Shown here piece after piece: positions 1 through 64,000 of a DNA stretch of 64,000 nt. Position 1 is the first letter of the stretch. Every line of letters begins with the position of its first letter. The DNA is from Xanthostigma xanthostigma (lineage: Eukaryota; Arthropoda; Insecta; Raphidioptera; Raphidiidae), in NCBI GenBank assembly GCA_963575645.1, contig OY754468.1, positions 9,796,001 to 9,860,000 on the forward strand. The letters are read 5' to 3'. A model generated the notes under the pieces. The model worked only from the letters and a program-made list of their open reading frames with translations, ran no database searches and was not told the DNA's origin. A program made the position numbers and the translations under genes.

Positions 1-572
1 TTTTTTGAGATATCATTAGTTACAATCGTTTTGGCAGAATTTTACTCGTGTCAGTGAGTGCGAATGTTTACCTTTTAAAATGTGTAAAGCGTTGCGAAAG
101 TTCGAATGGACGCACTAAGCTAACCCCAAGCCATACGTTATAACAAATCAACACACCTTTCTATATGTAATATAAATTTCAAGAACCTGTCAGTGCCTAT
201 TCAGTGTACCATATCTCACCGGCCCCATCGTTATTGACAGTTTGCCAATCGCTATTTTCTTCTTCTTCTTTGTGTATTATGTGTACCTACTCTCCAAAAT
301 AGATCAACTAAAATATATATTTTATCTTCTTTTTAGAAAAGAAATTCTAAAAGGTTGGATTTATTGCTCTTTATTTCATACCCAATAACAAATATATAAC
401 AAAATATAAATACCTATAATTATACTTACCTAACGTTAACTATTACCATACTTACCTTCAACCAATTTGTACATTTTATACTATATTATGTCACTTTTGT
501 AGCGATAATGGCCAGAGATGCCAAATCGAGTTGTTTTTTTTGTAAATAAAAAAAAAAAATCACACGCAGTAA
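1..572. other. Intergenic AT-rich sequence, no gene seen
   Basis: No open frame of coding character and no RNA gene was recognised. The stretch ends in an A-rich run directly before the first SINE. Confidence 0.5.
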
Positions 573-604
573 CCGAGCGGGGTGGCGTAGCGGTGAGAGC
601 ACTA

Positions 605-1056
605 ACAAGATAAAAATAATTGTTCATAGTTCGGATTAAACATTTTCGTAAAAAAATATGAGACCAAATCCAAAAAAATTAATTTAATTAATTACGATCG
701 TTTCGACCTAGATCAGGTCATCTTCAATTAGAAATGTAAATAAAAAATTGATATTTAACTAAAAAACTACATTTCGTGTTTAACGAAGTTAAATATCGGC
801 GGATAAAACTTAATCCTTGTATTTTAGTTAAATATCAATTTTTAATTTACATTCCTATCTGAAGATGATCTGATCTAGGTCGAAACAATCGTAAGTAATT
901 AATTTAATTTTATCTGGATTTGGACTCTTTTATATTTTTTACAAAAATAATTGATTTAGTTTTTATAAAATATACATGGTTGAAAAACACCTTGAAAATA
1001 GCTAAAACAAGTTTATAAAATCGATTACATATCTTTATATATATACAAATCTTAGT
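605..1056. mobile_element. Penelope-like fold-back insertion with two hammerhead-like cores
   Basis: This is an inverted repeat (arms about 658-772 and 818-928) inserted in the SINE with a 13-bp target duplication. Each arm carries a hammerhead-like core, facing in opposite directions. The plus-strand one is at 859-890, the minus-strand one at 693-731. Target duplications of this length and hammerhead motifs fit the Penelope-like retroelement group. No reverse transcriptase is present, so the copy is non-autonomous or truncated. Confidence 0.6.
850..895 (+). ncRNA. Hammerhead ribozyme-like motif
   Basis: CTGAAGA at 859-865 is followed by one unpaired base, helix II GATCT/AGGTC, then GAAA at 882-885. 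A two-pair helix III (AC with GT) closes a four-base loop, and A would be the cleavage base. This satisfies the conserved core of type I hammerheads except for the extra base before helix II. The motif on the opposite arm has T in place of the first core C. Confidence 0.5.
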
Positions 1057-1395
1057 GGTGAGAGCACTAGTCTCCCATTAGGTAGGTGCCGGGTTCGAAT
1101 CCCGGCGGGGTCAGATGTGGCTGGAACTTTTTCCTGCTGCCTCTCGCCGAGAAATTGTGATTCCTGTACCGGCCATCTTGTTGACGTTTTTCATGGTTTC
1201 GCTCAATTCCAGATAAATATCAAGATGGTTCCTTATTCAAGGCCATATTGGCCGATTACCTGACAAACTCCTATGCTCAAAATTTGTTTACCTTATCCTA
1301 ATGTCCTAAACTTCCTTCATTCGCCCTTTGCTATTAATTAAGTGGAAGTTTGAAAATGTACAAAATAACGGGAAGTTTGATAGATGGAAAATAAA

Positions 1396-1424
1396 GCACA
1401 TACCGCTAGTTTAGCGGTATGTGC
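1396..1424. repeat. Perfect 13-bp hairpin inside the SINE body
   Basis: GCACATACCGCTA and its exact reverse complement are separated by three bases. The other SINE copies lack it, so it arose or was inserted in this copy only. Confidence 0.7.
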
Positions 1425-1540
1425 AATAGTAATGGTGCAAATAGCGTCTGTTATGACATAAAGTCGAGAAACGGACGTTAAACGCATTATTCTTATTATT
1501 ATTATAATAATAATAATAATAATTATGATTATTAATTATG

Positions 1541-2060
1541 TAGAGGATATTTTTAACACCAAGCCAAGAGACTCGCAGAAGAGTGTTGCAAAATTTTCTT
1601 TCGGGAAGAGAACGAGTGAGACTAATTAAGGCTAGAAATTTTTTAAGGAGTAATAGACTGTTTAAATAACCACTAAAACTATTATAACCCGTTGGAAACT
1701 TGAAGTCTTTCAGCTGTTAAAATTTTCATTCGGTAATAAAACAGTGTATTTAGATAGATACGTGTGTTACAGTTTTGGTAGTCGACAATAAAATGACGAA
1801 ATACTTCAGCACGAATGTAAGTGTAAATCAAAACACATAAAATATCTGTCATAATTTTATGACAGTTGTGTGACAAGTTTAGGAACTAGAGTTAAATAAT
1901 AGATTTGTTGATGAACTTGATAAATTTGTTCTACGCGGGTTATTTCAGTAGCGTCGATATATTATGGTACTTTATGTGGAAAAAATGTAGTTAAAAAAAT
2001 ATGTAGTTTTCCCTTTTTAAATCTTCTTGGTTTCCGGGTTTGTAAACTGTGGCCGATTGG
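1541..2060. other. Unannotated stretch
   Basis: AT-rich DNA between the SINE tail and repeat C. The only open frames are short and lack recognisable protein character. Confidence 0.45.
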
Positions 2061-2890
2061 TATTTCTAAGATAGAAATATCAATTTATTTATTTTTTCAA
2101 GAAAGTTTTGTGAAAAAAAAATTCTAAACTTTATAATTTCGGAAATATTTTGAAAATAAGACAAGAACCAACTGCTGTTTTGTTTTGAAAATCTGCCAGA
2201 AAAAAAATAGTTCACAAAACTTTCTTGAAAAAATAAATAGAATAATAAACTGTTATGAAAAGTATATCATTATTATATAAAAAACAACGTTATAGCATAT
2301 ATCTCTTTTGCGCATGCGCCGATTTTCCCCAAAAACAATAGAGCTTTTCATATCTGCATAGCAAACATCCTCCCAAAATTTGGTTTCAATCCGTTCATCC
2401 GTTTGACCTGTATCGTGCTCATTGCGTATATTAATAAAATATCTTCGGGGTGTTCTGCCCCTACTTTATAACCGACAAAATGTTCTGGCATTTTCATTTC
2501 TGGATTATATACATGCTGAACTCAAAGATAATAAAAATTTCAAGTTGCCTAAAACATGTTTTTTGGGGATATTTTTTTGCAGATATGCTGCGCAGGCGCG
2601 AAATAACCGCAAACGCTCAGGCAGACTCGCCAATCCAGATTCAGCCATTGATAAATTACTGTTTTTTCATTATTTCAACCTGCCTAAAACACGTACCCAA
2701 AATCGTGTCATCAGCTCTTGGGCTATCAAATAACTATTAAATTTATAAAAAAAAATTCCAGCCCATTGGGTGACGGGACCATTCCAACTTCAAAATGTCG
2801 ACATTTGATACCTATAGGTAGTATAATAAAGATTATAAAATTTCTGGTATCGCGTGAGGTGACACGGGTAATGGTTAGTATTTAATATGA
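2060..2890 (-). repeat. Repeat C, copy 1 (partial fold-back)
   Basis: Shares long blocks with 5400-5945, 6355-6965, 14475-15592 and 45231-46805, including the reverse complement of GGTCAAACGGATGAACGG (near 2400), GCGCATGCGCCGATTTT and the end block near 2760-2800. A partial inverted arm at 2074-2160 matches 2213-2260. Frames of 96-103 codons at 2422-2740 recur in the 15-kb copy and lie inside the repeat; they show no protein family. The element class is unknown to me. Confidence 0.7.
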
Positions 2891-3019
2891 TACTTGATAA
2901 TTGGCTTGATTGATAGCTGTATGATTAATAATAATAAAAGAAACAATTTTTGACAATTAGTAAAAGTTTGTCAAATAATTGTTGAGTGGAAGCAAGATGA
3001 CATAGATTTTAGAAAAATA

Positions 3020-3090
3020 AATACTGTACCTGAAGAGGGCCATGGCTTGAGCCAAGATGGCCGAAACGTTGTGATGTGATACAATATAAT
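3020..3090 (+). ncRNA. Hammerhead-like motif, single copy
   Basis: CTGAAGA at 3030-3036 is followed by a stem GGCCAT/ATGGCC, continued by GGC/GCC with a TTGA loop, then GAAACGTTG from 3063. The core spacing is right, but the base at the predicted cleavage position is G, which hammerheads disfavour. It is probably a remnant of a Penelope-like element. Confidence 0.4.
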
Positions 3091-3620
3091 ATACTTACCT
3101 ACACGAAAATTACTGTAATAGAATTTAGACTACTGCAGTCGAATGTAAATTATTTGAGTAGAATACTTTAATTTAGTCGAATGAAAAATTTTCAGAATGT
3201 ATATAAATGTAGAATATAGATAACCGTAGTAGAATGTAGACGGAACGAATGTACGACAAGTGGTCTGGTGTATTTTGATCATAAAACTTTCAAAGTTTTT
3301 ATTGTTTACCTTAGTAAAATATATTAGGTATTAGAGAACTTTTTGAATCATTTATTATTTGTGAAGGAAGTGAACCTTCCTATATATAAACAAGATATCA
3401 TTGGCTGTGATTTTTTGCAATACTCTTAATCGAAAACATGTTTTTTTTAAATCAGCCTCGTAGATACAAGTGAGGTGAGAATTGAGAAAGTGTGGAGAAA
3501 ATACATCATCTTCCTTGTCGTCGAATAAATAATAAATAAATCAAAAGACCATTGACTAATACTGTTTAACAGATCAAGCGTCTAACTGTAACATTTAATT
3601 TCTACTTAAATTCATTTATA
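3091..3620. other. Unannotated stretch
   Basis: No gene, repeat or structured element recognised between the hammerhead-like remnant and the second SINE. Confidence 0.4.
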
Positions 3621-4430
3621 CCGAACGGGGTGGCGTAGTAGTGAGAGCACTAGACTCGCATTCGGGTGATACCGGGTTCGAATCCCGGCGGGGGCAGATG
3701 TGACTAGGACTGTTTCCTACTGCCTCCCGCCGAGAAACGGTAATTCCTGTACCGGTAATTTTTAACCGACTTCAAAAAAGGAGGAGGTTCTATGTTCGAC
3801 TGTATATTTTTTTTTTGTTTTTTTGTTTTTTTTTTATGTATGTTCACCGATTTCTCCGTCAATTATGGACCGATTTTCATTTTTTTTTATTCGAAAGAGT
3901 GCACTTCCGAGGTGGTCCCATCGGAACCAAGTCAGTATCTGATGGTGGAATCCGGAGAAATCGAGGGAAACTGTCAAATTTCAAAGGCACGCATACTTGG
4001 CCTACCCATTTCAATACTTTATCTAACACTAAAAAGAGAAAAATAAAATATTTTTAACAAAAGAAAATTGAACCGACTTCAAAATATGCACTAAAAAGTA
4101 AAAAATAATAATTATTGTTATTTTTGGAGTCGGTGTCAGCCAAAATGAAATCTATTCCGAGAACTAGAGACATGTAAGATTTAAATTGCTACTTTCGAAT
4201 TCCGATGTGACACCGACTCCAAAAATAACAATAATTATTATTTTTTACTTTTTAGTGCATATTTTGAAGTCGGTTCAATTTTTGTTTGTTAAAAATATTG
4301 TTGTTGAGGTGTTTACCATGGTTTCCCTCAATAAATTCCAGATAAATATTAAGATGGTTCCTTATTCAAGGCCATGACCGATTACCTGTGAAACTCCTAT
4401 GTAAGTGGAAGTTTAAAAATGTTATCCTGT
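3621..4430 (+). mobile_element. tRNA-derived SINE, copy 2, split by an insertion
   Basis: Head at 3621-3756 with GGTGGCGTAG and GGTTCGAATCCCGG. The body resumes near 4297 with the CATGGTTTCCCTCA and AAGATGGTTCCTTATTC blocks shared with the other copies. It lacks the ATT tail and part of the body. The interruption at 3757-4297 is a separate fold-back-type repeat. Confidence 0.8.
3757..4297. mobile_element. ACCGACTTC-type repeat with terminal fold-back
   Basis: Begins AATTTTTAACCGACTTC and ends with GAAGTCGGTTCAATTTT followed by TTAAAAAT, giving short inverted ends. Arms at about 4065-4135 and 4210-4282 form a 70-bp stem. The opening resembles a repeat very common in lepidopteran genomes. The 84- and 80-codon frames inside come from T-rich repeat sequence and are not gene candidates. 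Confidence 0.6.
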
Positions 4431-4511
4431 TAGTCTGTTTGTCTGTTAGTTAACCGACGAAAAACAAAAACGGAGGAGGTTCTCAAGTCGACGCGTATAT
4501 ATTTTTTTTTT

Positions 4512-4841
4512 ATGTATGACCACGCATAACTTTTTACAGAGTAGTCCGATTTTGATAATTATTTTTTTATTTGAAAGGGTATACCCCGAAGTTGGTCCCA
4601 TATAAATTTTGTAAAAAAATTCCAACCCTAAGGGTAGGAAAACAGGGGATTATTGATTGTTCACTCACAGATTGTAATGTATGACCACGCATAACTTTTT
4701 ACAGAGTAGTCCGATTTTGATAATTATTTTTTTATTGAATAGGTTATACCTCGAAGTTGGTCTCATAAATTTGGAAAAAAATTCCTACCCTAAGGGTGGG
4801 AAAATAGGGGTGATTTTTTGTTCACTCACAGATTTTCATGC
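4512..4841 (+). repeat. 165-bp tandem duplication
   Basis: Two head-to-tail copies that differ by scattered substitutions and small indels. Neither encodes a recognisable protein. Confidence 0.75.
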
Positions 4842-4900
4842 TGAGTTGTGTATTACAATAGGTATAAATTATATAGCCACAAAAAATTATAAAATAAAAA

Positions 4901-5383
4901 CTTTTTAACAAAAAAATTAAACCGCCGAAAAACTGAAAAGCAAAAAATAATAAATCTTTTATTTAACTAAGTTCTATCTAAGTAGTTAAACGTATGTGAC
5001 AGTCTAGTATATCTAAGTAATTTTGAGTCGGCGTCAAACAATCAATGAACAAAGATCACTAAAAGAAATAACCAAATCAAATTAACAATGATACGTGAAA
5101 TCTCCAGCGATAAACATTAATATTCCAAACATGCGCTCTCCACACGACCATTCGCAAAGACGTGTGCCCTCAGTGTGTGCCCGTTCGGGCTGCTCTGTCG
5201 CTGACATTAACTTCGTGAACGGTCAGAGATTTCCGTTGAAGGATTGTTGACGCCGTCTCAAAATTACTTAGATATACTAGACTGTCACATACGTTCAACT
5301 ACTTAGATAGAACTTAGTTAAATAAAAGATTTATTATTTTTTGCTTTTCAGTTTTTCGGCGGTTTAATTTTTTTGTTAAAAAG
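4901..5383. repeat. Fold-back element with 140-bp arms
   Basis: Arms at 4901-5041 and 5244-5383 are near-perfect reverse complements (for example TATCTAAGTAATTTTGAG on the left). The roughly 200-bp loop is less AT-rich and holds CATGCGCTCTCCACACG. No coding sequence was found. Confidence 0.75.
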
Positions 5384-5399
5384 TTTTTTTATTAGTCTG

Positions 5400-5945
5400 T
5401 TAGTTTGTTAATCTGTTAGTCTGTGAGCAAGATACAGGTCAAACGGATGAGCGGATAGAAACCAAATTTTAGGAGGATGTTTGGTATGCAAATATGAAAA
5501 GCCCTATTGTTTTTGGGGAAAATCGGCGCATGCGCACAAGAGATATAGGCTATAACAGTGTTTTTATATAATGTTTACTTTTCATAACGGCTTATTATTC
5601 TATTTATTTTTTCAAGAAAGTTTCGCCAAAAAATTTTTGGAATTTACTCCTTAAGAAACAATTTTTTATAGTTTTGGAAATATTTTGAAAAAAATCAGCT
5701 GTTTTTTTGTATCAAAAATAAACTAGTTGCTTTGATTCATTTTTACATGATGTAGAACATATTATGTAGGTAACCATGTCAATTGCCAACGAATAGCAAA
5801 TAGATATTGAATACTAGCCATTACTCGCGTCACCTCACGTGATATCTGAAATTTTATTTTCTCTGTTATAGTGTGGCTATCAGATGCCAATAATTTTGAA
5901 GTTGGAATGGTCCCGTCGCTCAATTGGTTGGAATTTTTCTAACAC
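5400..5945 (+). repeat. Repeat C, copy 2
   Basis: Contains GATACAGGTCAAACGGATG, GGCGCATGCGCACAAGAGA and the terminal GTCCCGTCGCTCAATTGG block, in the order seen in the other copies. No protein frame. Confidence 0.75.
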
Positions 5946-6354
5946 ATGCATCATCTGCAGTGTCTTTAATCAATGATCTCATAGCATAAGTCATTCGCAC
6001 CATATTGCATGTAAACCGTGGAGTGTCATACCCAGCAGACCGACCTCTTCGTCCACAAGCTTCTTCCATAAGGTCTCTAAAAATCCGACTTCAGACCGTC
6101 CGACTCATATTATACTTCTTGATGCGCACGTATGGTTCCATTTCTCAGCGTAAAGTTTTAAAACCTGCTCAATAAATAATGAAATTCCTGTAAAAAGTAA
6201 CGGAGGTGTTCACGCGATTCATTTACGCTACATTTGCATTATAAAAAGCATACAACTGTTGTCAAATTAGGTGACTTCTAGACTCGGAATGTGCCGGTTT
6301 CGAATCACAACGAAATATTTTCGCATTGCTAAACCGTAATTATACTAGTTTAGG
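5946..6354. other. Low-copy stretch with a short minus-strand open block
   Basis: A minus-strand stop-free block of about 55 codons (about 5930-6090) reads through MEEACGRRGRSAGYDTPRF and MVRMTYAMRSLIKDTADD. It looks more protein-like than its surroundings and runs into the end of repeat C. I do not recognise the family; it could be a transposase scrap or chance. Confidence 0.3.
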
Positions 6355-6965
6355 TAAAAATTTAATTTTCAAAATTTCACAATATTTTTCGTTTTGAGGT
6401 CCCTCGAATGTAAAGAACATATTTTTGGAGAAATTCTGTGCGTCTGTTTGTCTGTGAACACGATACAGGTCAAACGGATGGGCGGATTGAAACCAAATTT
6501 TGGTAGGATGTTTGGTATGCAAATTATGAAGACCCCTATTGTTTTTAATCGGCGCATGCGCAGAAGAGATATATGCTATAACGGTGTTTTTTATATAATA
6601 ATGGTGTATACTTTTCATAACGGCTTATTATTCTATTTATTTTTTCAAGAAAGTTTTGTTACATTTTTTTTCTAAACTTTATAGTTTCGGAAATATTTTG
6701 AAAATAAAAAAAAATCAGCCGCTCTTTTGTTTTATGGATCTGTCGGAAATAAACCAGTTAGGCATGCTTTGATTAATTTTTACATGACGTGGAACATATT
6801 ATGTTGGTAACCATGGCAACGAATAGGAAATATCATATTGAATACTAGTCATTACCCCCGTCATCTCACGCGATATCAGATATTTTATTTTCTTTACTAT
6901 AATCAAATGTCAACATTTTTGTAGTTGAAATGGTCCCGTCGCCCAATTGACTGGAATTTTTTTTA
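6355..6965 (+). repeat. Repeat C, copy 3
   Basis: Same block order as copy 2. It also carries the extra left block (TTCAAAATTTCACAATATT) that is tandemly triplicated at 45231-45428. The 92-93 codon frames on both strands lie within the repeat and are not gene candidates. Confidence 0.75.
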
Positions 6966-7629
6966 TATAATAATGGTATACTTTTCATAACGGTTATTAT
7001 TCTGTTTATTTTTTTTATTGTATTATATAATGAATTGTTGAATTTGATTTAATTTACAGCTTATTTTCTTCTTTTTAATGCATTTAAATTAAAGTTTGTT
7101 TTTAAAAAGTATTAATTTTATTCATATTGGAAGCTTATTTTCTACATTTTCGTTATCGGGTCTTAGTTTTTAAAATATTATTTCTGTTGAAAAGATGTTT
7201 TTTGTTGAGTTTTCGTTTACTGGAATACTTTTTACAAAATAAATTTATTATACTTCGGGGCATTTGGTTCATTCTGTCACGCGCAATATATCATGGAAAC
7301 TTTAAGAGCTGTCAGAAATCAGCAGGATTTGCCAACGCTAAAGATGTAAAAAAACTATAAACTTCTTTATAAGTTCATAAGATTTCCATTTTAGTGACCG
7401 ACGTTTTTCACAATATTACCTTCATTTTTTGTCATTTTAAATGTGAAATAGTCTACGCTTTAAATCAAATTTATCTAAAATATATTCTAATACTTAAGAT
7501 TTATGCATTTTGCAGTACCTACATTTTAATTAAGCAGTATAGTGAGGTTAAAACAGTTTTGCATATTCTTGTTGCAAAGTGGTAAAATTAAAGTGTGTCT
7601 ATCGTCATTAACGTTTTAAAATTGCTTAT
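6966..7629. other. Unannotated AT-rich stretch
   Basis: No element or gene recognised; the 77- and 63-codon frames have no recognisable motif. Confidence 0.4.
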
Positions 7630-8694
7630 CGTTGCCTCAAAATACCCCGCACAAACCTTATGGGATTTGGTTCTCGGTTAAATTGATCGAAAATGGTTTT
7701 CTTTTATAGTTTAAAGGTCGCTAAGAAAAAGCGTCCATGGGTGCATAGCCTAAAACCCGATAGATTTTTAGCTACAGATATATTTAGCGAGATTTTAGAT
7801 ATAGGGATATCCATTGAATTCTCAATCTTAAAAAATCCTAAGCTCTAAAAATATGTTTACGAGTGCGCTGAATCCAAATATGACATTATTATTTTATACA
7901 GGTGACACCTTTCAACATTACCTAGTTTTCGACTCATTTTCTATTTCAAAAGTTGAACATGTAACATGTTTGTGAATTTATTAGATATCCCTATTAGTGA
8001 TGTGCCGGATATCCGTATCCGTATCCGCGGATATCCGAGGGAGAAGAAAGATCCGGATCCGTATCCGTTAGTTTTATGGCGGATCTTTTACCTTATTTAA
8101 TTCATAGATGAAATTTTATATATATAGGTGATTAGGTAATAATGAAAAACTGTTAAATTCCATTCAGATTATTTTTTATTTCTTAAAATCGTATTTGGCA
8201 CCTTTATATTGCAAAAATTTATCGTAGTGAGTACCATACCAATAGTACATAACTCAAAGGTACTAATAAAAAACTATCTTTATAATGAGATATTGCACAT
8301 CGATCTCTGGAAAGAGACAATCTGTTATGAGAATTAACTCTTAAAGAAGTCAATAACTTTTTCCCATAACAGTCTCTTTCCAAAGGTCGATGTGCAATAT
8401 TTACCGTCGCGTACTCTAAGAAAGTTAAGATCCGTTTCCGTATCCGCGGATCTTGAAACCAAATATCCGTATCCGTATCCGCGGATATGCATTTTTAACG
8501 ATCCGGCACATCACTTATCTCTATATCTAAAATCTCGTTAAACATATCTGTAGCTAAAAATCCATTGGTTTTTAGGCTATGCGCCCATAGACATTTTTTC
8601 TTAGTGACCTTTAAACTATAAAATAAAATCATTTTCGATCAATTTAACCGAGAATCAAATCCCATATGTTTGTACGGGTCCTTTCTTGCCTCGT
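7630..8694. mobile_element. Fold-back element K, split by a hAT-type insertion
   Basis: Arms at 7630-7808 and 8519-8694 are reverse complements over about 175 bp (shared block GTTAAATTGATCGAAAATG). Excluding the inserted 522 bp, the element is about 540 bp. A fragment of the same arm is present at 19905-19978, which supports a repeat family. No coding capacity. Confidence 0.75.
7995..8516. mobile_element. Non-autonomous hAT-type transposon
   Basis: The ends are TAGTGATGTGCCGGAT and ATCCGGCACATCACTT. The flanking octamers ATCCCTAT (7987-7994) and ATCTCTAT (8517-8524) match at 7 of 8, as expected for an 8-bp hAT target duplication. The subterminal parts repeat TATCCG and CGCGGAT. A second inverted repeat lies inside (about 8285-8328 and 8362-8405). 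No transposase. Confidence 0.8.
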
Positions 8695-9080
8695 AATATT
8701 TAAGGTGACTGTTTACCAGCTGGCAGCTGGTCAGCCTAGTGCTATAGTGTTCTCTACTCGGTCCTAGGAAAGACACCATTATAACAGAGCACAAGAGAAG
8801 TTTTACTCTGTGATATCACACGCAAACAGCTCGCTCAAACATATAGCTCTTTTTGGGGAAGGGTAGAGTTAATAAAAAATGCGGAAAATCTTCAGTGTGG
8901 TGTAGAATATTTACAAAAATAGTATTGATTATTTTTCGAAATATTATCCACCGCTAGAGCCGTTAAATTGTTGTCATCAACATTCTCTTTGAACGTTCGA
9001 GTTTTTAATAATACGTAATGCATACCTGAATTTTATCGACTTATATACAGGGTGTAAAATTGCTAATTGTTTATATAGTA
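8695..9080. other. Unannotated stretch
   Basis: Nothing recognised apart from a TATACAGGGTG near 9049, which resembles a transposon end but has no partner close by. Confidence 0.4.
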
Positions 9081-9250
9081 TACTAGCGGTCCTTTCCGGT
9101 TTCACCCGGGTGCAAGAAGGAATGTGCAAGTGGAAACATTCATCTTAGTTTACCGAAATGAATGTTGTGTCCAAACATGATGATCGGAGTTACCGTTCAA
9201 AAGTTTTTGTGGGACAGACAAATTTTGATATCATTATTTATAGTACCTCG
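9081..9250 (+). repeat. RTE-like 3' tail, family B, truncated
   Basis: Carries TACTAGCGGTCC, the GGTTTCACCCGGGTGCAAG block and CATTCATCTTAGTTTACCG, in the order seen in the full copy at 42183-42550. The right half is missing. Confidence 0.65.
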
Positions 9251-9487
9251 CCTATGATTTCAATTGACTTGTTTAATATGTTCGCGACCTTAAAGTAGCG
9301 GCCATTATTTAGTTGTTATAATAGCTTGCGCTTGAAGGTCATCTAATATAATTATTATTGCCAAAATATTTAATCGCTGTCAAGTTATTTTTTTTGTTGC
9401 AAATAGTTAGTCGCCTAGAAAATTATTTCCCTTTTTTATTCTACATCCTATAAAAAAACTGCTTATGATTTTAAGTGTGAAAAAAAA

Positions 9488-9588
9488 ATGATTTTAACTA
9501 TACATTTTCATATATACCTAATTGCCAATTTGGACAATATTGTTCAAATTTGGCAATTGTATATGAAAATGTACAGTTAAAATCATTC
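9488..9588. repeat. 100-bp hairpin
   Basis: Arms 9488-9540 and 9545-9588 are near-perfect inverted copies (ATACATTTTCATATA and its complement). No target duplication was clear. Confidence 0.7.
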
Positions 9589-9592
9589 ATAA

Positions 9593-10200
9593 AAGGGGAA
9601 TTCAATGTTACATTAACAAATGTAATACACCATCTGAAAGTAGATATTTTAACGAAGAAAACCCCATACTAAGATTTTTGAAAATCTGAAATTTTTACAT
9701 TACTTTTTTAGGTTGAAGTTAGGGGTAATTTTTCGGTTTTTTCTTAATATTACATTGGCAAATAAATTTTTTTATTCGAAAAAATTACAGCTTATTAAGG
9801 ACATAGAAAGGTAAGTCTCCTGAAAATTCCATGAAAAAAAAGTCATTTTTGCAGGAGAAAAAAATTAAAAACGAAAAACACGGTTTTTTCGATATTTCTC
9901 TGAATCTTTAAGGTTATGTGAAAAAATTATATTCATAAAAGTTGTAGATCCCTTTAATACCTACACCATTGCCATGCAATATTTTTCGATTGGAGGTCAA
10001 CTTTCGCCGGAAATAACGAAAAACCGCGTTTGATCCCTAAAACGCGCCCCCTACATCCCTCCGGCTTTTTACGCATTTGAATTTTTGGTTTCTGTATTTC
10101 TGACGGCAGTTTCTTCCCTTCCTCATCATTCGTTTTCTGTTATTAATTTTGTCCCTTTTTCACTTGATTTTGGGCTAACTGTACTGGTCTATTATGTATA
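9593..10200. repeat. Unclassified probable repeat
   Basis: No gene. Parts such as CCTACACCATTGCCATGC and GAGGTCAACTTTCGCC resemble an insect interspersed repeat that I recall, but there is no second copy in the window to prove it. Confidence 0.3.
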
Positions 10201-11122
10201 AACTAAATTAAAATAAAAAATGTCATCAACGGGTGTTAAAATTACTATTTTTCTTGAAAAAACGACTGATTTTTACTAAAAATTGTATAAATGTGTCAAA
10301 TGTAACTTGTTTTGTTTTATTTCAAGTATTTTTAAAAAAATTTGACATTTCATTTGTAGGTATGCCACTGTATATAGCTGACTACTTTTGTTTTATTTTA
10401 CCGCACTAGTGTGTAATGTTTCACTTTACATGCACACATGAATGCTTGTAAAAAGGGCGTATAGGATAAAAGAAGATATTGCAGAGTCAATGAAGATTTT
10501 ACACTTTGTATATTTACATGAGTGTCTGTGACCTGTGTCTGTTTGTGTGTGCTGTATACACTTACAGCAAATGACAGACGGCGGCTTGACGACGGTCACT
10601 CAATTAGCCGACATCAAATGGCGCGCGTCGGCTTAATGTGCCGCCGTTGTCGGACATCCATTGATCGTGCCAGCAGACGGGCAGGAAATGAGTTTTAATT
10701 GATACGTTCAAATGTTTATAATTAATCGACAAATTATAATGCATTAGTACATAGAACATTGATTAAATTATTAATTATTGTGTAAGCAATTTCATCGTTA
10801 ATTTAAAAGGTCCATTATTATGTTATGAGGAAACAATTTGTATACCGTGTTAATGCAAACAGTTAAACATCTATCGCTAGTCACAAGTCAAAAACGCTTA
10901 TGCTTAAAATTTTGAAAAAAATTAAATACTCTGGCACAGCAGAGGAATATCTTGTATCTAAAGGCCCCCTAAATTTAAGTGGATAAAATGTAGAATAGGA
11001 TTTTTTTAGGGCCCTAATAATTTTAGGGGTAATTTTAGGATCACAAAAAAAAACTTAAAATTTGAATGACAAAACCGACTCGTTGTTAAATATCTAAGTG
11101 GTAACCTAAGTCCTAATAATAT
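10201..11122. other. Non-repetitive-looking stretch with a GC-richer core
   Basis: Unlike most of the window, I see no internal duplication or inverted repeat here. The core at 10550-10790 is listed separately. No open frame looks coding. Confidence 0.4.
10550..10790. promoter_or_regulatory. Candidate conserved non-coding or regulatory element
   Basis: A sharply GC-richer island with CAATTAGCCGACATC, a run rich in CGCGCGTCGG and CCGCCGTTG, then homeodomain-like ATTA/TAATTG sites (AATTGATAC, ATAATTAATCG). It lacks transposon ends and duplications. Function is only inferred from composition and single-copy appearance. Confidence 0.25.
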
Positions 11123-11326
11123 AGTATTATGTGGCGCTCGGTTTCCTTCAATAGCAGAATACCGCCCTCAAAGCAGCAAACTTTGTTAAGATGAGTTAAC
11201 AATAAATTCTGATTATTGTAACTGTAGAACAATGATTTTTTATTGTTAACTTACCTTCAACAAAGTTTGCCGCTTTGCAGACGGCGGTTTTCACTATTCT
11301 GCTATATAAGGAGACCGAGCGCGTTA
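11123..11326. repeat. Fold-back element, about 200 bp
   Basis: Arms 11123-11205 and 11238-11326 are inverted copies sharing AATAGCAGAAT, CAAACTTTGTT and GTTAACAATAAA. No coding sequence. Confidence 0.7.
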
Positions 11327-11984
11327 TACGATAGACCCCGCTCGATCTCCTTTAATGTTAATATAAATTAATAGAAATAAAAAGTTTTTCAAAGTAAAAC
11401 AATATTTTTTCTGGGGGATTTTTATGAATATTTCAACTTGTGGTTGGGGGGGGAGATTTTTAGAAGTTGGAAACCCTTTTTATTATGGTTATCAGCGTTG
11501 TTTCTTTTAATTGCAGGCAAAAATTGGAAAACTGTGCCATTCAAAGAATGATATGATTAAATCGTCATTAAGCTTATTTTAAAGAAAATCTGACATAAGC
11601 AGTTTAGTTTTGTGACCGCAGAAATGTATTAATTAAAGCACTTTGTAACTGGAAACTGTTTTAAATAAAAAAAAAAACATGTTAAAAGATCAATTATATA
11701 TCATTAATTTGTATTTAAACAAAAAAAAAAACCACTCGAGCGACAAGGACTCTGTACATCATTCCCTGTAATTGTCCAGCAATTTTTACCAACCCTTTTG
11801 AACAGTAGCAGCGTCATACTAGAAATTCTGTCGCTCCCTGGCGAAAGAATTTAGCTCCCCTTATGAAAGAAGAACGTAACGCTCTATCATAAAATTCAGA
11901 CAAGACAGGAGTAAAACCAGAATTATTTTAAAGTTTTTATTTACAAAAGGATTTAAAATGTTTTAGCGCTAATTAATAATAAGA
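11327..11984. other. Unannotated stretch
   Basis: No gene recognised. It contains a short G run near 11446 and poly-A tracts near 11668 and 11720 that could mark old retroposed tails. Confidence 0.4.
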
Positions 11985-12120
11985 AAATTTGCAGGATTGT
12001 GGACAAAATTCAAATTTTTCATTAACGTCTGATTAGAACTCTTCAATAAATAATTTTATTTATTGAAATTGTGGACAAAATTTTAAACAACATTTCGTCT
12101 ATATAGACTTAGACAAGTAC
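11985..12120. repeat. Fragment related to the 33.3-kb hammerhead fold-back
   Basis: GCAGGATTGTGGACAAAAT and, reversed, GACGAAATG preceded by TAAGTCTATATA match the arms of 33331-33533. The central core is disrupted. A Penelope-like remnant is inferred. Confidence 0.45.
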
Positions 12121-12191
12121 ATACAGAAAAAAAATAACAATAAATAATTCATTTTTACTTGTTTACCGTTGTAAGGCACACAGAACACAGT

Positions 12192-12264
12192 AGCTCTATG
12201 CCTCAGTTAGTTAGAGCGTCGTACTTTTAACGCGAAGGTCGCGGGTTCGATCCCCCATGCGGCA
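12192..12264 (+). pseudogene. tRNA-Lys-like sequence (TTT anticodon position), degenerate
   Basis: TCAGTTAGTTAGAGC resembles a D arm, CTTTTAA an anticodon loop reading TTT, and GGGTTCGATCC a T arm. The acceptor stem does not pair and the T stem keeps only three pairs. It is a tRNA-derived relic, either a pseudogene or a SINE head, not a working tRNA. Confidence 0.55.
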
Positions 12265-12344
12265 TGTAACAATTGTATATTTTTACGATGTAATTTTGTT
12301 TTTTTTTACCAAAAAGTATAAAAATAATAATAGAAAAAAAACAT

Positions 12345-13490
12345 TTTTATACCACTTTTTTAAAGCTAACTTAAAAGTAAGTTATAAATATAAAATAATT
12401 TCTTTACGGACAGATTTTTAACTTGTGGGATTTGAAACGAAAAACGTGGCGCGCATGCGACAATTTTATTATTATACAGGGTGAGTCAGACCACCCGTAT
12501 CAGTCGTTTTTTTCGAAAACGGTTAGTCGTAGAGAGTTGTGTCAAACATCTGTATTATAAAAGCCCTAATGAAGAATCGAATGGTGATATTTTTTCCCCC
12601 CGGAAAGGTCGGCTTCCCTGTTAGTTTGCTCCGTAATGTTCAGAACTCCGGAATGTTAAATGGCACGATAAGTCGAAAGTGGTATTGTTGAAAAGATCTT
12701 TAAAAAATAAGCAAGTTTTGTAGGACATTTTTTTTTTGTTACTGCCACCCCTGTTAAGTAATATTCGTTTGAAATTATTAAATTAACATGTAAGAATAAC
12801 AAAATTAATTTTAAAAGTTGGCATTTAAAATCTAGTTACCTAATTAAACAATGTCACAAATGTTCAAACTGTCTTCAATTTACTTCTAAAAACTGCAGAG
12901 CTCTTCTAGATATGCTATGAGTACCTGGAAGTATTTTCCGACAAAAAAAACAATTGCAATTATTGAAAATTTATTAGGTAACTAGATTTTAAATGCCGAC
13001 TCTTTTGTTATTCTGACATGTTAATTTAATAACTTCAAACGAATATTACTTAACAGGGATGGCAGTAACAAAAAAAAATGTCCTACAATACTTGCTTATT
13101 TTTTAAAGATCTTTTCAACAATACCACTTTCGACCTATCGTGCCATTTAACATTCCGGAGTTCTGAACATTCCGGAGCAAACTAACAGGGAAGCCGACCT
13201 TTCCGGGGGGAAACAATATCACCATTCGATTCTTCATTAGGGCTTTTATAATACAGATTTTTGACACAACTCTCTACGACTAACCGTTTTCGAAAAAAAC
13301 GACTGATACGGGTGGTCTGACTCAGCCTGTATAAGAAGTGTAGAGAGTAGTATCAAAGAAAAAATCTATTTATAAGATAAAGCGAGTAATGCGCCCCACG
13401 TATTTCATTTCAAATCCTACAAGTTAAAAATCTGTCTGTAAAGAAGTTATTTTATACTTTTTAGTTTGCTTTAAAAACGTGGTATCTATA
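12345..13490. mobile_element. Outer fold-back element with a second fold-back in its loop
   Basis: Arms at about 12345-12460 and 13375-13490 pair through GACAGATTTTTAACTTGT and nearby blocks. The loop is occupied by a complete 861-bp fold-back. The outer arms are more diverged than the inner ones, so the inner insertion is younger. Confidence 0.75.
12473..13333. mobile_element. Inner 861-bp fold-back with TATACAGG ends
   Basis: The left arm runs 12473-12843 and the right 12975-13333, about 360 bp each and nearly identical. The ends are TATACAGGGTGAGTCAGAC and GTCTGACTCAGCCTGTATA. The flanks suggest a TA-type target but are too AT-rich to be sure. No protein is encoded. The near-identity of the arms means recent origin or gene conversion. 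Confidence 0.8.
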
Positions 13491-13865
13491 TTAAAAATAT
13501 TTTTGTATTGCTATTATTTTTCCTATATAGTTTATTTTAGTAAATCAGAAATATTTAAAAATGATTTTAAAACATTTGTTGTTTTACCGGCTTTTTCAGT
13601 AAAAATAAAGCTTTGCGAAACGATGATCGTTAAACGGAGTGCGCCGTTTCTTTCAGCATAGTAAATGTTCTTGTATGCAGTATCTTTCTTTTATGTGACT
13701 TTATATTGTCCTCGTAAAGAAACGATTACGTTTATTCTCGAAGAATTTAGGCTACAAAATATCAAATTTTTGTTACAAAATTTTACTACACAGAAAAAAA
13801 TAACAGATCTACAAAGTATATGGCTCATTTACTGCATTAGACACAATGCAACAATTTGAGATATA
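13491..13865. other. Unannotated stretch
   Basis: Two 60-64 codon frames (13479-13859) have no recognisable motif. Confidence 0.4.
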
Positions 13866-14122
13866 GAATATGTTTATCTATATCTCTACTAATATATAAA
13901 GCTGAAGAGTTTGTTTGATTGTTTGGCTGAACTACTGATTCAAAAAAAAGTTTGTTGGATAGCCCATTTATCGAGGAAGGCTATAGGATATATAATATCA
14001 CGCTACGACCAATAGGAGCGGGGCATCAATGAAAAATGTTGCAAAATGTATCTCAAAATAAGCTTTTATTCAGGTGAAATGCCGTAACTACATATATCGG
14101 TATTAAGGTCATACATTTACAA

Positions 14123-14194
14123 GCCCGGCTGGATCAGTCGGTAGGGCATGCGACTGTTAATACCAGAGTCGTGGGTTCGAGCCCCACGTTGGAC
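14123..14194 (+). pseudogene. tRNA-like relic, 72 nt
   Basis: It has tRNA length, a perfect five-pair T stem around TTCGAGC, and an acceptor stem with six of seven pairs including wobbles. The anticodon stem keeps only three of five pairs and the D stem is damaged. The body resembles insect tRNA-Lys, but the anticodon position reads GTT. Most likely a tRNA pseudogene or SINE head. Confidence 0.55.
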
Positions 14195-14474
14195 AAATAT
14201 ATTTTAATTTATTTTTATTTTCTACATTGATTTCTTCTAAGGCTTACATTTAAATTTATTTTAATGTATTTACGACTAATTAAAATTAAATAAATCTAAT
14301 TAATAGCTCATTTGAAAACTGTTATAACTATAGGTACCTATATAAAAATAATTATCCTACAGTGTATTTAATTAAATATTTAGTATATTTTAATAATTAC
14401 AGTAATTATTTATTTAAAAGAAATTTATTACCTAAAAAAAGTATAAATACTGCTTTTTATCGAATAGCAGGAGA

Positions 14475-15592
14475 GCTGATGACACAATTTAGGGTATGTA
14501 TTTTAGGCAGGTTGAAATAATGAAAAAACAGTAATTTATCAATGGGTGAATCTGGAATGGTGAGTCTGCCTGAGCATTTGCGGTTATTTCGCGCCTGCGC
14601 AGCATATGACATCTGCAAAAAAATATCCCCAAAAAACATGTTTTAGGCAACTTGAAACTTTTATAATCTTTGAGTTGAGCATTTATATAATCCAGGAATG
14701 AAAATGCCAGAACATTTTGTCGGTTATAATGTAGGGGCAGAACCCCCCGAAGATATTTTATTAATATACGCAATGAGCACGATACAGGTCAAACGGATGA
14801 ACGGATTGAAACCAAATTTTGGGAGGATGTTTGCTATGCAGATATGAAAAGCTCTATTGTTTTTGGGGAAAATCGGCGCATGCGCAAAAGAGATATATGC
14901 TATAACGTTGTTTTTAATATAATAATGATATACTTTTCATAACAGTTTATTATTCTATTTATTTTTTCAAGAAAGTTTTGTGAAAAAAAAAAATTCTAAT
15001 CTTAATAATTTCGGAAATATTTTGAAAATAAGACAAGAACCAACTGCTGTTTAGTTTAAAAAATCTGCCAGAAAAAAAATAGTTCACAAAACTTTCTTGA
15101 AAAAATAAATAGAATAATAAACTGTTATGAAAAGTATATCATTATTATATAAAAGACAACGTTATAGCATATATCTCTTTTGCGCATGCGCCGATTTTCC
15201 CCAAAAACAATAGAGCTTTTCATATTTGCATACCAAACATCCTCCCAAAATTTGGTTTCAATCCGTTCATCCGTTTGACCTGTATCGTGCTCATTGCGTA
15301 TATTAATAAAATATCTTCGGGGGGTTCTGCCCCTACTTTATAACCGACAAAATGTTCTGGAATTTTCATTTCTGGATTATATAAATGCTGAACTCAAAGA
15401 TTATAAAAGTTTCAAGTTGCCTAAAGCATGTTTTTTGGGGATATTTTTTTGCAGATGTCATATGCTGCGCAGGCGCGAAATAACCGCAAATGCTCAGGCA
15501 GACTCACCATTCCAGATTCACCCATTGATAAATTACTGTTTTTTCATTATTTCAACCTGCCTAAAATACATACCCTAAATCGTGTCATCAGC
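14475..15592. repeat. Repeat C inverted pair, about 515-bp arms
   Basis: Two copies of repeat C face each other (14475-14990 and 15077-15592) with very few differences. Frames of 94 codons occur in mirror image on each arm, which shows they are by-products of the repeat. The 2060-2890 copy has one full arm and only a stub of the other, so the inverted pair may be the native form of the family. Confidence 0.8.
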
Positions 15593-15735
15593 TTTTGGGC
15601 TAGAACGGTAACTCCAATCATCATGAAATTTGGACACAATTTTCATCTCGGTAAACTAAGATGAATTTGCGTACTCATGTTCTATCCTTCCCGATTCGTT
15701 CTTTTGCACCCGGGTGAAACCGGGCGGGACCGCTA

Positions 15736-16128
15736 GTAGTTTAATATCATAGCTTCCACTAATTATTTCGAAGCGAGTAAAATGTAACAAATAATTTTAT
15801 AAGTTTGGCAGCATTTAAAGTTAAGAATTTCCTGGAGATATTTGATACAGTAACTGAATTATGCATTGTAATTACTTTTCAATAAAGCCAAGTTAGTGTT
15901 GTTTTCTGAAAACGCGTTCCAAGTTTGGAAAGCACTTTGCTGTACAGAAAGGACATCTAATAAAATTTCCTCCACGCAACGCTGACGACTGACAACAATT
16001 ATTTTGACATCCTGTAATAATTTATCTTTTGTGGAAAATGTAGTTACTTTATACATTCGGCACATCATATATTTGTTATTCCTTAACTCTTAGAACCATT
16101 GTGTACTTGCAAACTTTACCGTTTGAGT
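15736..16128. other. Unannotated stretch
   Basis: No element recognised; a minus-strand 69-codon frame (15859-16068) carries no known motif. Confidence 0.4.
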
Positions 16129-16130
16129 TA

Positions 16131-16587
16131 CAGTGTAAACTCTATATAGCGACATTCAAGGGACTGTGCACTTTGTGGCGTTATTGAGAGTTGTCGCTAA
16201 ACGGACAGAAGAATTAATCCATTAATACTTTTTTAGTATAATATGTATTTACTCATAATATATAGAATTTACAACAGACCAACAAACATTCATACTATCA
16301 CAAATTACAGCTGAGTTAAACATATGAAAGATAATTCTCAACAAACACACGAACGCATTTCTTAGAATCTTCGGTACGCATGATGCCGACAACAAAGCAA
16401 CAAAATAACAAACAAGTACTGTTTATTGCTTAATGATGACGTTTTTTGTCGTTATTTAGAGTAGGTGTGTCGTTATTTAGAGTGTATCATTGTATGAGCA
16501 ACAAGGTAAACCAACTAAAGTTAAGTAATTTCGGCGTTTTAAGGAGATTGTCGTTATATCGAGTGACGTTAAATAGAGTTGACGCTG
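16131..16587. mobile_element. Non-autonomous pogo/Tigger-type transposon
   Basis: Begins CAGTGTAAACTCTATATAG and ends ATAGAGTTGACGCTG, with TA on both sides (16129-16130 and 16588-16589). Subterminal repeats such as GTCGTTATTTAGAGT fit pogo-like ends. No transposase in 457 bp. Confidence 0.75.
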
Positions 16588-16589
16588 TA

Positions 16590-16868
16590 TTTTACTAAAT
16601 GTCTCGAAGATGGATGGAACCCAGACTTACGCAAAACAATTCCAAATATTGAGCGACCACGGAACGTTCTCTTTGTTGATCGAAACTAGTTCGCAAAAGC
16701 TTATCCTTGGAACTATCTACTTTCACTGGCATCTTTGCGTTGAAAGACAAGAAAAAATTAATCTTTTTTTTTTAATGAGGGCTTTCGGCAGCAAGACCAT
16801 TAGCTCCAGGTATAGAACAGGTTACTGTAAATAACGAAGAAATTAATCTTTCTTTAGTTCTAATTGTA
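16590..16868. other. Unannotated stretch
   Basis: Holds a 74-codon frame without recognisable character. Confidence 0.35.
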
Positions 16869-17096
16869 ATCTATACTAATATTATAAATAGTTTTGATGT
16901 AGGGGGTAATCTGTGAAACTATACTCATCCGATTTTAGTAATGTTTTCCTCAATATTTAGATTTGACGTTCAGGATGGACATAGGCTATATATTAACGCG
17001 TTAAAATAAAACCGCTTTTCGTGGAGACCAATTTTGCAACGTAAGTCGACGATAAAACGGTGGCAATCTACAAATTCGGGCAAAGCCGGACCGGGC
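16869..17096 (-). repeat. RTE-like 3' tail, family A
   Basis: Reads in reverse from TATACTAATATTATAAA through CGTAAGTCGACG to AAATTCGGGCAAAGCCGGA. The same series occurs at 24940-25330, 32150-32818, 41972-42172, 51912-52142 and 58569-58785. Confidence 0.75.
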
Positions 17097-17179
17097 ATAA
17101 TATCGATCTTTTCTTTTTCCTGATTATAGACGTGTTTAAAATTAGATTCAATTACAATAAGAGTATATGCTTAACACAC

Positions 17180-17440
17180 TTACCTTATGTGTCTTACCTA
17201 CCTTTCCCGGCCGTCCGTGTTCCTGACCTCTTGTTAGTTTTGTCTGCCGAGTTGGGTCCGAGGCACTTTCGTGGTCCTGAATCCTTTATCCTTTGGTCCA
17301 TCCATCTTGTGTCCCTGTTTATAATTGTGTTGTGTTTTTAGTTTTACATTTAGTCAGTTTTAAATTTTAGTTTAGTTAGTGGCTGAATACACAAAGGTGT
17401 AAAAGCCAAAAATTTATATTAAAACAAAAAAAAAAAAAAA
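17180..17440 (+). mobile_element. LINE 3'-end fragment with poly-A
   Basis: A GC-richer block with TCCATCTTGTGTCCCTG leads to GGCTGAATACACAAAGGTG, AAAGCCAAAAATTTA and a 15-base A run at 17425. A related TCCATCCCTCTGTTGTGTC block with its own A-rich end is at 19250-19390. It looks like a non-LTR 3' untranslated region; no ORF2 residues were recognised. Confidence 0.5.
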
Positions 17441-17744
17441 TAGTTTCAGATAGGTTTCTTGAGGAGGATTAGGTAGTTCGAAAAATGTTTGAAAAACCAA
17501 ATTTTTAAGTCAAGATTTTATTTCAATTTCATTACAGTTACACATCAATCACAGCAATACTGAAACATTGTCTTTTCTTGTTGTTACAGTATTTTCAGTA
17601 AGTTCTGTGTACTTTTAACTCAACTCACTTTCCTCTTAGAGAGTTTCACCTCTTGCCCTTCCTCTTTTGTTTTAGATTTCCGGGTACCCACTCAGAAATT
17701 TCAGACTTAAATTTATACCGTATTTCTCAATTTAATCCATACTA
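17441..17744. other. Unannotated stretch
   Basis: No feature recognised. Confidence 0.35.
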
Positions 17745-17960
17745 ATCCTAATCCTAATTAATATTGTAAATGCGAATATGAGTTTGTTGTTTGTTTGTTT
17801 GTTACGCTTTCACGCGTAAACCGCTGAACAGATTTCGATAAAATTTGGCAAGAAGGTAAATTGCATCATGAGGAAGGACTTAGGCTACTGTTTGTCTCAA
17901 AAAATAACTCTGACGTGGTGAAATGGGGGATGAAAGTTGAAGAGAACCGATCATTTCTCA
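17745..17960 (-). repeat. RTE-like 3' tail of another family
   Basis: AATATTGTAAATGCGAATATG, TTACGCTTTCACGCGTAAA and CTTAGGCTACTGTTTGTC follow the pattern of a tail that I recognise as abundant in lepidopteran genomes. Confidence 0.6.
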
Positions 17961-18079
17961 AGTTATGGATATGAAAATTCATATTTAGTGCTTTGGTAAG
18001 AAATAAAGAATTACGTGTTTCAGAGTTTTTGCAACGTCATCCCTCAAGGGGGACAAAATAGGGAATGAATTTTCTATAA

Positions 18080-18797
18080 GGAGCTTATCTTTTCGCCTCT
18101 AGACCTCCCCCACGCACGCTTTAAAGGAAAAATTCGTTTGAATAAATGACTTAAAGTTGTAAAAATTTCGAACTCCCTTAAAAATCTTACGGGACATTTG
18201 CACAAAAAATCCCTTTGGGGTTTTAAATGTTCCATCAAGGTAAAAAAATGTCCCCCTCTCCGACACCGTTAAAACAAAATTTCTATTAGTAAATGCCTTT
18301 AAATAGTAAAAACATTAAACCCCCTTAAAAATGTTATGGGGCGTTTGTGCCAAAAATCCCTTAAGCATTTTTAATGTCCAACCGATCAAAGGTGGCCGGT
18401 TTTCGGAACTATTCGGAACCCAAAAGAATGGTGAGACCTCTGGTGAGAAATGCGCCGAACTGTCCTAAGGGTTTTGACAGGTAAACATTGATTTAGAAAA
18501 ACATGATGGAGGCTGACCTAGCCTCCATCATGCTTTTCTAAATCAATTTCTCCATAGTTTACCTGTCAAAAACCCCCTTAGGACAGTTCAACGCATTTCT
18601 CATCAGAGGTCTCACCATTCTTTTGGGTTCCGAATAGTTCCGAAAACCGGCCACTTTCGATCGAGATGAAACTTTGGACATTTGTTGACCTCGGTTGGAC
18701 ATTAAAAATGCCTAAGGGATTTTTGGCACAAACGCCCCATAACATTTTATGGGGGTTTAAAGTTTTTACTATTTAAAGGCATTTATTCATAGAAATA
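18080..18797. mobile_element. Large palindrome with a diverged half-copy beside it
   Basis: Arms 18279-18514 and 18520-18796 are inverted copies around a five-base centre (GGAGGCT and AGCCTCC at the core). A diverged direct copy of part of the arm lies at 18080-18235 (CCCTTAAAAATCTTACGGG against CCCTTAAAAATGTTATGGG). There is no coding sequence. Confidence 0.75.
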
Positions 18798-19249
18798 TCA
18801 AATATCAATAATGCATTTATAAATTGTACACTCGTGTAGAATATTGGATTTTATTTGTAAATGTTCTTATTAGTCGTTTTCGTTTTTTTTTTTTTTAATT
18901 CAAATTTTTCCCTGTTTATTAACTTTCTTCAATCAGATATGTCTTCATTATCGTTTATAGAAAATATGTTATTCATTTGAGACTTATGAGAAAATCTCAT
19001 ATCATTTAATTTAAAAATCTTCGCAGAGCTGAAAAAGAATTGTCCGAACATTTTTCTTTTTTTTTCAAAAGAAAATCTTATTGGTTGGAAAATCTTATAA
19101 TCCAGCCTTAAGAAACTTTGTTAAACTGTTCTTAGAATTATGAATGAATAAAACACAAAGAATGAGATTTTAAAATGAAAATGAAAAATGCTTTTGTTAT
19201 GTATCTCTGCGTACTAGTGTCCAGAAGTTTAAAACTGAAATTATCGTTT
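18798..19249. other. Unannotated AT-rich stretch
   Basis: No feature recognised. Confidence 0.4.
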
Positions 19250-19390
19250 ACTATTCTCCATGGTCCATCCCTCTGTTGTGTCCCTGTCTAATTAATTAAG
19301 TATAAGAAATGAATGGTTAAATAATGAATAAAAAATACTTGCCGTGGCTAACTGTTATGAAAACAAAAACCAATAAAATCTATAATAAAA
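19250..19390 (+). mobile_element. LINE 3'-end fragment
   Basis: Shares the GGTCCATCC...TGTGTCCCTG block with 17180-17440 and ends in an AATAAAATC signal and an A-rich run. Confidence 0.45.
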
Positions 19391-19978
19391 AACTGAAATT
19401 ATGAAATTTTGTGCAATAGAAAAAATTGCAAAAAATCGACATAATTGGTTGTGTTTTTTGGTTATGGACTAATTTCTATTAAAGAAAAAAAAATAAATAC
19501 TTTGGAATAATACGTGACCTTAGTTGTTGAGCGTGCATATTTCTCAGTTACTGTATTTATTTTCGATCGATAGTGTATCATTGCGTGTGTAATAATATGT
19601 ACGAAAGCTGAAATTAAAAAAAAGGGATTTTTTATAATCCAAACGTTTTCTTTGTTACAGAATCGTGCGTGATAATTTGAACAACTTTGTGTTTTGGAGG
19701 TGACACTACATTGATGATTACATGAAAGAAAAAAGTTCTTCTCCTATCTTCATTTCGTTGCTGATTGTTCCTTTTTGAATACAGACGAACTTACAGGTAT
19801 TTATTAACTTTTAAAAGCTTATAGGTACTAAGGTATTAATAAAATTGCAGCGTATGTTATGATAATGTATATTATATGTACACGAACCGCTGAACTGATT
19901 CACTAAAGGACAGGAAAGGACTCCATTATGGAATTTGGTTGACGGTTAAATTGATCGAAAACGGTTTTACTTTATAGA
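19391..19978. other. Unannotated stretch ending in a fold-back K fragment
   Basis: Mostly featureless. At 19905-19978 a piece of the fold-back K arm recurs (GGTTAAATTGATCGAAAAC). Confidence 0.5.
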
Positions 19979-20131
19979 ATTAGAATTTATTTATCCAAAG
20001 GCATACAATTATAATGGCTAATGATAATCATTACGATTAAATTCCAACTACAGTATATTTTATCACTGAAATAGTGAAAGCATATAATATTAAACGATTT
20101 TTATCGTCCTAATAAATATTCTTTAGAAGGC

Positions 20132-20262
20132 TTTATATATAAGAAAAACTTAAATGTCACTGTCAGGACTTGAACCCGAAACAACCAATTTCGCGTTGGC
20201 TGAGTTACATTACTCTACAGTGCCCACGACAGTTAATTTTTGATTTCTCTTATATATAGCAC
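20132..20262 (-). repeat. tRNA-like sequence between short inverted flanks
   Basis: On the minus strand 20156-20230 carries GGGTTCAAGTCCTGACAG, a good B box/T arm, preceded by CACTGTAGAGTAATG. The flanks GCTTTATATATAAGAAAAA and TTTCTCTTATATATAGC are inverted. An intact cloverleaf cannot be drawn, so I read it as a small tRNA-derived SINE. Confidence 0.45.
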
Positions 20263-20384
20263 AATGCACTGCAGAATCGACTACCTGCGAGAGCTATTTT
20301 AATAACAACATTACAAGAATGTTGACTTTCTCAATTTTAGCCGAACTTGCTTAATTATAAACTAATATACATTTATTTATAATA

Positions 20385-21010
20385 TACAACTAGCGGCCCT
20401 GTACGTGCTTCGCTACGTATAAAGTGAAATAATAAAACAATAGCGTAAAGTATTCGTGGATAACTGGTCTTTAAAACGCTTGCTCTATTTCGAGCACTCC
20501 GGCTGCGCTGTCGTGCTCGAAAAAGAATAGCGTAAAATATTCGTGGATAACTGGTCTTTAAAACACTTGCTCTATTTCGAGAGTTCACTCCGGCTGCGCC
20601 GTCGTGCTTGAAAAAAAAGCATTTGTTTTAAACGTTATTCAGTTTTTTTACATCCTCGATCTAGATATATGGTTGTTAAGTTCGTTGCGCCATCTATTGA
20701 ATATTCACTCAATCCAGTCAACAGGTATCGCCATCTTATATGGTTGTTAAGTTCGTTGCGCCATCTATTGAATATTCACTCAATCCAGTCAACAGATATC
20801 GCCATCTTATATGGTTGTATTATGACTGTCAAGGAATAGACAAATAATTTGCAATAAAATAATATTGCGACTATAAATTGAAATGTAAGCTATCCTATCT
20901 TTCAAGTTGGGTCGAATTGCACACGGTGTGCAAATCAAATTTAAAATCGGTTCAGTAGTTTAGGAGTTCATCGCGGACAAACATAAATAATTAATTTTTT
21001 TTTTCCGATG
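20385..21010 (+). repeat. RTE-like 3' tail with two internal tandem duplications
   Basis: Starts CTAGCGGCCCTGTACGTGC and ends with AAAATCGGTTCAGTAGTTT and CATCGCGGACAAACA, a recognisable RTE-like tail. An 87-bp unit is duplicated (starts 20441 and 20528), and a 71-bp unit is present twice plus a partial third (starts 20667, 20738, 20809). The minus-strand 71-codon frame over this region is a by-product. Confidence 0.7.
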
Positions 21011-21650
21011 GTGACATTGTTTGAGAAATAAATTTTTCTAATATAGACATGTAACAATGGGTGTTTCAACAATGTAGCAACAGAAGCTATTCTTTAAAAT
21101 TTAAAAAAATAAATAATTAATTTTTATATATAAAGATTATGTCTAGGATTCGTCAAAAGAAAGATAAATCGTGTTTACACATCGGGACTGATGAAACTAT
21201 ATAAAAGTTTGTAAAAAAAAGAATCCAGCGGCATAATCAGCCTCGTGTGTAGCGGCCTTTAGGAAGCCAACCCTTAAGTAAGTGTCGCTTCTGTCAATCT
21301 TCGTCTGTAATTATAACGTCGGTGGTTGTATTCAAGAAAGACTATTGTTAGTTTCGTGTGAGCCGCTTTAGCCATCAAGTAAGATATGATAGATCATCAT
21401 AGTTGTTCTGTAGATTACATTTTGTGCTCTGCGGCAGGAAATTCTATTAGGAGAATAGGAGAAATGCACATTTATCACAAAGTGCAGTTCCGGCAGATTT
21501 GTTGTGAATGTCTATTATTGTTGCAATTTCTTCACAGTCTGCGATATAAAATACTTTAAACTAATGTGTGCCATTAGTAGAAATGGAAAAATGTAACTTG
21601 AGTAACTTGAAAATGCATCGATTGATTCTTATTTTTGCTTTATAGTATGG
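21011..21650. other. Unannotated stretch
   Basis: No gene or element recognised. The part near 21230-21560 is less AT-rich and lacks repeats. Confidence 0.4.
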
Positions 21651-21658
21651 ATTACTCT

Positions 21659-22000
21659 TAGAGCTGTAAAAGTAACGAGAAATTGTGTACCCGTATGTAT
21701 TCGTTACTTAAAGAACCAGTACCCGTTACTTTCGTATCGTTACGTAACTCGTTACTTTTCATACGACATACAATCGTGTACTAACAGCATCAAGCTTGTA
21801 CCATCGCATCGAGGCGCGTCGCATACGTGATACGGTATGACTTCGTTCGTATAACGTATAACCGCATCAAACGAGTCGAACTGACATGGATACGACAAAT
21901 GCGAGTAACGAAATGAATTTGTAAGTAACGATTCGTTACTTCGAGTCAGACGTTGTACCCGTTACTCAGTAACGAATACATACGGTTTGTTACAGCTCTA
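21659..22000. mobile_element. Non-autonomous hAT-type transposon, 342 bp
   Basis: Ends TAGAGCTGTAAAAGTAACG and TTGTTACAGCTCTA. Flanking octamers ATTACTCT (21651-21658) and GTTACTCT (22001-22008) match at 7 of 8. GTAACG/CGTTAC is repeated many times in the subterminal parts, as expected for transposase-binding repeats. Confidence 0.8.
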
Positions 22001-22067
22001 GTTACTCTTGATTTAGGCTGACCCACTTTTACTCAGTTTTTCTCTAATAAGTAAGAATGTTTTGGAT

Positions 22068-22230
22068 TTTTAGGATTCCGTACCTCAAAAGGAAAAAAGG
22101 AACCCTTATAGGATCACTCTGTTGCACCTTCTTTCTGTCAAAACTCTTGGGAATCAAAACCTATAGGGTACTTCCCGTTGACCTAGAATCATGAAATTTG
22201 GCAAGAAGCAATGTCTTATAGCACAAGTAA
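22068..22230 (+). repeat. Lepidopteran-type interspersed repeat (truncated)
   Basis: GATTCCGTACCTCAAAAGG, GGAACCCTTATAGGATCAC and CCCGTTGACCTAGAATCATG follow a repeat known to me from many moth and butterfly genomes. The 88-codon frame starting at 22191 begins inside it and is not a gene candidate. Confidence 0.65.
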
Positions 22231-22545
22231 AGGAAAAACCGTGTATTTGTAGTTACATCACAAAAACAAATAATTTTTTTAAACCGCAACAATGTGCTAC
22301 GCACGTACACAGTAACAGTTCCAATAAAAAACAAGCGTCCGCTACCTGTGCGTTTATACAGTACAATATGAGAACTCTCGCATGCAACAAGACTATCAGA
22401 TATAGCTACGAGTTAAAAATTCGAAAACACTTTGTTCGAATTTTATTAAAAATTTAACTGAGAACTTCAAAATAAAACTATTCTTTTACAAAAATTAGTG
22501 TAACGTTTGAGGTTGTATTTAAGTGGCTATTTGTTGTATGTTAGC

Positions 22546-22854
22546 TTACAGGTTTGTAGTTGCATGTCGTAGAATAGCTCTCAAATGCTCATCTGTGAGA
22601 CGACAAGCATATTTATTTTTTCTGTAATTGAGAATCGAAAAGGGATGTTCGCATAATTAAGTACTACCAAAAATAGTAATTAATTGCAGAGCAAACCTTT
22701 TCAATTCGTCAAAATTAGATGACAAACTGACATAAAATTTAACAAGATCTTTGATTTCAAAGAAAGAATTAGTGAGAGTATCATTAGATTGGAGATCAAT
22801 CACGTTCATTTGTAAATGACTAGGTACATCCTCAATATCACAAGAAAAAGGATT
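22546..22854 (-). pseudogene. hAT transposase C-terminal fragment
   Basis: The minus strand translates to about 102 residues ending in a stop at 22546-22548. It starts NPFSCDIEDVPSHLQMNV, contains ALQLITIFGST and HPFSILNYRKNKY, and ends RLTDEHLRAILRHATTN. This is the C-terminal dimerisation region of hAT transposases of the type also found in ZBED5- and GTF2IRD2-like proteins. One in-frame stop (near 22657) falls between the FGST and EHPFS blocks. Upstream catalytic parts are absent. At 22920-22975 a GGGCCGCAAGG and GCGGGTTGCTGACCC block resembles the terminal region of such elements. Confidence 0.75.
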
Positions 22855-22975
22855 TGTGAAAATTAATTTAATTATTTATATATGTATAGGGAGGTAGATA
22901 AGACTTTTATTTATAAAACAGTCACGGGCCGCAAGGTATAAGCTCGCGGTCCGCGGGTTGCTGACCCATGTTTTG

Positions 22976-23432
22976 TATGATACCTCTAAGATACCTCCTA
23001 TGGGATCAGTTTAGTAGATATTTAATGCACGCTTTTTTGTTCCACCCAATATATTATAATGTCATGCTTGAAGACATTTTTATTTTTCAAAGAAAATATG
23101 TGGCTACACATATTTTTTTGTAAAATCGTTTTTATTTTCCACAAGAAACGCATGTTCGAGGAAAATCAAGTACCGTTTCAGAAAATAATAGAGGAATCGG
23201 TAGCACATTAGTAGAAAGAGACAAATAAAGGTTTGTTTTTTATTAATGTAGCGTTCAATAGAGCTTCACGAGGACAAACTAGCCCCAGTCGGAAGACAAC
23301 AGTGTCACATTACTCAGCTCCGCCATTTGGAGACGTTGTTGGTTTTAGCGTACAGGGTGTCCACAAATAGAATTTAAGGTTATTCAATCATCAGAATAGT
23401 GTCCAGAAAATTATCTTAAATTTTAATGTAGG
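22976..23432. other. Unannotated stretch
   Basis: No gene recognised; TACAGGGTGTCC at 23353 is transposon-end-like but unpaired. Confidence 0.4.
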
Positions 23433-24203
23433 TGTTACGGTCTATACCCGAATTCGGTCAATGACCGAAATAAATGCGCCAAACTAGTTTTGACCAACGA
23501 ATATTGCCCAAACCCGAAATCTTACATTTAAACGGGTATTAAGTGTTATAAAATGAGCAAAACTAGTTTTGCGCATTTTTAATTGGTCAAAACTAGTACT
23601 GTCCATTTTTGAACGGACAGTACTAGTTCTGCTTGTTTCATTCAATCAACGTCCGAACCCGAACAAAAGTAGGGTTATGTTCTTGTTTATGTACTTATCT
23701 ATTGCATTGTTCTCCTGAATGTTATAATTAATATAATTGTGGGATATTCAGTGTAATAATTAAGTAAAAATGCAAGATGAATTCGAGTCTCAACTAATTC
23801 GCCTATTGGAGGCTTCTGAAAACATAATTTTATGACGAAACATAATTACCTTACTAGACTAAGTGAGGTTAAGAAAACAAATTTGTTGAAAGCGTAATTA
23901 AAACCTCTGTCTGTTAAACAATACAGAAGAATAAATCACTATGATATAATAAGTATCATTGATGTGGAAAAGTTAATTAGAAAACGCAAAGAAGATTCCG
24001 ATGCCATACTTAGTATTGTCCGTTCAGAAATGGACAGAACTAGTTTTGTCCAATTGAAAATGCGCAAAACTAGTTTTGCTCATTTTATAACAGTCAATAC
24101 CCGTTTAAATGTAAGATTTCGGGTATGGGCAATATTCGTTGGTCAAAACTAGTTAAGAGCATTTATTTCGGTCCTTGACCGAATTCGGGTATAGACCGTA
24201 ACA
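23433..24203 (+). mobile_element. Ginger-type DNA transposon, non-autonomous, 771 bp
   Basis: Terminal inverted repeats of about 200 bp open with TGTTACGGTCTATACCCG. The flanks TAGG (23429-23432) and TAGG (24204-24207) are identical. A TGTNR terminus with a 4-bp target duplication is the hallmark of Ginger1 cut-and-paste transposons. The inverted repeats hold seven ACTAGT sites, most inside AAACTAGTTTT palindromes. The central part retains traces of the N-terminal region of the integrase-type protein. Integrase catalytic sequence is absent, so it depends on an autonomous relative. Confidence 0.75.
23770..24020 (+). pseudogene. Remnant of a Ginger/KRBA2-like integrase N-terminus
   Basis: Short blocks MQDEFESQLIRLLEASE (from 23770) and YRRINHYDIISIIDVEKLI (about 23928-23985) resemble the N-terminal lead of integrase proteins annotated as KRAB-A domain-containing protein 2-like, where a KRYDVLTVGDVEKLI-type segment precedes the zinc-binding and integrase domains. 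The copy is broken and lacks the rest of the protein. Assignment rests on recognition of these blocks only. Confidence 0.5.
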
Positions 24204-24207
24204 TAGG

Positions 24208-24705
24208 TATTATCTTTGGATATCTCATATATTCAAGTAAACTTTTTGAAGTGAAACTTCTTTAGACGCGCTAGAGTAAATTGGCCTGGATCAGACGAAA
24301 AGTGACACGCTTCCCCTTCTTCATCCGACAGTTGAGAAGAAAGAGTGGGGGAATCATTTCTACTGTCTACGCCGAGATCAACTGAATACATAATTTGCGA
24401 GACCGAAGAATTTCAGGATGACGTTGAAACTTGAAAGTGAATTTTTTTCGTAAATCATGTATGGAATTGTTTAAGGAAATTAATCACAGGACTTTTATTT
24501 TTTGAACACGCTGTATTAACACTTCTTTTATTTTGTTTCGTTGATTGCGCTCGATTGCCAAAAGTTCTGGCTTGCTTAATATGTTCATCATTGTCTTTCC
24601 ATAGTTCGATGTTTTTTCTAAAGCCTCGCTTTTTTTTCTTTTTGTAATAGACGAAGCGGCATAAATCGAAGAGCAAAATTAAATTTTCATTTTTTTATGT
24701 AATTT
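24208..24705. other. Unannotated stretch
   Basis: A lysine-rich 73-codon minus-strand frame (24455-24676) has no family I recognise. Confidence 0.4.
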
Positions 24706-24901
24706 TAGTAGAATCTCGCTAATCCGACACTATCCGGAGGTGCCGGATTATTGAATTGTATAGAAAAATTCGTAATATTTGTAATTAAAATGAAGCATTT
24801 CATAAAAAGATAACAGTAGGGGTGAAGGAAGCGTGAGCGGAGGGTGCCGGATTGTTGGACGTACCGAACTACTGAAGTGCCGGATTAGTGAGACTTTGCT
24901 G
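24706..24901. mobile_element. Short pogo/Tigger-type element, about 196 bp
   Basis: AGTAGAATCTCGCTAATCC on the left and GGATTAGTGAGACTTTGCTG on the right, followed by TA. GTGCCGGATTA is repeated inside. These are typical ends of pogo-like elements in insects. The left terminal bases are altered. Confidence 0.65.
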
Positions 24902-24939
24902 TATATGATTTTTAGTATTCAATTTGTAGTAGACCAGCG

Positions 24940-25330
24940 GTCCTGTCCGGCTTCGCTCGAATTTGTAGATTGCCACTCTTTTTTTGTCAACTTACGTTGA
25001 AAAATTGGCCTCCGCAATAATATATAGCCTAATTCCATCCTGAAGGTCCATTCTAAATATTGGTGAAAACAGTTGTAAAATCGGATGAGTAGTTTCGGAG
25101 ATTGCCTCCTACATCCAAACTTACAAACGTTACCTATTTATAATTTTGGTATAGATTGGTGTCCACAAAAAGCGCTTTTATTTTAACAAGTTAATATATA
25201 GCCTATGTTCATACTGAAGGTCCATTCTAAATATTGGTGAAAAAACATTTGAATTCGGATGAATAGTTTCGGAGATTATTTCCTACATCCAAACTTGCAA
25301 ACTTGACCTCTTTATAATATTAGTATAGAT
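24940..25330 (+). repeat. RTE-like 3' tails, family A, tandem pair
   Basis: A complete copy (GCGGTCCTGTCCGGCTTCG to TAATTTTGGTATAGATTG) is followed directly by a second one lacking the first third and ending TAATATTAGTATAGATTG. The same end motif on both suggests one inserted into, or duplicated from, the tail of the other. Confidence 0.75.
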
Positions 25331-25993
25331 TGTATTATCTTATTACAAGTCGTAATCATTCGAATGATTTTGTATAACCTTTCGAGACATCTAGAAATAT
25401 TTTAATAAACGAATAGCTCGACAATTTCACTCGAAATATCCCATCTTTCAATAATGAATGAGGCTGCATATTTAACGTTTTGCGCAAAGCGGATGGAATC
25501 GTATAAGAAGTATTCACTTCAAAAACATAAAATTAGCTAAAAAAGCAAACATAAAAAGCTTACCAGCCATTAAGGCATACAACGGCAGTTATCTGGGCGT
25601 ATTTGCACGGTAAACAGTGTGAGATGATTGCGGTGAGGTTTTTTTTTTGTATTCTCTATTATTATGAGTACACCATATGTGTGTGTGTTATATGTTATGT
25701 GATGTCGAAATCCTCTTGAGGGAATTAACTCCATCGCTGCGTTCGAACAAACATACTTGTGCGGTCAGTGCAGAACTAAAGCATCCAAGCTACATAATAA
25801 TAAAGTTTGTTAGCGTCTACATTATACAGTAGACGTTTATTTATTATATCTGCGGCTTGAAAGCATTGAAATCACGAAGGTATATCCAAAAGATATTGTC
25901 CATTTTACCAAAGGATTTGATTAAAATGTTTTCCATATATGCGTGAATTCTATTTCAGTGTGTTTCTATAGTGTTGATATCTGGTGCATAACT
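25331..25993. other. Unannotated stretch
   Basis: No element or gene recognised. 25600-25830 is less AT-rich, without internal repeats. Confidence 0.4.
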
Positions 25994-26453
25994 ATGATTA
26001 AATGACTCGTAAAATGCTTTAAACAGTCTAAACAGTTGAACTATGTAGTATCGTGGCCATCAGCTGCGGCAGTTTTGGTGGAATAGACAACTGAAGCCTC
26101 CCTCGCACGGTAAAAAAGATAATATTTTTAATCATTACCTATCGATTGAAATTTGTCAAACGATAGTTATTATTGATCTTTTATATAAAAAAATGTCAGC
26201 TGGCTGTACGATGGTGGATGTTACGTCACTGATCATACGAACTTGACGAAATGAAATATGAATTCAGTCATTCCCTTTCACATGAAACTTTGTCAAAAGA
26301 CAGTTTTTATAATATTTAAAATAAATAAAATTGTCAGCTGGTTGTATATTGGGGGAAAGATTGTCAGCTGATACAGAAAAGTTGACGATTTTATTTATTT
26401 TACGATGCTACATAGTATAACTGTTTAGAGCATTTTACGAGTCATTGAATCAT
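25994..26453. mobile_element. Terminal-inverted-repeat element, 460 bp, superfamily unknown
   Basis: About 55-bp inverted ends (ATGATTAAATGACTCGTAA on the left, TTACGAGTCATTGAATCAT on the right). Inside, a unit of about 140 bp containing TTGTCA and TGTCAGCTGGYTGTA is duplicated (about 26150-26230 and 26290-26355). No clear target duplication. Confidence 0.6.
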
Positions 26454-26933
26454 AAGGAAATTGGTAAGAAAAACCTGTCGCTGGTTCCTAGACTATATCG
26501 CTCAATTGGCTACATTTTTTTTTTACTTAATTCAACAACAAACAAATGAAGCTACTATAAGCGCAGTTAAAAATAAAGTATTCGTTCATTTCATTTGGTT
26601 TTGAGTTCGGGTGACATTTAACTGTTGTAAAGAAAAAAGGACTCTTCAAAAATACAATTTATCAGTACAATCTTTTGAAGCATTGGACCGAATATAAATT
26701 TGACGTTTGTTTTCTGTAATAGCATATATCACAGCATTGACTGTACTCCTTGTTAGGTATGGTTGACTTTTATTTATCAAGTTTCAAGTAATTTGTTTTT
26801 AATACAAAAAAAATACAAATCATGAAATCTGAAATCGATTGTGTTCCACAAAACAATAGTGTTCAGGTTAAATATTATCTTTATTTCGGTGAAAATATTC
26901 TAAATATGATGAATTTAAAAAATAAACATTAGA
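26454..26933. other. Unannotated stretch
   Basis: Nothing recognised. Confidence 0.4.
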
Positions 26934-27600
26934 TTATGCTGAATTATGATTGTGAGAAATAAGACGAGGCTCTTCATTTTGGGATTTGTAATTCTCGTAA
27001 GATATATACACGAAAATGCTCAAAATTAAAATGAATTCTAATTCGGTGGAGTGGAGGAATGCAAGCAGCTCGAAATTGCAATGAATCAATGGAGTGGGCA
27101 AGGATCTCTGACGGAACGATTTGGAATACATCATAGTAAGGATGTAGGAAATCCAAAAGATTCCGCTCTCATCAATGTATCCAAAGATGGTTGTTCTCCT
27201 GCAGGATAGGGCCTTGCATTCGAACAGTAAATGGTTGGCTGTTTCGTTCTCCATTTCAAAAAATCTACGCTGGGTCGATTCCTGACCGAATTGGAATACA
27301 TCGTAGTAAGGATATAGGAAATCCAAAAGACTTCGCTCTCATCAATGTATCCAAAGATGGTTGTTCTCCTGTAGGATAGGGCCTTGCATTCGAACAGTAA
27401 ATGGTTGGCTGTTTCGTCCTCCATTTCACAAAATCTACGCTCGGTCGATTCTTGACGTATTCCCATCGTGTGTAGATGCTTTCTCAGGGGTGCATGTCCA
27501 GTTAAGAGTTCAACCACTTTCCTGAGCTTAGGTCTACTGAGTTTCATCAAGTCCTCTGTAAGTCTGTTTCACATGTTAGATCTCACTTTTTAGTTTGTGT
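26934..27600 (-). mobile_element. Non-LTR retrotransposon (LINE) ORF2 C-terminal fragment
   Basis: The minus-strand frame of 27131-27550 reads LSRPKLRKVVELLTGHAPLR, then KHLHTMGI, CEMEDETANHLLFECKALS and RRTTIFG. This is the region after the RNase H-like part in LINEs of the R1/I/Jockey group, where a cysteine-bearing ETANHLLFEC motif is conserved. A 170-bp piece is duplicated head to tail (27121-27290 and 27291-27460). Because 170 is not a multiple of three, the repeated peptide continues in another frame (26934-27326). Everything upstream, including the reverse transcriptase, is missing. Confidence 0.75.
27121..27460. repeat. 170-bp tandem duplication inside the LINE fragment
   Basis: Two adjacent copies beginning TTGGAATACATCATAGTAAG and TTGGAATACATCGTAGTAAG, about 95 percent alike by eye. 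The duplication post-dates insertion or happened at reverse transcription. Confidence 0.85.
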
Positions 27601-27636
27601 TAGCTGTAATTCAGTATGTCATCCCAAATAATGAGT

Positions 27637-28117
27637 CAGTGCAGGCCCGGTTTAACCCTATCCGGGCCCCTAGGCAATGCAATCAGGTCTTTTCAACTTG
27701 ATGAAGGGATGTGAGTAACTTCCAGATGATCGGCTCCAGGCATCCTGTTACTTCAATGTCTTATGTGATATTGTAACAATATGATTACTTTGACTAGATG
27801 CTGCAGCATCGCCTTACCTGACTCGTTAGTTTTATTGAAATGGTTTTGATGAATAGGTTATAGATAATAATTTGATGATCCAGTTTTTTTGACGGGTCAG
27901 GAAAGAGAAATGAGACGTGACGTAGTTAAATGTTAAATGCAATAAATTACAATAAACAACGAAAGAAAATAATATTGGTGTTGGTAAAATTTCATACGAA
28001 TTTTCAAATAAAATTTTCGTTCAATGAACGGTTTTTTCTTGGTGCGTGCACAGACCCCTAGTCGATGCGGGGCCTCTAGGCAGTTGCCTACTCTGCCTAA
28101 TGATTAATCCGGCACTA
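27637..28117. mobile_element. Probable hAT-type non-autonomous element
   Basis: CAGTGCAGGCCCGGTTTAA at the left and GATTAATCCGGCACTA at the right, with inner GGGCCCCTAGGCA and GGGGCCTCTAGGCA blocks, have the look of hAT-type ends common in insects. No matching 8-bp flank was found, so the boundaries are uncertain. Confidence 0.5.
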
Positions 28118-28654
28118 AGCAGGTGGCATTCCTTTGATGAGATATCTCGTAGGTTGTCCATGCCTGATCGACACCTTGTTGTATAACATCGCAATTCGCA
28201 ACCTTTCAGAACTAAACTTCATAGGCCATAACCCTCGCAGGCCGAACATAATATAACATACTAACATAACGCAATATATTGTACGACTGTCGACCGACAT
28301 GCGCGGTCAGCCCACATGTCTGACGTTTTAATACGACGCCGTTACCGCACCTTTTATTTACGGTTCTTATATTTTAGTGTCCATCTGAGGCGAACGTCCT
28401 TTATTGTTATATGTATAAACTGCGAAGAACACGTGTTTTGCTCCACATATGAAGTCTGACTTAATTATACTTTGTAATTAATTAACGGGCTGTGCTTAAA
28501 AATTGTCGAAATCATAGGAACGTTGTTGGTTCTGTGGCACGTCTAAAGCAAGCCCCCAGCTCCCAGAATCTGAATTGAGATCGGATTGAATTTTCAAATT
28601 TAAAATAGCTGCAGATAATGAATGAAAAATGTGATCTTGAATATAATAGTCGAT
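28118..28654. other. Unannotated stretch
   Basis: No gene recognised; a 61-codon minus-strand frame at 28115-28300 lacks motifs. Confidence 0.4.
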
Positions 28655-28750
28655 ATACTAATAATAATAATGCGTTTAACGTCCTTTTCTCGACTTTATG
28701 TCATAACAGACTATTTTCCATCTATAATACTTCCCGTTATTTTCTACATT
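28655..28750 (-). mobile_element. SINE 3' fragment
   Basis: Reverse complement of the SINE tail: ACTAATAATAATAATGCG, GTTTAACGTCCTTTTCTCG and ACTTCCCGTTATTTTCTAC match the last part of copies 1 and 3 in order. Confidence 0.8.
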
Positions 28751-29179
28751 AAACTACCGATATCTCGGCGAGAAGTGGTCATATCAAGGTCTTTAAAAAA
28801 GAAATTGAAGCTGAATGAACAAGTTATCTGGTCCATATGGTGGTTAAGTCAAAAAAAAGTCCTAATCCGTAGATAAAAAAAAAAGAAACAAAAAAATTTC
28901 GAATTTTTTTTGGTCGTTGGTTTTCTTAAGATTACTGGAAAACCGCTGACGCTAAAGAATTCGAAGTGCAGATCCAAAAACTAGACACTTGGAATAGGGA
29001 ATGTGCATGTGGTTTAAATTTACATGATTTTTTTTTCCAAGAATCTTTATTGTCCGGACATTATGCCTAAACAATTATTTTACTATTTAGTTCGCTTTTA
29101 ATTGTAAAAAATATTAATTAAAAAGTCCAAAATAAGCGAGGGAAATTCAATTTTTCGAAACGCATCACTATTGGTCGAA
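28751..29179. other. Unannotated stretch
   Basis: No gene recognised. The 28622-28876 frame mainly reads the SINE fragment and flank. Confidence 0.4.
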
Positions 29180-29680
29180 AAAAAACGTGACGTCACATGG
29201 CACGTCACGTCATCTGATTTCTGGGCGTCGCTAACAGTGTTTGAGTGACAAATAGTTTTTATTTGTATTCCTGTAGTGTTTTAAATTAGCTAGTACAATT
29301 TTAGTGTTTTGGTGAAATTAGGGATCATCTAGGACGATGACTGAAAGTGGTTTTGTCAAAGCACAATCGGACAATCTACCGAAAATAGATGCATTCATGA
29401 TGACAGAATATTTTGCCACAAATCCATCTCTTCTCATTACTTTTCACCATAGTTTTCGTGTTTTCGCATCTCTTGGAACCGAAAAAAACAATTTATCGGG
29501 TTACTTCTAATAGTATTTATGCACTTTGATACAAGGCAATACCTATAAAATGGTTTTTTACCTTTTTCCATCGTCTGAATGGCTATTAAAACTGAAAATT
29601 GTTATAAAATAACTGTAAAACTATAGTAACAAACACTGAACTGACAGAACGTGCCATGTGACGTAACACAAGGCCCGCGA
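29180..29680 (+). mobile_element. Short inverted-repeat element carrying a SWIM/YqaJ-type protein start
   Basis: ACGTCACATGGCACGT at 29190-29205 is mirrored by ACGTGCCATGTGACGT at 29649-29664. Between them lies a start codon with a recognisable protein beginning (29338 onward). It looks like an internally deleted derivative of a larger transposon. The class of the parent is unknown to me. Confidence 0.5.
29338..29508 (+). pseudogene. N-terminal fragment of a SWIM-zinc-finger/YqaJ-type transposon protein
   Basis: ATG at 29338 opens MTESGFVKAQSDNLPKIDAF followed by MMTEYFATNP. This is the start of a large insect protein family annotated as SWIM-type domain-containing or YqaJ-type exonuclease proteins, in which S-E-N-L-P-x-I-D is strongly conserved. 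After about 30 residues the similarity stops and the frame ends at 29508-29510. SWIM and nuclease parts are absent. The reading is from memory of the family. Confidence 0.5.
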
Positions 29681-30568
29681 AAAATGGCGGCGTTCAAACA
29701 AGTCGAATTTTATCGATGTTTTAAAATTTATTTTAATAATTTATTAATTTTAACATTTCCAAAAGTGTTTATATTTTTTATGGTGTTATAATGATGTAAA
29801 AAGGGAATTAAAAATATAAAAAAAAATGCATGCATATACCCTATTATAATTTCCTTTTTTTTAAATTTGCTGTATACGATCATTTTTTTCCAAGTTACAC
29901 CTTGTTTTTTTTTTTTTTTGATCTCTTAAATTTTTCCACTACTAGTGTATTAACAAATTATATAATTGTAATTCAATTAATTAACGTTTCGATCCGGATT
30001 TGGTCGATAATCTTATTTATTGAAAAGTAATCAGACGTTAATCAAAAATTTGTGTACTTTTATGTTCAATGTTTTTGCTCAAATATTTGTTTTTAATTTA
30101 TAAATGCACCATTGCTTAAAATTGAGTTGAATAACTACAATTGGGGGGTTTCAAGCGAAACTGAAATTTTTACTTAATTTCTATGCAAAAATGTAATGTC
30201 GTCAGCACCCGGGTATACTCGAGTTATGAAACAGAAACAAAAAAACAAAGTACCTTTGGACTTTTGGTTTGTTTTGTGGTTATAAAAGTAATATTAACAT
30301 TGTTAGGGAAGTCTGGTTTGAAGCTCTTTAATTAATTAATCAGAAAATGTTAAGAACTCAACAAAGGAATAAATAACGAAAGGTTGCGTATTGAAATTTT
30401 GCAGAAACAGTAGATTGGAATATATCTGTAGTCAAAAGTCAAAACGGCTCATGTAAGTTTGATTCAAATACATTAGTGGTCCAATCTAATGAAAAGTAAT
30501 TATATACATTTTAAAAATTATTTTTGTGGCCAATTTGTTTGTATTTTTCCATTATTATCGATATACCT
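29681..30568. other. Unannotated AT-rich stretch
   Basis: No gene. Near 30000-30050 a short block (TATTTATTGAAAAGTAATC, CAGACGTTAATC) is shared with 39720-39800 and 12000-12060, possibly tail pieces of the hammerhead fold-back families. Confidence 0.4.
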
Positions 30569-31275
30569 ACAGTCAAACTTGAGTAAGTGAGAACTGGGTA
30601 AGCGAGAAAACTCTCTTAGTGACGTTCAACCAAAAATCCGACCTACGTCGTTAGTGTAAACGTAAAAAAAAAGTTTCACAGAATAATATTGTTTTATCCT
30701 AACCCAACTGCACACAAAACTTCCACTAACTTTAATGTTTTACAACTATACACTTCACAAAAGGTTAATAAACAACACATAAATAAATTCACAAGACCAA
30801 ACTGTAAATATAATAGTTCACATTTATAGGTTAGGTATTATGATCGATGTGGCGGCCATTATTATTTTATCAGGCGAATAAATATTTAAACCCTGGAAGT
30901 AAGACAGAATAGATTTATACCTGCAGTGAACACAACTATGGTTAGTGAATTGAATTATCGCTATGTATTCGGAGGAATAGTTACCTGAAGAACAAATAAA
31001 CCGAATAAATAACTACTAACGTTCGTTGTTCACAAAATAATATGGTATGATAAAATTATACGGGATACAAGGCTAAAATATTAAAACAATTTTTATTCAC
31101 TAGAACATTATTTATTGGTCTATGTTTCACTAAAGATTTTTATGGTCCTGAAGAAGCCAAAAAATACTGCCGAAACGTAGACCAATAAATAATGTTCTAG
31201 TGAATAAATATTGTTTTAATATTTTAGCCTTGTATCCTGTATAATTTTTTCATACTTACGTTCGGTGAATATGGC
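30569..31275 (-). mobile_element. Repeat E, minus copy, with a hammerhead fold-back inserted
   Basis: Shares CACAAAACTTCCACTAAC, GCGAATAAATATTTA and the terminal GTTCGGTGAATATG with 43797-44349 and 60330-61244. The far end carries CAGTCAAACTTGAGTAAGTG preceded by TA, which resembles a pogo end. The 31029-31255 fold-back splits it just before the terminal repeat. Confidence 0.65.
31029..31255 (+). mobile_element. Penelope-like fold-back with central hammerhead-like motif
   Basis: The arms 31042-31126 and 31175-31254 pair over about 80 bp. The loop holds CTGAAGA (31148-31154) and GCCGAAACG (31169-31177), though helix II is weak here. A flanking 12-base direct repeat, TAACGTTCGTTG (31017-31028) and TTACGTTCGGTG (31256-31267), matches at 10 of 12 and suggests the target duplication. 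The right arm is shared with 51785-51865, where helix II is intact. Confidence 0.6.
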
Positions 31276-31679
31276 TATAAATAGATGAAAACCTTGTGTT
31301 TTATTTAATTAAAAGTAAAGGCGGTTTTGCCGTGGGGTCTCAGATATTATTATTGGAAATATAAACAACATTCATATAAAGGAAACCAAATATATTTGCT
31401 AAAACACATAAAAGCTGTAAATTATCAAACCAGTTAGACATTTAGCAAATCTGAACTCGAACCCTGAGGCTAACCATTTGTTTCATATGCCACTGTTGTT
31501 TGTCGATCCAATATACTGAATGGTTCAAAATAGACTTTACAGGCAGTGCTTTCTCGTTCGATATTTGCGTAATTTTTGTAGTAATTTTTAACTCTGATGT
31601 TCGTTCTAGATGGATCAAAATAATCTACAAACAGAGCTTGGCAAATTACTTTGAAAAAAAAAAGTATTAAAAATATTTA
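31276..31679. other. Unannotated stretch
   Basis: No feature recognised. Confidence 0.4.
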
Positions 31680-32150
31680 ACTAGCCGTTACCCGTGGCTT
31701 TGCACGCGATTGAGACGAAACATGGATACATTCCCATTATTTGACATAGAGTTACTCCTTTCTTGACGTAGCCCCCCCCCTAATAAATTTCAAAATTGAT
31801 AGCATTCACGTGATCAACGTCCTGACAAACCTTGAAAATTGACACTCATGTTGATTTTTAGACTATTACCTCTTTTTTCCTTCTGTTTTGTTTTTGAAAA
31901 AGCATGAAACACGTGTTTATTTATTGGCAGAAGTAATCCTGCAGCGCACGTTCGAATTGATGCAAATTTTGAACCCCCGTTACACCCTTTCAGGGGTTGA
32001 ATTTTCAAAAATTCGTTCTTAGCGGATGCCTACGTCATAATAACTATCTGTGTGCCAAGTTTTAGCCAAATACGTCCAACGGTTTGCGCTGTGCGTTGAT
32101 AGATCAGTCAGTGGTAAATCACGATTTCCTTTTATATATATATTTAGATA
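31680..32150 (+). repeat. RTE-like 3' tail, family D
   Basis: CTAGCCGTTACCCGTGGCT, TTAGCGGATGCCTACGTCA and GTGCGTTGATAGATCAGTC, ending in TTTATATATATATTTAGAT. This is a tail I recognise as very widespread in Lepidoptera. A truncated copy is at 57866-58280. It contains a C-run at 31772-31781. Confidence 0.7.
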
Positions 32151-32198
32151 AAGAAGTAAAGTTTATAAGTTTGGATAAATAATCTCCAGCAAGCAATA

Positions 32199-32665
32199 CA
32201 GTGTAACCTCTTCATAACGTCCTTCGTTATAACGAAAAACTGCCTATAACGTAGAAAGTTATACAATTTGGTTGGTTTACATTAATACCCTTTTTATAGC
32301 CCAACAGCCATTCTCTATTACGAAGAAATATGTTCATATTTTGGCGTCAGCAAATGTTTACAGACGTAAAGAGGTCGATTCTGAACCATCAACAACTATT
32401 CAACAAGTACTTGATGCCTCCAAACTTAGCGAAAAATTCGTATTGTTTTATGAAGATGATTCCACCACATCCCAAACCATGCGTAAGATACTTAATAAAA
32501 CACAAAACAAATATTGGCATAGTAAAAAACGTCAGGCAAAGTTAACAGACTTATATGTGTTTGGAATAAATTAATTAGGTGAAATTTGGTTATTTTTCTT
32601 TCTTCCCTCCATATAACGAAAACTCTTTATAACGAAAAAAATACTCGGTCCCTTAGGTTATACTG
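32199..32665 (+). mobile_element. pogo/Tigger transposon, internally deleted
   Basis: CAGTGTAACCTCTTCATAACG on the left and CTTAGGTTATACTG on the right are flanked by TA on both sides (32197-32198, 32666-32667). Repeated CGTTATAACGAA motifs sit inside the ends. The only coding remnant is the C-terminus of the transposase. A truncated second copy is at 58281-58566. Confidence 0.8.
32272..32574 (+). pseudogene. Tigger/pogo transposase C-terminal tail
   Basis: The 100-codon frame ends SKKRQAKLTDLYVF, the basic tail that closes many Tigger-type DDE transposases (KKRQTKITDFF-like). Before it comes an acidic, serine-threonine-rich linker. The DDE catalytic core and DNA-binding domains are missing. 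The same stretch is conserved in reverse at 58281-58480, which supports descent from a real gene; the first methionine is not the original start. Confidence 0.6.
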
Positions 32666-32818
32666 TATTTAGAATGGACCTTCAAGATGAACATAGGCTA
32701 TATGTTATCGCGTTAAAATAAAAGCCTTTTTTGTGGCGACCAATTTTGCAATGTAAGTCGACGGAAAAAATTTGTAGCAGTCTACAAATTTGGGCGAAGT
32801 CGGACCGAGGCCGCTAGT

Positions 32819-33330
32819 TCTGAATAACATTAAATACAAGAACACTAGAAAGTGTGAGTAAAAACGAACTGACTAGCATGGCATCAAGGAAAGAATAGAA
32901 AAAAATAATGCAATAATTTTTCTCTTCGTTTCCCTGTCAATTAGAAGTCGACGTAAATATATTGTTAGGTAGATACTGTAAATTATAGACTCTCAACAAC
33001 AGAATGTAAGGAAGGAAATTGATTTCAAAACGAAGAGAAAAATTATTTTATAACAAATTAACAGGCATTCATTTTTTTCGTTTTACAATTATTTTTTCTG
33101 TCTGCACAATTAGAAGTCTGCGTAAATAATATTATCGTGACTTAGACCAGGAGGAAAAGGCGCTGCCATTCCTAATTCAATTTTGATTCAATTTTTTTTG
33201 CTGGAATCTGTTCAGGAGACCGTCCCGTTTATAAAAAACAATGATACCAGGAGTTAACCCGGTCTAATATTGTTTAAAACAATTTTTTATAACATATATT
33301 AGATATCGTGCCCATCCAGATAATAATTAA
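32819..33330. other. Unannotated stretch with a weak inverted repeat
   Basis: Segments AATAATTTTTCTCTTCGTTT (32909) and AACGAAGAGAAAAATTATT (33038) are inverted. AATTAGAAGTCGACGTAAATA and AATTAGAAGTCTGCGTAAATA (32940, 33110) are direct repeats. Together they look like an old small element. Confidence 0.45.
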
Positions 33331-33533
33331 TAAGAAAAATTGCAGATATGTGGACAAAAAATTAGATTTATTAATGTACGGACGTTTCGTCTATAGATTT
33401 ACTTTTTCAAGTACAATAAAAAATTATCGTTTTGAATTTTTTATTGCACTTGAAAAAGTCTAAATCTATAGACGAAACGTCGTACATTAATAAATCTAAT
33501 TTTTTGTCCATAATCCTGCGATTTTTCTTATTA
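33331..33533. mobile_element. Penelope-like fold-back with two facing hammerhead-like cores
   Basis: Arms 33331-33422 and 33441-33533 are almost identical. Each holds TATAGACGAAACGTC with a GTCTA/TAGAC helix II and a two-pair helix III closed by GTC or GTCC. The first core block reads TTGAAAA instead of CTGAnGA, so cleavage is unlikely. Confidence 0.55.
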
Positions 33534-34116
33534 ATTTTTTATAACATTTAGAAGAGAAAAAAATTCAATAATACAATTTTTTTAAATATTTTTTTACCGA
33601 CTTCCAACAAGAAATGTCCAAAACTTTTTGATGTGAAACATCTATTGGCACGTTTGGCAGCAAAACCATGCCGTGACGGAAATGGAATTACGCTCCGCAA
33701 CTTTTATTCAGAACTTTTTCTCCCACACCGCACACGTACAAAATTCTGAGATAATATTATAAGGACGACCCGTTTAAAACGCAACACCTAGTCTAAACAG
33801 CATGTTTATAGTTCAAACTGTCACCAGATGTCTCGTTTTATGTTATATCCATAGAGTGCGCGAGATAGCAGCGAAAGTGCAATTAAGAGAGAGAACAGTT
33901 CCTTATCTCTATGGTGACTAATGATCCAAAACAATGCTGATTTGAGAAAACAAATTACTGGTTTTCTCATATATTTAATAACTTCTATATCGATATTATA
34001 TTCGATCTTTGCTGGAAATATAGAGGGTATTAAATATATGGGTTTTCTGCAGCGTTCTGTGTCTTAACTGAAGACAATTTTACTTATGGCAAGCATACGC
34101 ACTAGCGTACTGCCCT
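33534..34116. repeat. Repeat F, diverged copy
   Basis: 33740-34116 shares CCTTATCTCTATGGTGACTA, GCTGATTTGAG and ACTTATGGCAA with 61555-61770. 33534-33740 is unannotated. Confidence 0.5.
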
Positions 34117-34337
34117 AAAAAGGCAAAGGGCAGTAAGTGACATTTGTTGAAGAATGAGTTCATACTGAAACCAACGACAGCAGTAAGTGCTGCAGCAATA
34201 ATTTTATTGTCTTTAAAAAATGCTTCCCCCATGTTTTGGTTTCCATAATCCAAAATTCTGGACAGTCAATACATTTTTAGTAAATCTTGATTTACTGAAA
34301 TTTATAAGTTGGTCACTTACTGCCTTTTGCCTTTTTA
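34117..34337. mobile_element. Small terminal-inverted-repeat element, about 220 bp
   Basis: AAAGGCAAAGGGCAGTAAGTG at the left and CACTTACTGCCTTTTGCCTTT at the right are inverted over about 25 bp. It lies beside the terminal region of repeat F. No coding sequence. Confidence 0.6.
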
Positions 34338-34477
34338 TGGTTAAATCTCAATATTATCGACGAAGTAAGTGACATGTTGAAACCAGCATACTTATAATGA
34401 GTTATTAGACGTACATTCGGATGGAATTCTCTCAATAGTTAGGAGTGAACTGAACCGTTACAATAAGTCGTTGTGAA

Positions 34478-35090
34478 TAGTGATGTGTCCACATAACTCT
34501 TTATTGGGAGCTGACTCCGTGCGCTCAACTCACTAAAAAGAGTCGCTCAGAGCGAGTCGTTCAAAGGAGCCACACTAGAGAGTACGCACTACACAAGAGT
34601 GCAGACTGCAGAGGTGTGAACTGTTCAGAAGTCAGGAGTCACTAAGCATTGCACAGCACAATATACACACTCAGCTCTGAGATCATTTTAATATGATTCT
34701 GATCTTAATATATTATTCGCATTTCAGATAAACTATGAAGTATAATAAAAGCTCAACAATAATAATGTTTATTGTTACAATATTATATCTTTGGCAACGA
34801 CGTCAATGTGAATGGTTTAAGTCACTGTAAGCTTAGTACTATTACACTTACAGTGGGTCATTCAACATTAAATGACTCAGCAAAGATAACTCCGTACGTG
34901 CAAAATTCAACAGTACCTCTGTGGCCTGTGCTGTGTGCGCTCTGTAAATGTGCGAATGCAACAGTACAGAACAGCTCAGCACAGAGCAATGACGGTCGTA
35001 GTGTCATTCACAAAAAAAATAGCTACTCGCTCCGCTCCGAGAAAGGAGTCGTTCATTATGAACGACTCGCTCAGGAGTGACACATCACTA
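34478..35090. mobile_element. Non-autonomous hAT-type transposon, 613 bp, copy 1
   Basis: Ends TAGTGATGTGTCCACA and AGTGACACATCACTA. The octamer GTTGTGAA is exactly repeated at 34470-34477 and 35091-35098 and fits the usual hAT target pattern. Subterminal GACTCGCTC/GAGCGAGTC-type motifs recur on both sides. The 102-codon frame (34772-35080) is also open at 49032, but it matches no protein family and reads through subterminal repeats, so I do not call a gene. Confidence 0.9.
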
Positions 35091-35098
35091 GTTGTGAA

Positions 35099-35485
35099 TG
35101 AGCATAGTTTAGAGCAGTTGTAGGTGTACAACTACAGCTGATGAATGAAGCGACATAAACGCGATCAACGGCGTGTGACTCAACTTCCGCCCAGTGTTCG
35201 TCCATTTGTTCTCCCGTCTCAGTCCATCCGTCTATCCGTTCCATTCTCAACTACTCTGTGCGAACTATTGGCCAGAAGAATTATTTCAACCAATTAACTT
35301 TTTATTCATTTAGTCAACGAAAAAATTCTGGTGGTTGTATTGGGAAATCGAGTTACAAATGCAATTTAAGGAAGGTATTCCAAATCGCCGAGAAATTAGT
35401 GGGATTTTGTCAACTTATTTGTTAATATATCTGCAATTTGTACTCAAAATTTCACAACGCTTTTATTTTAACGATAATATATATC
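35099..35485. other. Unannotated stretch
   Basis: No feature recognised. Confidence 0.4.
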
Positions 35486-35920
35486 TTCTGTCCATCCTTA
35501 AGATCAGTTCTAAATATTAGCGAAAAAAAATTTAAAATCGTATGAGTAGTTTCGGAGATTACCTCTTACATACAAACTTTACCTCTTTATAATAAATAGT
35601 GGTCGTGCCCGGTTTCACCCGAGTGCAAAAAAACGCACGTTCATCTTAGTTTACCGAGATGAATGTTGGGTCTAAATTTCATGACGATCAGAGTTACCGT
35701 TTAAAAGTTTTTGTCAGACGGACACATTTTGAGTTACATTTTTCATTGATGATCCGCTCCTATTGGTCGTAGCGTGATTTTATATGTATAGCCTATAGCC
35801 TTCCTCGATAAATTGACTACCCCACAAAAACATTTTTTTTCAATTCAAACCAGTAGCTCTTGAGATTAGCGCGTTCAATCAAACAAACAAACTCTTCAGC
35901 TTTATATATTAGTATAGATA
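35486..35920 (+). repeat. RTE-like tails: family A end followed by family B
   Basis: 35486-35600 is the last part of family A (TCGGAGATTACCTC, CCTCTTTATAAT). 35602-35920 is a nearly full family B copy ending CTTCAGCTTTATATATTAG. Its last 36 bp form the left copy of the direct repeat that flanks the LINE nest. Confidence 0.75.
35885..35920 (+). repeat. Left 36-bp direct repeat flanking the LINE
   Basis: AAACAAACTCTTCAGCTTTA and the 16 bases after it recur at 38598-38633 with one mismatch. It is read as the target-site duplication of the LINE insertion into family B. Confidence 0.75.
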
Positions 35921-36029
35921 GAAGATAGGTACAAAAAAATATAAACCAAAAAAGTGATGAAAATTGAAAATTCGCTCTAGGAATCTTTAAAACTGTTCAA
36001 TTACAGACTAAGTTCCGATTTTATTTATT

Positions 36030-36266
36030 TAAATTAATTGAGCTAACGTCTGTATAATTCATTAAAAAACAACTCTCACAGTATGTGGATTTTCCGATTT
36101 TGTAATCCGTTACTGTATATACAGACACCGGAAAACCATACCATATTATATTATGTAAAATATATATTATAAACGATTTACCTGACTGTATCAATCTGGG
36201 AAAAATAATAATGTACGCTGACGACATAACTGTGCTAATAGCAGCTTCTACAGTTGAAGAGCTAAA
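36030..36266 (+). pseudogene. LINE reverse transcriptase, palm fragment
   Basis: Decayed QYVDF and a VPQG-equivalent stretch are followed by IYIINDLPDCINLGKIIMYA then DDITVLIAASTVEELN. The F/Y-A-D-D box (codons near 36214) is the catalytic motif of non-LTR reverse transcriptases. Two stops interrupt the upstream part. The sequence continues after the antisense insertion. Confidence 0.75.
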
Positions 36267-36677
36267 TTCAAATTCAAATTCAAATTTATTTAGATCCGTG
36301 ATGCACGCGTGCATGTGGATTCGTCAAAGAATAAAATACATTAAAATACATTAGTGAAACATAGATTACATAATAAGTACGTTTTTTAAAAAGTGTCCCT
36401 TAAAAATTCCTCATAATTATAATAGCATTTTCCTAATAAGATTTTTTTGCAATTTTGTTTGAAACATTTGATTGATTTTATATTTTTTATGTCAGCAGGT
36501 AAATGATTATAAAATTTGTGACCCCAATATCTAGGTCCTTTCTCATAAAGAGCTGATTTGTGTTTAGGCGTTCTTAAGTCCGTGCCATGTCTTGTGAAAT
36601 AGTTATGACTTATGTTATTGTGTTCTAATTCTGTGTAATTATTTTTTATATCTATTAAATAGCGCAGGTAATCAGAT
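36267..36677 (-). mobile_element. Antisense LINE 3' end inserted in the outer LINE
   Basis: On the minus strand a frame reads YLRYLIDIKNNYTELEHNN, HNYFTRHGTDLRTPKHKS, ALYEKGPRYWGHKFYNHLP and ends FLRDTF before a stop. That is the C-terminus of another CR1/Jockey-type ORF2. The 3' tail is a GAATTT repeat (36267-36290 on the plus strand). The frame is intact over about 110 codons, so this copy is younger than the outer LINE. Confidence 0.8.
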
Positions 36678-37183
36678 AGTTGAACAGTTCGCCGAATATT
36701 GCCATCGAAACCAGTTGATTATATCTTCAAAAGACTCATTGCATTAGGTTTAAAATAAAAAATAATTTATTGAAAGATGACATTACTATTGGCCATATAT
36801 TATGAATAATAACATTAAACTCCAAAGCTCTGTAAAATTTTTGGGGGTAATTCTTGATGAAAACCTGAGATGGGTATCACATGTTAGCAATGTGTGTAAA
36901 AAATTAAACTTTTACTATTATCGACTGAAACAGATGAAAAATATTTTTGACCAAAAAATGTTGCTGACATTCTATTATGCGTACATTGCGTCCACAATCA
37001 ATTATGCTATTATTATCTGGGGAATGTCGAAAGATAAAGACCGAATATTTATCATACAAAAGAAAATAATAAGGTTAATTTTTAACTTAAAACGTAGAGA
37101 AACTTGTCGACACATCTTTAAGAAAAATGGTATTCCAACCTATTACGCAATTTATGCAATAGATTTGCTTACTTATAGTACTA
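36678..37183 (+). pseudogene. LINE reverse transcriptase, thumb region
   Basis: VEQFAEYCHRNQLII resumes the outer ORF, with several stops up to 36800. Then 36802-37183 is open: KLQSSVKFLGVILDENLRW, KLNFYYYRLKQMKNIF and STINYAIIIWGM are typical of the region after the palm in CR1/Jockey LINEs. The Harbinger-type element cuts the frame after YSTN. Confidence 0.8.
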
Positions 37184-37405
37184 ACAGCTGACGATCGAAC
37201 TTGGTACGAAGCGGACAGCGGATATGGTCCGCTCCGTACCAAATCTGCTCGTCTGGACAGTAGTCTGTGTGTCCGCCCGGTTCGATGAGATGCACATCGT
37301 ACTTGGTCCGGTCCGGTACAATATCCGTGCGTGTGTATAGCAGTACGACGGACTTGATATATATAACCGTATAGCGACGTAATTATAATTCAAAACGTTG
37401 TGCAC

Positions 37406-37782
37406 AATGCCGGATTTAGAGGTCTGGAGGCCTCGGGGCAACAAAGGAGTGGAGGCCCCCTGGCCCCAAATTATTTTCCAAATAAAATGGACAATTTTTT
37501 TCAGTCGATTTTTCCAATAAATAATTTATTGTGAAACCAAGTATAGATTCTTTTATTATTTAACAAACATATAAATATAATCAGAAACAAGAATTATCTA
37601 AAAATTAAATTTTAGCATTAACGAACAGAACTTTCCGAGCTGAAATCCAGTTCCCGAAGTAAATCACTTTCAATGCTCAGGAAATTTGAATTTTTTTTCC
37701 AAAGTCTCTATTGTGGGCGTCCCTCTTTTGTGGTGGCCCCGGGGCTGTAGCCCCGGTTGCCCTCCCCTAAATACGGCCCTGG
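37406..37782. mobile_element. hAT-type element inside the Harbinger-type element
   Basis: AATGCCGGATTTAGAGG and CCCCTAAATACGGCCCTGG are inverted ends. The flanks TTGTGCAC (37398-37405) and TTGTGCAA (37783-37790) match at 7 of 8. The inner GGCCCCGGGGCTGTAGCCCC region is locally GC-rich. Confidence 0.75.
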
Positions 37783-37790
37783 TTGTGCAA

Positions 37791-38110
37791 CATGACAGAA
37801 ATTTTGACAGAACGCGAAGTTCTTGGTGGAGTATTGGTATTATAAAAAGATTTCTCATGTTTGTGGGATCTATCAGATAAGTTATATTGTAACAGAGAAG
37901 CGCGTAACAACGCTCTAGAAATTCTTCGGGAGTGTTATTCAAAATATGATCTTCGCTATCAAGCGATTTTATTAACTTCATATGACTAAATTCATCGCGA
38001 TCTTTCAAATAGAATTTTGCCCACTCCTTTCTTTTCTTCCTTGTTGTTTGTGGCGGCATTAACGTTGCCGCTAGAACAATCGCAATTTTCGCGCGCTTAA
38101 TCGGAGGCAT
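37791..38110 (-). pseudogene. Harbinger (HARBI1-like) transposase N-terminal fragment
   Basis: The frame starts at an ATG ending at 38110: RKKRKEWAKFYLKDRDEFSH, MKLIKSL, EEFLERCYALLCYNI and TNMRNLFIIPILHQELRVLS. This follows the N-terminal pattern of PIF/Harbinger transposases: a W-x-R-D-E-F block, an N-x-L-R-M-equivalent and a D-T-x-M-R...P-x-E-R-L-x-x-T-L-R-x-L-like block. The DDE domain is missing. The open frame runs on into the inserted hAT-type element to 37670, which is not part of the gene. Confidence 0.65.
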
Positions 38111-38225
38111 AATTACGTACCTGTGTACACAAGGAGACTGACAGATTCGGTCGTCTGTTGCAACCAGCGAACTTGATCCGCTGTACCATGTCCGTTGCCG
38201 GACCGGACCAAGTTCGATCGTCTGT

Positions 38226-38459
38226 TAGTACTATTACATACACAAAATAGCTGCAGCCGATAACAAAAATAGAAACAATAGTGCTTATAATACGCGCCCA
38301 AAGAATTACAGCGTTAAGCATAGCACGACTTTCTTTGAAAAGAGTGCCACCTATCTTGGTTATAAAATGTATAACAATGTCCCAAAATCAATAAGAGATT
38401 CCAAAGATTTTGATAAAAAGCTGAAACAATACATAATTAATATAATATTCAAATCATAA
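38226..38459 (+). pseudogene. LINE ORF2 C-terminus
   Basis: From 38228 the frame reads YYIHKIAAADNKNRNN, SAYNTRAKNYSVKHS, FEKSATYLGYKMYNNVPKS, IRDSKDFDKKLKQY and stops at 38459. The YNTR...YLGYKMYNN pattern is the usual end of CR1/Jockey ORF2. Relative to the part before the Harbinger-type element the frame is offset by one base, even after that element is removed. Confidence 0.8.
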
Positions 38460-38597
38460 TTAATATAGTTCCATATTCTATAAACGACTTGCTATCGGAT
38501 TAATAATTATTTTAATATGTTTTAACTGTGTATTGACGTTTTGTATCCTTTTTACATAATGGCGCAACAAATAAATATTCATTATTATTATTATTAT

Positions 38598-38633
38598 AAA
38601 CAAACTCTTCAGCTTTATATATTAGTATCGATA
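38598..38633 (+). repeat. Right 36-bp direct repeat flanking the LINE
   Basis: Matches 35885-35920 at 35 of 36 positions. Confidence 0.75.
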
Positions 38634-39719
38634 TAAACATGCATTAATTTGTATCTATCTGTATTTCTGACTTGCAGTGTACTTTTTCAGCCTTTGTGTA
38701 TTTGTACACAATATATAAATGTCCAAATGTTGTCTTGTTTTGGGGGTCACAGGTGACCTATTTATGTTCATTCTAACATCAATTAATGTCGTTTATGTGT
38801 CCAATTTGGAATGTGACATAATATTGATTAATTAACAGTGTTTTCTTTTCAATTCTGTTAAATTCTTTTAATTTTCTGTTTTCTTTCTTTGCTCTGCTTT
38901 CATGAATTCAAAATAATACGTTAGCTTGCAGAACTTCACAAACGTATTTTCTTAGAGAACCTTTGTACATTTTTTTAAATATAGTTTAAAATTGTACTAC
39001 GTATAATTAGTTTCTAATTGGTTTCTGATAAAAATTCGCTTCAAGTTTTTAATTATCAAATATTGAAAATATATTAAAGAAATATTTTGAAGGTTCACTG
39101 ATCTCTAAATAATTTTATGTAGTGTTTTCTATCACGTGACGCTCGTTAGAAATTTTACGCTTTGTGACTATTAATGTTATAGTTATTAAATTGAATAGCA
39201 TTAATTTCGACATGATTTTATGTATTATATAATTTATGACATTAGTTTTTGTGCTTACAAAGTACAAACGACCCATGCATTTTACAGTGCAACAAATTTT
39301 TGTCACTATATTTAATACAGAACGTGTTTAGAAACTTATTTCTAATGGAACAGTGTGACCGGAAATGTTAGTTTGTCTTGTTTCTGTTAGATGACAGAAC
39401 GATTGAGATTTAGTGTCGGTGTACAGATGTCGCTATATATAGATGTAGCTATTGTTTCATATGTACATTAGCTCAGAAGCAAAAAAACAGATTTTTTGAG
39501 AAAATACCGTAATTTTGTACGTATAAAACGGCTTATTTCTAATCGGAATAAAATTATTTTTAACTTTCTAGTTGTTTTTTATTAACAACTAATAAAAGTT
39601 TGTTTTTAAAAACTTTGTTTTGTTAATTTTCGTCTTCAACTTTTGTATTAACCAGTTAATATTTGCGAAGTAAAATATTGTTAGTCAAATTGTAATATTC
39701 GTCGTGGGTATTATTTTTA
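38634..39719. other. Unannotated AT-rich stretch
   Basis: More than 1 kb without a repeat, inverted structure or coding frame that I recognise. Confidence 0.45.
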
Positions 39720-39800
39720 ATTTATCAATAAATAAAATTATCGACCAAAATTTATTTATTTATTTATTGAAGAGTTCTAATCAGACGTTAATAAAAGATT
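39720..39800. repeat. Short fragment shared with 12.0 and 30.0 kb
   Basis: ATTGAAGAGTTCTAATCAG and CAGACGTTAATAAAAG recur near 12030-12060 and 30010-30050. Possibly pieces of a hammerhead fold-back family. Confidence 0.35.
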
Positions 39801-40392
39801 TGAATTTTTAATTTATATTTCGTATATATTTAGAAACGTTGTCACGTTTTTACGGGATAAAAAATAGACTTTGTATAAAATATGTTAGCATCGTTTATTT
39901 AGACAGGATAGATACAGAGTAATGCCCCTTGGGAGAAATGAAAACTTGCTAAGGTAGCACTGATATCGCGAAAAGAACGAACGAGTCTTGTGGCTAACAA
40001 ACTTTACTAAACTTAACTATACCGGATGTGCGCACAGTCGTTCTGTATTTTACATTGCTCTTCTTGTTAATTCTTTTGAAACACCGTACTTTAAAATTAA
40101 TGTAGTGTCTATTTGAAGCTTAGACTTCGGCCACCTTCGGCGAGGCCTTCGGCTTCGGCCAAAACTTCGGCCCATTTTCGCCGAAGCCGAAGGTTTCTAA
40201 CAAGCGTCGGAATTGACCGAACGGTTAGTAATAAGCGATTATTGAAATTAACTTTTTATATTATATAGTCAATGTAAACTTTCAATTTAAAAGTTTTAAA
40301 ATCATTTATTATTGTATAATATGTAGCAGTTGTATCCAATTTTTTTTTCAAAATACAGATAACTGAAAACGATTCACGGAAACGATAATACT
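39801..40392. other. Unannotated stretch with a CTTCGGCC-rich block
   Basis: 40120-40195 is an irregular repeat of CTTCGGC and its complement (GCCGAAG), able to fold on itself. The rest is featureless. Confidence 0.5.
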
Positions 40393-41527
40393 CCGAGCGG
40401 GGTGGCGTAGTGGTGAGAGAACTAGACTCGGATTAGGAAGGTACCGGGTTCGACCCGGCAGGGGCAGATATAGCTGGGACTGTTTCATACTGCCTCTCGC
40501 CGAGAACGGTAATTCCTGTACCGGCCATCTTGTTGAGATTTTCCATGGTTTCCCTCTTATTCAAAGCAATGGCACGTCAATCCGGTGTCGGAGAGGCAAC
40601 CGGATGGCGAGTGGTAATCTGGGCCTATGAGTGGTACAGAACCCCCTGGTAGCGGCCAAAGTGACCCCAAATGGACGGGGGCGGCGATATGGGGGTGGGG
40701 CAAAATCGAAAAATGTTTGAAAAGGCAACCGGATAAAAATGCGGTTGCATTGAAGGAAATACCCTAATTATATAAATTTTTTTTGCCATCCGAACCACGC
40801 GGGCCGTTTTTGCACTAGCGAATTAAAAAAAAATAAAAAAAAAAACTGAAAAGGCAACCGCTTCAAAATTAGTGAGCATACTTATTGACACCACCAAACG
40901 TTGGGAAAAAATTGCCATCCGATCCTGATGGGCAGTTTCGGAGAAACAACCCCTCAAAGTCGCCGAAAAACCCTTTTTTTCGATTTTTTCAACAATAAGT
41001 AAAAAAAACACACTAAACATTGTTCAAATCGGATGGCATTCGAAATTTATACTGTCCTAAGTACAAATAATAGTGTGTATCAATGCCATCCGATTTTCAA
41101 ACATTTTTCGATTTTGCCCCACCCCCATATCGCCGCCCCCGTCCATTTGGGGTCACTTTGGCCGCTACCAGGGGGTTCTGTACCAATCATAGGCCCAGAT
41201 TACCACTCGCCATCCGGTTGCCTCTCCGACACCGGATTGACGTGCCATTGCTTCGAATATCTATAATTCCAGATAAATATCGAGATGGTTTCTTATTCAA
41301 GGCCATGGCCGATTACATGTCAAACTCCTATGCTCAATGCCTACCTTATCCTAATTTCCTAAAAATTTCTTCATTCGCTCATTGCTATTAATTAAGTTGA
41401 AGATTAAAAATTGTAGAAAATAACGGGAAGTGTGGTAAAAATAAATAGTAATGGTGCGAATGGCGTCTGTTATGACATAAAATCGAGAAACGGACGTTAA
41501 ACGCATTATTAATATTATTATTATTAA
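40393..41527 (+). mobile_element. tRNA-derived SINE, copy 3, split by a fold-back
   Basis: Head with GGTGGCGTAGTGGTGAGAG and a shortened B box (GGTTCGACCCGG). The body resumes at 41263, and GACATAAAATCGAGAAACG leads to an ATT tail ending about 41527. The interruption is 40558-41259, flanked by TCT on both sides. Confidence 0.85.
40558..41259. mobile_element. Fold-back element, about 702 bp, in the SINE
   Basis: The arms 40558-40723 and 41096-41259 are almost perfect complements (GCAATGGCACGTCAATCC at the left). A possible 3-bp duplication TCT lies at 40555-40557 and 41260-41262. GGCAACCGGATGGC-type motifs recur inside. The 77- and 102-codon frames at 41033-41391 are products of the GC-rich arm and not genes. 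Confidence 0.8.
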
Positions 41528-41971
41528 TTTAAACAGAATTTCTTAAGGTTTTTTAGTCTTCGGCTGCTTAAATTGTATCGAGATACCGTTTGTGCGGACA
41601 CTCAGTATAGACACTTCTTTTTCACTGCATAGACAAGCGAAATGGTTCAGCAGAACTACAGAACTGCTGATCTGAGCGGTTAAGTCTATAAAAGTGTTTG
41701 GAGAAAAATAGTTCGTAAACTGTCGGAATATCTAAAATGAAAATATTCTATATAGTTACATTATTTTAAATACAGTCTACTTTTTACCCGACTACGTCCT
41801 ACATTAGGGCAGAAAAATAGGGAGCCATAATTATTATTATTTTTATTCTGCTTGAAATTGGGAAACTAAGGTTACCGAGGGGTTATATCCCATGATGATA
41901 TTAAAGTACTCATTGTGGCCGATATTTTGACGTCATTTTTATTTATTTATATTTAATTTATTTATTTATAC
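41528..41971. other. Unannotated stretch
   Basis: No feature recognised. Confidence 0.4.
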
Positions 41972-42172
41972 TAATATTATAAAGAGGTAAAGTTTGTAAG
42001 TTTGGATGTCGGAGATAATCTCCGAAACTACTCATCCGATTTCAAAAAAAATGTTCACCAATATTTAGAATGGACCTTCAGGATGGACATAAGCTATCTA
42101 TATATTAAAATAAAAGCGCTTTTCGTGGAGACCAATTTTGCAACGTAAGTCGACGAAAAAACGGTTAAGCGA
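41972..42172 (-). repeat. RTE-like 3' tail, family A
   Basis: TACTAATATTATAAAGAGG to CGTAAGTCGACGAAAAAAC, lacking the outermost part. Confidence 0.75.
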
Positions 42173-42182
42173 ATGCATTTAA

Positions 42183-42550
42183 TATATAGTATACTAGCGA
42201 TCCCGCCCGGTTTCACCCGGGTACAAAAGAACGAATGGGAGGGAGGAGAGACATGACTGCGCACATTCATCTTAGTTTACCGAGAAGAATGTTGTGTCCA
42301 AATTTCATGATGATCGGAGTTACCGTTCAAAAGTTTTTGTCGGACTGACAAATTTTAAGTTACATTTAGCAACATTTTTCATTGATGCTCCGCTCCTATT
42401 TGTCGTAGCGTGATATTATATAGCCTATAGCCTTCCTCGATAAATGGGCTATCCAACAAAAAAACATTTTTTTCAGTAGTTCTGAGATTAGCGCGTCCTA
42501 TCAAACAAACAAACAAACTCTTCAGCTTTATATATTAATATAGGTAGATA
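42183..42550 (+). repeat. RTE-like 3' tail, family B, fullest copy
   Basis: Runs from TATACTAGCGATCCCGCCC through GGTTTCACCCGGGTACAAA, GAGTTACCGTTCAAAAG and TGATGCTCCGCTCCTATT to CAAACTCTTCAGCTTTATA. It serves as reference for the truncated or split copies. Confidence 0.75.
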
Positions 42551-43796
42551 GATTCGTGGTTCAACAAGTTTTCATTTGACACCCTTCACGATGCCCTTGA
42601 ATTTTTTTCCTCATTTTCGGATTTACTTCTTGAAATTAACCCCCAGAATCAAAATTCAACTTTTTATACTTCACGTATGTATTTGGACCACCAATCACCA
42701 TACTCTATCTCGGTACCTAATGGAATTTTTTTTATGTCAATTAATAGTTACAGAGAAAATCGCCTTTGAACGGAGGGCCATCGAACTTCGAAGTGATTTC
42801 ATAAATGTACTAAAATTGACCAAAGATACACATACTTTGTCTTCCTAATAGATACATAGGACATCTGACGGTGGGCTTTCCGTCTATAATAATTTTGAAT
42901 AATATATTATTTAAAACGGAACACCTCTGTAGATACTGTATTTATATTTTTTGATTATGCAACCCTAGGTCTATCTCAGTAACGAATATCACAGAACAGC
43001 TCTCGGAATATTAACACGAAAATTACGTAATTGATTGTCAATACTTTTAAGAAACTAAGAGGTCATGCTTCTCTTAATAGTATTTATTGCACGTTTGAAC
43101 TAGTATGTTGTGATTTAGTGATTATTTTCTTGTGTGGATTAATTGCGTGCTCTTCATGCTATAACTTATAAAACTTATATACTATGGTGTGAAGTTAAAT
43201 TTTTTTTAAGCTTTATAACGTTTTCTGAACAATTTACGTAATATATTTCTAAAACATATTGTGTTTGTTCATTGAAAAATATATTCGATATATTTTTTGG
43301 TTATCCGTTGTCGACAAATAAGCATCACGTCCGGCTTACAGCACGAAATGAAGGTCAGTATCTATTGTTTACTTTAAAGGTTCAATTTCTATTTGTTTGC
43401 TATTATTAAAAAAAATGGCATGGCAATAATCCCATCACTAATCTCTTTATAACAAATTCTGTCATGATTTTGTTGCTAAAAATACATACTAAAGTCGTAA
43501 AATGTTATTTAAAACAAAAAAAACTACATGTGTATACCTATCGGCGATGCAGTTTTTATTTTAATGCCATATAATGGCGGATATGACGTGACTCGCCATT
43601 ATGCATCTATTATGTTAATTGAACGGTCTACATAATAATTTCATGCTGTTATACAAAATATTCTATTTTATTTCCTATTTATGTAAATTACTTCGAATTT
43701 AACATACAATCTGTGTTCACAACACAAAACTACTTATGTCGAATTTTTGGTAATATTTCATATATCAACACTATAATATTTAATCAGTCTTATGGC
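42551..43796. other. Unannotated stretch
   Basis: About 1.2 kb with no element or gene recognised; the 90-codon frame at 42576 lacks motifs. Confidence 0.4.
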
Positions 43797-44349
43797 CATA
43801 TTCACCGAACGTAAGTAGTTATTTATTCGGTTCATTTGTTCTTTAGGTAGCTATTCTTTCGAATAAATAGCGATAATTTAATTCATCAAACATAATTATG
43901 TGTACTGCAGGTATTTTATACTGTCTTACTTCCAGGGTATAAATATTTATTCGCCTGATAAAATAATAATGACCGCCACACAGATAATAATACCTAACCT
44001 ATAAATACGGTTGCTCTTGTGAATTTATTTATTGTTGTTTATTAACCTTTTGTGAAGTGTATAGTTGTAAAACATCAAAGTTAGTGGAAGTTTTGTGTGC
44101 AATTGGGTTAGGGTATTTTGTAAAACTTTCTTTTTGACGTTTACATTAACGCCATCGGTCGGATTTTTTAGGTTGAATGTCAAAATATTCAACAGAAAGA
44201 GCAAAGAATATAGTACGGTGTGTATTTATTCTTTAACTAACTTTTCTACCTGATATTTTGCTTGGTGAATTGAAAGTAAATTTTATTCTAACGAATAAAT
44301 TTGTTCGAAGATCAGTAACTTCTGTCTTTAATAGTGTTCGATGAATATG
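43797..44349 (+). mobile_element. Repeat E, uninterrupted copy, 553 bp
   Basis: Ends CATATTCACCGAAC and GTTCGATGAATATG are inverted. It shares its interior with 30569-31275 and 60330-61244. Probably a non-autonomous DNA transposon; superfamily unknown. Confidence 0.65.
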
Positions 44350-45230
44350 AACATTAATCATCGTCTTATGATTGTAACATATTATTAATTATGTATTTAT
44401 TCAATTATTCCCTACGCATTTTTTTCTAACTAGCGACCCGGTCCGGCTAGTTAGTTTCCAATACAACTTGTGTCTGAAAATCATGGTATCGAAAGTTCCA
44501 AGCTTATCAAAAATGCCACTATCTAAATTTAAAAAAAAATAAAGAATTCTTAATTGCTAAATGTTATTAATTATTATAATAATCACGATTTCTTGAATGA
44601 CCAAATTGTACAATTTTAACCTGTCTTTGTGTATTTTATTAATTTGATTACTGACTTTTTGTATACCGTACTTATGGTCACACACAAACAATAAACATTC
44701 TATTCTAAGCACTCGTGGAGATATGTATGATCTAATGGGATTTTCAGACCCAAGTTGTATTATAAACTTTTTTCATCATCAAATGACTGATTCATTCCGC
44801 CCAGTTAGAAACAATTTCACCGACAGCCATTTTCCCATGTATTTGGTGCGGGGTCGTTTATCGAATTAGGCTCAAGAGATGGCTACACGTCAAAAAGTGT
44901 TGAAAAAACACAGTTTTACGTTTGTTAGTTGATGGATACTTTTTTAGAATTCATATTATAACACATAAGAATTAACAAGGAACAACAGCTGTAGAGATAA
45001 CTTTGATATGTTTGTGTTCCCGAAGCTCTTTTCTCCGTTTACACACGTTGTTATATTACGAATTAAATCACAGAAGAGGATTTCGTGAATGGGAAAGTTC
45101 TTATCCGTAATCCGTAGTGTAAGCTTACCTTCACAACACCTTACTGCTGTATACTTACTACACACGTAGGGAGCATGAATTGTGTCCCCCCCTGTCTTTT
45201 ACCATTCCAACTCCACAAGTTTGGAATGGT
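44350..45230. other. Unannotated stretch
   Basis: Contains only a short RTE-like scrap near 44435 (ACTAGCGACCCGGTCCGG). Confidence 0.4.
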
Positions 45231-45428
45231 AAATAGGTCAAAATTTACATTACACAATTTTACAATATTTTTTCGTTTTGCGGTTCCACGAATGGTAAAT
45301 AGGTCAAAATTCACATTTCAAAATTTTACAATATTTTTTCGTTTTGCGGTTTCACGAAAGCCAAATAGGTCAAAATTCACATTTCAAAATTTTACAATAT
45401 TTTTTCATTTTGCGGTTCCACGAATCCA
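45231..45428 (+). repeat. 66-bp tandem repeat, three units
   Basis: Units start at 45231, 45297 and 45363 with AAATAGGTCAAAATT. The same unit occurs once in repeat C copy 3 near 6362. Because 66 is a multiple of three, the stretch is stop-free in one frame (86 codons) without being a gene. Confidence 0.85.
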
Positions 45429-46125
45429 AAAATAACATATTTTTGGAAAAATTATGTGCGTCTGTTTGTTTGTGAAAACGGATGAGTGGATTGAAACCAA
45501 GTTTTGGAAGGATGTTTGATATGAAGCCTGTAATGTTTCGGGGGACAATCAGCGCATACGCAGAAGAGATATATTATGCTATAACGTTTTTTAATTTATA
45601 ATAAGGGTATACTTTTTAAATCGATTTATTATTCAATTTATTGTTGCAAGAGTTTTGAATAAAATTTTTTTTGAACTTTATAGTTTCGGAAATATTTTGA
45701 AAATAAAAAAAATCAATTATTCTTTTATTCTGAAGATTTATCAAAAAGAAATTAGTTAAGTGTCAAGAATGCTTTGGTTTATTTTTATATGACGTGATAA
45801 CATATTATCTAGGTAGCGAATAGCAAATATCATAATATTTAATTCTAGCCGATACCTGGGTCATCGCAAGCGTTAACGTAAATTTTATAGTTAGGGAGCT
45901 GACGAGCAAAATAAATCATGTCGTTCCAACTTTCTGCCGCCTGGTACATAAGCTATCTAAGTAATTTAGAGCATTTTTTTCTTATAAGATATATAGGCGG
46001 AATCCGGATCTATTTTACACGCTTTATTATTAACTTCACTTGTAAGTTTGTATGTATGTATGTTTGTTTGGACTACAGCAAGTGGTTTATTACTGTAGTA
46101 TAATATGCCAGCACTGTAACTACAG

Positions 46126-46190
46126 TGGTTAGTCGTGCGGTCTAAGGCACGGGTCTTCGCTGACGTCAACTCTCGGAATCCCGTCCACGC
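46126..46190 (+). pseudogene. tRNA-like relic
   Basis: GTGGTTAGTCGTGCGGTC and TAAGGCAC resemble the A box/D arm of a class with long variable arm (Leu/Ser type). CTCGGAATCCCG is a damaged B box. It is not a working tRNA and may be the head of a SINE. Confidence 0.5.
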
Positions 46191-46249
46191 CGAAAAAAAA
46201 ATTGTTTTCTTTTCGGCAAATTTTTGACAATAAATCGAACTAAAAAGTG

Positions 46250-46548
46250 GAAAATAAATATAGTTTAAAAGTAACTAAAAAACACGCTTTATATCGAACT
46301 AAAAAGTAAAAAATATTTTTTTTAAATAAGCTTAAAACAATAATGAGTAAAAAATACTAGTATTATTGTGAAAAAGCGTGGGGCGCTTGATGTACGAAAA
46401 TGTGGAACAAAGCGCCCCACGCTTTTTTGACAATAATACTAGTATTTTTTATTCATTATTGTTTTAAGCTTATATAAAAAAAAAATATTTTTTACTTTTT
46501 AGTTCGATATAAAGCGTGTTTTTTAGTTTTTTTTTTAAACTATATGTA
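46250..46548. repeat. Long hairpin with GCGCCCCACGC stem tip
   Basis: Arms 46250-46386 and 46411-46548 pair over about 135 bp around a 24-base loop. The stem tip AGCGTGGGGCGCTT is GC-rich, whereas the rest of the arms is AT-rich. No target duplication seen. Confidence 0.8.
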
Positions 46549-46805
46549 TTTATTAAGATAAAGGGAATAAGAAATGTCGAAGATGGTAGAAAATTCTTTA
46601 AAAAATTTCTGGCGCTTTGTTTTCATGTTCTGTAAGAGCCAAATGACCGGAAAATACCAACAGCAGAAATTTTTGACCAATAATTTGCACCCTTCCGACG
46701 ACATGTTTTTTTTTGCGCGTCAGCTCTCTATTATTTTCTTTAATATATTACGTCAAATGTCAATATTTTTGAAGCTGGAATTGTTCTAGCGCTGAAATTT
46801 TTTTA

Positions 46806-48730
46806 CCAAATTAAAAAAGAGGGTTAATTCGATGCGTTTCGATTGGAATATGCCGTTTTCTGTAAGCATTAGATGAGGTCTTGTCAGATAGGACTGCCGT
46901 TAAAAATGGCCTCTGCTGATTTCTTAAAATTGACTGTCTCAGCGCTATTTTCGATTTTGTTTGTTTTTAATAAAAAATGTTTGTTATTGTACATTTCAAT
47001 TTTGACTTGAAGAAATTCAAAAATATCTTTGTTTAAAAAAATGAATGATGGGGGGGGGGGGCAATTTTGACGCGCACTGTTATATAGATACCGATGTTTT
47101 AATAATGACAACAACACACAACAGACTTCCAGAAAATATATTATTATGTAACACGATTTCTTTTTCGTATCAAAATGTAAAAAATTTAAGTTTTTCATTT
47201 TTGCGAGAACTCTCCTTAATGTTTTTTTTTTTATTTAAAATGAAAAGTAGCGTTAATATATCATATTTAGATGCTACTCGTGTGATAGGTACTTGTAAAT
47301 ACAAGCGCGTAGATTTTTTTCTGGGGGGGGGGGGGTAAAGCAAAAAAACATTTTATTAATATCGCACAAGAATACTCACGAAGGAAGGTGTCAAGCTAAA
47401 TATTAATTCCCAACCTAATTTTACAAATTCCTTTTCAAAAAGTATTTCTAAATTTTATTTTTTAGCCAGGTATTCATATTATTTTCAGTTTTATTATTTT
47501 TTTATTATAATCCTGGGAGGGACGCCTGTGTGTACATACTTCATATCTTATATGAACAGTGTCCGCCATAATCAACAATCAAAAAGTAAAACCATATTGC
47601 AATAATTTGTGAGTCCCGTAGGGTCGACCCACGTATTAAAGTTTGTTAATTTTGCACAGTGTAGGTATATTATTTCTCATACTTAAACAAAAAATCCAGG
47701 TCGCAGTGCCAAACCCTGCCGACAATATAGTGTATTTGATATTATGTGAACTTAACCCTTTTGTTTTTGGACAAAATAAAAATTTTAACCCCTTAAAATA
47801 CTAAGTGCAATATTATTGTTAATCAAACATTTTGCAGCCAATTAAATACACCCTTTAGTATGTAAATCCATATCCACAAAGCAGCGTTTTCATAACATTT
47901 TTTAAGTTCGGTCCTGTCGGGCCGATTTTATTTAAATTTTAGCTGCACATTTTATTAATCACTGAAGGGTTAAATTTCAAATTTCAAATGATCTTTCGAT
48001 ATTTTTGGGCCCCAAAAGATTTTTCCGATTGTTAATATTTAATCTGACTTGAATCTAGTTGTTAGAGTTTCACCTATTTTGATTTTAAAAATTTTACCCC
48101 CACTCATTGTCTCAAAGATCCCCCACTATCTTATGTAATTTTAGCATTCAGTATTGTTTGGCAAGTCAAAGTGGTATGACGTGAGTCGTAACTTCGGCTA
48201 CGTCACAAAAAAACAAAAATTTAAGAAGAAATACAATTAATTTTGTTAAAACTTAATATTGTAATTAAACTATTTTATTAACATCAAAAAGTGTCATTAT
48301 TTAAAACACTAGTATTTGATCATTGGAGCTTGTTTACAACAATCGCAAAAATTATCTTTCAGAAGAACTCTAAAATCTAGCGATGTGACAAACTTGCTGA
48401 AGCAACCTAGTACTGTTGGGTAGGGAATGAAATAACCTTTCATTTCATAAAAAATTGATTAAATAACATGATGAGGGTATATTAATAACGCTACCTGCTT
48501 ATACCTGGCAACTTCACAGTTTTGCTGCCGAAAAAAGTAGGCAACCTCTATTTTTCCAATTCCTTGTGTCATATTCTCTCAGCTAATGCTAGATTTTTAT
48601 GATTAACAAATCGGGGAAGTTGGTCCAAAAAAGTTAATTAGAATTTATTTTATTTAACAGCATCGGTACGCGATTTAGCTAAGCAACCCATTTGAAATTT
48701 ATCAATGAATATATTATCTAATGTATAATC
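46806..48730. other. Long unannotated stretch with two G tracts
   Basis: No gene recognised in almost 2 kb. There are a 12-base G run at 47050-47061 and a 13-base one at 47323-47335. The 104- and 97-codon frames on opposite strands at 46884-47338 overlap these tracts and lack protein character. Confidence 0.45.
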
Positions 48731-48732
48731 TT

Positions 48733-49350
48733 GTGATGTGTCCACATGACTTTTTTTATTGGGAGCTGACTCCGTGCGCTCCGCTCACTAAAAAGAGTCG
48801 CTCAGAGGGAGTCGTTTAAAGGAGCGACACTAGACAGTACGCATTACACAAGAGTGCAGACTGCAGAGGTGTGAACTGTCATCATGCATGATCAAGAGTC
48901 ACTTAGCATTGCACAGCACAATACACACACTCAGCTCTGAACTCATTTTCATTTGATTCTGATCTTAATATATTATTCGCATTTCGGATAAACTGTAAAG
49001 TATAATAAAAGCATAACAATAATAATGTTTATTGTTACAATATTATATCTTTGTCAACGACGTCAATGTGAATGGTTTAAATCACTGTAAGCTTAGTAGT
49101 ATTACACTTACAGTGTGTCATTCAACATTAAATGACTCAGCAAATTTAACTCCGTACGTGCAAAGTTCACTAGTGACTCTGGGGCCTGTGCTGTGTGCGC
49201 TCTATAAATGTGTGCATACAACAATACAGTATAGCTCAGCACAGAGCAATGGCGCTCGTAGTGAGTCATTCACAAAAAAAGAACGACCCGCTCCGAGAAG
49301 GGAGCCATTCATTATCAACGACTCGCTCAGGAGCGACACATCACTAATGC
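48733..49350. mobile_element. Non-autonomous hAT-type transposon, copy 2
   Basis: About 90 percent like 34478-35090 along its whole length, with GTGATGTGTCCACATGAC at the left and GCGACACATCACTA at the right. No matching octamers flank it, so the target duplication has decayed or the copy moved by recombination. The 137-codon frame beginning at 49032 runs past its end and is not a gene. Confidence 0.85.
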
Positions 49351-50230
49351 ACGTGAATTTTTCTATAACGAGTTTCATGATATTATTTTTCTTTACGTTT
49401 TTCCAAGAAATAAGCACACAGACATTGCACGTGAACAACTCTTAACAGATGTTATTGGAATTACATATTAGTGTTTTGAAGTGTAGTAAAAGTGAGATAT
49501 CCATTAGTTACGAAATTAGATCACAGATCCATTAACTGGAAGTGAAAGATGAAAGCTGAATTGAAATAAGTTCGTGTTAGGTTATTACTGACTCGACTCC
49601 CTTCGTTCAACTGACACTACAAAAGCCAGGCATCGTGTCTTCAAATTTCCGCTCCCCGGATTGTACTTATATTACTCTCGTTAAAATTGCTCGGGGGAAT
49701 TATATGGTTTATATGTTATACTTATAACATTCCAAATTTTAATTTGGAGGTGGAAATATGGTTAAAAAATATTTTTCTGTTGTTTATACAAGCATCTAAT
49801 AAACATGAAAATATTGAAAATTATAAAAAAAATAGAAAAATCATTTTTAAAAGATAAAGTAAAGATAAAGTAAAATCGATACTGATCGCTTCTAAATTGT
49901 ATTCAGTCGAGGAATATTTTAAAATAACTTTTTAAAAAAATTTTATATTATATCTGTAAATTTTGTATTTTGCTTTGACAAACTCTCATCTATGATGTTA
50001 AATGGAGTAAATCAATGTTATTATTATTATTATTATTTTTTTTTTACCCCGTATTTTCTGCTCCAAATTAAAATTAGAAATGTTGGTAGTTCCGGAAGGT
50101 GAGACTTTTTGTTGAAAATTTCCGACTCTTTTAGAAATTTTTGTGATTTCAGATATCTGCAATAGTTTTTGAGATATTCGCAAAAAACCAAACCCCTCTT
50201 TCTTTTAACTAAAATGTTTATTATCAATTT
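49351..50230. other. Unannotated stretch
   Basis: No feature recognised except an ATT run near 50020-50036. Confidence 0.4.
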
Positions 50231-50410
50231 TGTAGACAACGTCTATACAGTGGCCAAAGGATCCAGAAAAACGCAATTACAGATATTAAATTTGCATTTA
50301 TTGACTAACGTTTCGAAGGATTTACCTTCATCCTCAGAGATAAATGCAAATTTAATGTCTGTAATTGCGTTTTTCTGGATCCTTTGGCCACTGTAGACGT
50401 TGGCTACTAA
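50231..50410 (-). mobile_element. Fold-back built on a complete hammerhead-like core
   Basis: The arms 50231-50300 and 50341-50410 pair over about 70 bp. The 40-base centre, read on the minus strand, is a hammerhead core. The arms continue helix I directly, so the transcript of either end would fold as one long stem capped by the ribozyme. The sequence of the arms is unrelated to the other fold-backs of this type in the window. Confidence 0.7.
50295..50345 (-). ncRNA. Type I hammerhead ribozyme-like motif (best example)
   Basis: Minus strand: CTGAGGA, one extra base, helix II GAAGG/CCTTC with a five-base loop, then GAAA. Helix III is AC/GT closing GTTA, with C as cleavage base (complement of 50303). 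Helix I begins with one pair, a bulged C, then GCATTTA with TAAATGC. All invariant core bases are present. The one departure is an extra U between the core and helix II, which the other copies share. Confidence 0.65.
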
Positions 50411-51119
50411 TTTTTGGATCGCTTGTTCTTTACTTACTTTAAATTAATGTTTATAACTATTGCAATTTTTTCGTCGCCTACATCAATTTTTTTAAAAAGT
50501 TTCTAGATGTCATTTCGAATCGAATGACACCAGGATCATAAATTTTTGGTGAAGGCGGACTGGAATTCATCAAAAAGAGACATGTGAACCAGACTACAAG
50601 TTGAATTTACTTTTCATATTTTGTTTCCTTCAGTCCATTAGTGGGCTTAATAATTGTATGATTTTGAGAGTCACGGAATTATCTGAGTTTACCTCAGGCT
50701 CTAGTAAGGATAAATCAGCTTTTGATTGAAACAAACATAGTGTATATAGAGTTTCGCCACAACACGACGCTCCACGAACAAAGCGTCTAGTATTTAATAC
50801 AACAAACAGCTCTATCCTTCGGGACAGAATTTATCGCGGTTGCTCCGGAATTTGTTTGTATACATCACGTAAAATGCTATCGGCACACTTTAATTGCCAT
50901 CTTGTTTGCTGCCCTGTACAAATGGCGGAAAACAAAAGCTGTACAATGCTCCATCTCTTTTATTGTACGCTTTTCGAATGTCGTTTGTTTCGAATGAAAT
51001 GATAAGCACACCACTAAAAGCAATTGGCCCATAGATGGCAGGTAAAATTTGATCGTACTGACAACTACCGGTCAGAATCTCAACTCACAAATTATATAGT
51101 CATTTTTATGAAAATAATT
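50411..51119. other. Unannotated, partly less AT-rich stretch
   Basis: 50740-51000 looks single-copy, with AATTGCCATCTTGTTTGC and ACAAATGGCGGAAAAC, and has neither inverted ends nor a reading frame. Possible unique or regulatory DNA. Confidence 0.35.
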
Positions 51120-51660
51120 TTTTCTTCATACTTCGGACGTAAGAACGCTTATTAATTACATAAAAACATAGATAAATTCCAAGCAAGAAGCTGAGGTTAT
51201 ACGTAAAAACACGAATGACAGTTGTTCGCGACTATTAGCAAAAATGTAATAGAGTGGCTATGGAAACGACATCTAAACAATAGTTGATTGGTTGTTATTG
51301 TCTTTACTGCCACCCGAACGTACGTACTTCCCGCACTGGTGCGTGTAATTCCACCAAGGAGTAAATGCTAGACTTTCTGCCTTACAATTGACGCCGAAAG
51401 TGTGTACTTTCGATCGTGGTATGAAGAAAAAAAATTATCTATCAACTGTTTTCTAGATATCGTTTCCATAGTAACTCTATTACATTTTAGCTAATAGTCG
51501 CAAACAGCTGTCGTTCGTGCTTTTACGTATAACCTCAAAGCTGCTTGTTTAGAATTTATCTATGTTTTTATGTAATTAATAGGTAATTAATTAATTAATG
51601 AAATTAATAAGCGTACTTTCGATCGAGGTATGAAGAAAAATTGTATACACCACCCTGGCA
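51120..51660. mobile_element. Fold-back element with 170-bp arms
   Basis: Arms 51120-51290 and 51437-51625 are inverted (TTTTACGTATAACCTCA and its complement). The loop and right flank carry GTACTTTCGATCGWGGTATG, and ATTGTATACACCACCC follows, as also at 59715-59960. Confidence 0.7.
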
Positions 51661-51739
51661 GAAGGTTTGGAAGCCTTGAACTGCGCGTTATGAATTTTAA
51701 TGTTAAATTATTTTATGTTTTTAATTTTATGACTTTTTA

Positions 51740-51865
51740 CTAGACATTTTTAAGGTCCTGAAGAAGGCATGAATTTCTGCCGAAACGTTGACGATTAAAT
51801 GTTGTTCTAGTGAATAAAAATTGTTTTTATATTTAGCCTTGTATCCCGTATAATTTTATCATTTA
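51740..51865 (+). repeat. Single-ended Penelope-like unit with hammerhead-like motif
   Basis: CTGAAGA at 51758-51764, an extra A, helix II GGCA/TGCC, and GAAACGTTG from 51782. The downstream part (GTTCTAGTGAATAAAAATTG, TAGCCTTGTATCCCGTATA) equals the right arm of 31029-31255. The inverted left arm is absent, which shows the un-inverted form of that family. Confidence 0.55.
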
Positions 51866-51911
51866 AGATTAAAGTAAATAATTTTAAAATGGGTGAAGTC
51901 GGACTGGGCCA

Positions 51912-52142
51912 ATAGTTTGGTCCGGTCCGACTTCACCCAAATTTGTAGATTGCCACCGTTTTTTCGTCGACTTACATTGCAAAATTGGAAAGCGCTTTTA
52001 TTTTAACGCGATAATATATAGCCTATGTCCAATTTGAAGGTCCATTCTAAATATTGGTGAAAGAATTTTTCAAATAGGTGCAGCGGTTTCGGAGATTATC
52101 CTCCACATACACACAAATTTGCACTCTCTCTTTATAGGTACA
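51912..52142 (+). repeat. RTE-like 3' tail, family A
   Basis: Complete from GTCCGACTTCACCCAAATT to ACTCTCTCTTTATAGG. Confidence 0.75.
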
Positions 52143-53038
52143 GGTGTCGCTGTCGCTTTTTTTCACTATCGCTTTTCATTTGTTTAAAAAATTAAACCAG
52201 GGTTGAAAATAGTCGAGCCTGTAGCAATGGCGTTGTTTGTATGGCGTTCTTTGTGTAAGATATTTTATAAATAGGTATCTGTAAGTATATAAAAGAATCA
52301 AGAAAAGAAACAACTTACTTTAAAGATGTTGTGAAGCGAACACTGCGACTTTAAATGTCTAATGTCAAATGTCAGGAACAAAAAAGCTCACCTGAAGTAA
52401 AATATGTTGATTCTAAACAATAGCGTATTATTTATACATGATGTATAAAAATAGATTGTATGTACTATATTGCCGCTTTCAGCCAAAAAGACGTATCGTA
52501 TTTTAGAGTTTGCTATCTGCCGACCAGAAAATTTGGTTTGATAATGATCTGAAATTATAAAAATGTATCTCTGCAAAGGTCACATGTGACATATAACGCT
52601 AATTTTTTTGCTAATTTTAGTAATTATATCAAGCTAATTATAGACAAGACGGCATTTTAATGTTTATAATACGTTTCATTAACCATATCAAGTTTGACAT
52701 ATGTAATTTGACTTAAACAGCGAAAAGTATCTGAAGATGCTGTTATATAGACAACGAAACGTTCACAAAAAGGTGTTATATAATTGTTGATATCTCAAAA
52801 TTGATTATATTATGCTGTACTTTCAACGTTTTAGCTTAGGACGGTAGTATCCTGCCGAAAGATTTAATCCTCTGGAGTTATTTAGATTCTCTTTGCGAAG
52901 ATTTTTTGTACACTTAAGTGTTTCAAAAACGAGAAGAAACTATTTGAATTTTCTTTGTTTCCAAACATCACATATTATACGGTGCCTTGGCTGATCTCAG
53001 AATCAGTGAATCTGTTCCAAGGAAATACGGAATTATCT
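52143..53038. other. Unannotated stretch with one hammerhead-like scrap
   Basis: CTGAAGA at 52731-52737 and GAAACGTTC at 52756 enclose an imperfect helix II. Nothing else was recognised. Confidence 0.4.
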
Positions 53039-53046
53039 GTCGAGGG

Positions 53047-53461
53047 CAGGCATGCCAAACTCATATGATATTGCGGGCCACATTATCTAATTTGTATTAT
53101 GTTGGAGGCCGCATGTTTTTAATGTTAAAAAATATTAATAAAATACGATTGTTAGAATGATTATATTATTAGACTCAATAAAAAATATAGAATAGTTACT
53201 TCTTACCACAACAGTTTTATTAGCGGATGTACATTTCGGGAGCTATGCTCACTAACAGTTTAGTGTTTGCTGAAGATGAGAGCATAGCTCCCGAAATGTA
53301 CATCCGCTAATAAAACCGTTGTGGTAAGAAGTAACTATTCTATATCTTTTATTTTTGTTTCAACCACAGTGCTCTTAATATTTGTATTAGACTCAATGTT
53401 TTTTTAGCGTCTCGGCGGGCCGCAATCACTGTATTGGCGCGCCGCGTCTTTGACATCACTA
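53047..53461. mobile_element. hAT-type element with a hammerhead fold-back inside
   Basis: CAGGCATGCCAAACTC at the left and TTGACATCACTA at the right, with inner GCGGGCCACATT and CGGGCCGCAATCAC blocks, follow a common hAT-type pattern. Flanks GTCGAGGG and GTCTAGAG agree at 6 of 8. The 53186-53345 fold-back lies within. Confidence 0.55.
53186..53345 (+). mobile_element. Fold-back with hammerhead-like core at the inversion point
   Basis: Arms 53186-53250 and 53277-53345. CTGAAGA (53270-53276) lies just outside the right arm. Helix II GAGAGC/GCTCCC has five of six pairs, followed by GAAA. Helix III is AT/AT closing GTAC, with C as cleavage base. Compared with AC/GT elsewhere both sides of helix III have changed, keeping the pair. 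Confidence 0.6.
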
Positions 53462-53469
53462 GTCTAGAG

Positions 53470-54154
53470 GACCTCATAAAAAATCCATTGTCTTTTTGCA
53501 AGGCGACAACTTCTATATACACACAATTTTCACATCAAAACAAAATTGAAAACATGTTTAATTTTTAATAAATATTTTATTTTACTTCATAAAAATTTTG
53601 ATTACCACAAAAAAATGTTTTTTTTTCAAAATCAATAATTAAATTATTTATACGAAAACAAGGCAACTAAATAAATAATAATAATAAAATAATAAAAAAT
53701 GTGCGGTACATAATATATTGGAAATAGTTTTTAGTATCGTGCGTCAGAAAGTGTTGTACTATGAAGTCTGTAACCAGGAGACCTAGCTTCCTATGCTTGC
53801 CGTGTTTCGAGAAGCACCGTTTTCTGGCGCACGCGAAATGGTCCTGTTATCACTAGGCCTGTTTTCGCCATAGTTACCAAAGTTGTTTAACTTTACGGAC
53901 ACTACACACAATATGTAAGCCATAACGTGTGCGCGTTACCCGGTAGCTGACGACATATTAGTTCATGCGACAGATATCGGTCCACCGCTACGCTCGAGCT
54001 GGGTTTCCTATGGTTACATACTTCGTGGTGTTGACACTTGACATAACTACGTTCGTTATGCAAAGGTGTAACCATGGATTATATAGCTAACGTACACTTT
54101 TCGGTGTAAACACTAATAGGCTAGACGGCGAGGAGGTAAAAACATTTAAAAGTG
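53470..54154. other. Unannotated stretch, second half GC-richer
   Basis: 53735-54130 has balanced base composition unlike its surroundings (CCGTTTTCTGGCGCACGCG, TAGCTGACGACATATT). No frame, tRNA or transposon ends were recognised there. Confidence 0.4.
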
Positions 54155-54925
54155 TATTATTCAGGCACAGGCGAGATTATTGTTGGAATCGCTTCGTTTT
54201 AGGGTGTAGTTCAACCCTCTAAGTTTGCTTACAAATTTTTTGAAAAAATTAATTCTAACCGATTTTATAACGATTGAATATTGGAAAAGTTATATGGTTT
54301 TATACGTTTGTCTAAAATTGGTATCGCTAAAGAAATCATTATAAAATCGGTTAGAATGAATTTTTTCTAAAAACTCCAACGGGATACTAAAGTTGAATGG
54401 ATTTGTGATTTTTCTGGCTTGGTCCGACCAGCGAAACCCGTTTGTGAAAAAAATGGCGCAATTATTAATCAAGGAAACAAAAAAAAGTGATCGTTAATTA
54501 CTCGAGAAGTAATTGACCGATGACGCTAAAATTATTCATGCATGTTTGGGTCAACATAGACATCATTTTTGAGAATTTTCAGCTATCTATGTGCGGTCAT
54601 TGTTTAGTAAAAAAATAGTGAAAAAACGTGTTTTTTTAACTTTCGGGGCTATTTGCAAGTTAACAATTGCACTTAGCGACCTCTATCAGTGCTCATTTTT
54701 AGGAAATTTCATAAGGAACAACTTTCTCAATGCATATGCTATACTAAAAGTCAAGAGGAACGGAGATATTAAAGGAAATAGAGAAAAAAAAAACACTATT
54801 TTAGTCACTAATTGTTAATTATAAAATCAAGCACACCAACAATTTGTAAGCAAACTTAGAGGGTTGAACTACACCCTAAAACCAAGCGATTCCAACAATA
54901 ATCCCGCCTGTGCCCAAAAAATACA
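54155..54925. mobile_element. Fold-back element with a nested inner hairpin
   Basis: Outer arms 54155-54235 and 54836-54925 share GGCACAGGCG and GTAGTTCAACCCTCTAAG. Inner arms 54238-54275 and 54338-54375 share TTCTAACCGATTTTATAA in opposite orientation. The 75-codon frame at 54591 has no motif. Confidence 0.7.
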
Positions 54926-55282
54926 CCCAAAACTCTGGAATACTAAACACAGCTGATAAAAAGAGAAACAATACGAAACCATCGTATGAAAAATTGTTGT
55001 TGCATAACTATGTTTAAGTTTGGAGCTCTATTTAATAGCTTTGAAACATTTAAATGAAATGAACCGGATTGCGTGGTATAAAAATGATTATAATTATTGT
55101 CAAATTAAATTGATTATAGCAAGACGCTAATGAAATTAAAAGAAGAATGAATTAGACTTTAATGTTATAAAATATTTCAAAACTTCAAGTGAGATAGATA
55201 ATACTTTGTCACGCTAAATTTACTCTATGCTGCAATCGATATAAAAGTCATAACGTCATCACGGAATTCTGCATGGAAGTAA
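54926..55282. other. Unannotated stretch
   Basis: No feature recognised. Confidence 0.4.
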
Positions 55283-55352
55283 CTAAAAAATAAAAAAAGA
55301 CCAATTTCACTACAATTATTGTAGTTAAATTGGTCTTTTTTTATTTTTTTAA
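55283..55352. repeat. Perfect small hairpin
   Basis: AAAAAAAGACCAATTT and its complement flank ACTACAATTATTGTAGT, which is itself a palindrome. Could be a minimal fold-back element. Confidence 0.65.
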
Positions 55353-56893
55353 ACAATTTAAAAAAAAGTATATGTCATTCTATTGTTAGTACTGCTTATA
55401 TTTTCGGCCACCTGATGGAGCCAAGTATGTGTCATTTAACTTTCTCTCTTTCTATCTTCACTATGTTATATCTCCCTCTCAACTTTCAATATACTAAACG
55501 TAACTCTCTTTCTATCCTCAGTAACTTATATCTTCTTCTCAACTTCCGTTCGCTTCGAACGATCACGCACCGTTCGCCTCAACCGATGACGCACTTCCGT
55601 AAACGCTTTCGTCACGCATTTACCAGCCTACTCCCCAAGCAAGCGTGCCTAAAGAAAGTTTTTCTTCACAAAAATGAATCGATTAAGATAGAAACTAGAG
55701 AAGACTAGAAAGTGTGAAAAATAGATTGTAAAATCTTCTTCATTCCCATCACTAGTGATAAATAATCAGGCGATCATAATAAATTAAGATATTTTATACA
55801 CCTCGTAGCTGCAGAATTCATTAAAACGTCAGAATTTCCTCCATTAAGCTTGTGGCTGTGAACGTGTTGAATTACAGTCTTGCCGAAGACGGGAGGAAGG
55901 ATTATTGTCAGTGGTAAAACAGTTAGTTGCAGAATGACTAATGTCTTACACGAATAATACGGTTGTGACTTTTTGATTCAGATACAGGCAGACATATTTA
56001 CGTAGGGGCTGTCTGAAACCCGACTTCAGTCAACTCGAATTCTGAAAATACTATCGCCGTTAATACAAGACCATAGAATAGAATATATTTTGTCAATAGA
56101 AATGAGTACATTTATTTGGTCGTGCATTAACTGCGCACTTTTTTAATCTTTTAACCTGTAATACTTAACATGAATTCCGCACTAGTGTAATAAATTGCTG
56201 GTATTTACAAAAATAATTATTAATCCCTTTTCTAAATTAATTTATCTTCGCATTGTCGGGTAGATGTGCATTTGCTTTTGATGGAAATGTTCATTTTTCA
56301 ATTGTTCTTCAGATTTGTTTTGTGGAGGTGCTTGTAGTGAAGTCTTGCTAAAGTTACTCTAGCGTCTGATATTCATTATGAATCCCGTTTTTGAGTATAG
56401 TGAAAGAGGAAACGAAGTTTCGGATTTGGAAGGTGTAATGTTTTCCTTTTCGAAGGTTTTAAAAAACGGCGAGTCGTTTTGGCGCTATGCTTTTAAAACT
56501 TGCAGAGCTGTTAAGTTTTATTTTTCTTTCCTTTGATCATACATATAATTATTATTATAATATCCTGGTGAGCAGTTCGTGTACCGTGAATTTTTATCGT
56601 CTTTTGTACAGTGCGCAGTTCGAGGCCGTCGATTTATTTGATATGTCAAAAAAAAGAAGCTTAAAACTATAAGTTTAAAAATTCTAGTATAGTGTAAAAT
56701 TCATTATTTTACGTTTGAAGGTCGCTAGGTTTTTATATTCCGACGGCAATTTATTGTAGGCTCGGATAGCGAGGTTATGAGGACTATTTCAAAAAATACG
56801 TTTATGTGCCCTTTTGGTGTTAATAAAAGATGACAGTTATAATAATTGTGAAAAATAACTCTAATAATTTAGAGGGATGATGATCCTGTTTAA
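55353..56893. other. Unannotated stretch with a pyrimidine-rich local duplication
   Basis: CTCTTTCTATCTTCACTA (about 55444) and CTCTTTCTATCCTCAGTA (about 55505) are a diverged direct repeat inside a CT-rich block followed by a GC-richer part to 55650. The 97-codon frame at 55415 covers this. No gene was recognised to 56893. Confidence 0.4.
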
Positions 56894-57073
56894 ATATTGG
56901 AAGATTTAAGGGTGAATCCTGGTGGCATAGAATCGATGAACTAAGCAAATACTGAAGGTTTTTTTATTGCACTTGCCGAAACGTCAGACAATAAAATGCA
57001 ATAAAAAAAACCTTCAGTATTTGCTTAGTTCATCGATTCTATTCCACCAGGATTGGTCCTTTAATCTTCCAAC
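56894..57073 (+). mobile_element. Fold-back with residual hammerhead 3' core
   Basis: Arms 56894-56971 and 56998-57073. The loop retains GCCGAAACGTCAGACAAT, the 3' half of the core, while the CTGAnGA half and most of helix II are lost. The arm sequence differs from all the other fold-backs. Confidence 0.6.
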
Positions 57074-57865
57074 AGTTATAATAATGCATAAACAAGCAGC
57101 GGAAGAAACATTACAGATGGAATTAAATCTCCTTCATAAAACTCTTTACAATGAAGGAAAATATTAAAATTTTGAAATCGGAGTTAATTTACTGACCAGA
57201 AACTTTTAATATTTTCCTCTTTTTAGTGGCTGTTTAAAAATCCTAAATTCCAATACCAACATTTTTTCAAAAAAACTTAATCCCTTTGAGATATCCAGGC
57301 GTTGTGGAATTTTTTGAACAGCCTGTATGTAGATGAAAAATCGGGACAAATGGCGTTTCGCTAGCCTCTTCATCGGGACACGGGGTCTGGAATGGGAACA
57401 TTCCGATTAAATCGGGACAGTCGGCAACACTATTCAGAAGGGTTAATATAGTAAGTCCAAAACTAGATGTCACTACCTGGCATTCAACACATTGATATAA
57501 TAATTATAGTTGAATAGAGTATATAGCGACCGATGGGTGGTGGTTGTGTGAGTCTGTGGTTGTATCCTGTACTACATTTCCGACTGATTATGGCCGGAGG
57601 CATTCCAGTGATTAATATAACTAGAATGAAATGAATATATAGAATGCCATAAGTTAGTTCTCTCTGCCTGTCGGCTATAAACTAAAATCTCTATTCAGAT
57701 TTTAGACTACAATACCAGATCTCAATTACTTTAAGATAAAGCCAAAATGATAATTATATATTATGATATCGATCTACGATTTGTAACTTAATAATCATAA
57801 TGTATCACCAAGAAATGCATGAAATTTCCTCAACTAATTATTTCTTAATACCTATATATCTGTAA
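57074..57865. other. Unannotated stretch
   Basis: No gene recognised. 57290-57440 is less AT-rich; a minus-strand 68-codon frame there has no motif. Confidence 0.4.
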
Positions 57866-58280
57866 CTAGCGGCCCGTCCCGGTTTCACCCGGGTGCGATA
57901 GATATAATTCTGCAGAGTGTATTTTGTTTGCGACCCGCCGCTAATGCAAGATTCCGATTTCAGGCCCTTAAAATTTTGTTGGGTAATATAATATTTACAC
58001 CCCCTTTTGACCCCATTAGTGGTTGAATTAAAAAAAAAACGCTGAAACAAGGGTTTGTTTATTTTTCATGAAGAGTGGATGTGTTGAATTCAATGTCTCT
58101 CATTTTAACGATTTTAGAAATATGGCCATTTTATCAGAAAACTTTACACCCCTTTTTCATCCCCTTAGGATGCGAATTTCAAAAATCCCTTCTTAGCAGA
58201 TGCTTACGTCATAAAAGGAACCTACTGTTCAAATTTCAAGTTTATAGCTCAAGCGGTTTTGTATTTTATTAAGTATTTTA
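57866..58280 (+). repeat. RTE-like 3' tail, family D, truncated
   Basis: CTAGCGGCCCGTCCCGGTTTC, ATTTCAAAAATCCCTTC, CTTAGCAGATGCTTACGTC and AGCTCAAGCGG parallel 31680-32150. The end is lost at the junction with the pogo fragment. Confidence 0.65.
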
Positions 58281-58566
58281 TGCATGCCTTGGGATGTGGT
58301 GGAATCATCTTCATTAAATAATAGGAATTTTTCGATAAGGTTAGCGGCATCAAGTGCTTGTTGATAGTTGGTGATGGTTCAGAATCGTCCTCTTAACGTC
58401 TGTAAATATTTGCTGAAGCCCAAATATGAAGATATTTTTTCGTAATAGAGGATGGCGGTTGCGCTATAAAGCGGGTATTAATGTAGGTATAGGTTTTAAG
58501 GTAAACATTTCTACGTTATAGGGAGTTTTTCGTTATAACGAAGGACGTTATAAAGAGGTTACACTG
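58281..58566 (-). mobile_element. pogo/Tigger fragment, same family as 32199-32665
   Basis: Reverse complement of the left two thirds of 32199-32665, including part of the transposase tail and the terminal CAGTGTAACCTCTTTATAACG next to TA (58567-58568). The other end is missing. Confidence 0.75.
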
Positions 58567-58568
58567 TA

Positions 58569-58785
58569 TTATAAAGAGGTAAAATTTGTAAGTTTGGATG
58601 TAGGAAACTACTCATCGAATTTAAACATTTTTTCACCAATATTTAAAAATAATTCTTCAGAATAGACATATAGGCTATATATTATCGCGTTAAAATAAAA
58701 GCGCTTTTCGTGGAGACCAATTGTGCACCGTAAGTCGACGAACAATCGGCGGTAATCTACAAATTCGGGCGAAGCCGGACCGCTA
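58569..58785 (-). repeat. RTE-like 3' tail, family A
   Basis: From TTATAAAGAGGTAAAATTTG to ATTCGGGCGAAGCCGGACC. The pogo fragment is inserted at its outer end. Confidence 0.75.
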
Positions 58786-59714
58786 TTATTTTATATAATG
58801 ACCGTTTATTTCGAGTGTACACAACCGCTGTCAGCTTATTAAAATTATTGTAATGGTTTCGGCAATTGTTTCCGTGTAAATTGTATTTAGATTATGTTCC
58901 TTGTAAATGCTTTCGGCTTGGTATAACGACCGTTTAAAAGGCTATAAAACCCGACATTTAAAAAGTTACATTTTCTAATTTGCATACATATTTTGATAAC
59001 ATAAATTATACCGATTACTCTTTCCGCTGTTTGTTTTCAACTAAATCGTACACTGTGTTTGTTAGAACAAAATACTTGACCACCGGGGAATCATTAGTAA
59101 ATTGCTCATTTGTTTCTTCTATTTAAAATAGCCAATAACCATACATTTCATAAAGTGTTTCGGGGTTTCCCAATCGGTACGTAGCACCATGTATAAATAC
59201 GCGCCACGATCTAAAAGACTCGGAAGTTAGATGCTAATATGGGCTTGCGCTTGTACAGTGTGTTGAAAAACTACAAACTCGCAACTCAACAAAACTAAAA
59301 TAGCAATATCAACTTGACAATAGCGTACTCAATTGTACTTTAAAGTAGGAAAGCGACAAGTGACAAAGGCAACGAACGATCACGGCCCATCACCGACGAG
59401 CACACGTTCCGTGCTGCAGGTAGCTGGGAGATGGTGGGAGTATCAACGGCTCTAAAATGTGCCTTTGCCGCGCTGTTTGTGACTAACTTCCGAAACTTTT
59501 AGATCCGTCGCGCGTATTATACAGTCGAGTCTCAGACTGCAAATATGCCGGAATGAATGTGTAATATTGGAGCGTAGTAAGCCCAAAATTTGGGTTATAA
59601 TTCCGAAACATACAATAGCCTATGTTTTTTGAAAATTGTTTTAAATTAATTCTAAAGTGATACAGAAGCACTACAAATATTTTATACCCGAATAGTGCCA
59701 TAAAAATTATGTAC
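58786..59714. other. Unannotated stretch
   Basis: No gene recognised. 59330-59480 is less AT-rich and lacks repeats. Confidence 0.4.
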
Positions 59715-60060
59715 TTTTTCTTCATACCTCGATCGAAAGTACGTACTTTCGTCCCTTATAGCAGGGACGAACGTTTGACATTTACTCCCTGCTATTTATT
59801 ATATTAAATGACAGCGGTAACCCGAGATACGAGTATAAATACGCATGAGAAATTTTTTCCTCGCGCCGTTCTCACTGGGAGTAATTAATGTCAATCTTTC
59901 GTCCCTGCTGACGAAAGTACGTACTTTCGAGCGGATATTAAGAAAAATCGTATACACCACACGGGGCTTAAAAGTTGAAATCTCGGCCCTGCGCGTCAAG
60001 AGCCCGAGGCGAATTCAACTTTCGGCCCTTGTGATGTAATATACTATTAATTTATTTGAT
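59715..60060. mobile_element. Inverted-repeat element with CGAAAGTACGTACTTTCG palindromes
   Basis: The 18-base self-complementary motif CGAAAGTACGTACTTTCG occurs at 59734-59751 and 59919-59936, each flanked by related CGTCCCT/AGGGACG sequence, as inverted arms. The right flank (AAAAATCGTATACACCAC, then GCGCGTCAAG) matches the right flank of 51120-51660. Confidence 0.65.
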
Positions 60061-60329
60061 GAATTTTCGCGCGAATACGACTGTGATTGTAAATAATAAC
60101 GATAGTGCACAATAACCATAGTAACACTTTACAATTAAAAATATTTCAGTTTTCCTATGATTATCACGTTACCAGTGTAAGTTTGTACAATGTACATATT
60201 TATCCTTGGTAGATTAGTACTTTCTGCTTTTACGAAACCGTCTTCCATGTTGCGAAATCAATAAAATACGAGATAGAAGTCTATAAACGTGATAGTAACT
60301 TGAAAGAACTTCAAAATAACACACAGCTC

Positions 60330-61244
60330 AACATAAACGTAGGTAGTTTTGTGAAGTGTATAATTGTAAAACATTGGTAGTGGAAGTTTTGTGAGCAATT
60401 AGAATATAACATTATTATTTTGTGAAACTTTTTTTTGACGTTTACACTAACGCCATCGGTTGGATTTTTGGTTGAACGTCAAAATATTCAACAAAACGAG
60501 CAAGGACTATGGTGCAGTGTTACTAATCTTGGAATAAATGTATCCGTTAGAATAAAATTTACTTTCAATTTACCCAGCTACGGTTGCCAAACCAAATAGT
60601 CGGACAGACCAGCCAGTTTGGCCGAACATTTGGGTAAAAAGGCCGGACAGCCTACATTATTGAAGATTTTGTCTCAGTATTAATAGGTACGATTATAAAA
60701 ATTGTATGTAAAATCAAGCTTTTTTGATTATTACCATGAATCTTGTTAAATTCTAATGAAATATAAATAACATCTTATGCCAAATCAGTTCAAGTACTTT
60801 ATTTCTAATCAGCCAAAGTCATCAGTCAAAAATAAATTCTAGATAAACATTTATCAACATTTTAAATTCTTCTTAAATTCTAATGAAAGGCAATTGCACA
60901 AATAAGTCTTATGTTCCTGCTATTACTTCCCAAAACAAAATAAAAAACAATCTAAACAAAACAAAACTTCTTTTCTTTAAGTTAATAATAATCATTATTC
61001 ATATTCGCCTGCGCTTGGCCACGCTCGACGCTCGCTCGTTTGCGAAATGTAAAAAGCCTAACAAAAGCCGGACACCGTTTATTTTGGCCGGACACGCAAT
61101 CAAAAAGCCTAACTTACCCGGACGCCTGGCAACGCTACACCCAGCAAAATATTAGGTAGAAAAGTTAGTAAAAGAAATGTATTCTAACGAATAAATTTAT
61201 TCCATGATTTATAACTTCTATCTTTAAAGTGTTCGGTGAATATG
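60330..61244 (+). mobile_element. Repeat E copy, split by a hAT-type element
   Basis: Shares TTTGTGAAGTGTATAATTG, GACGTTTACACTAACGCC and the terminal GTTCGGTGAATATG with 43797-44349. The left end is missing and the copy is cut at 60579-61137. Confidence 0.65.
60579..61137. mobile_element. hAT-type element, 559 bp
   Basis: Ends TACGGTTGCCA and TGGCAACGCTA. Flanks TACCCAGC (60571-60578) and CACCCAGC (61138-61145) match at 7 of 8. GGCCGGACA and CCGGACA motifs repeat near both ends. The 90-codon frame at 60883-61155 overruns the end and is not a gene. Confidence 0.75.
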
Positions 61245-61554
61245 GGCATTAGTCAGTTTAAAGTACATATTATAAATGTACAGAACGCTTACAAATATTG
61301 TTGTGCATTATTTAAACAACAACGGCGCACAAAAAGGTTTGTAGTCCCTGGAGCACTTGATTAATATACTTAGAGAGCAGAGAGTCGGTGAACATTTATA
61401 GCCTTTTTATTATCTATGGACGTTGTGTACCAACAACGTTCCGTGTACATACTAAGATGTTACGTGAACTAGAGTAAACAGCGTTGTCCGATTTTTGTTG
61501 AAACACCATCATGGATCTCGGATTTAAAGGCCACTGCACACAAATCTAGAACAT
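61245..61554. other. Unannotated stretch
   Basis: No feature recognised. Confidence 0.35.
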
Positions 61555-61770
61555 AGAGTAGAGATTTTAGAGTACGCGAGTGAGCCGTGAAAGTGTCTGC
61601 AATTCAGAGAGAAAAAAGTTCCTTATCTCTATGGTGACTAATGATACAAAACTGCTGATTTGAGTAAACATATATATAATGATACGGAACGTTTGCAGCG
61701 TTCTCTCTCTGAACTGCAGACACTTTCACTTATGGCAATAATACTCGCTAGCGTACTCTAGTAACTTATT
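61555..61770. mobile_element. Repeat F, inverted-repeat copy
   Basis: Arms about 61570-61612 and 61708-61765 share GTGAAAGTGTCTGCA and AGAGTACGC in opposite orientation. The interior is shared with 33740-34116. Confidence 0.6.
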
Positions 61771-62859
61771 TCGCTATGGTCTAGAAGCGCTGCTAGAAAC
61801 ACTGCTTGGAGTATCATAGGAATAAAATCGCAATCGAACTATTAGGGTGCAAACATATACTTCTGTCTTTTTTTACGCCGTAAGCACTGGCGTGTCCAGG
61901 AGGGCAAAACAAGCACGGGGAACCCGGCTTAAGAAATTTCTAATTTGACCCCTCCTGGGCCAAAAGCTGGGTACGCCCATGTTAACGTCATAGAAAAAGA
62001 CAAAGTTTTTGAAACAGAGCTACTTATTCAGATTGAATGCAAGTACATCAACCAATCCTATCATCGGATAAATCAGGGAATTACATCGAAGAAAGAAACT
62101 CAGATATATTTTCGATACGCTTTGTTGCGTTCACTCACCACACATTGAGTAGATAGGCAATGATTCATATAATACGTGTAGTTAATTAATAGATATATGG
62201 GTAAACGTCATTTACAAATATGGCGTCATAGAGTGTGTGTTCTATGGAGGGTAGAGGTAAGGAGAACCATCTTAGATGGGAGTAAAGCTGAAAATGTGTC
62301 CATCTAAAGGCATCAAATAACAGTACAAAAACTGATCCATTACATATAAGTGCGGTAAAGTAAAACCAAACTGATCGCGCTGTAGGTACCAATTTTATAG
62401 TTTGTCAGTTGTTTTTTTATAATCTAAATATATAAAAGTCTCTATAATTAGACGTTCGATTAATGAACAAAATTATTTTATAATCTAGATCACTTGCGTG
62501 ATTACGAAAACTATCAATTTTTACTGGCATTGTTAAGTTTCTCGTTTTCCGAGTTCTTCATGTATGTATGCAGAACATTTTATATTATATAATATAAATA
62601 AAACACTAGTCGTGCGCCGGCTCTGTTGGCCAAATCTATTTCCCCAACCGAGTCGCCGACAACCCTGCTTTTTAGCTCATTTTATAACGGATCGTGTTTA
62701 ATTATTAGGCCAGTGTAAATTCCCTTAGTCCAAGGATGAAACCTAACTTGTATTTTCTGAACTAATATTAGTTCAGAAGAAAACAGGTTTTTTGAGAAAG
62801 TACCATAATTTTGTACAAAATATTTTATGAAAACTTTCCCATAGCGTAAGTGGCACCAA
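61771..62859. other. Unannotated stretch
   Basis: No gene recognised; frames up to 68 codons without motifs. Confidence 0.4.
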
Positions 62860-62960
62860 GGCACACACATTTACAAAATTTCATTGAAATCTGCTCAGTG
62901 GTTTCGGAGACTAGTGTGGCCAAAATCGTAACACGGGAATTTTATATAAGTAGGTATATC
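62860..62960 (+). repeat. RTE-like 3' tail end
   Basis: AAAATTTCATTGAAATCTGC, CAGTGGTTTCGGAGACTAG and CGGGAATTTTATATAAGTAG follow the end pattern of an RTE-like tail. Confidence 0.5.
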
Positions 62961-63331
62961 TATAGATTTTAAATGTTAATTCATTTCTATCGAAATTATT
63001 AAAATGTTATTTGCAACAAGAGCTTTCTCATATCGATAATCGCATCATCCTCTCTGGACGTTCTTTCTTCGATCGCACTATACCAAACTGCTCCTTCGAA
63101 ACTTTCCGTGTGTAGAAGGTTCCAGTCATTTGTACGCATTTCTGTAAGCTTCTACTTACAGAACTATAAGTGTTTGTATATAGTTATTACTTATTATACT
63201 TTTGTTTACTTAATGTAACGGTAATTTCTCATATAACAAGACTAGAAGTTCTTTTCTTCTTTACTTCTTTTTGTAAAGTATTATGTTTTGAAAAAAAAGC
63301 AGCAGATGAAGAAGATAGACGGATTTATAAT
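62961..63331. other. Unannotated stretch
   Basis: No feature recognised. Confidence 0.35.
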
Positions 63332-63341
63332 GGATATAGCA

Positions 63342-63615
63342 AGGGGCGGATTTGATACCTTGGCTGCCCTAGGCCTACGGAAGATTGCCCCGCCCTCCCT
63401 ACTCCCTGCAACTTCTTGACAAATTTTATCGTGTGTCGGCACAAGTAGGGGAGATCAAAAAAAAAGATCCTTTCATTTCCGCAACAAAAAAGTCTTTTTT
63501 CGTTTGTTGTAGCTTCAGGGAGCCATTGGATATTAAAAAGTACTAGAAAAAAAATCTCACTAAGTTTTGCCGCCCTAGGCCCGGGCCTACTTGGCCTATA
63601 GAGAAATCCGCCCCT
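63342..63615. mobile_element. Small DNA transposon with 10-bp target duplication
   Basis: Perfect 12-bp ends AGGGGCGGATTT and AAATCCGCCCCT. GGATATAGCA is repeated exactly at 63332-63341 and 63616-63625. TGCCCTAGGCC and CGCCCTAGGCC lie inside the ends. A 9-10 bp duplication is typical of Mutator-like elements, but the ends resemble hAT-like ones, so the superfamily is open. Confidence 0.8.
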
Positions 63616-63625
63616 GGATATAGCA

Positions 63626-64000
63626 AAATTAATTGCTAAATTAAAACATATTCATTATTCTTAAGCTCTTCTTAAAGAAGAGAGTTTTTACGGTTGAAGC
63701 CGTCAAACTTTTTATTATAGTGTGACTATGGAAATTCATAGTTCGATGTTGAAACACTCATATACCAAGATCCCAGACCCACCAGACTTACGTAATTTCA
63801 GTAAATTTACAAATATTTAGTTAAGAACGTATGCCAATTTGCTAGCTTGAAAGCCAGGCCCTTTCAGAGATAACAGGTACATAAAACACGTGCTTACCTA
63901 CGTACGCAATGGTATTATGCATGCATATGAGTGCGAGTGAGAGCATTATATGAGTTTTCTTTAACAGTTTCATGAAATTTATTTTTTTCATTTGTTTACA
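63626..64000. other. Unannotated stretch to the end of the window
   Basis: No gene recognised. Confidence 0.35.

What the first reader, a model, noticed from the sequence alone, without database searches (positions are those of the whole stretch)
50231..50410. Fold-back whose two arms are the extended helix I of a hammerhead ribozyme-like core
Seen: a 70-bp inverted repeat with a 40-base centre. On the minus strand the centre has CTGAGGA, helix II GAAGG/CCTTC, GAAA, a two-pair helix III around GTTA and a cleavage C. Known: Penelope-like elements carry minimal type I hammerheads with tiny helix III. Inference: the inversion junction coincides with the ribozyme, as if the mirror copy were joined where self-cleavage ends the RNA. 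One extra base before helix II departs from the textbook core and is shared by the family.
Basis: partly seen in the sequence, partly recalled or inferred. Interest (0 to 1): 0.8.

Follow-up and report, generated by a model that had tools for sequence, protein, structure and literature searches.

The report
Ribozyme-bearing folded-back jumping gene copy
This is one of many head-to-head copies of a small parasitic DNA element, related to Penelope retrotransposons, that carries a hammerhead-type ribozyme motif; such elements are known, but here an intron lies inside the ribozyme motif and the two-armed copies carry a single 'tail', which hints at how these elements copy themselves.

Summary
In detail: a near-perfect fold-back (window 50226-50413) with a complete minimal hammerhead core on the minus strand (50303-50337). 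It is one insertion, with a 9-bp target-site duplication, of a non-coding family (244 matches to a 43-bp unit core in a 623-Mb genome). The anatomy is that of Penelope-like elements (PLEs): head-to-head units, variable TSDs, and a ~32-bp tail on one arm. The 48 two-armed copies whose outer ends I hold each have one tail (one borderline), which fits two-sided target-primed reverse transcription from two adjacent start sites. Cores of four families in this genome agree, with compensatory changes in helix II; one family encodes RT plus GIY-YIG. New lead: six copies keep a complete GT-AG intron between most of helix I's 5' strand and the core, while many copies are joined exactly there. In silico support for a splice-assembled ribozyme is mixed; the hammerhead fold costs 5-12 kcal/mol in every sequence tested. 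No cleavage, splicing or mobilisation was measured; no autonomous partner was found.

The parts
50213..50221 (.). left target-site duplication AATGTTTAT
50222..50339 (-). untailed unit, carrying the complete hammerhead core
50303..50337 (-). minimal hammerhead core CTGAGGA-U-GAAGG/CCTTC-GAAA-C(GTTA)G-TC; predicted cleavage between 50303 and 50302
50294..50302 (-). helix I 3' strand AATAAATGC (in unrearranged copies it can pair with exon-1 GCATTTG plus U)
50340..50408 (+). tailed unit, truncated at the second base after its own cleavage site; forms the mirror arm
50409..50438 (+). PLE-type tail (interval between the two presumed RT start sites), present on this arm only
50446..50454 (.). right target-site duplication AATGTTTAT
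650..937 (.). second fold-back with two inward-facing hammerhead-type cores (693-727 minus, 859-893 plus), another family
53180..53384 (.). third fold-back: two-armed copy of the pLTR of the RT+GIY-YIG PLE family (L076), core 53270-53304 plus, tail on the right arm only, 13-bp TSDs at 53167-53179 and 53385-53397

Best explanation
A non-autonomous derivative of a Penelope-like element (PLE), about 300 bp in its full form and without an ORF, inserted by a PLE reverse transcriptase/endonuclease acting in trans. Shown: a dispersed family with TSDs; a unit that ends at one of two adjacent 3' points about 32 nt apart (without or with tail); head-to-head two-armed copies with one arm of each kind; a PLE-type hammerhead core near the inner end of the unit; both arms share the source-lineage allele at a polymorphic site. 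Inferred: the endonuclease opens both target strands, each 3' end primes a cDNA on element RNA, one cDNA starts at the distal site (tail) and the other at the proximal site, and the two truncated cDNAs are joined head to head, often with short overlaps or filler. Inferred: the template is usually uncleaved at the hammerhead. The window copy is one such event, whose tailed arm happens to stop one base from the cleavage site.
For: 244 matches (<=3 mismatches) to the 43-bp unit core, reversed-pattern control 0. TSDs: 32 of 48 two-armed copies share >=9 nt at their two outer flanks, against 1.7% of cross-pairs. Tail: 48 of 48 have one tail; highest score in 1216 random stretches 24. Single-unit copies: 8 with tail, 14 without, so independent choice would give at most half mixed copies (0.5^48 = 4e-15; copies taken as independent, about 42 junction classes). 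Arms agree at ref 259 in 39 of 41 two-armed copies (55% expected, p 1e-8) and at ref 209 in 37 of 39 (82% expected, p 0.02); within-copy arm identity exceeds all 2000 permutations; of 167 variant cases 149 are in one arm only. The anole PLE protein extends both strands and starts at two adjacent sites that bound the tail (PMC11167929, main text read). A PLE with RVT_1 and GIY-YIG is in this genome with the same core type and its own one-tailed fold-back in this window.
Against: No autonomous element with these ends was found: the ends of L076 show no convincing similarity, nor do 10 upstream flanks of other PLE copies, and the closest of 59 PLE protein places to any of 100 unit places is 49 kb away; mobilisation in trans is inference. 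The anole study saw no difference in start site between top and bottom strand, so strict pairing is not predicted by it. One second end (L027, score 27) is borderline for a tail; the weakest accepted tail scores 30 (L008). 16 of 48 copies show no shared word of 9 nt at the flanks. The copies came from similarity searches that score only the best candidates, and favours copies with junctions like this one. No RNA, cleavage or insertion data.
Confidence: 0.85

Rival explanations
1. One reading: the hammerhead cuts the RNA and the mirror copy is joined at the new 5' end, so the inversion junction marks self-cleavage.
For: In this copy the tailed arm stops at the second base after the cut; L016 stops exactly at it.
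Against: 90 of 96 arm ends lie upstream of the cut, that is, the template was not cut there; 4 of 96 lie within 1 nt, two of them doubtful by eye; the 7 two-armed copies fetched by unit core alone (L087-L093) have none there. In the anole PLE ribozyme mutants insert normally in vitro and no reads were found to begin or end at the cut (PMC11167929).
Confidence: 0.05
2. Self-priming: one cDNA snaps back and copies itself, or an antisense RNA self-primes (proposed for rotifer PLEs).
For: Palindromic centres; arms share source alleles; proposed in PMC3846280 (passages seen).
Against: A snapped-back copy should repeat the tail on both ends; 48 of 48 have it on one. One arm may hold sequence the other lacks at its inner end while lacking the other's tail (L052: tailed 252-304, untailed 1-283).
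Confidence: 0.07
3. A fold-back or MITE-type DNA transposon with terminal inverted repeats that merely contains a hammerhead-like word.
For: Near-perfect inverted arms, many copies.
Against: Ends are unequal (one tail), TSD length varies, arms are truncated independently, single-unit copies exist, intron-containing and intron-less copies coexist.
Confidence: 0.02
4. Animal retrozyme (small element moving through circular RNA made by hammerhead cutting of tandem repeats).
For: Size and type I hammerhead as in PMC7229834 (about 170-400 nt; passages).
Against: The loci read are inverted or single, one partly tandem (L042); minimal helix III; many copies start at one 5' end upstream of the ribozyme, not at the cut.
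Confidence: 0.05

Closest known systems
Penelope-like elements (Penelope/Poseidon clade; rotifer Penelope families; anole PAc)
   Same: Inverted pseudo-LTRs, an optional ~30-40 bp tail on one of them, TSDs, minimal hammerhead in the pLTR, introns reported in pLTRs (PMC3846280 passages; PMC11167929 main text; PMC6155905 passage; PMC11722881 passage).
   Different: This element has no ORF and is about 300 bp; partner not identified; the intron sits inside helix I of the hammerhead; the one-tail rule is counted here.
Small hammerhead variants of PLEs (Lunse et al. 2017, whose title says they cleave as dimers; Cervera and De la Pena 2014)
   Same: Minimal core with little or no helix III, in PLE context (titles and citing passages seen; the papers themselves are not held).
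   Different: Extra U or A before helix II in the 11 cores aligned here; whether those papers describe it I could not check.
Metazoan retrozymes
   Same: Small non-coding element with type I hammerhead.
   Different: Not in direct tandem in the loci read but for one, minimal helix III, no sign of monomers cut at the ribozyme.

Membership tests
Penelope-like element | ORF with reverse transcriptase and GIY-YIG endonuclease | tested here: not met
   The longest unbroken copies are about 300 bp. A scan for frames of 120 or more codons in L001-L045 shows one RT-like frame, beside L044, by my reading of non-LTR type and not part of the element; later loci were not scanned. Hence filed as a PLE-derived non-autonomous element, not as a PLE proper.
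Penelope-like element | inverted pLTR arrangement with a ~30-40 bp tail on one copy | tested here: met
   48 of 48 two-armed copies, one borderline
Penelope-like element | TSDs of variable length | tested here: met
   32 of 48 share >=9 nt against 1.7% of cross-pairs
Penelope-like element | hammerhead motif in the pLTR | tested here: met
   same motif in the RT+GIY-YIG element L076
Hammerhead ribozyme | core CUGANGA, GAAA, H17 and three helices | tested here: met
   by sequence; helix II compensatory changes across four families; one extra base before helix II
Hammerhead ribozyme | the fold is favoured by a single RNA | tested here: not met
   forcing the core costs 5.0-12.0 kcal/mol in the 9 intron-free sequences (window copy, 4 intron-less singles, 4 intron copies joined); free minimum folds of the window copy pair CUGA with UUAG
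Hammerhead ribozyme | Rfam hammerhead model | tested here: not met
   no hammerhead family matched here; RF00163 in the genome lists only two loci of another family, 33.6 bits, cut-off 34
Hammerhead ribozyme | self-cleavage | not testable with these tools
   no RNA data or assay
Metazoan retrozyme | direct tandem repeats | tested here: not met
   14 of 14 adjacent pairs inverted; one partly tandem locus, L042; circular RNA not testable
Spliceosomal intron within helix I | GT-AG boundaries, pyrimidine tract, coexisting exactly joined copies | tested here: met
   6 complete introns of 116-171 nt; 150 matches to the joined form, 100 listed, 94 of these with TTTG at the joint
Spliceosomal intron within helix I | RNA evidence of splicing | not testable with these tools
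   no transcripts available
Spliceosomal intron within helix I | joining enables helix I | tested here: inconclusive
   with the core forced, helix I's 3' strand pairs upstream at about 0.9 or more in joined L069 and L072, 0.78 in intron-less L030, about 0.4 or less in L074, L066, L044, L043, L033; unjoined L069 and L072 give 0-0.07, unjoined L074 reaches 0.91 at two positions

The most novel reading that the evidence does not exclude
The hammerhead of this family is a split gene: a spliceosomal intron separates most of the 5' strand of helix I (exon 1, GCATTTG) from the catalytic core (exon 2, TACT-CTGAGGA), so the ribozyme can only assemble in spliced RNA; and the two start sites of reverse transcription are used once each, on RNA of one source, by two polymerases primed from opposite target strands. 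Splicing state would then gate RNA cutting, and the one-tail rule would be a genomic record of a paired, two-sided priming complex.
Probability: 0.25. Interest if true: 0.75.

Novelty: new variant of a known kind. Interest (0 to 1): 0.5.

Why it matters
How Penelope-like elements insert, and what their hammerheads do, is described as open in papers seen (abstract of PMC11167929; passage of PMC7761336). This genome offers a large natural data set: hundreds of unit copies in which start sites, truncation points, junctions and splicing state can be read per insertion. The one-tail rule says that the two start sites are not chosen independently, which an in vitro assay of paired priming could test directly. 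The intron placement suggests a testable link between splicing and ribozyme assembly.

Tried and rejected
Rfam hammerhead search of the genome listed only two loci of another, classical family. Looking for the autonomous partner: GIY-YIG and RT protein searches, the ends of L076 and 10 upstream flanks gave no convincing match to this unit; the closest of 59 PLE protein places to any of 100 listed unit places is 49 kb away. A tree of 53 exon-2 stretches is star-like; 5 intron copies do not form one clade (5 changes, shuffled mean 4.9), weak data. A 3'-splice-site-like sequence before the core of the 9,479-match family (6 of 6 copies read) could not be tested, since no joined copy was seen. Folding with the core forced: helix I forms in joined L069 and L072 but not unjoined; L074 and L066 are unclear; the cost of the hammerhead fold is lower when joined in only 1 of these 4 (L072 7.2 against 11.4; L069 5.6 against 4.7; L074 9.6 against 7.8; L066 12.0 against 5.8 kcal/mol). 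L070 has a one-base shorter core that the script did not accept, and L098 ends too soon after the core, which stopped that script before the window copy was folded; the window copy and four intron-less singles were folded later. One script failed before output.

Rows dropped: L020, L021, L026, L046, L062, L073 as duplicates; L023, L042, L059 from the tail count as broken or tandem; L063 counted apart because only 38 bases of its second end are held; L068 has no junction. In one search one row (L028) was cut one base too early, and 9 of 11 rows come from two families, so the shuffles overstate independence; the slid controls (best 0.273 against 0.738) keep relatedness.

Print: for an intron inside a hammerhead I rely on four searches; one search lists 11 papers with all of Penelope, hammerhead, intron and splic-, of which I saw passages of five (PMC6155905, PMC7761336, PMC7229834, PMC11722881, PMC6431247) and searched the word intron only in PMC6431247 (and in PMC12910113).

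Full report
What is there. The fold-back at 50226-50413 is real. On the minus strand its centre is a complete minimal hammerhead core with one extra U before helix II. Rfam's hammerhead models do not see it, and the free fold of the RNA pairs CUGA with UUAG instead; forcing the hammerhead costs 7.2 kcal/mol. The insertion is framed by a 9-bp duplication, 50213-50221 and 50446-50454.

It is a family. The genome (623 Mb, 28 contigs) holds 244 matches to a 43-bp unit core with up to 3 mismatches, reversed-pattern control 0. I read 74 loci with the unit: 49 two-armed, 22 with one unit, 3 broken or partly tandem. Against one copy as ruler (L033, 306 bp: 5' end at 1, core at 157, first base after the cut at 192, proximal 3' end about 267-275, distal end at 306), single-unit copies start at various points, often at the 5' end or near 140, and run to the proximal end (14 copies) or to the distal end (8 copies). 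The ~32-nt difference is the tail. Two of the tail-less singles (L030, L045) show no clear duplication by eye and may be halves of something larger.

Two-armed copies. Units face each other head to head: 14 of 14 adjacent pairs among 100 typed places. In 48 of 48 copies whose two outer ends I hold, one end has the tail and the other does not; L027's second end is borderline (27 against a maximum of 24 in 1216 random stretches; weakest accepted tail 30, L008). Independent choice would give at most half. TSDs: 32 of 48 share at least 9 nt against 1.7% of cross-pairs, so most are single insertions. Arm truncations are scattered over the unit in about 42 junction classes, 26 of 48 with overlap, 4 flush, 18 with filler. 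Arms agree at ref 259 in 39 of 41 copies against 55% expected and at ref 209 in 37 of 39 against 82%, while 149 of 167 variant cases are in one arm only: both arms come from RNA of one source lineage and decayed separately.

What it works like. This is the published anatomy of Penelope-like elements: inverted pLTRs, a tail on one of them, TSDs (PMC3846280, passages). In the anole PLE the protein cuts and extends both target strands and starts at two adjacent internal sites that bound the tail (PMC11167929, main text). The simplest reading here is two-sided priming with one cDNA from each start site, joined head to head. Snap-back copying should place tails at both ends. The new part is the count: use of the two sites is paired. 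The anole work saw no strand difference in start site, which neither predicts nor excludes pairing within one event.

The ribozyme. Four families in this genome share the core: this one; L076 (782-aa protein with RVT_1 and GIY-YIG); the fold-back at 650-937, whose link to a PLE rests on core and shape alone; and the family of L078 (upstream of a PLE-like frame; 9,479 matches to a core of its kind). Over 11 cores helix II is 100% paired with two-sided changes at 3 of 5 pairs; covariation 0.738 against 0.273 shuffled (0 of 500) and at most 0.273 when slid; the count of pairs with two-sided change (4) is not above shuffles (202 of 500); helix III has one two-sided change and does not fit the fourth family in the columns used (4 of 11 cells). 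All 11 have one extra base (U or A) before helix II. Here the U makes A-U-G at the start of stem II; in the anole PLE the ORF begins at that place; in this family the frame meets a stop after 8 codons, so this is only a parallel.

Does cutting shape the copies? 90 of 96 arm ends run past the cut, so templates were mostly uncut there. The long helix I of this copy arises because the mirror arm replaces the native 5' strand.

The intron. Six copies (L066, L069, L070, L072, L074, L098) carry 116-171 nt with GTGAGT at one end and a pyrimidine-rich end with AG at the other, between CATTTG and TACTCTG. In a pattern search for the intron-exon form 13 of 53 matches look intron-type; of the 11 of these that I read, 10 have the intron's 3' part (18 nt in L100) and L095 does not. 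The joined form has 150 matches; 100 are listed, 34 of them exact, and 94 keep TTTG at the joint. Introns in PLE pLTRs are in print (PMC11722881 passage; it cites Arkhipova 2003, whose content I recall only). An intron inside the hammerhead I did not find in print within the limits told under Tried and rejected. Exon 1 supplies 7 of 8 possible helix I pairs. With the core forced, joined L069 and L072 form helix I with probability about 0.9-0.97 and unjoined 0-0.07; L030 0.78; but L044 0.36, L074 0.42, L066 0.42 or less, L043 and L033 0.04 or less, and the cost of the hammerhead fold is 5-12 kcal/mol throughout. PLE hammerheads are reported to act as dimers (title of Lunse et al.), which a single-unit fold does not test. 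Splicing and cutting were not observed.

Other fold-backs here. 53180-53384 is a two-armed copy of the L076 family's pLTR: 13-bp TSDs, core intact on one unit, tail on one arm. 650-937 has two inward-facing cores.

Verdict. Observation confirmed; PLE link supported; junction-at-cleavage not supported. Not filed as a PLE proper, for want of an ORF. Interest lies in the paired start sites and the intron-split ribozyme motif.

Noticed in passing
window 650-937 (cores 693-727 minus, 859-893 plus): Second fold-back with two inward-facing hammerhead-type cores of another family.
   Followed up: partly
window 53180-53384: Two-armed copy of the RT+GIY-YIG PLE family's pLTR with 13-bp TSDs, intact core and one tail.
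   Followed up: yes
window 51758-51797 and 52731-52767: Weaker matches to the PLE hammerhead model (24.3 and 20.9 bits), not in clear fold-backs.
   Followed up: no
L001/L002 (G000:C1:5417285, C1:46574205): Classical type I hammerheads (RF00163, 33.6 bits, cut-off 34) with inverted partner sequence nearby, beside a 448-codon open frame; another hammerhead-bearing repeat.
   Followed up: no
L078, L102-L107: 9,479-match hammerhead-core family; 6 of 6 copies read have a T-rich tract and AG seven bases before the core, resembling a 3' splice site.
   Followed up: partly
ref positions 139-142 of the unit (arm ends of L009, L011, L024, L025, L032, L035, L039, L041, L090, L091): Recurrent 5' truncation point at TTGACGGC just upstream of helix I: 10 of 96 arm ends, unexplained.
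   Followed up: no
L095: CAG extra at the joint (TTTG-CAG-TACTC), as if an alternative 3' splice site had been used.
   Followed up: no
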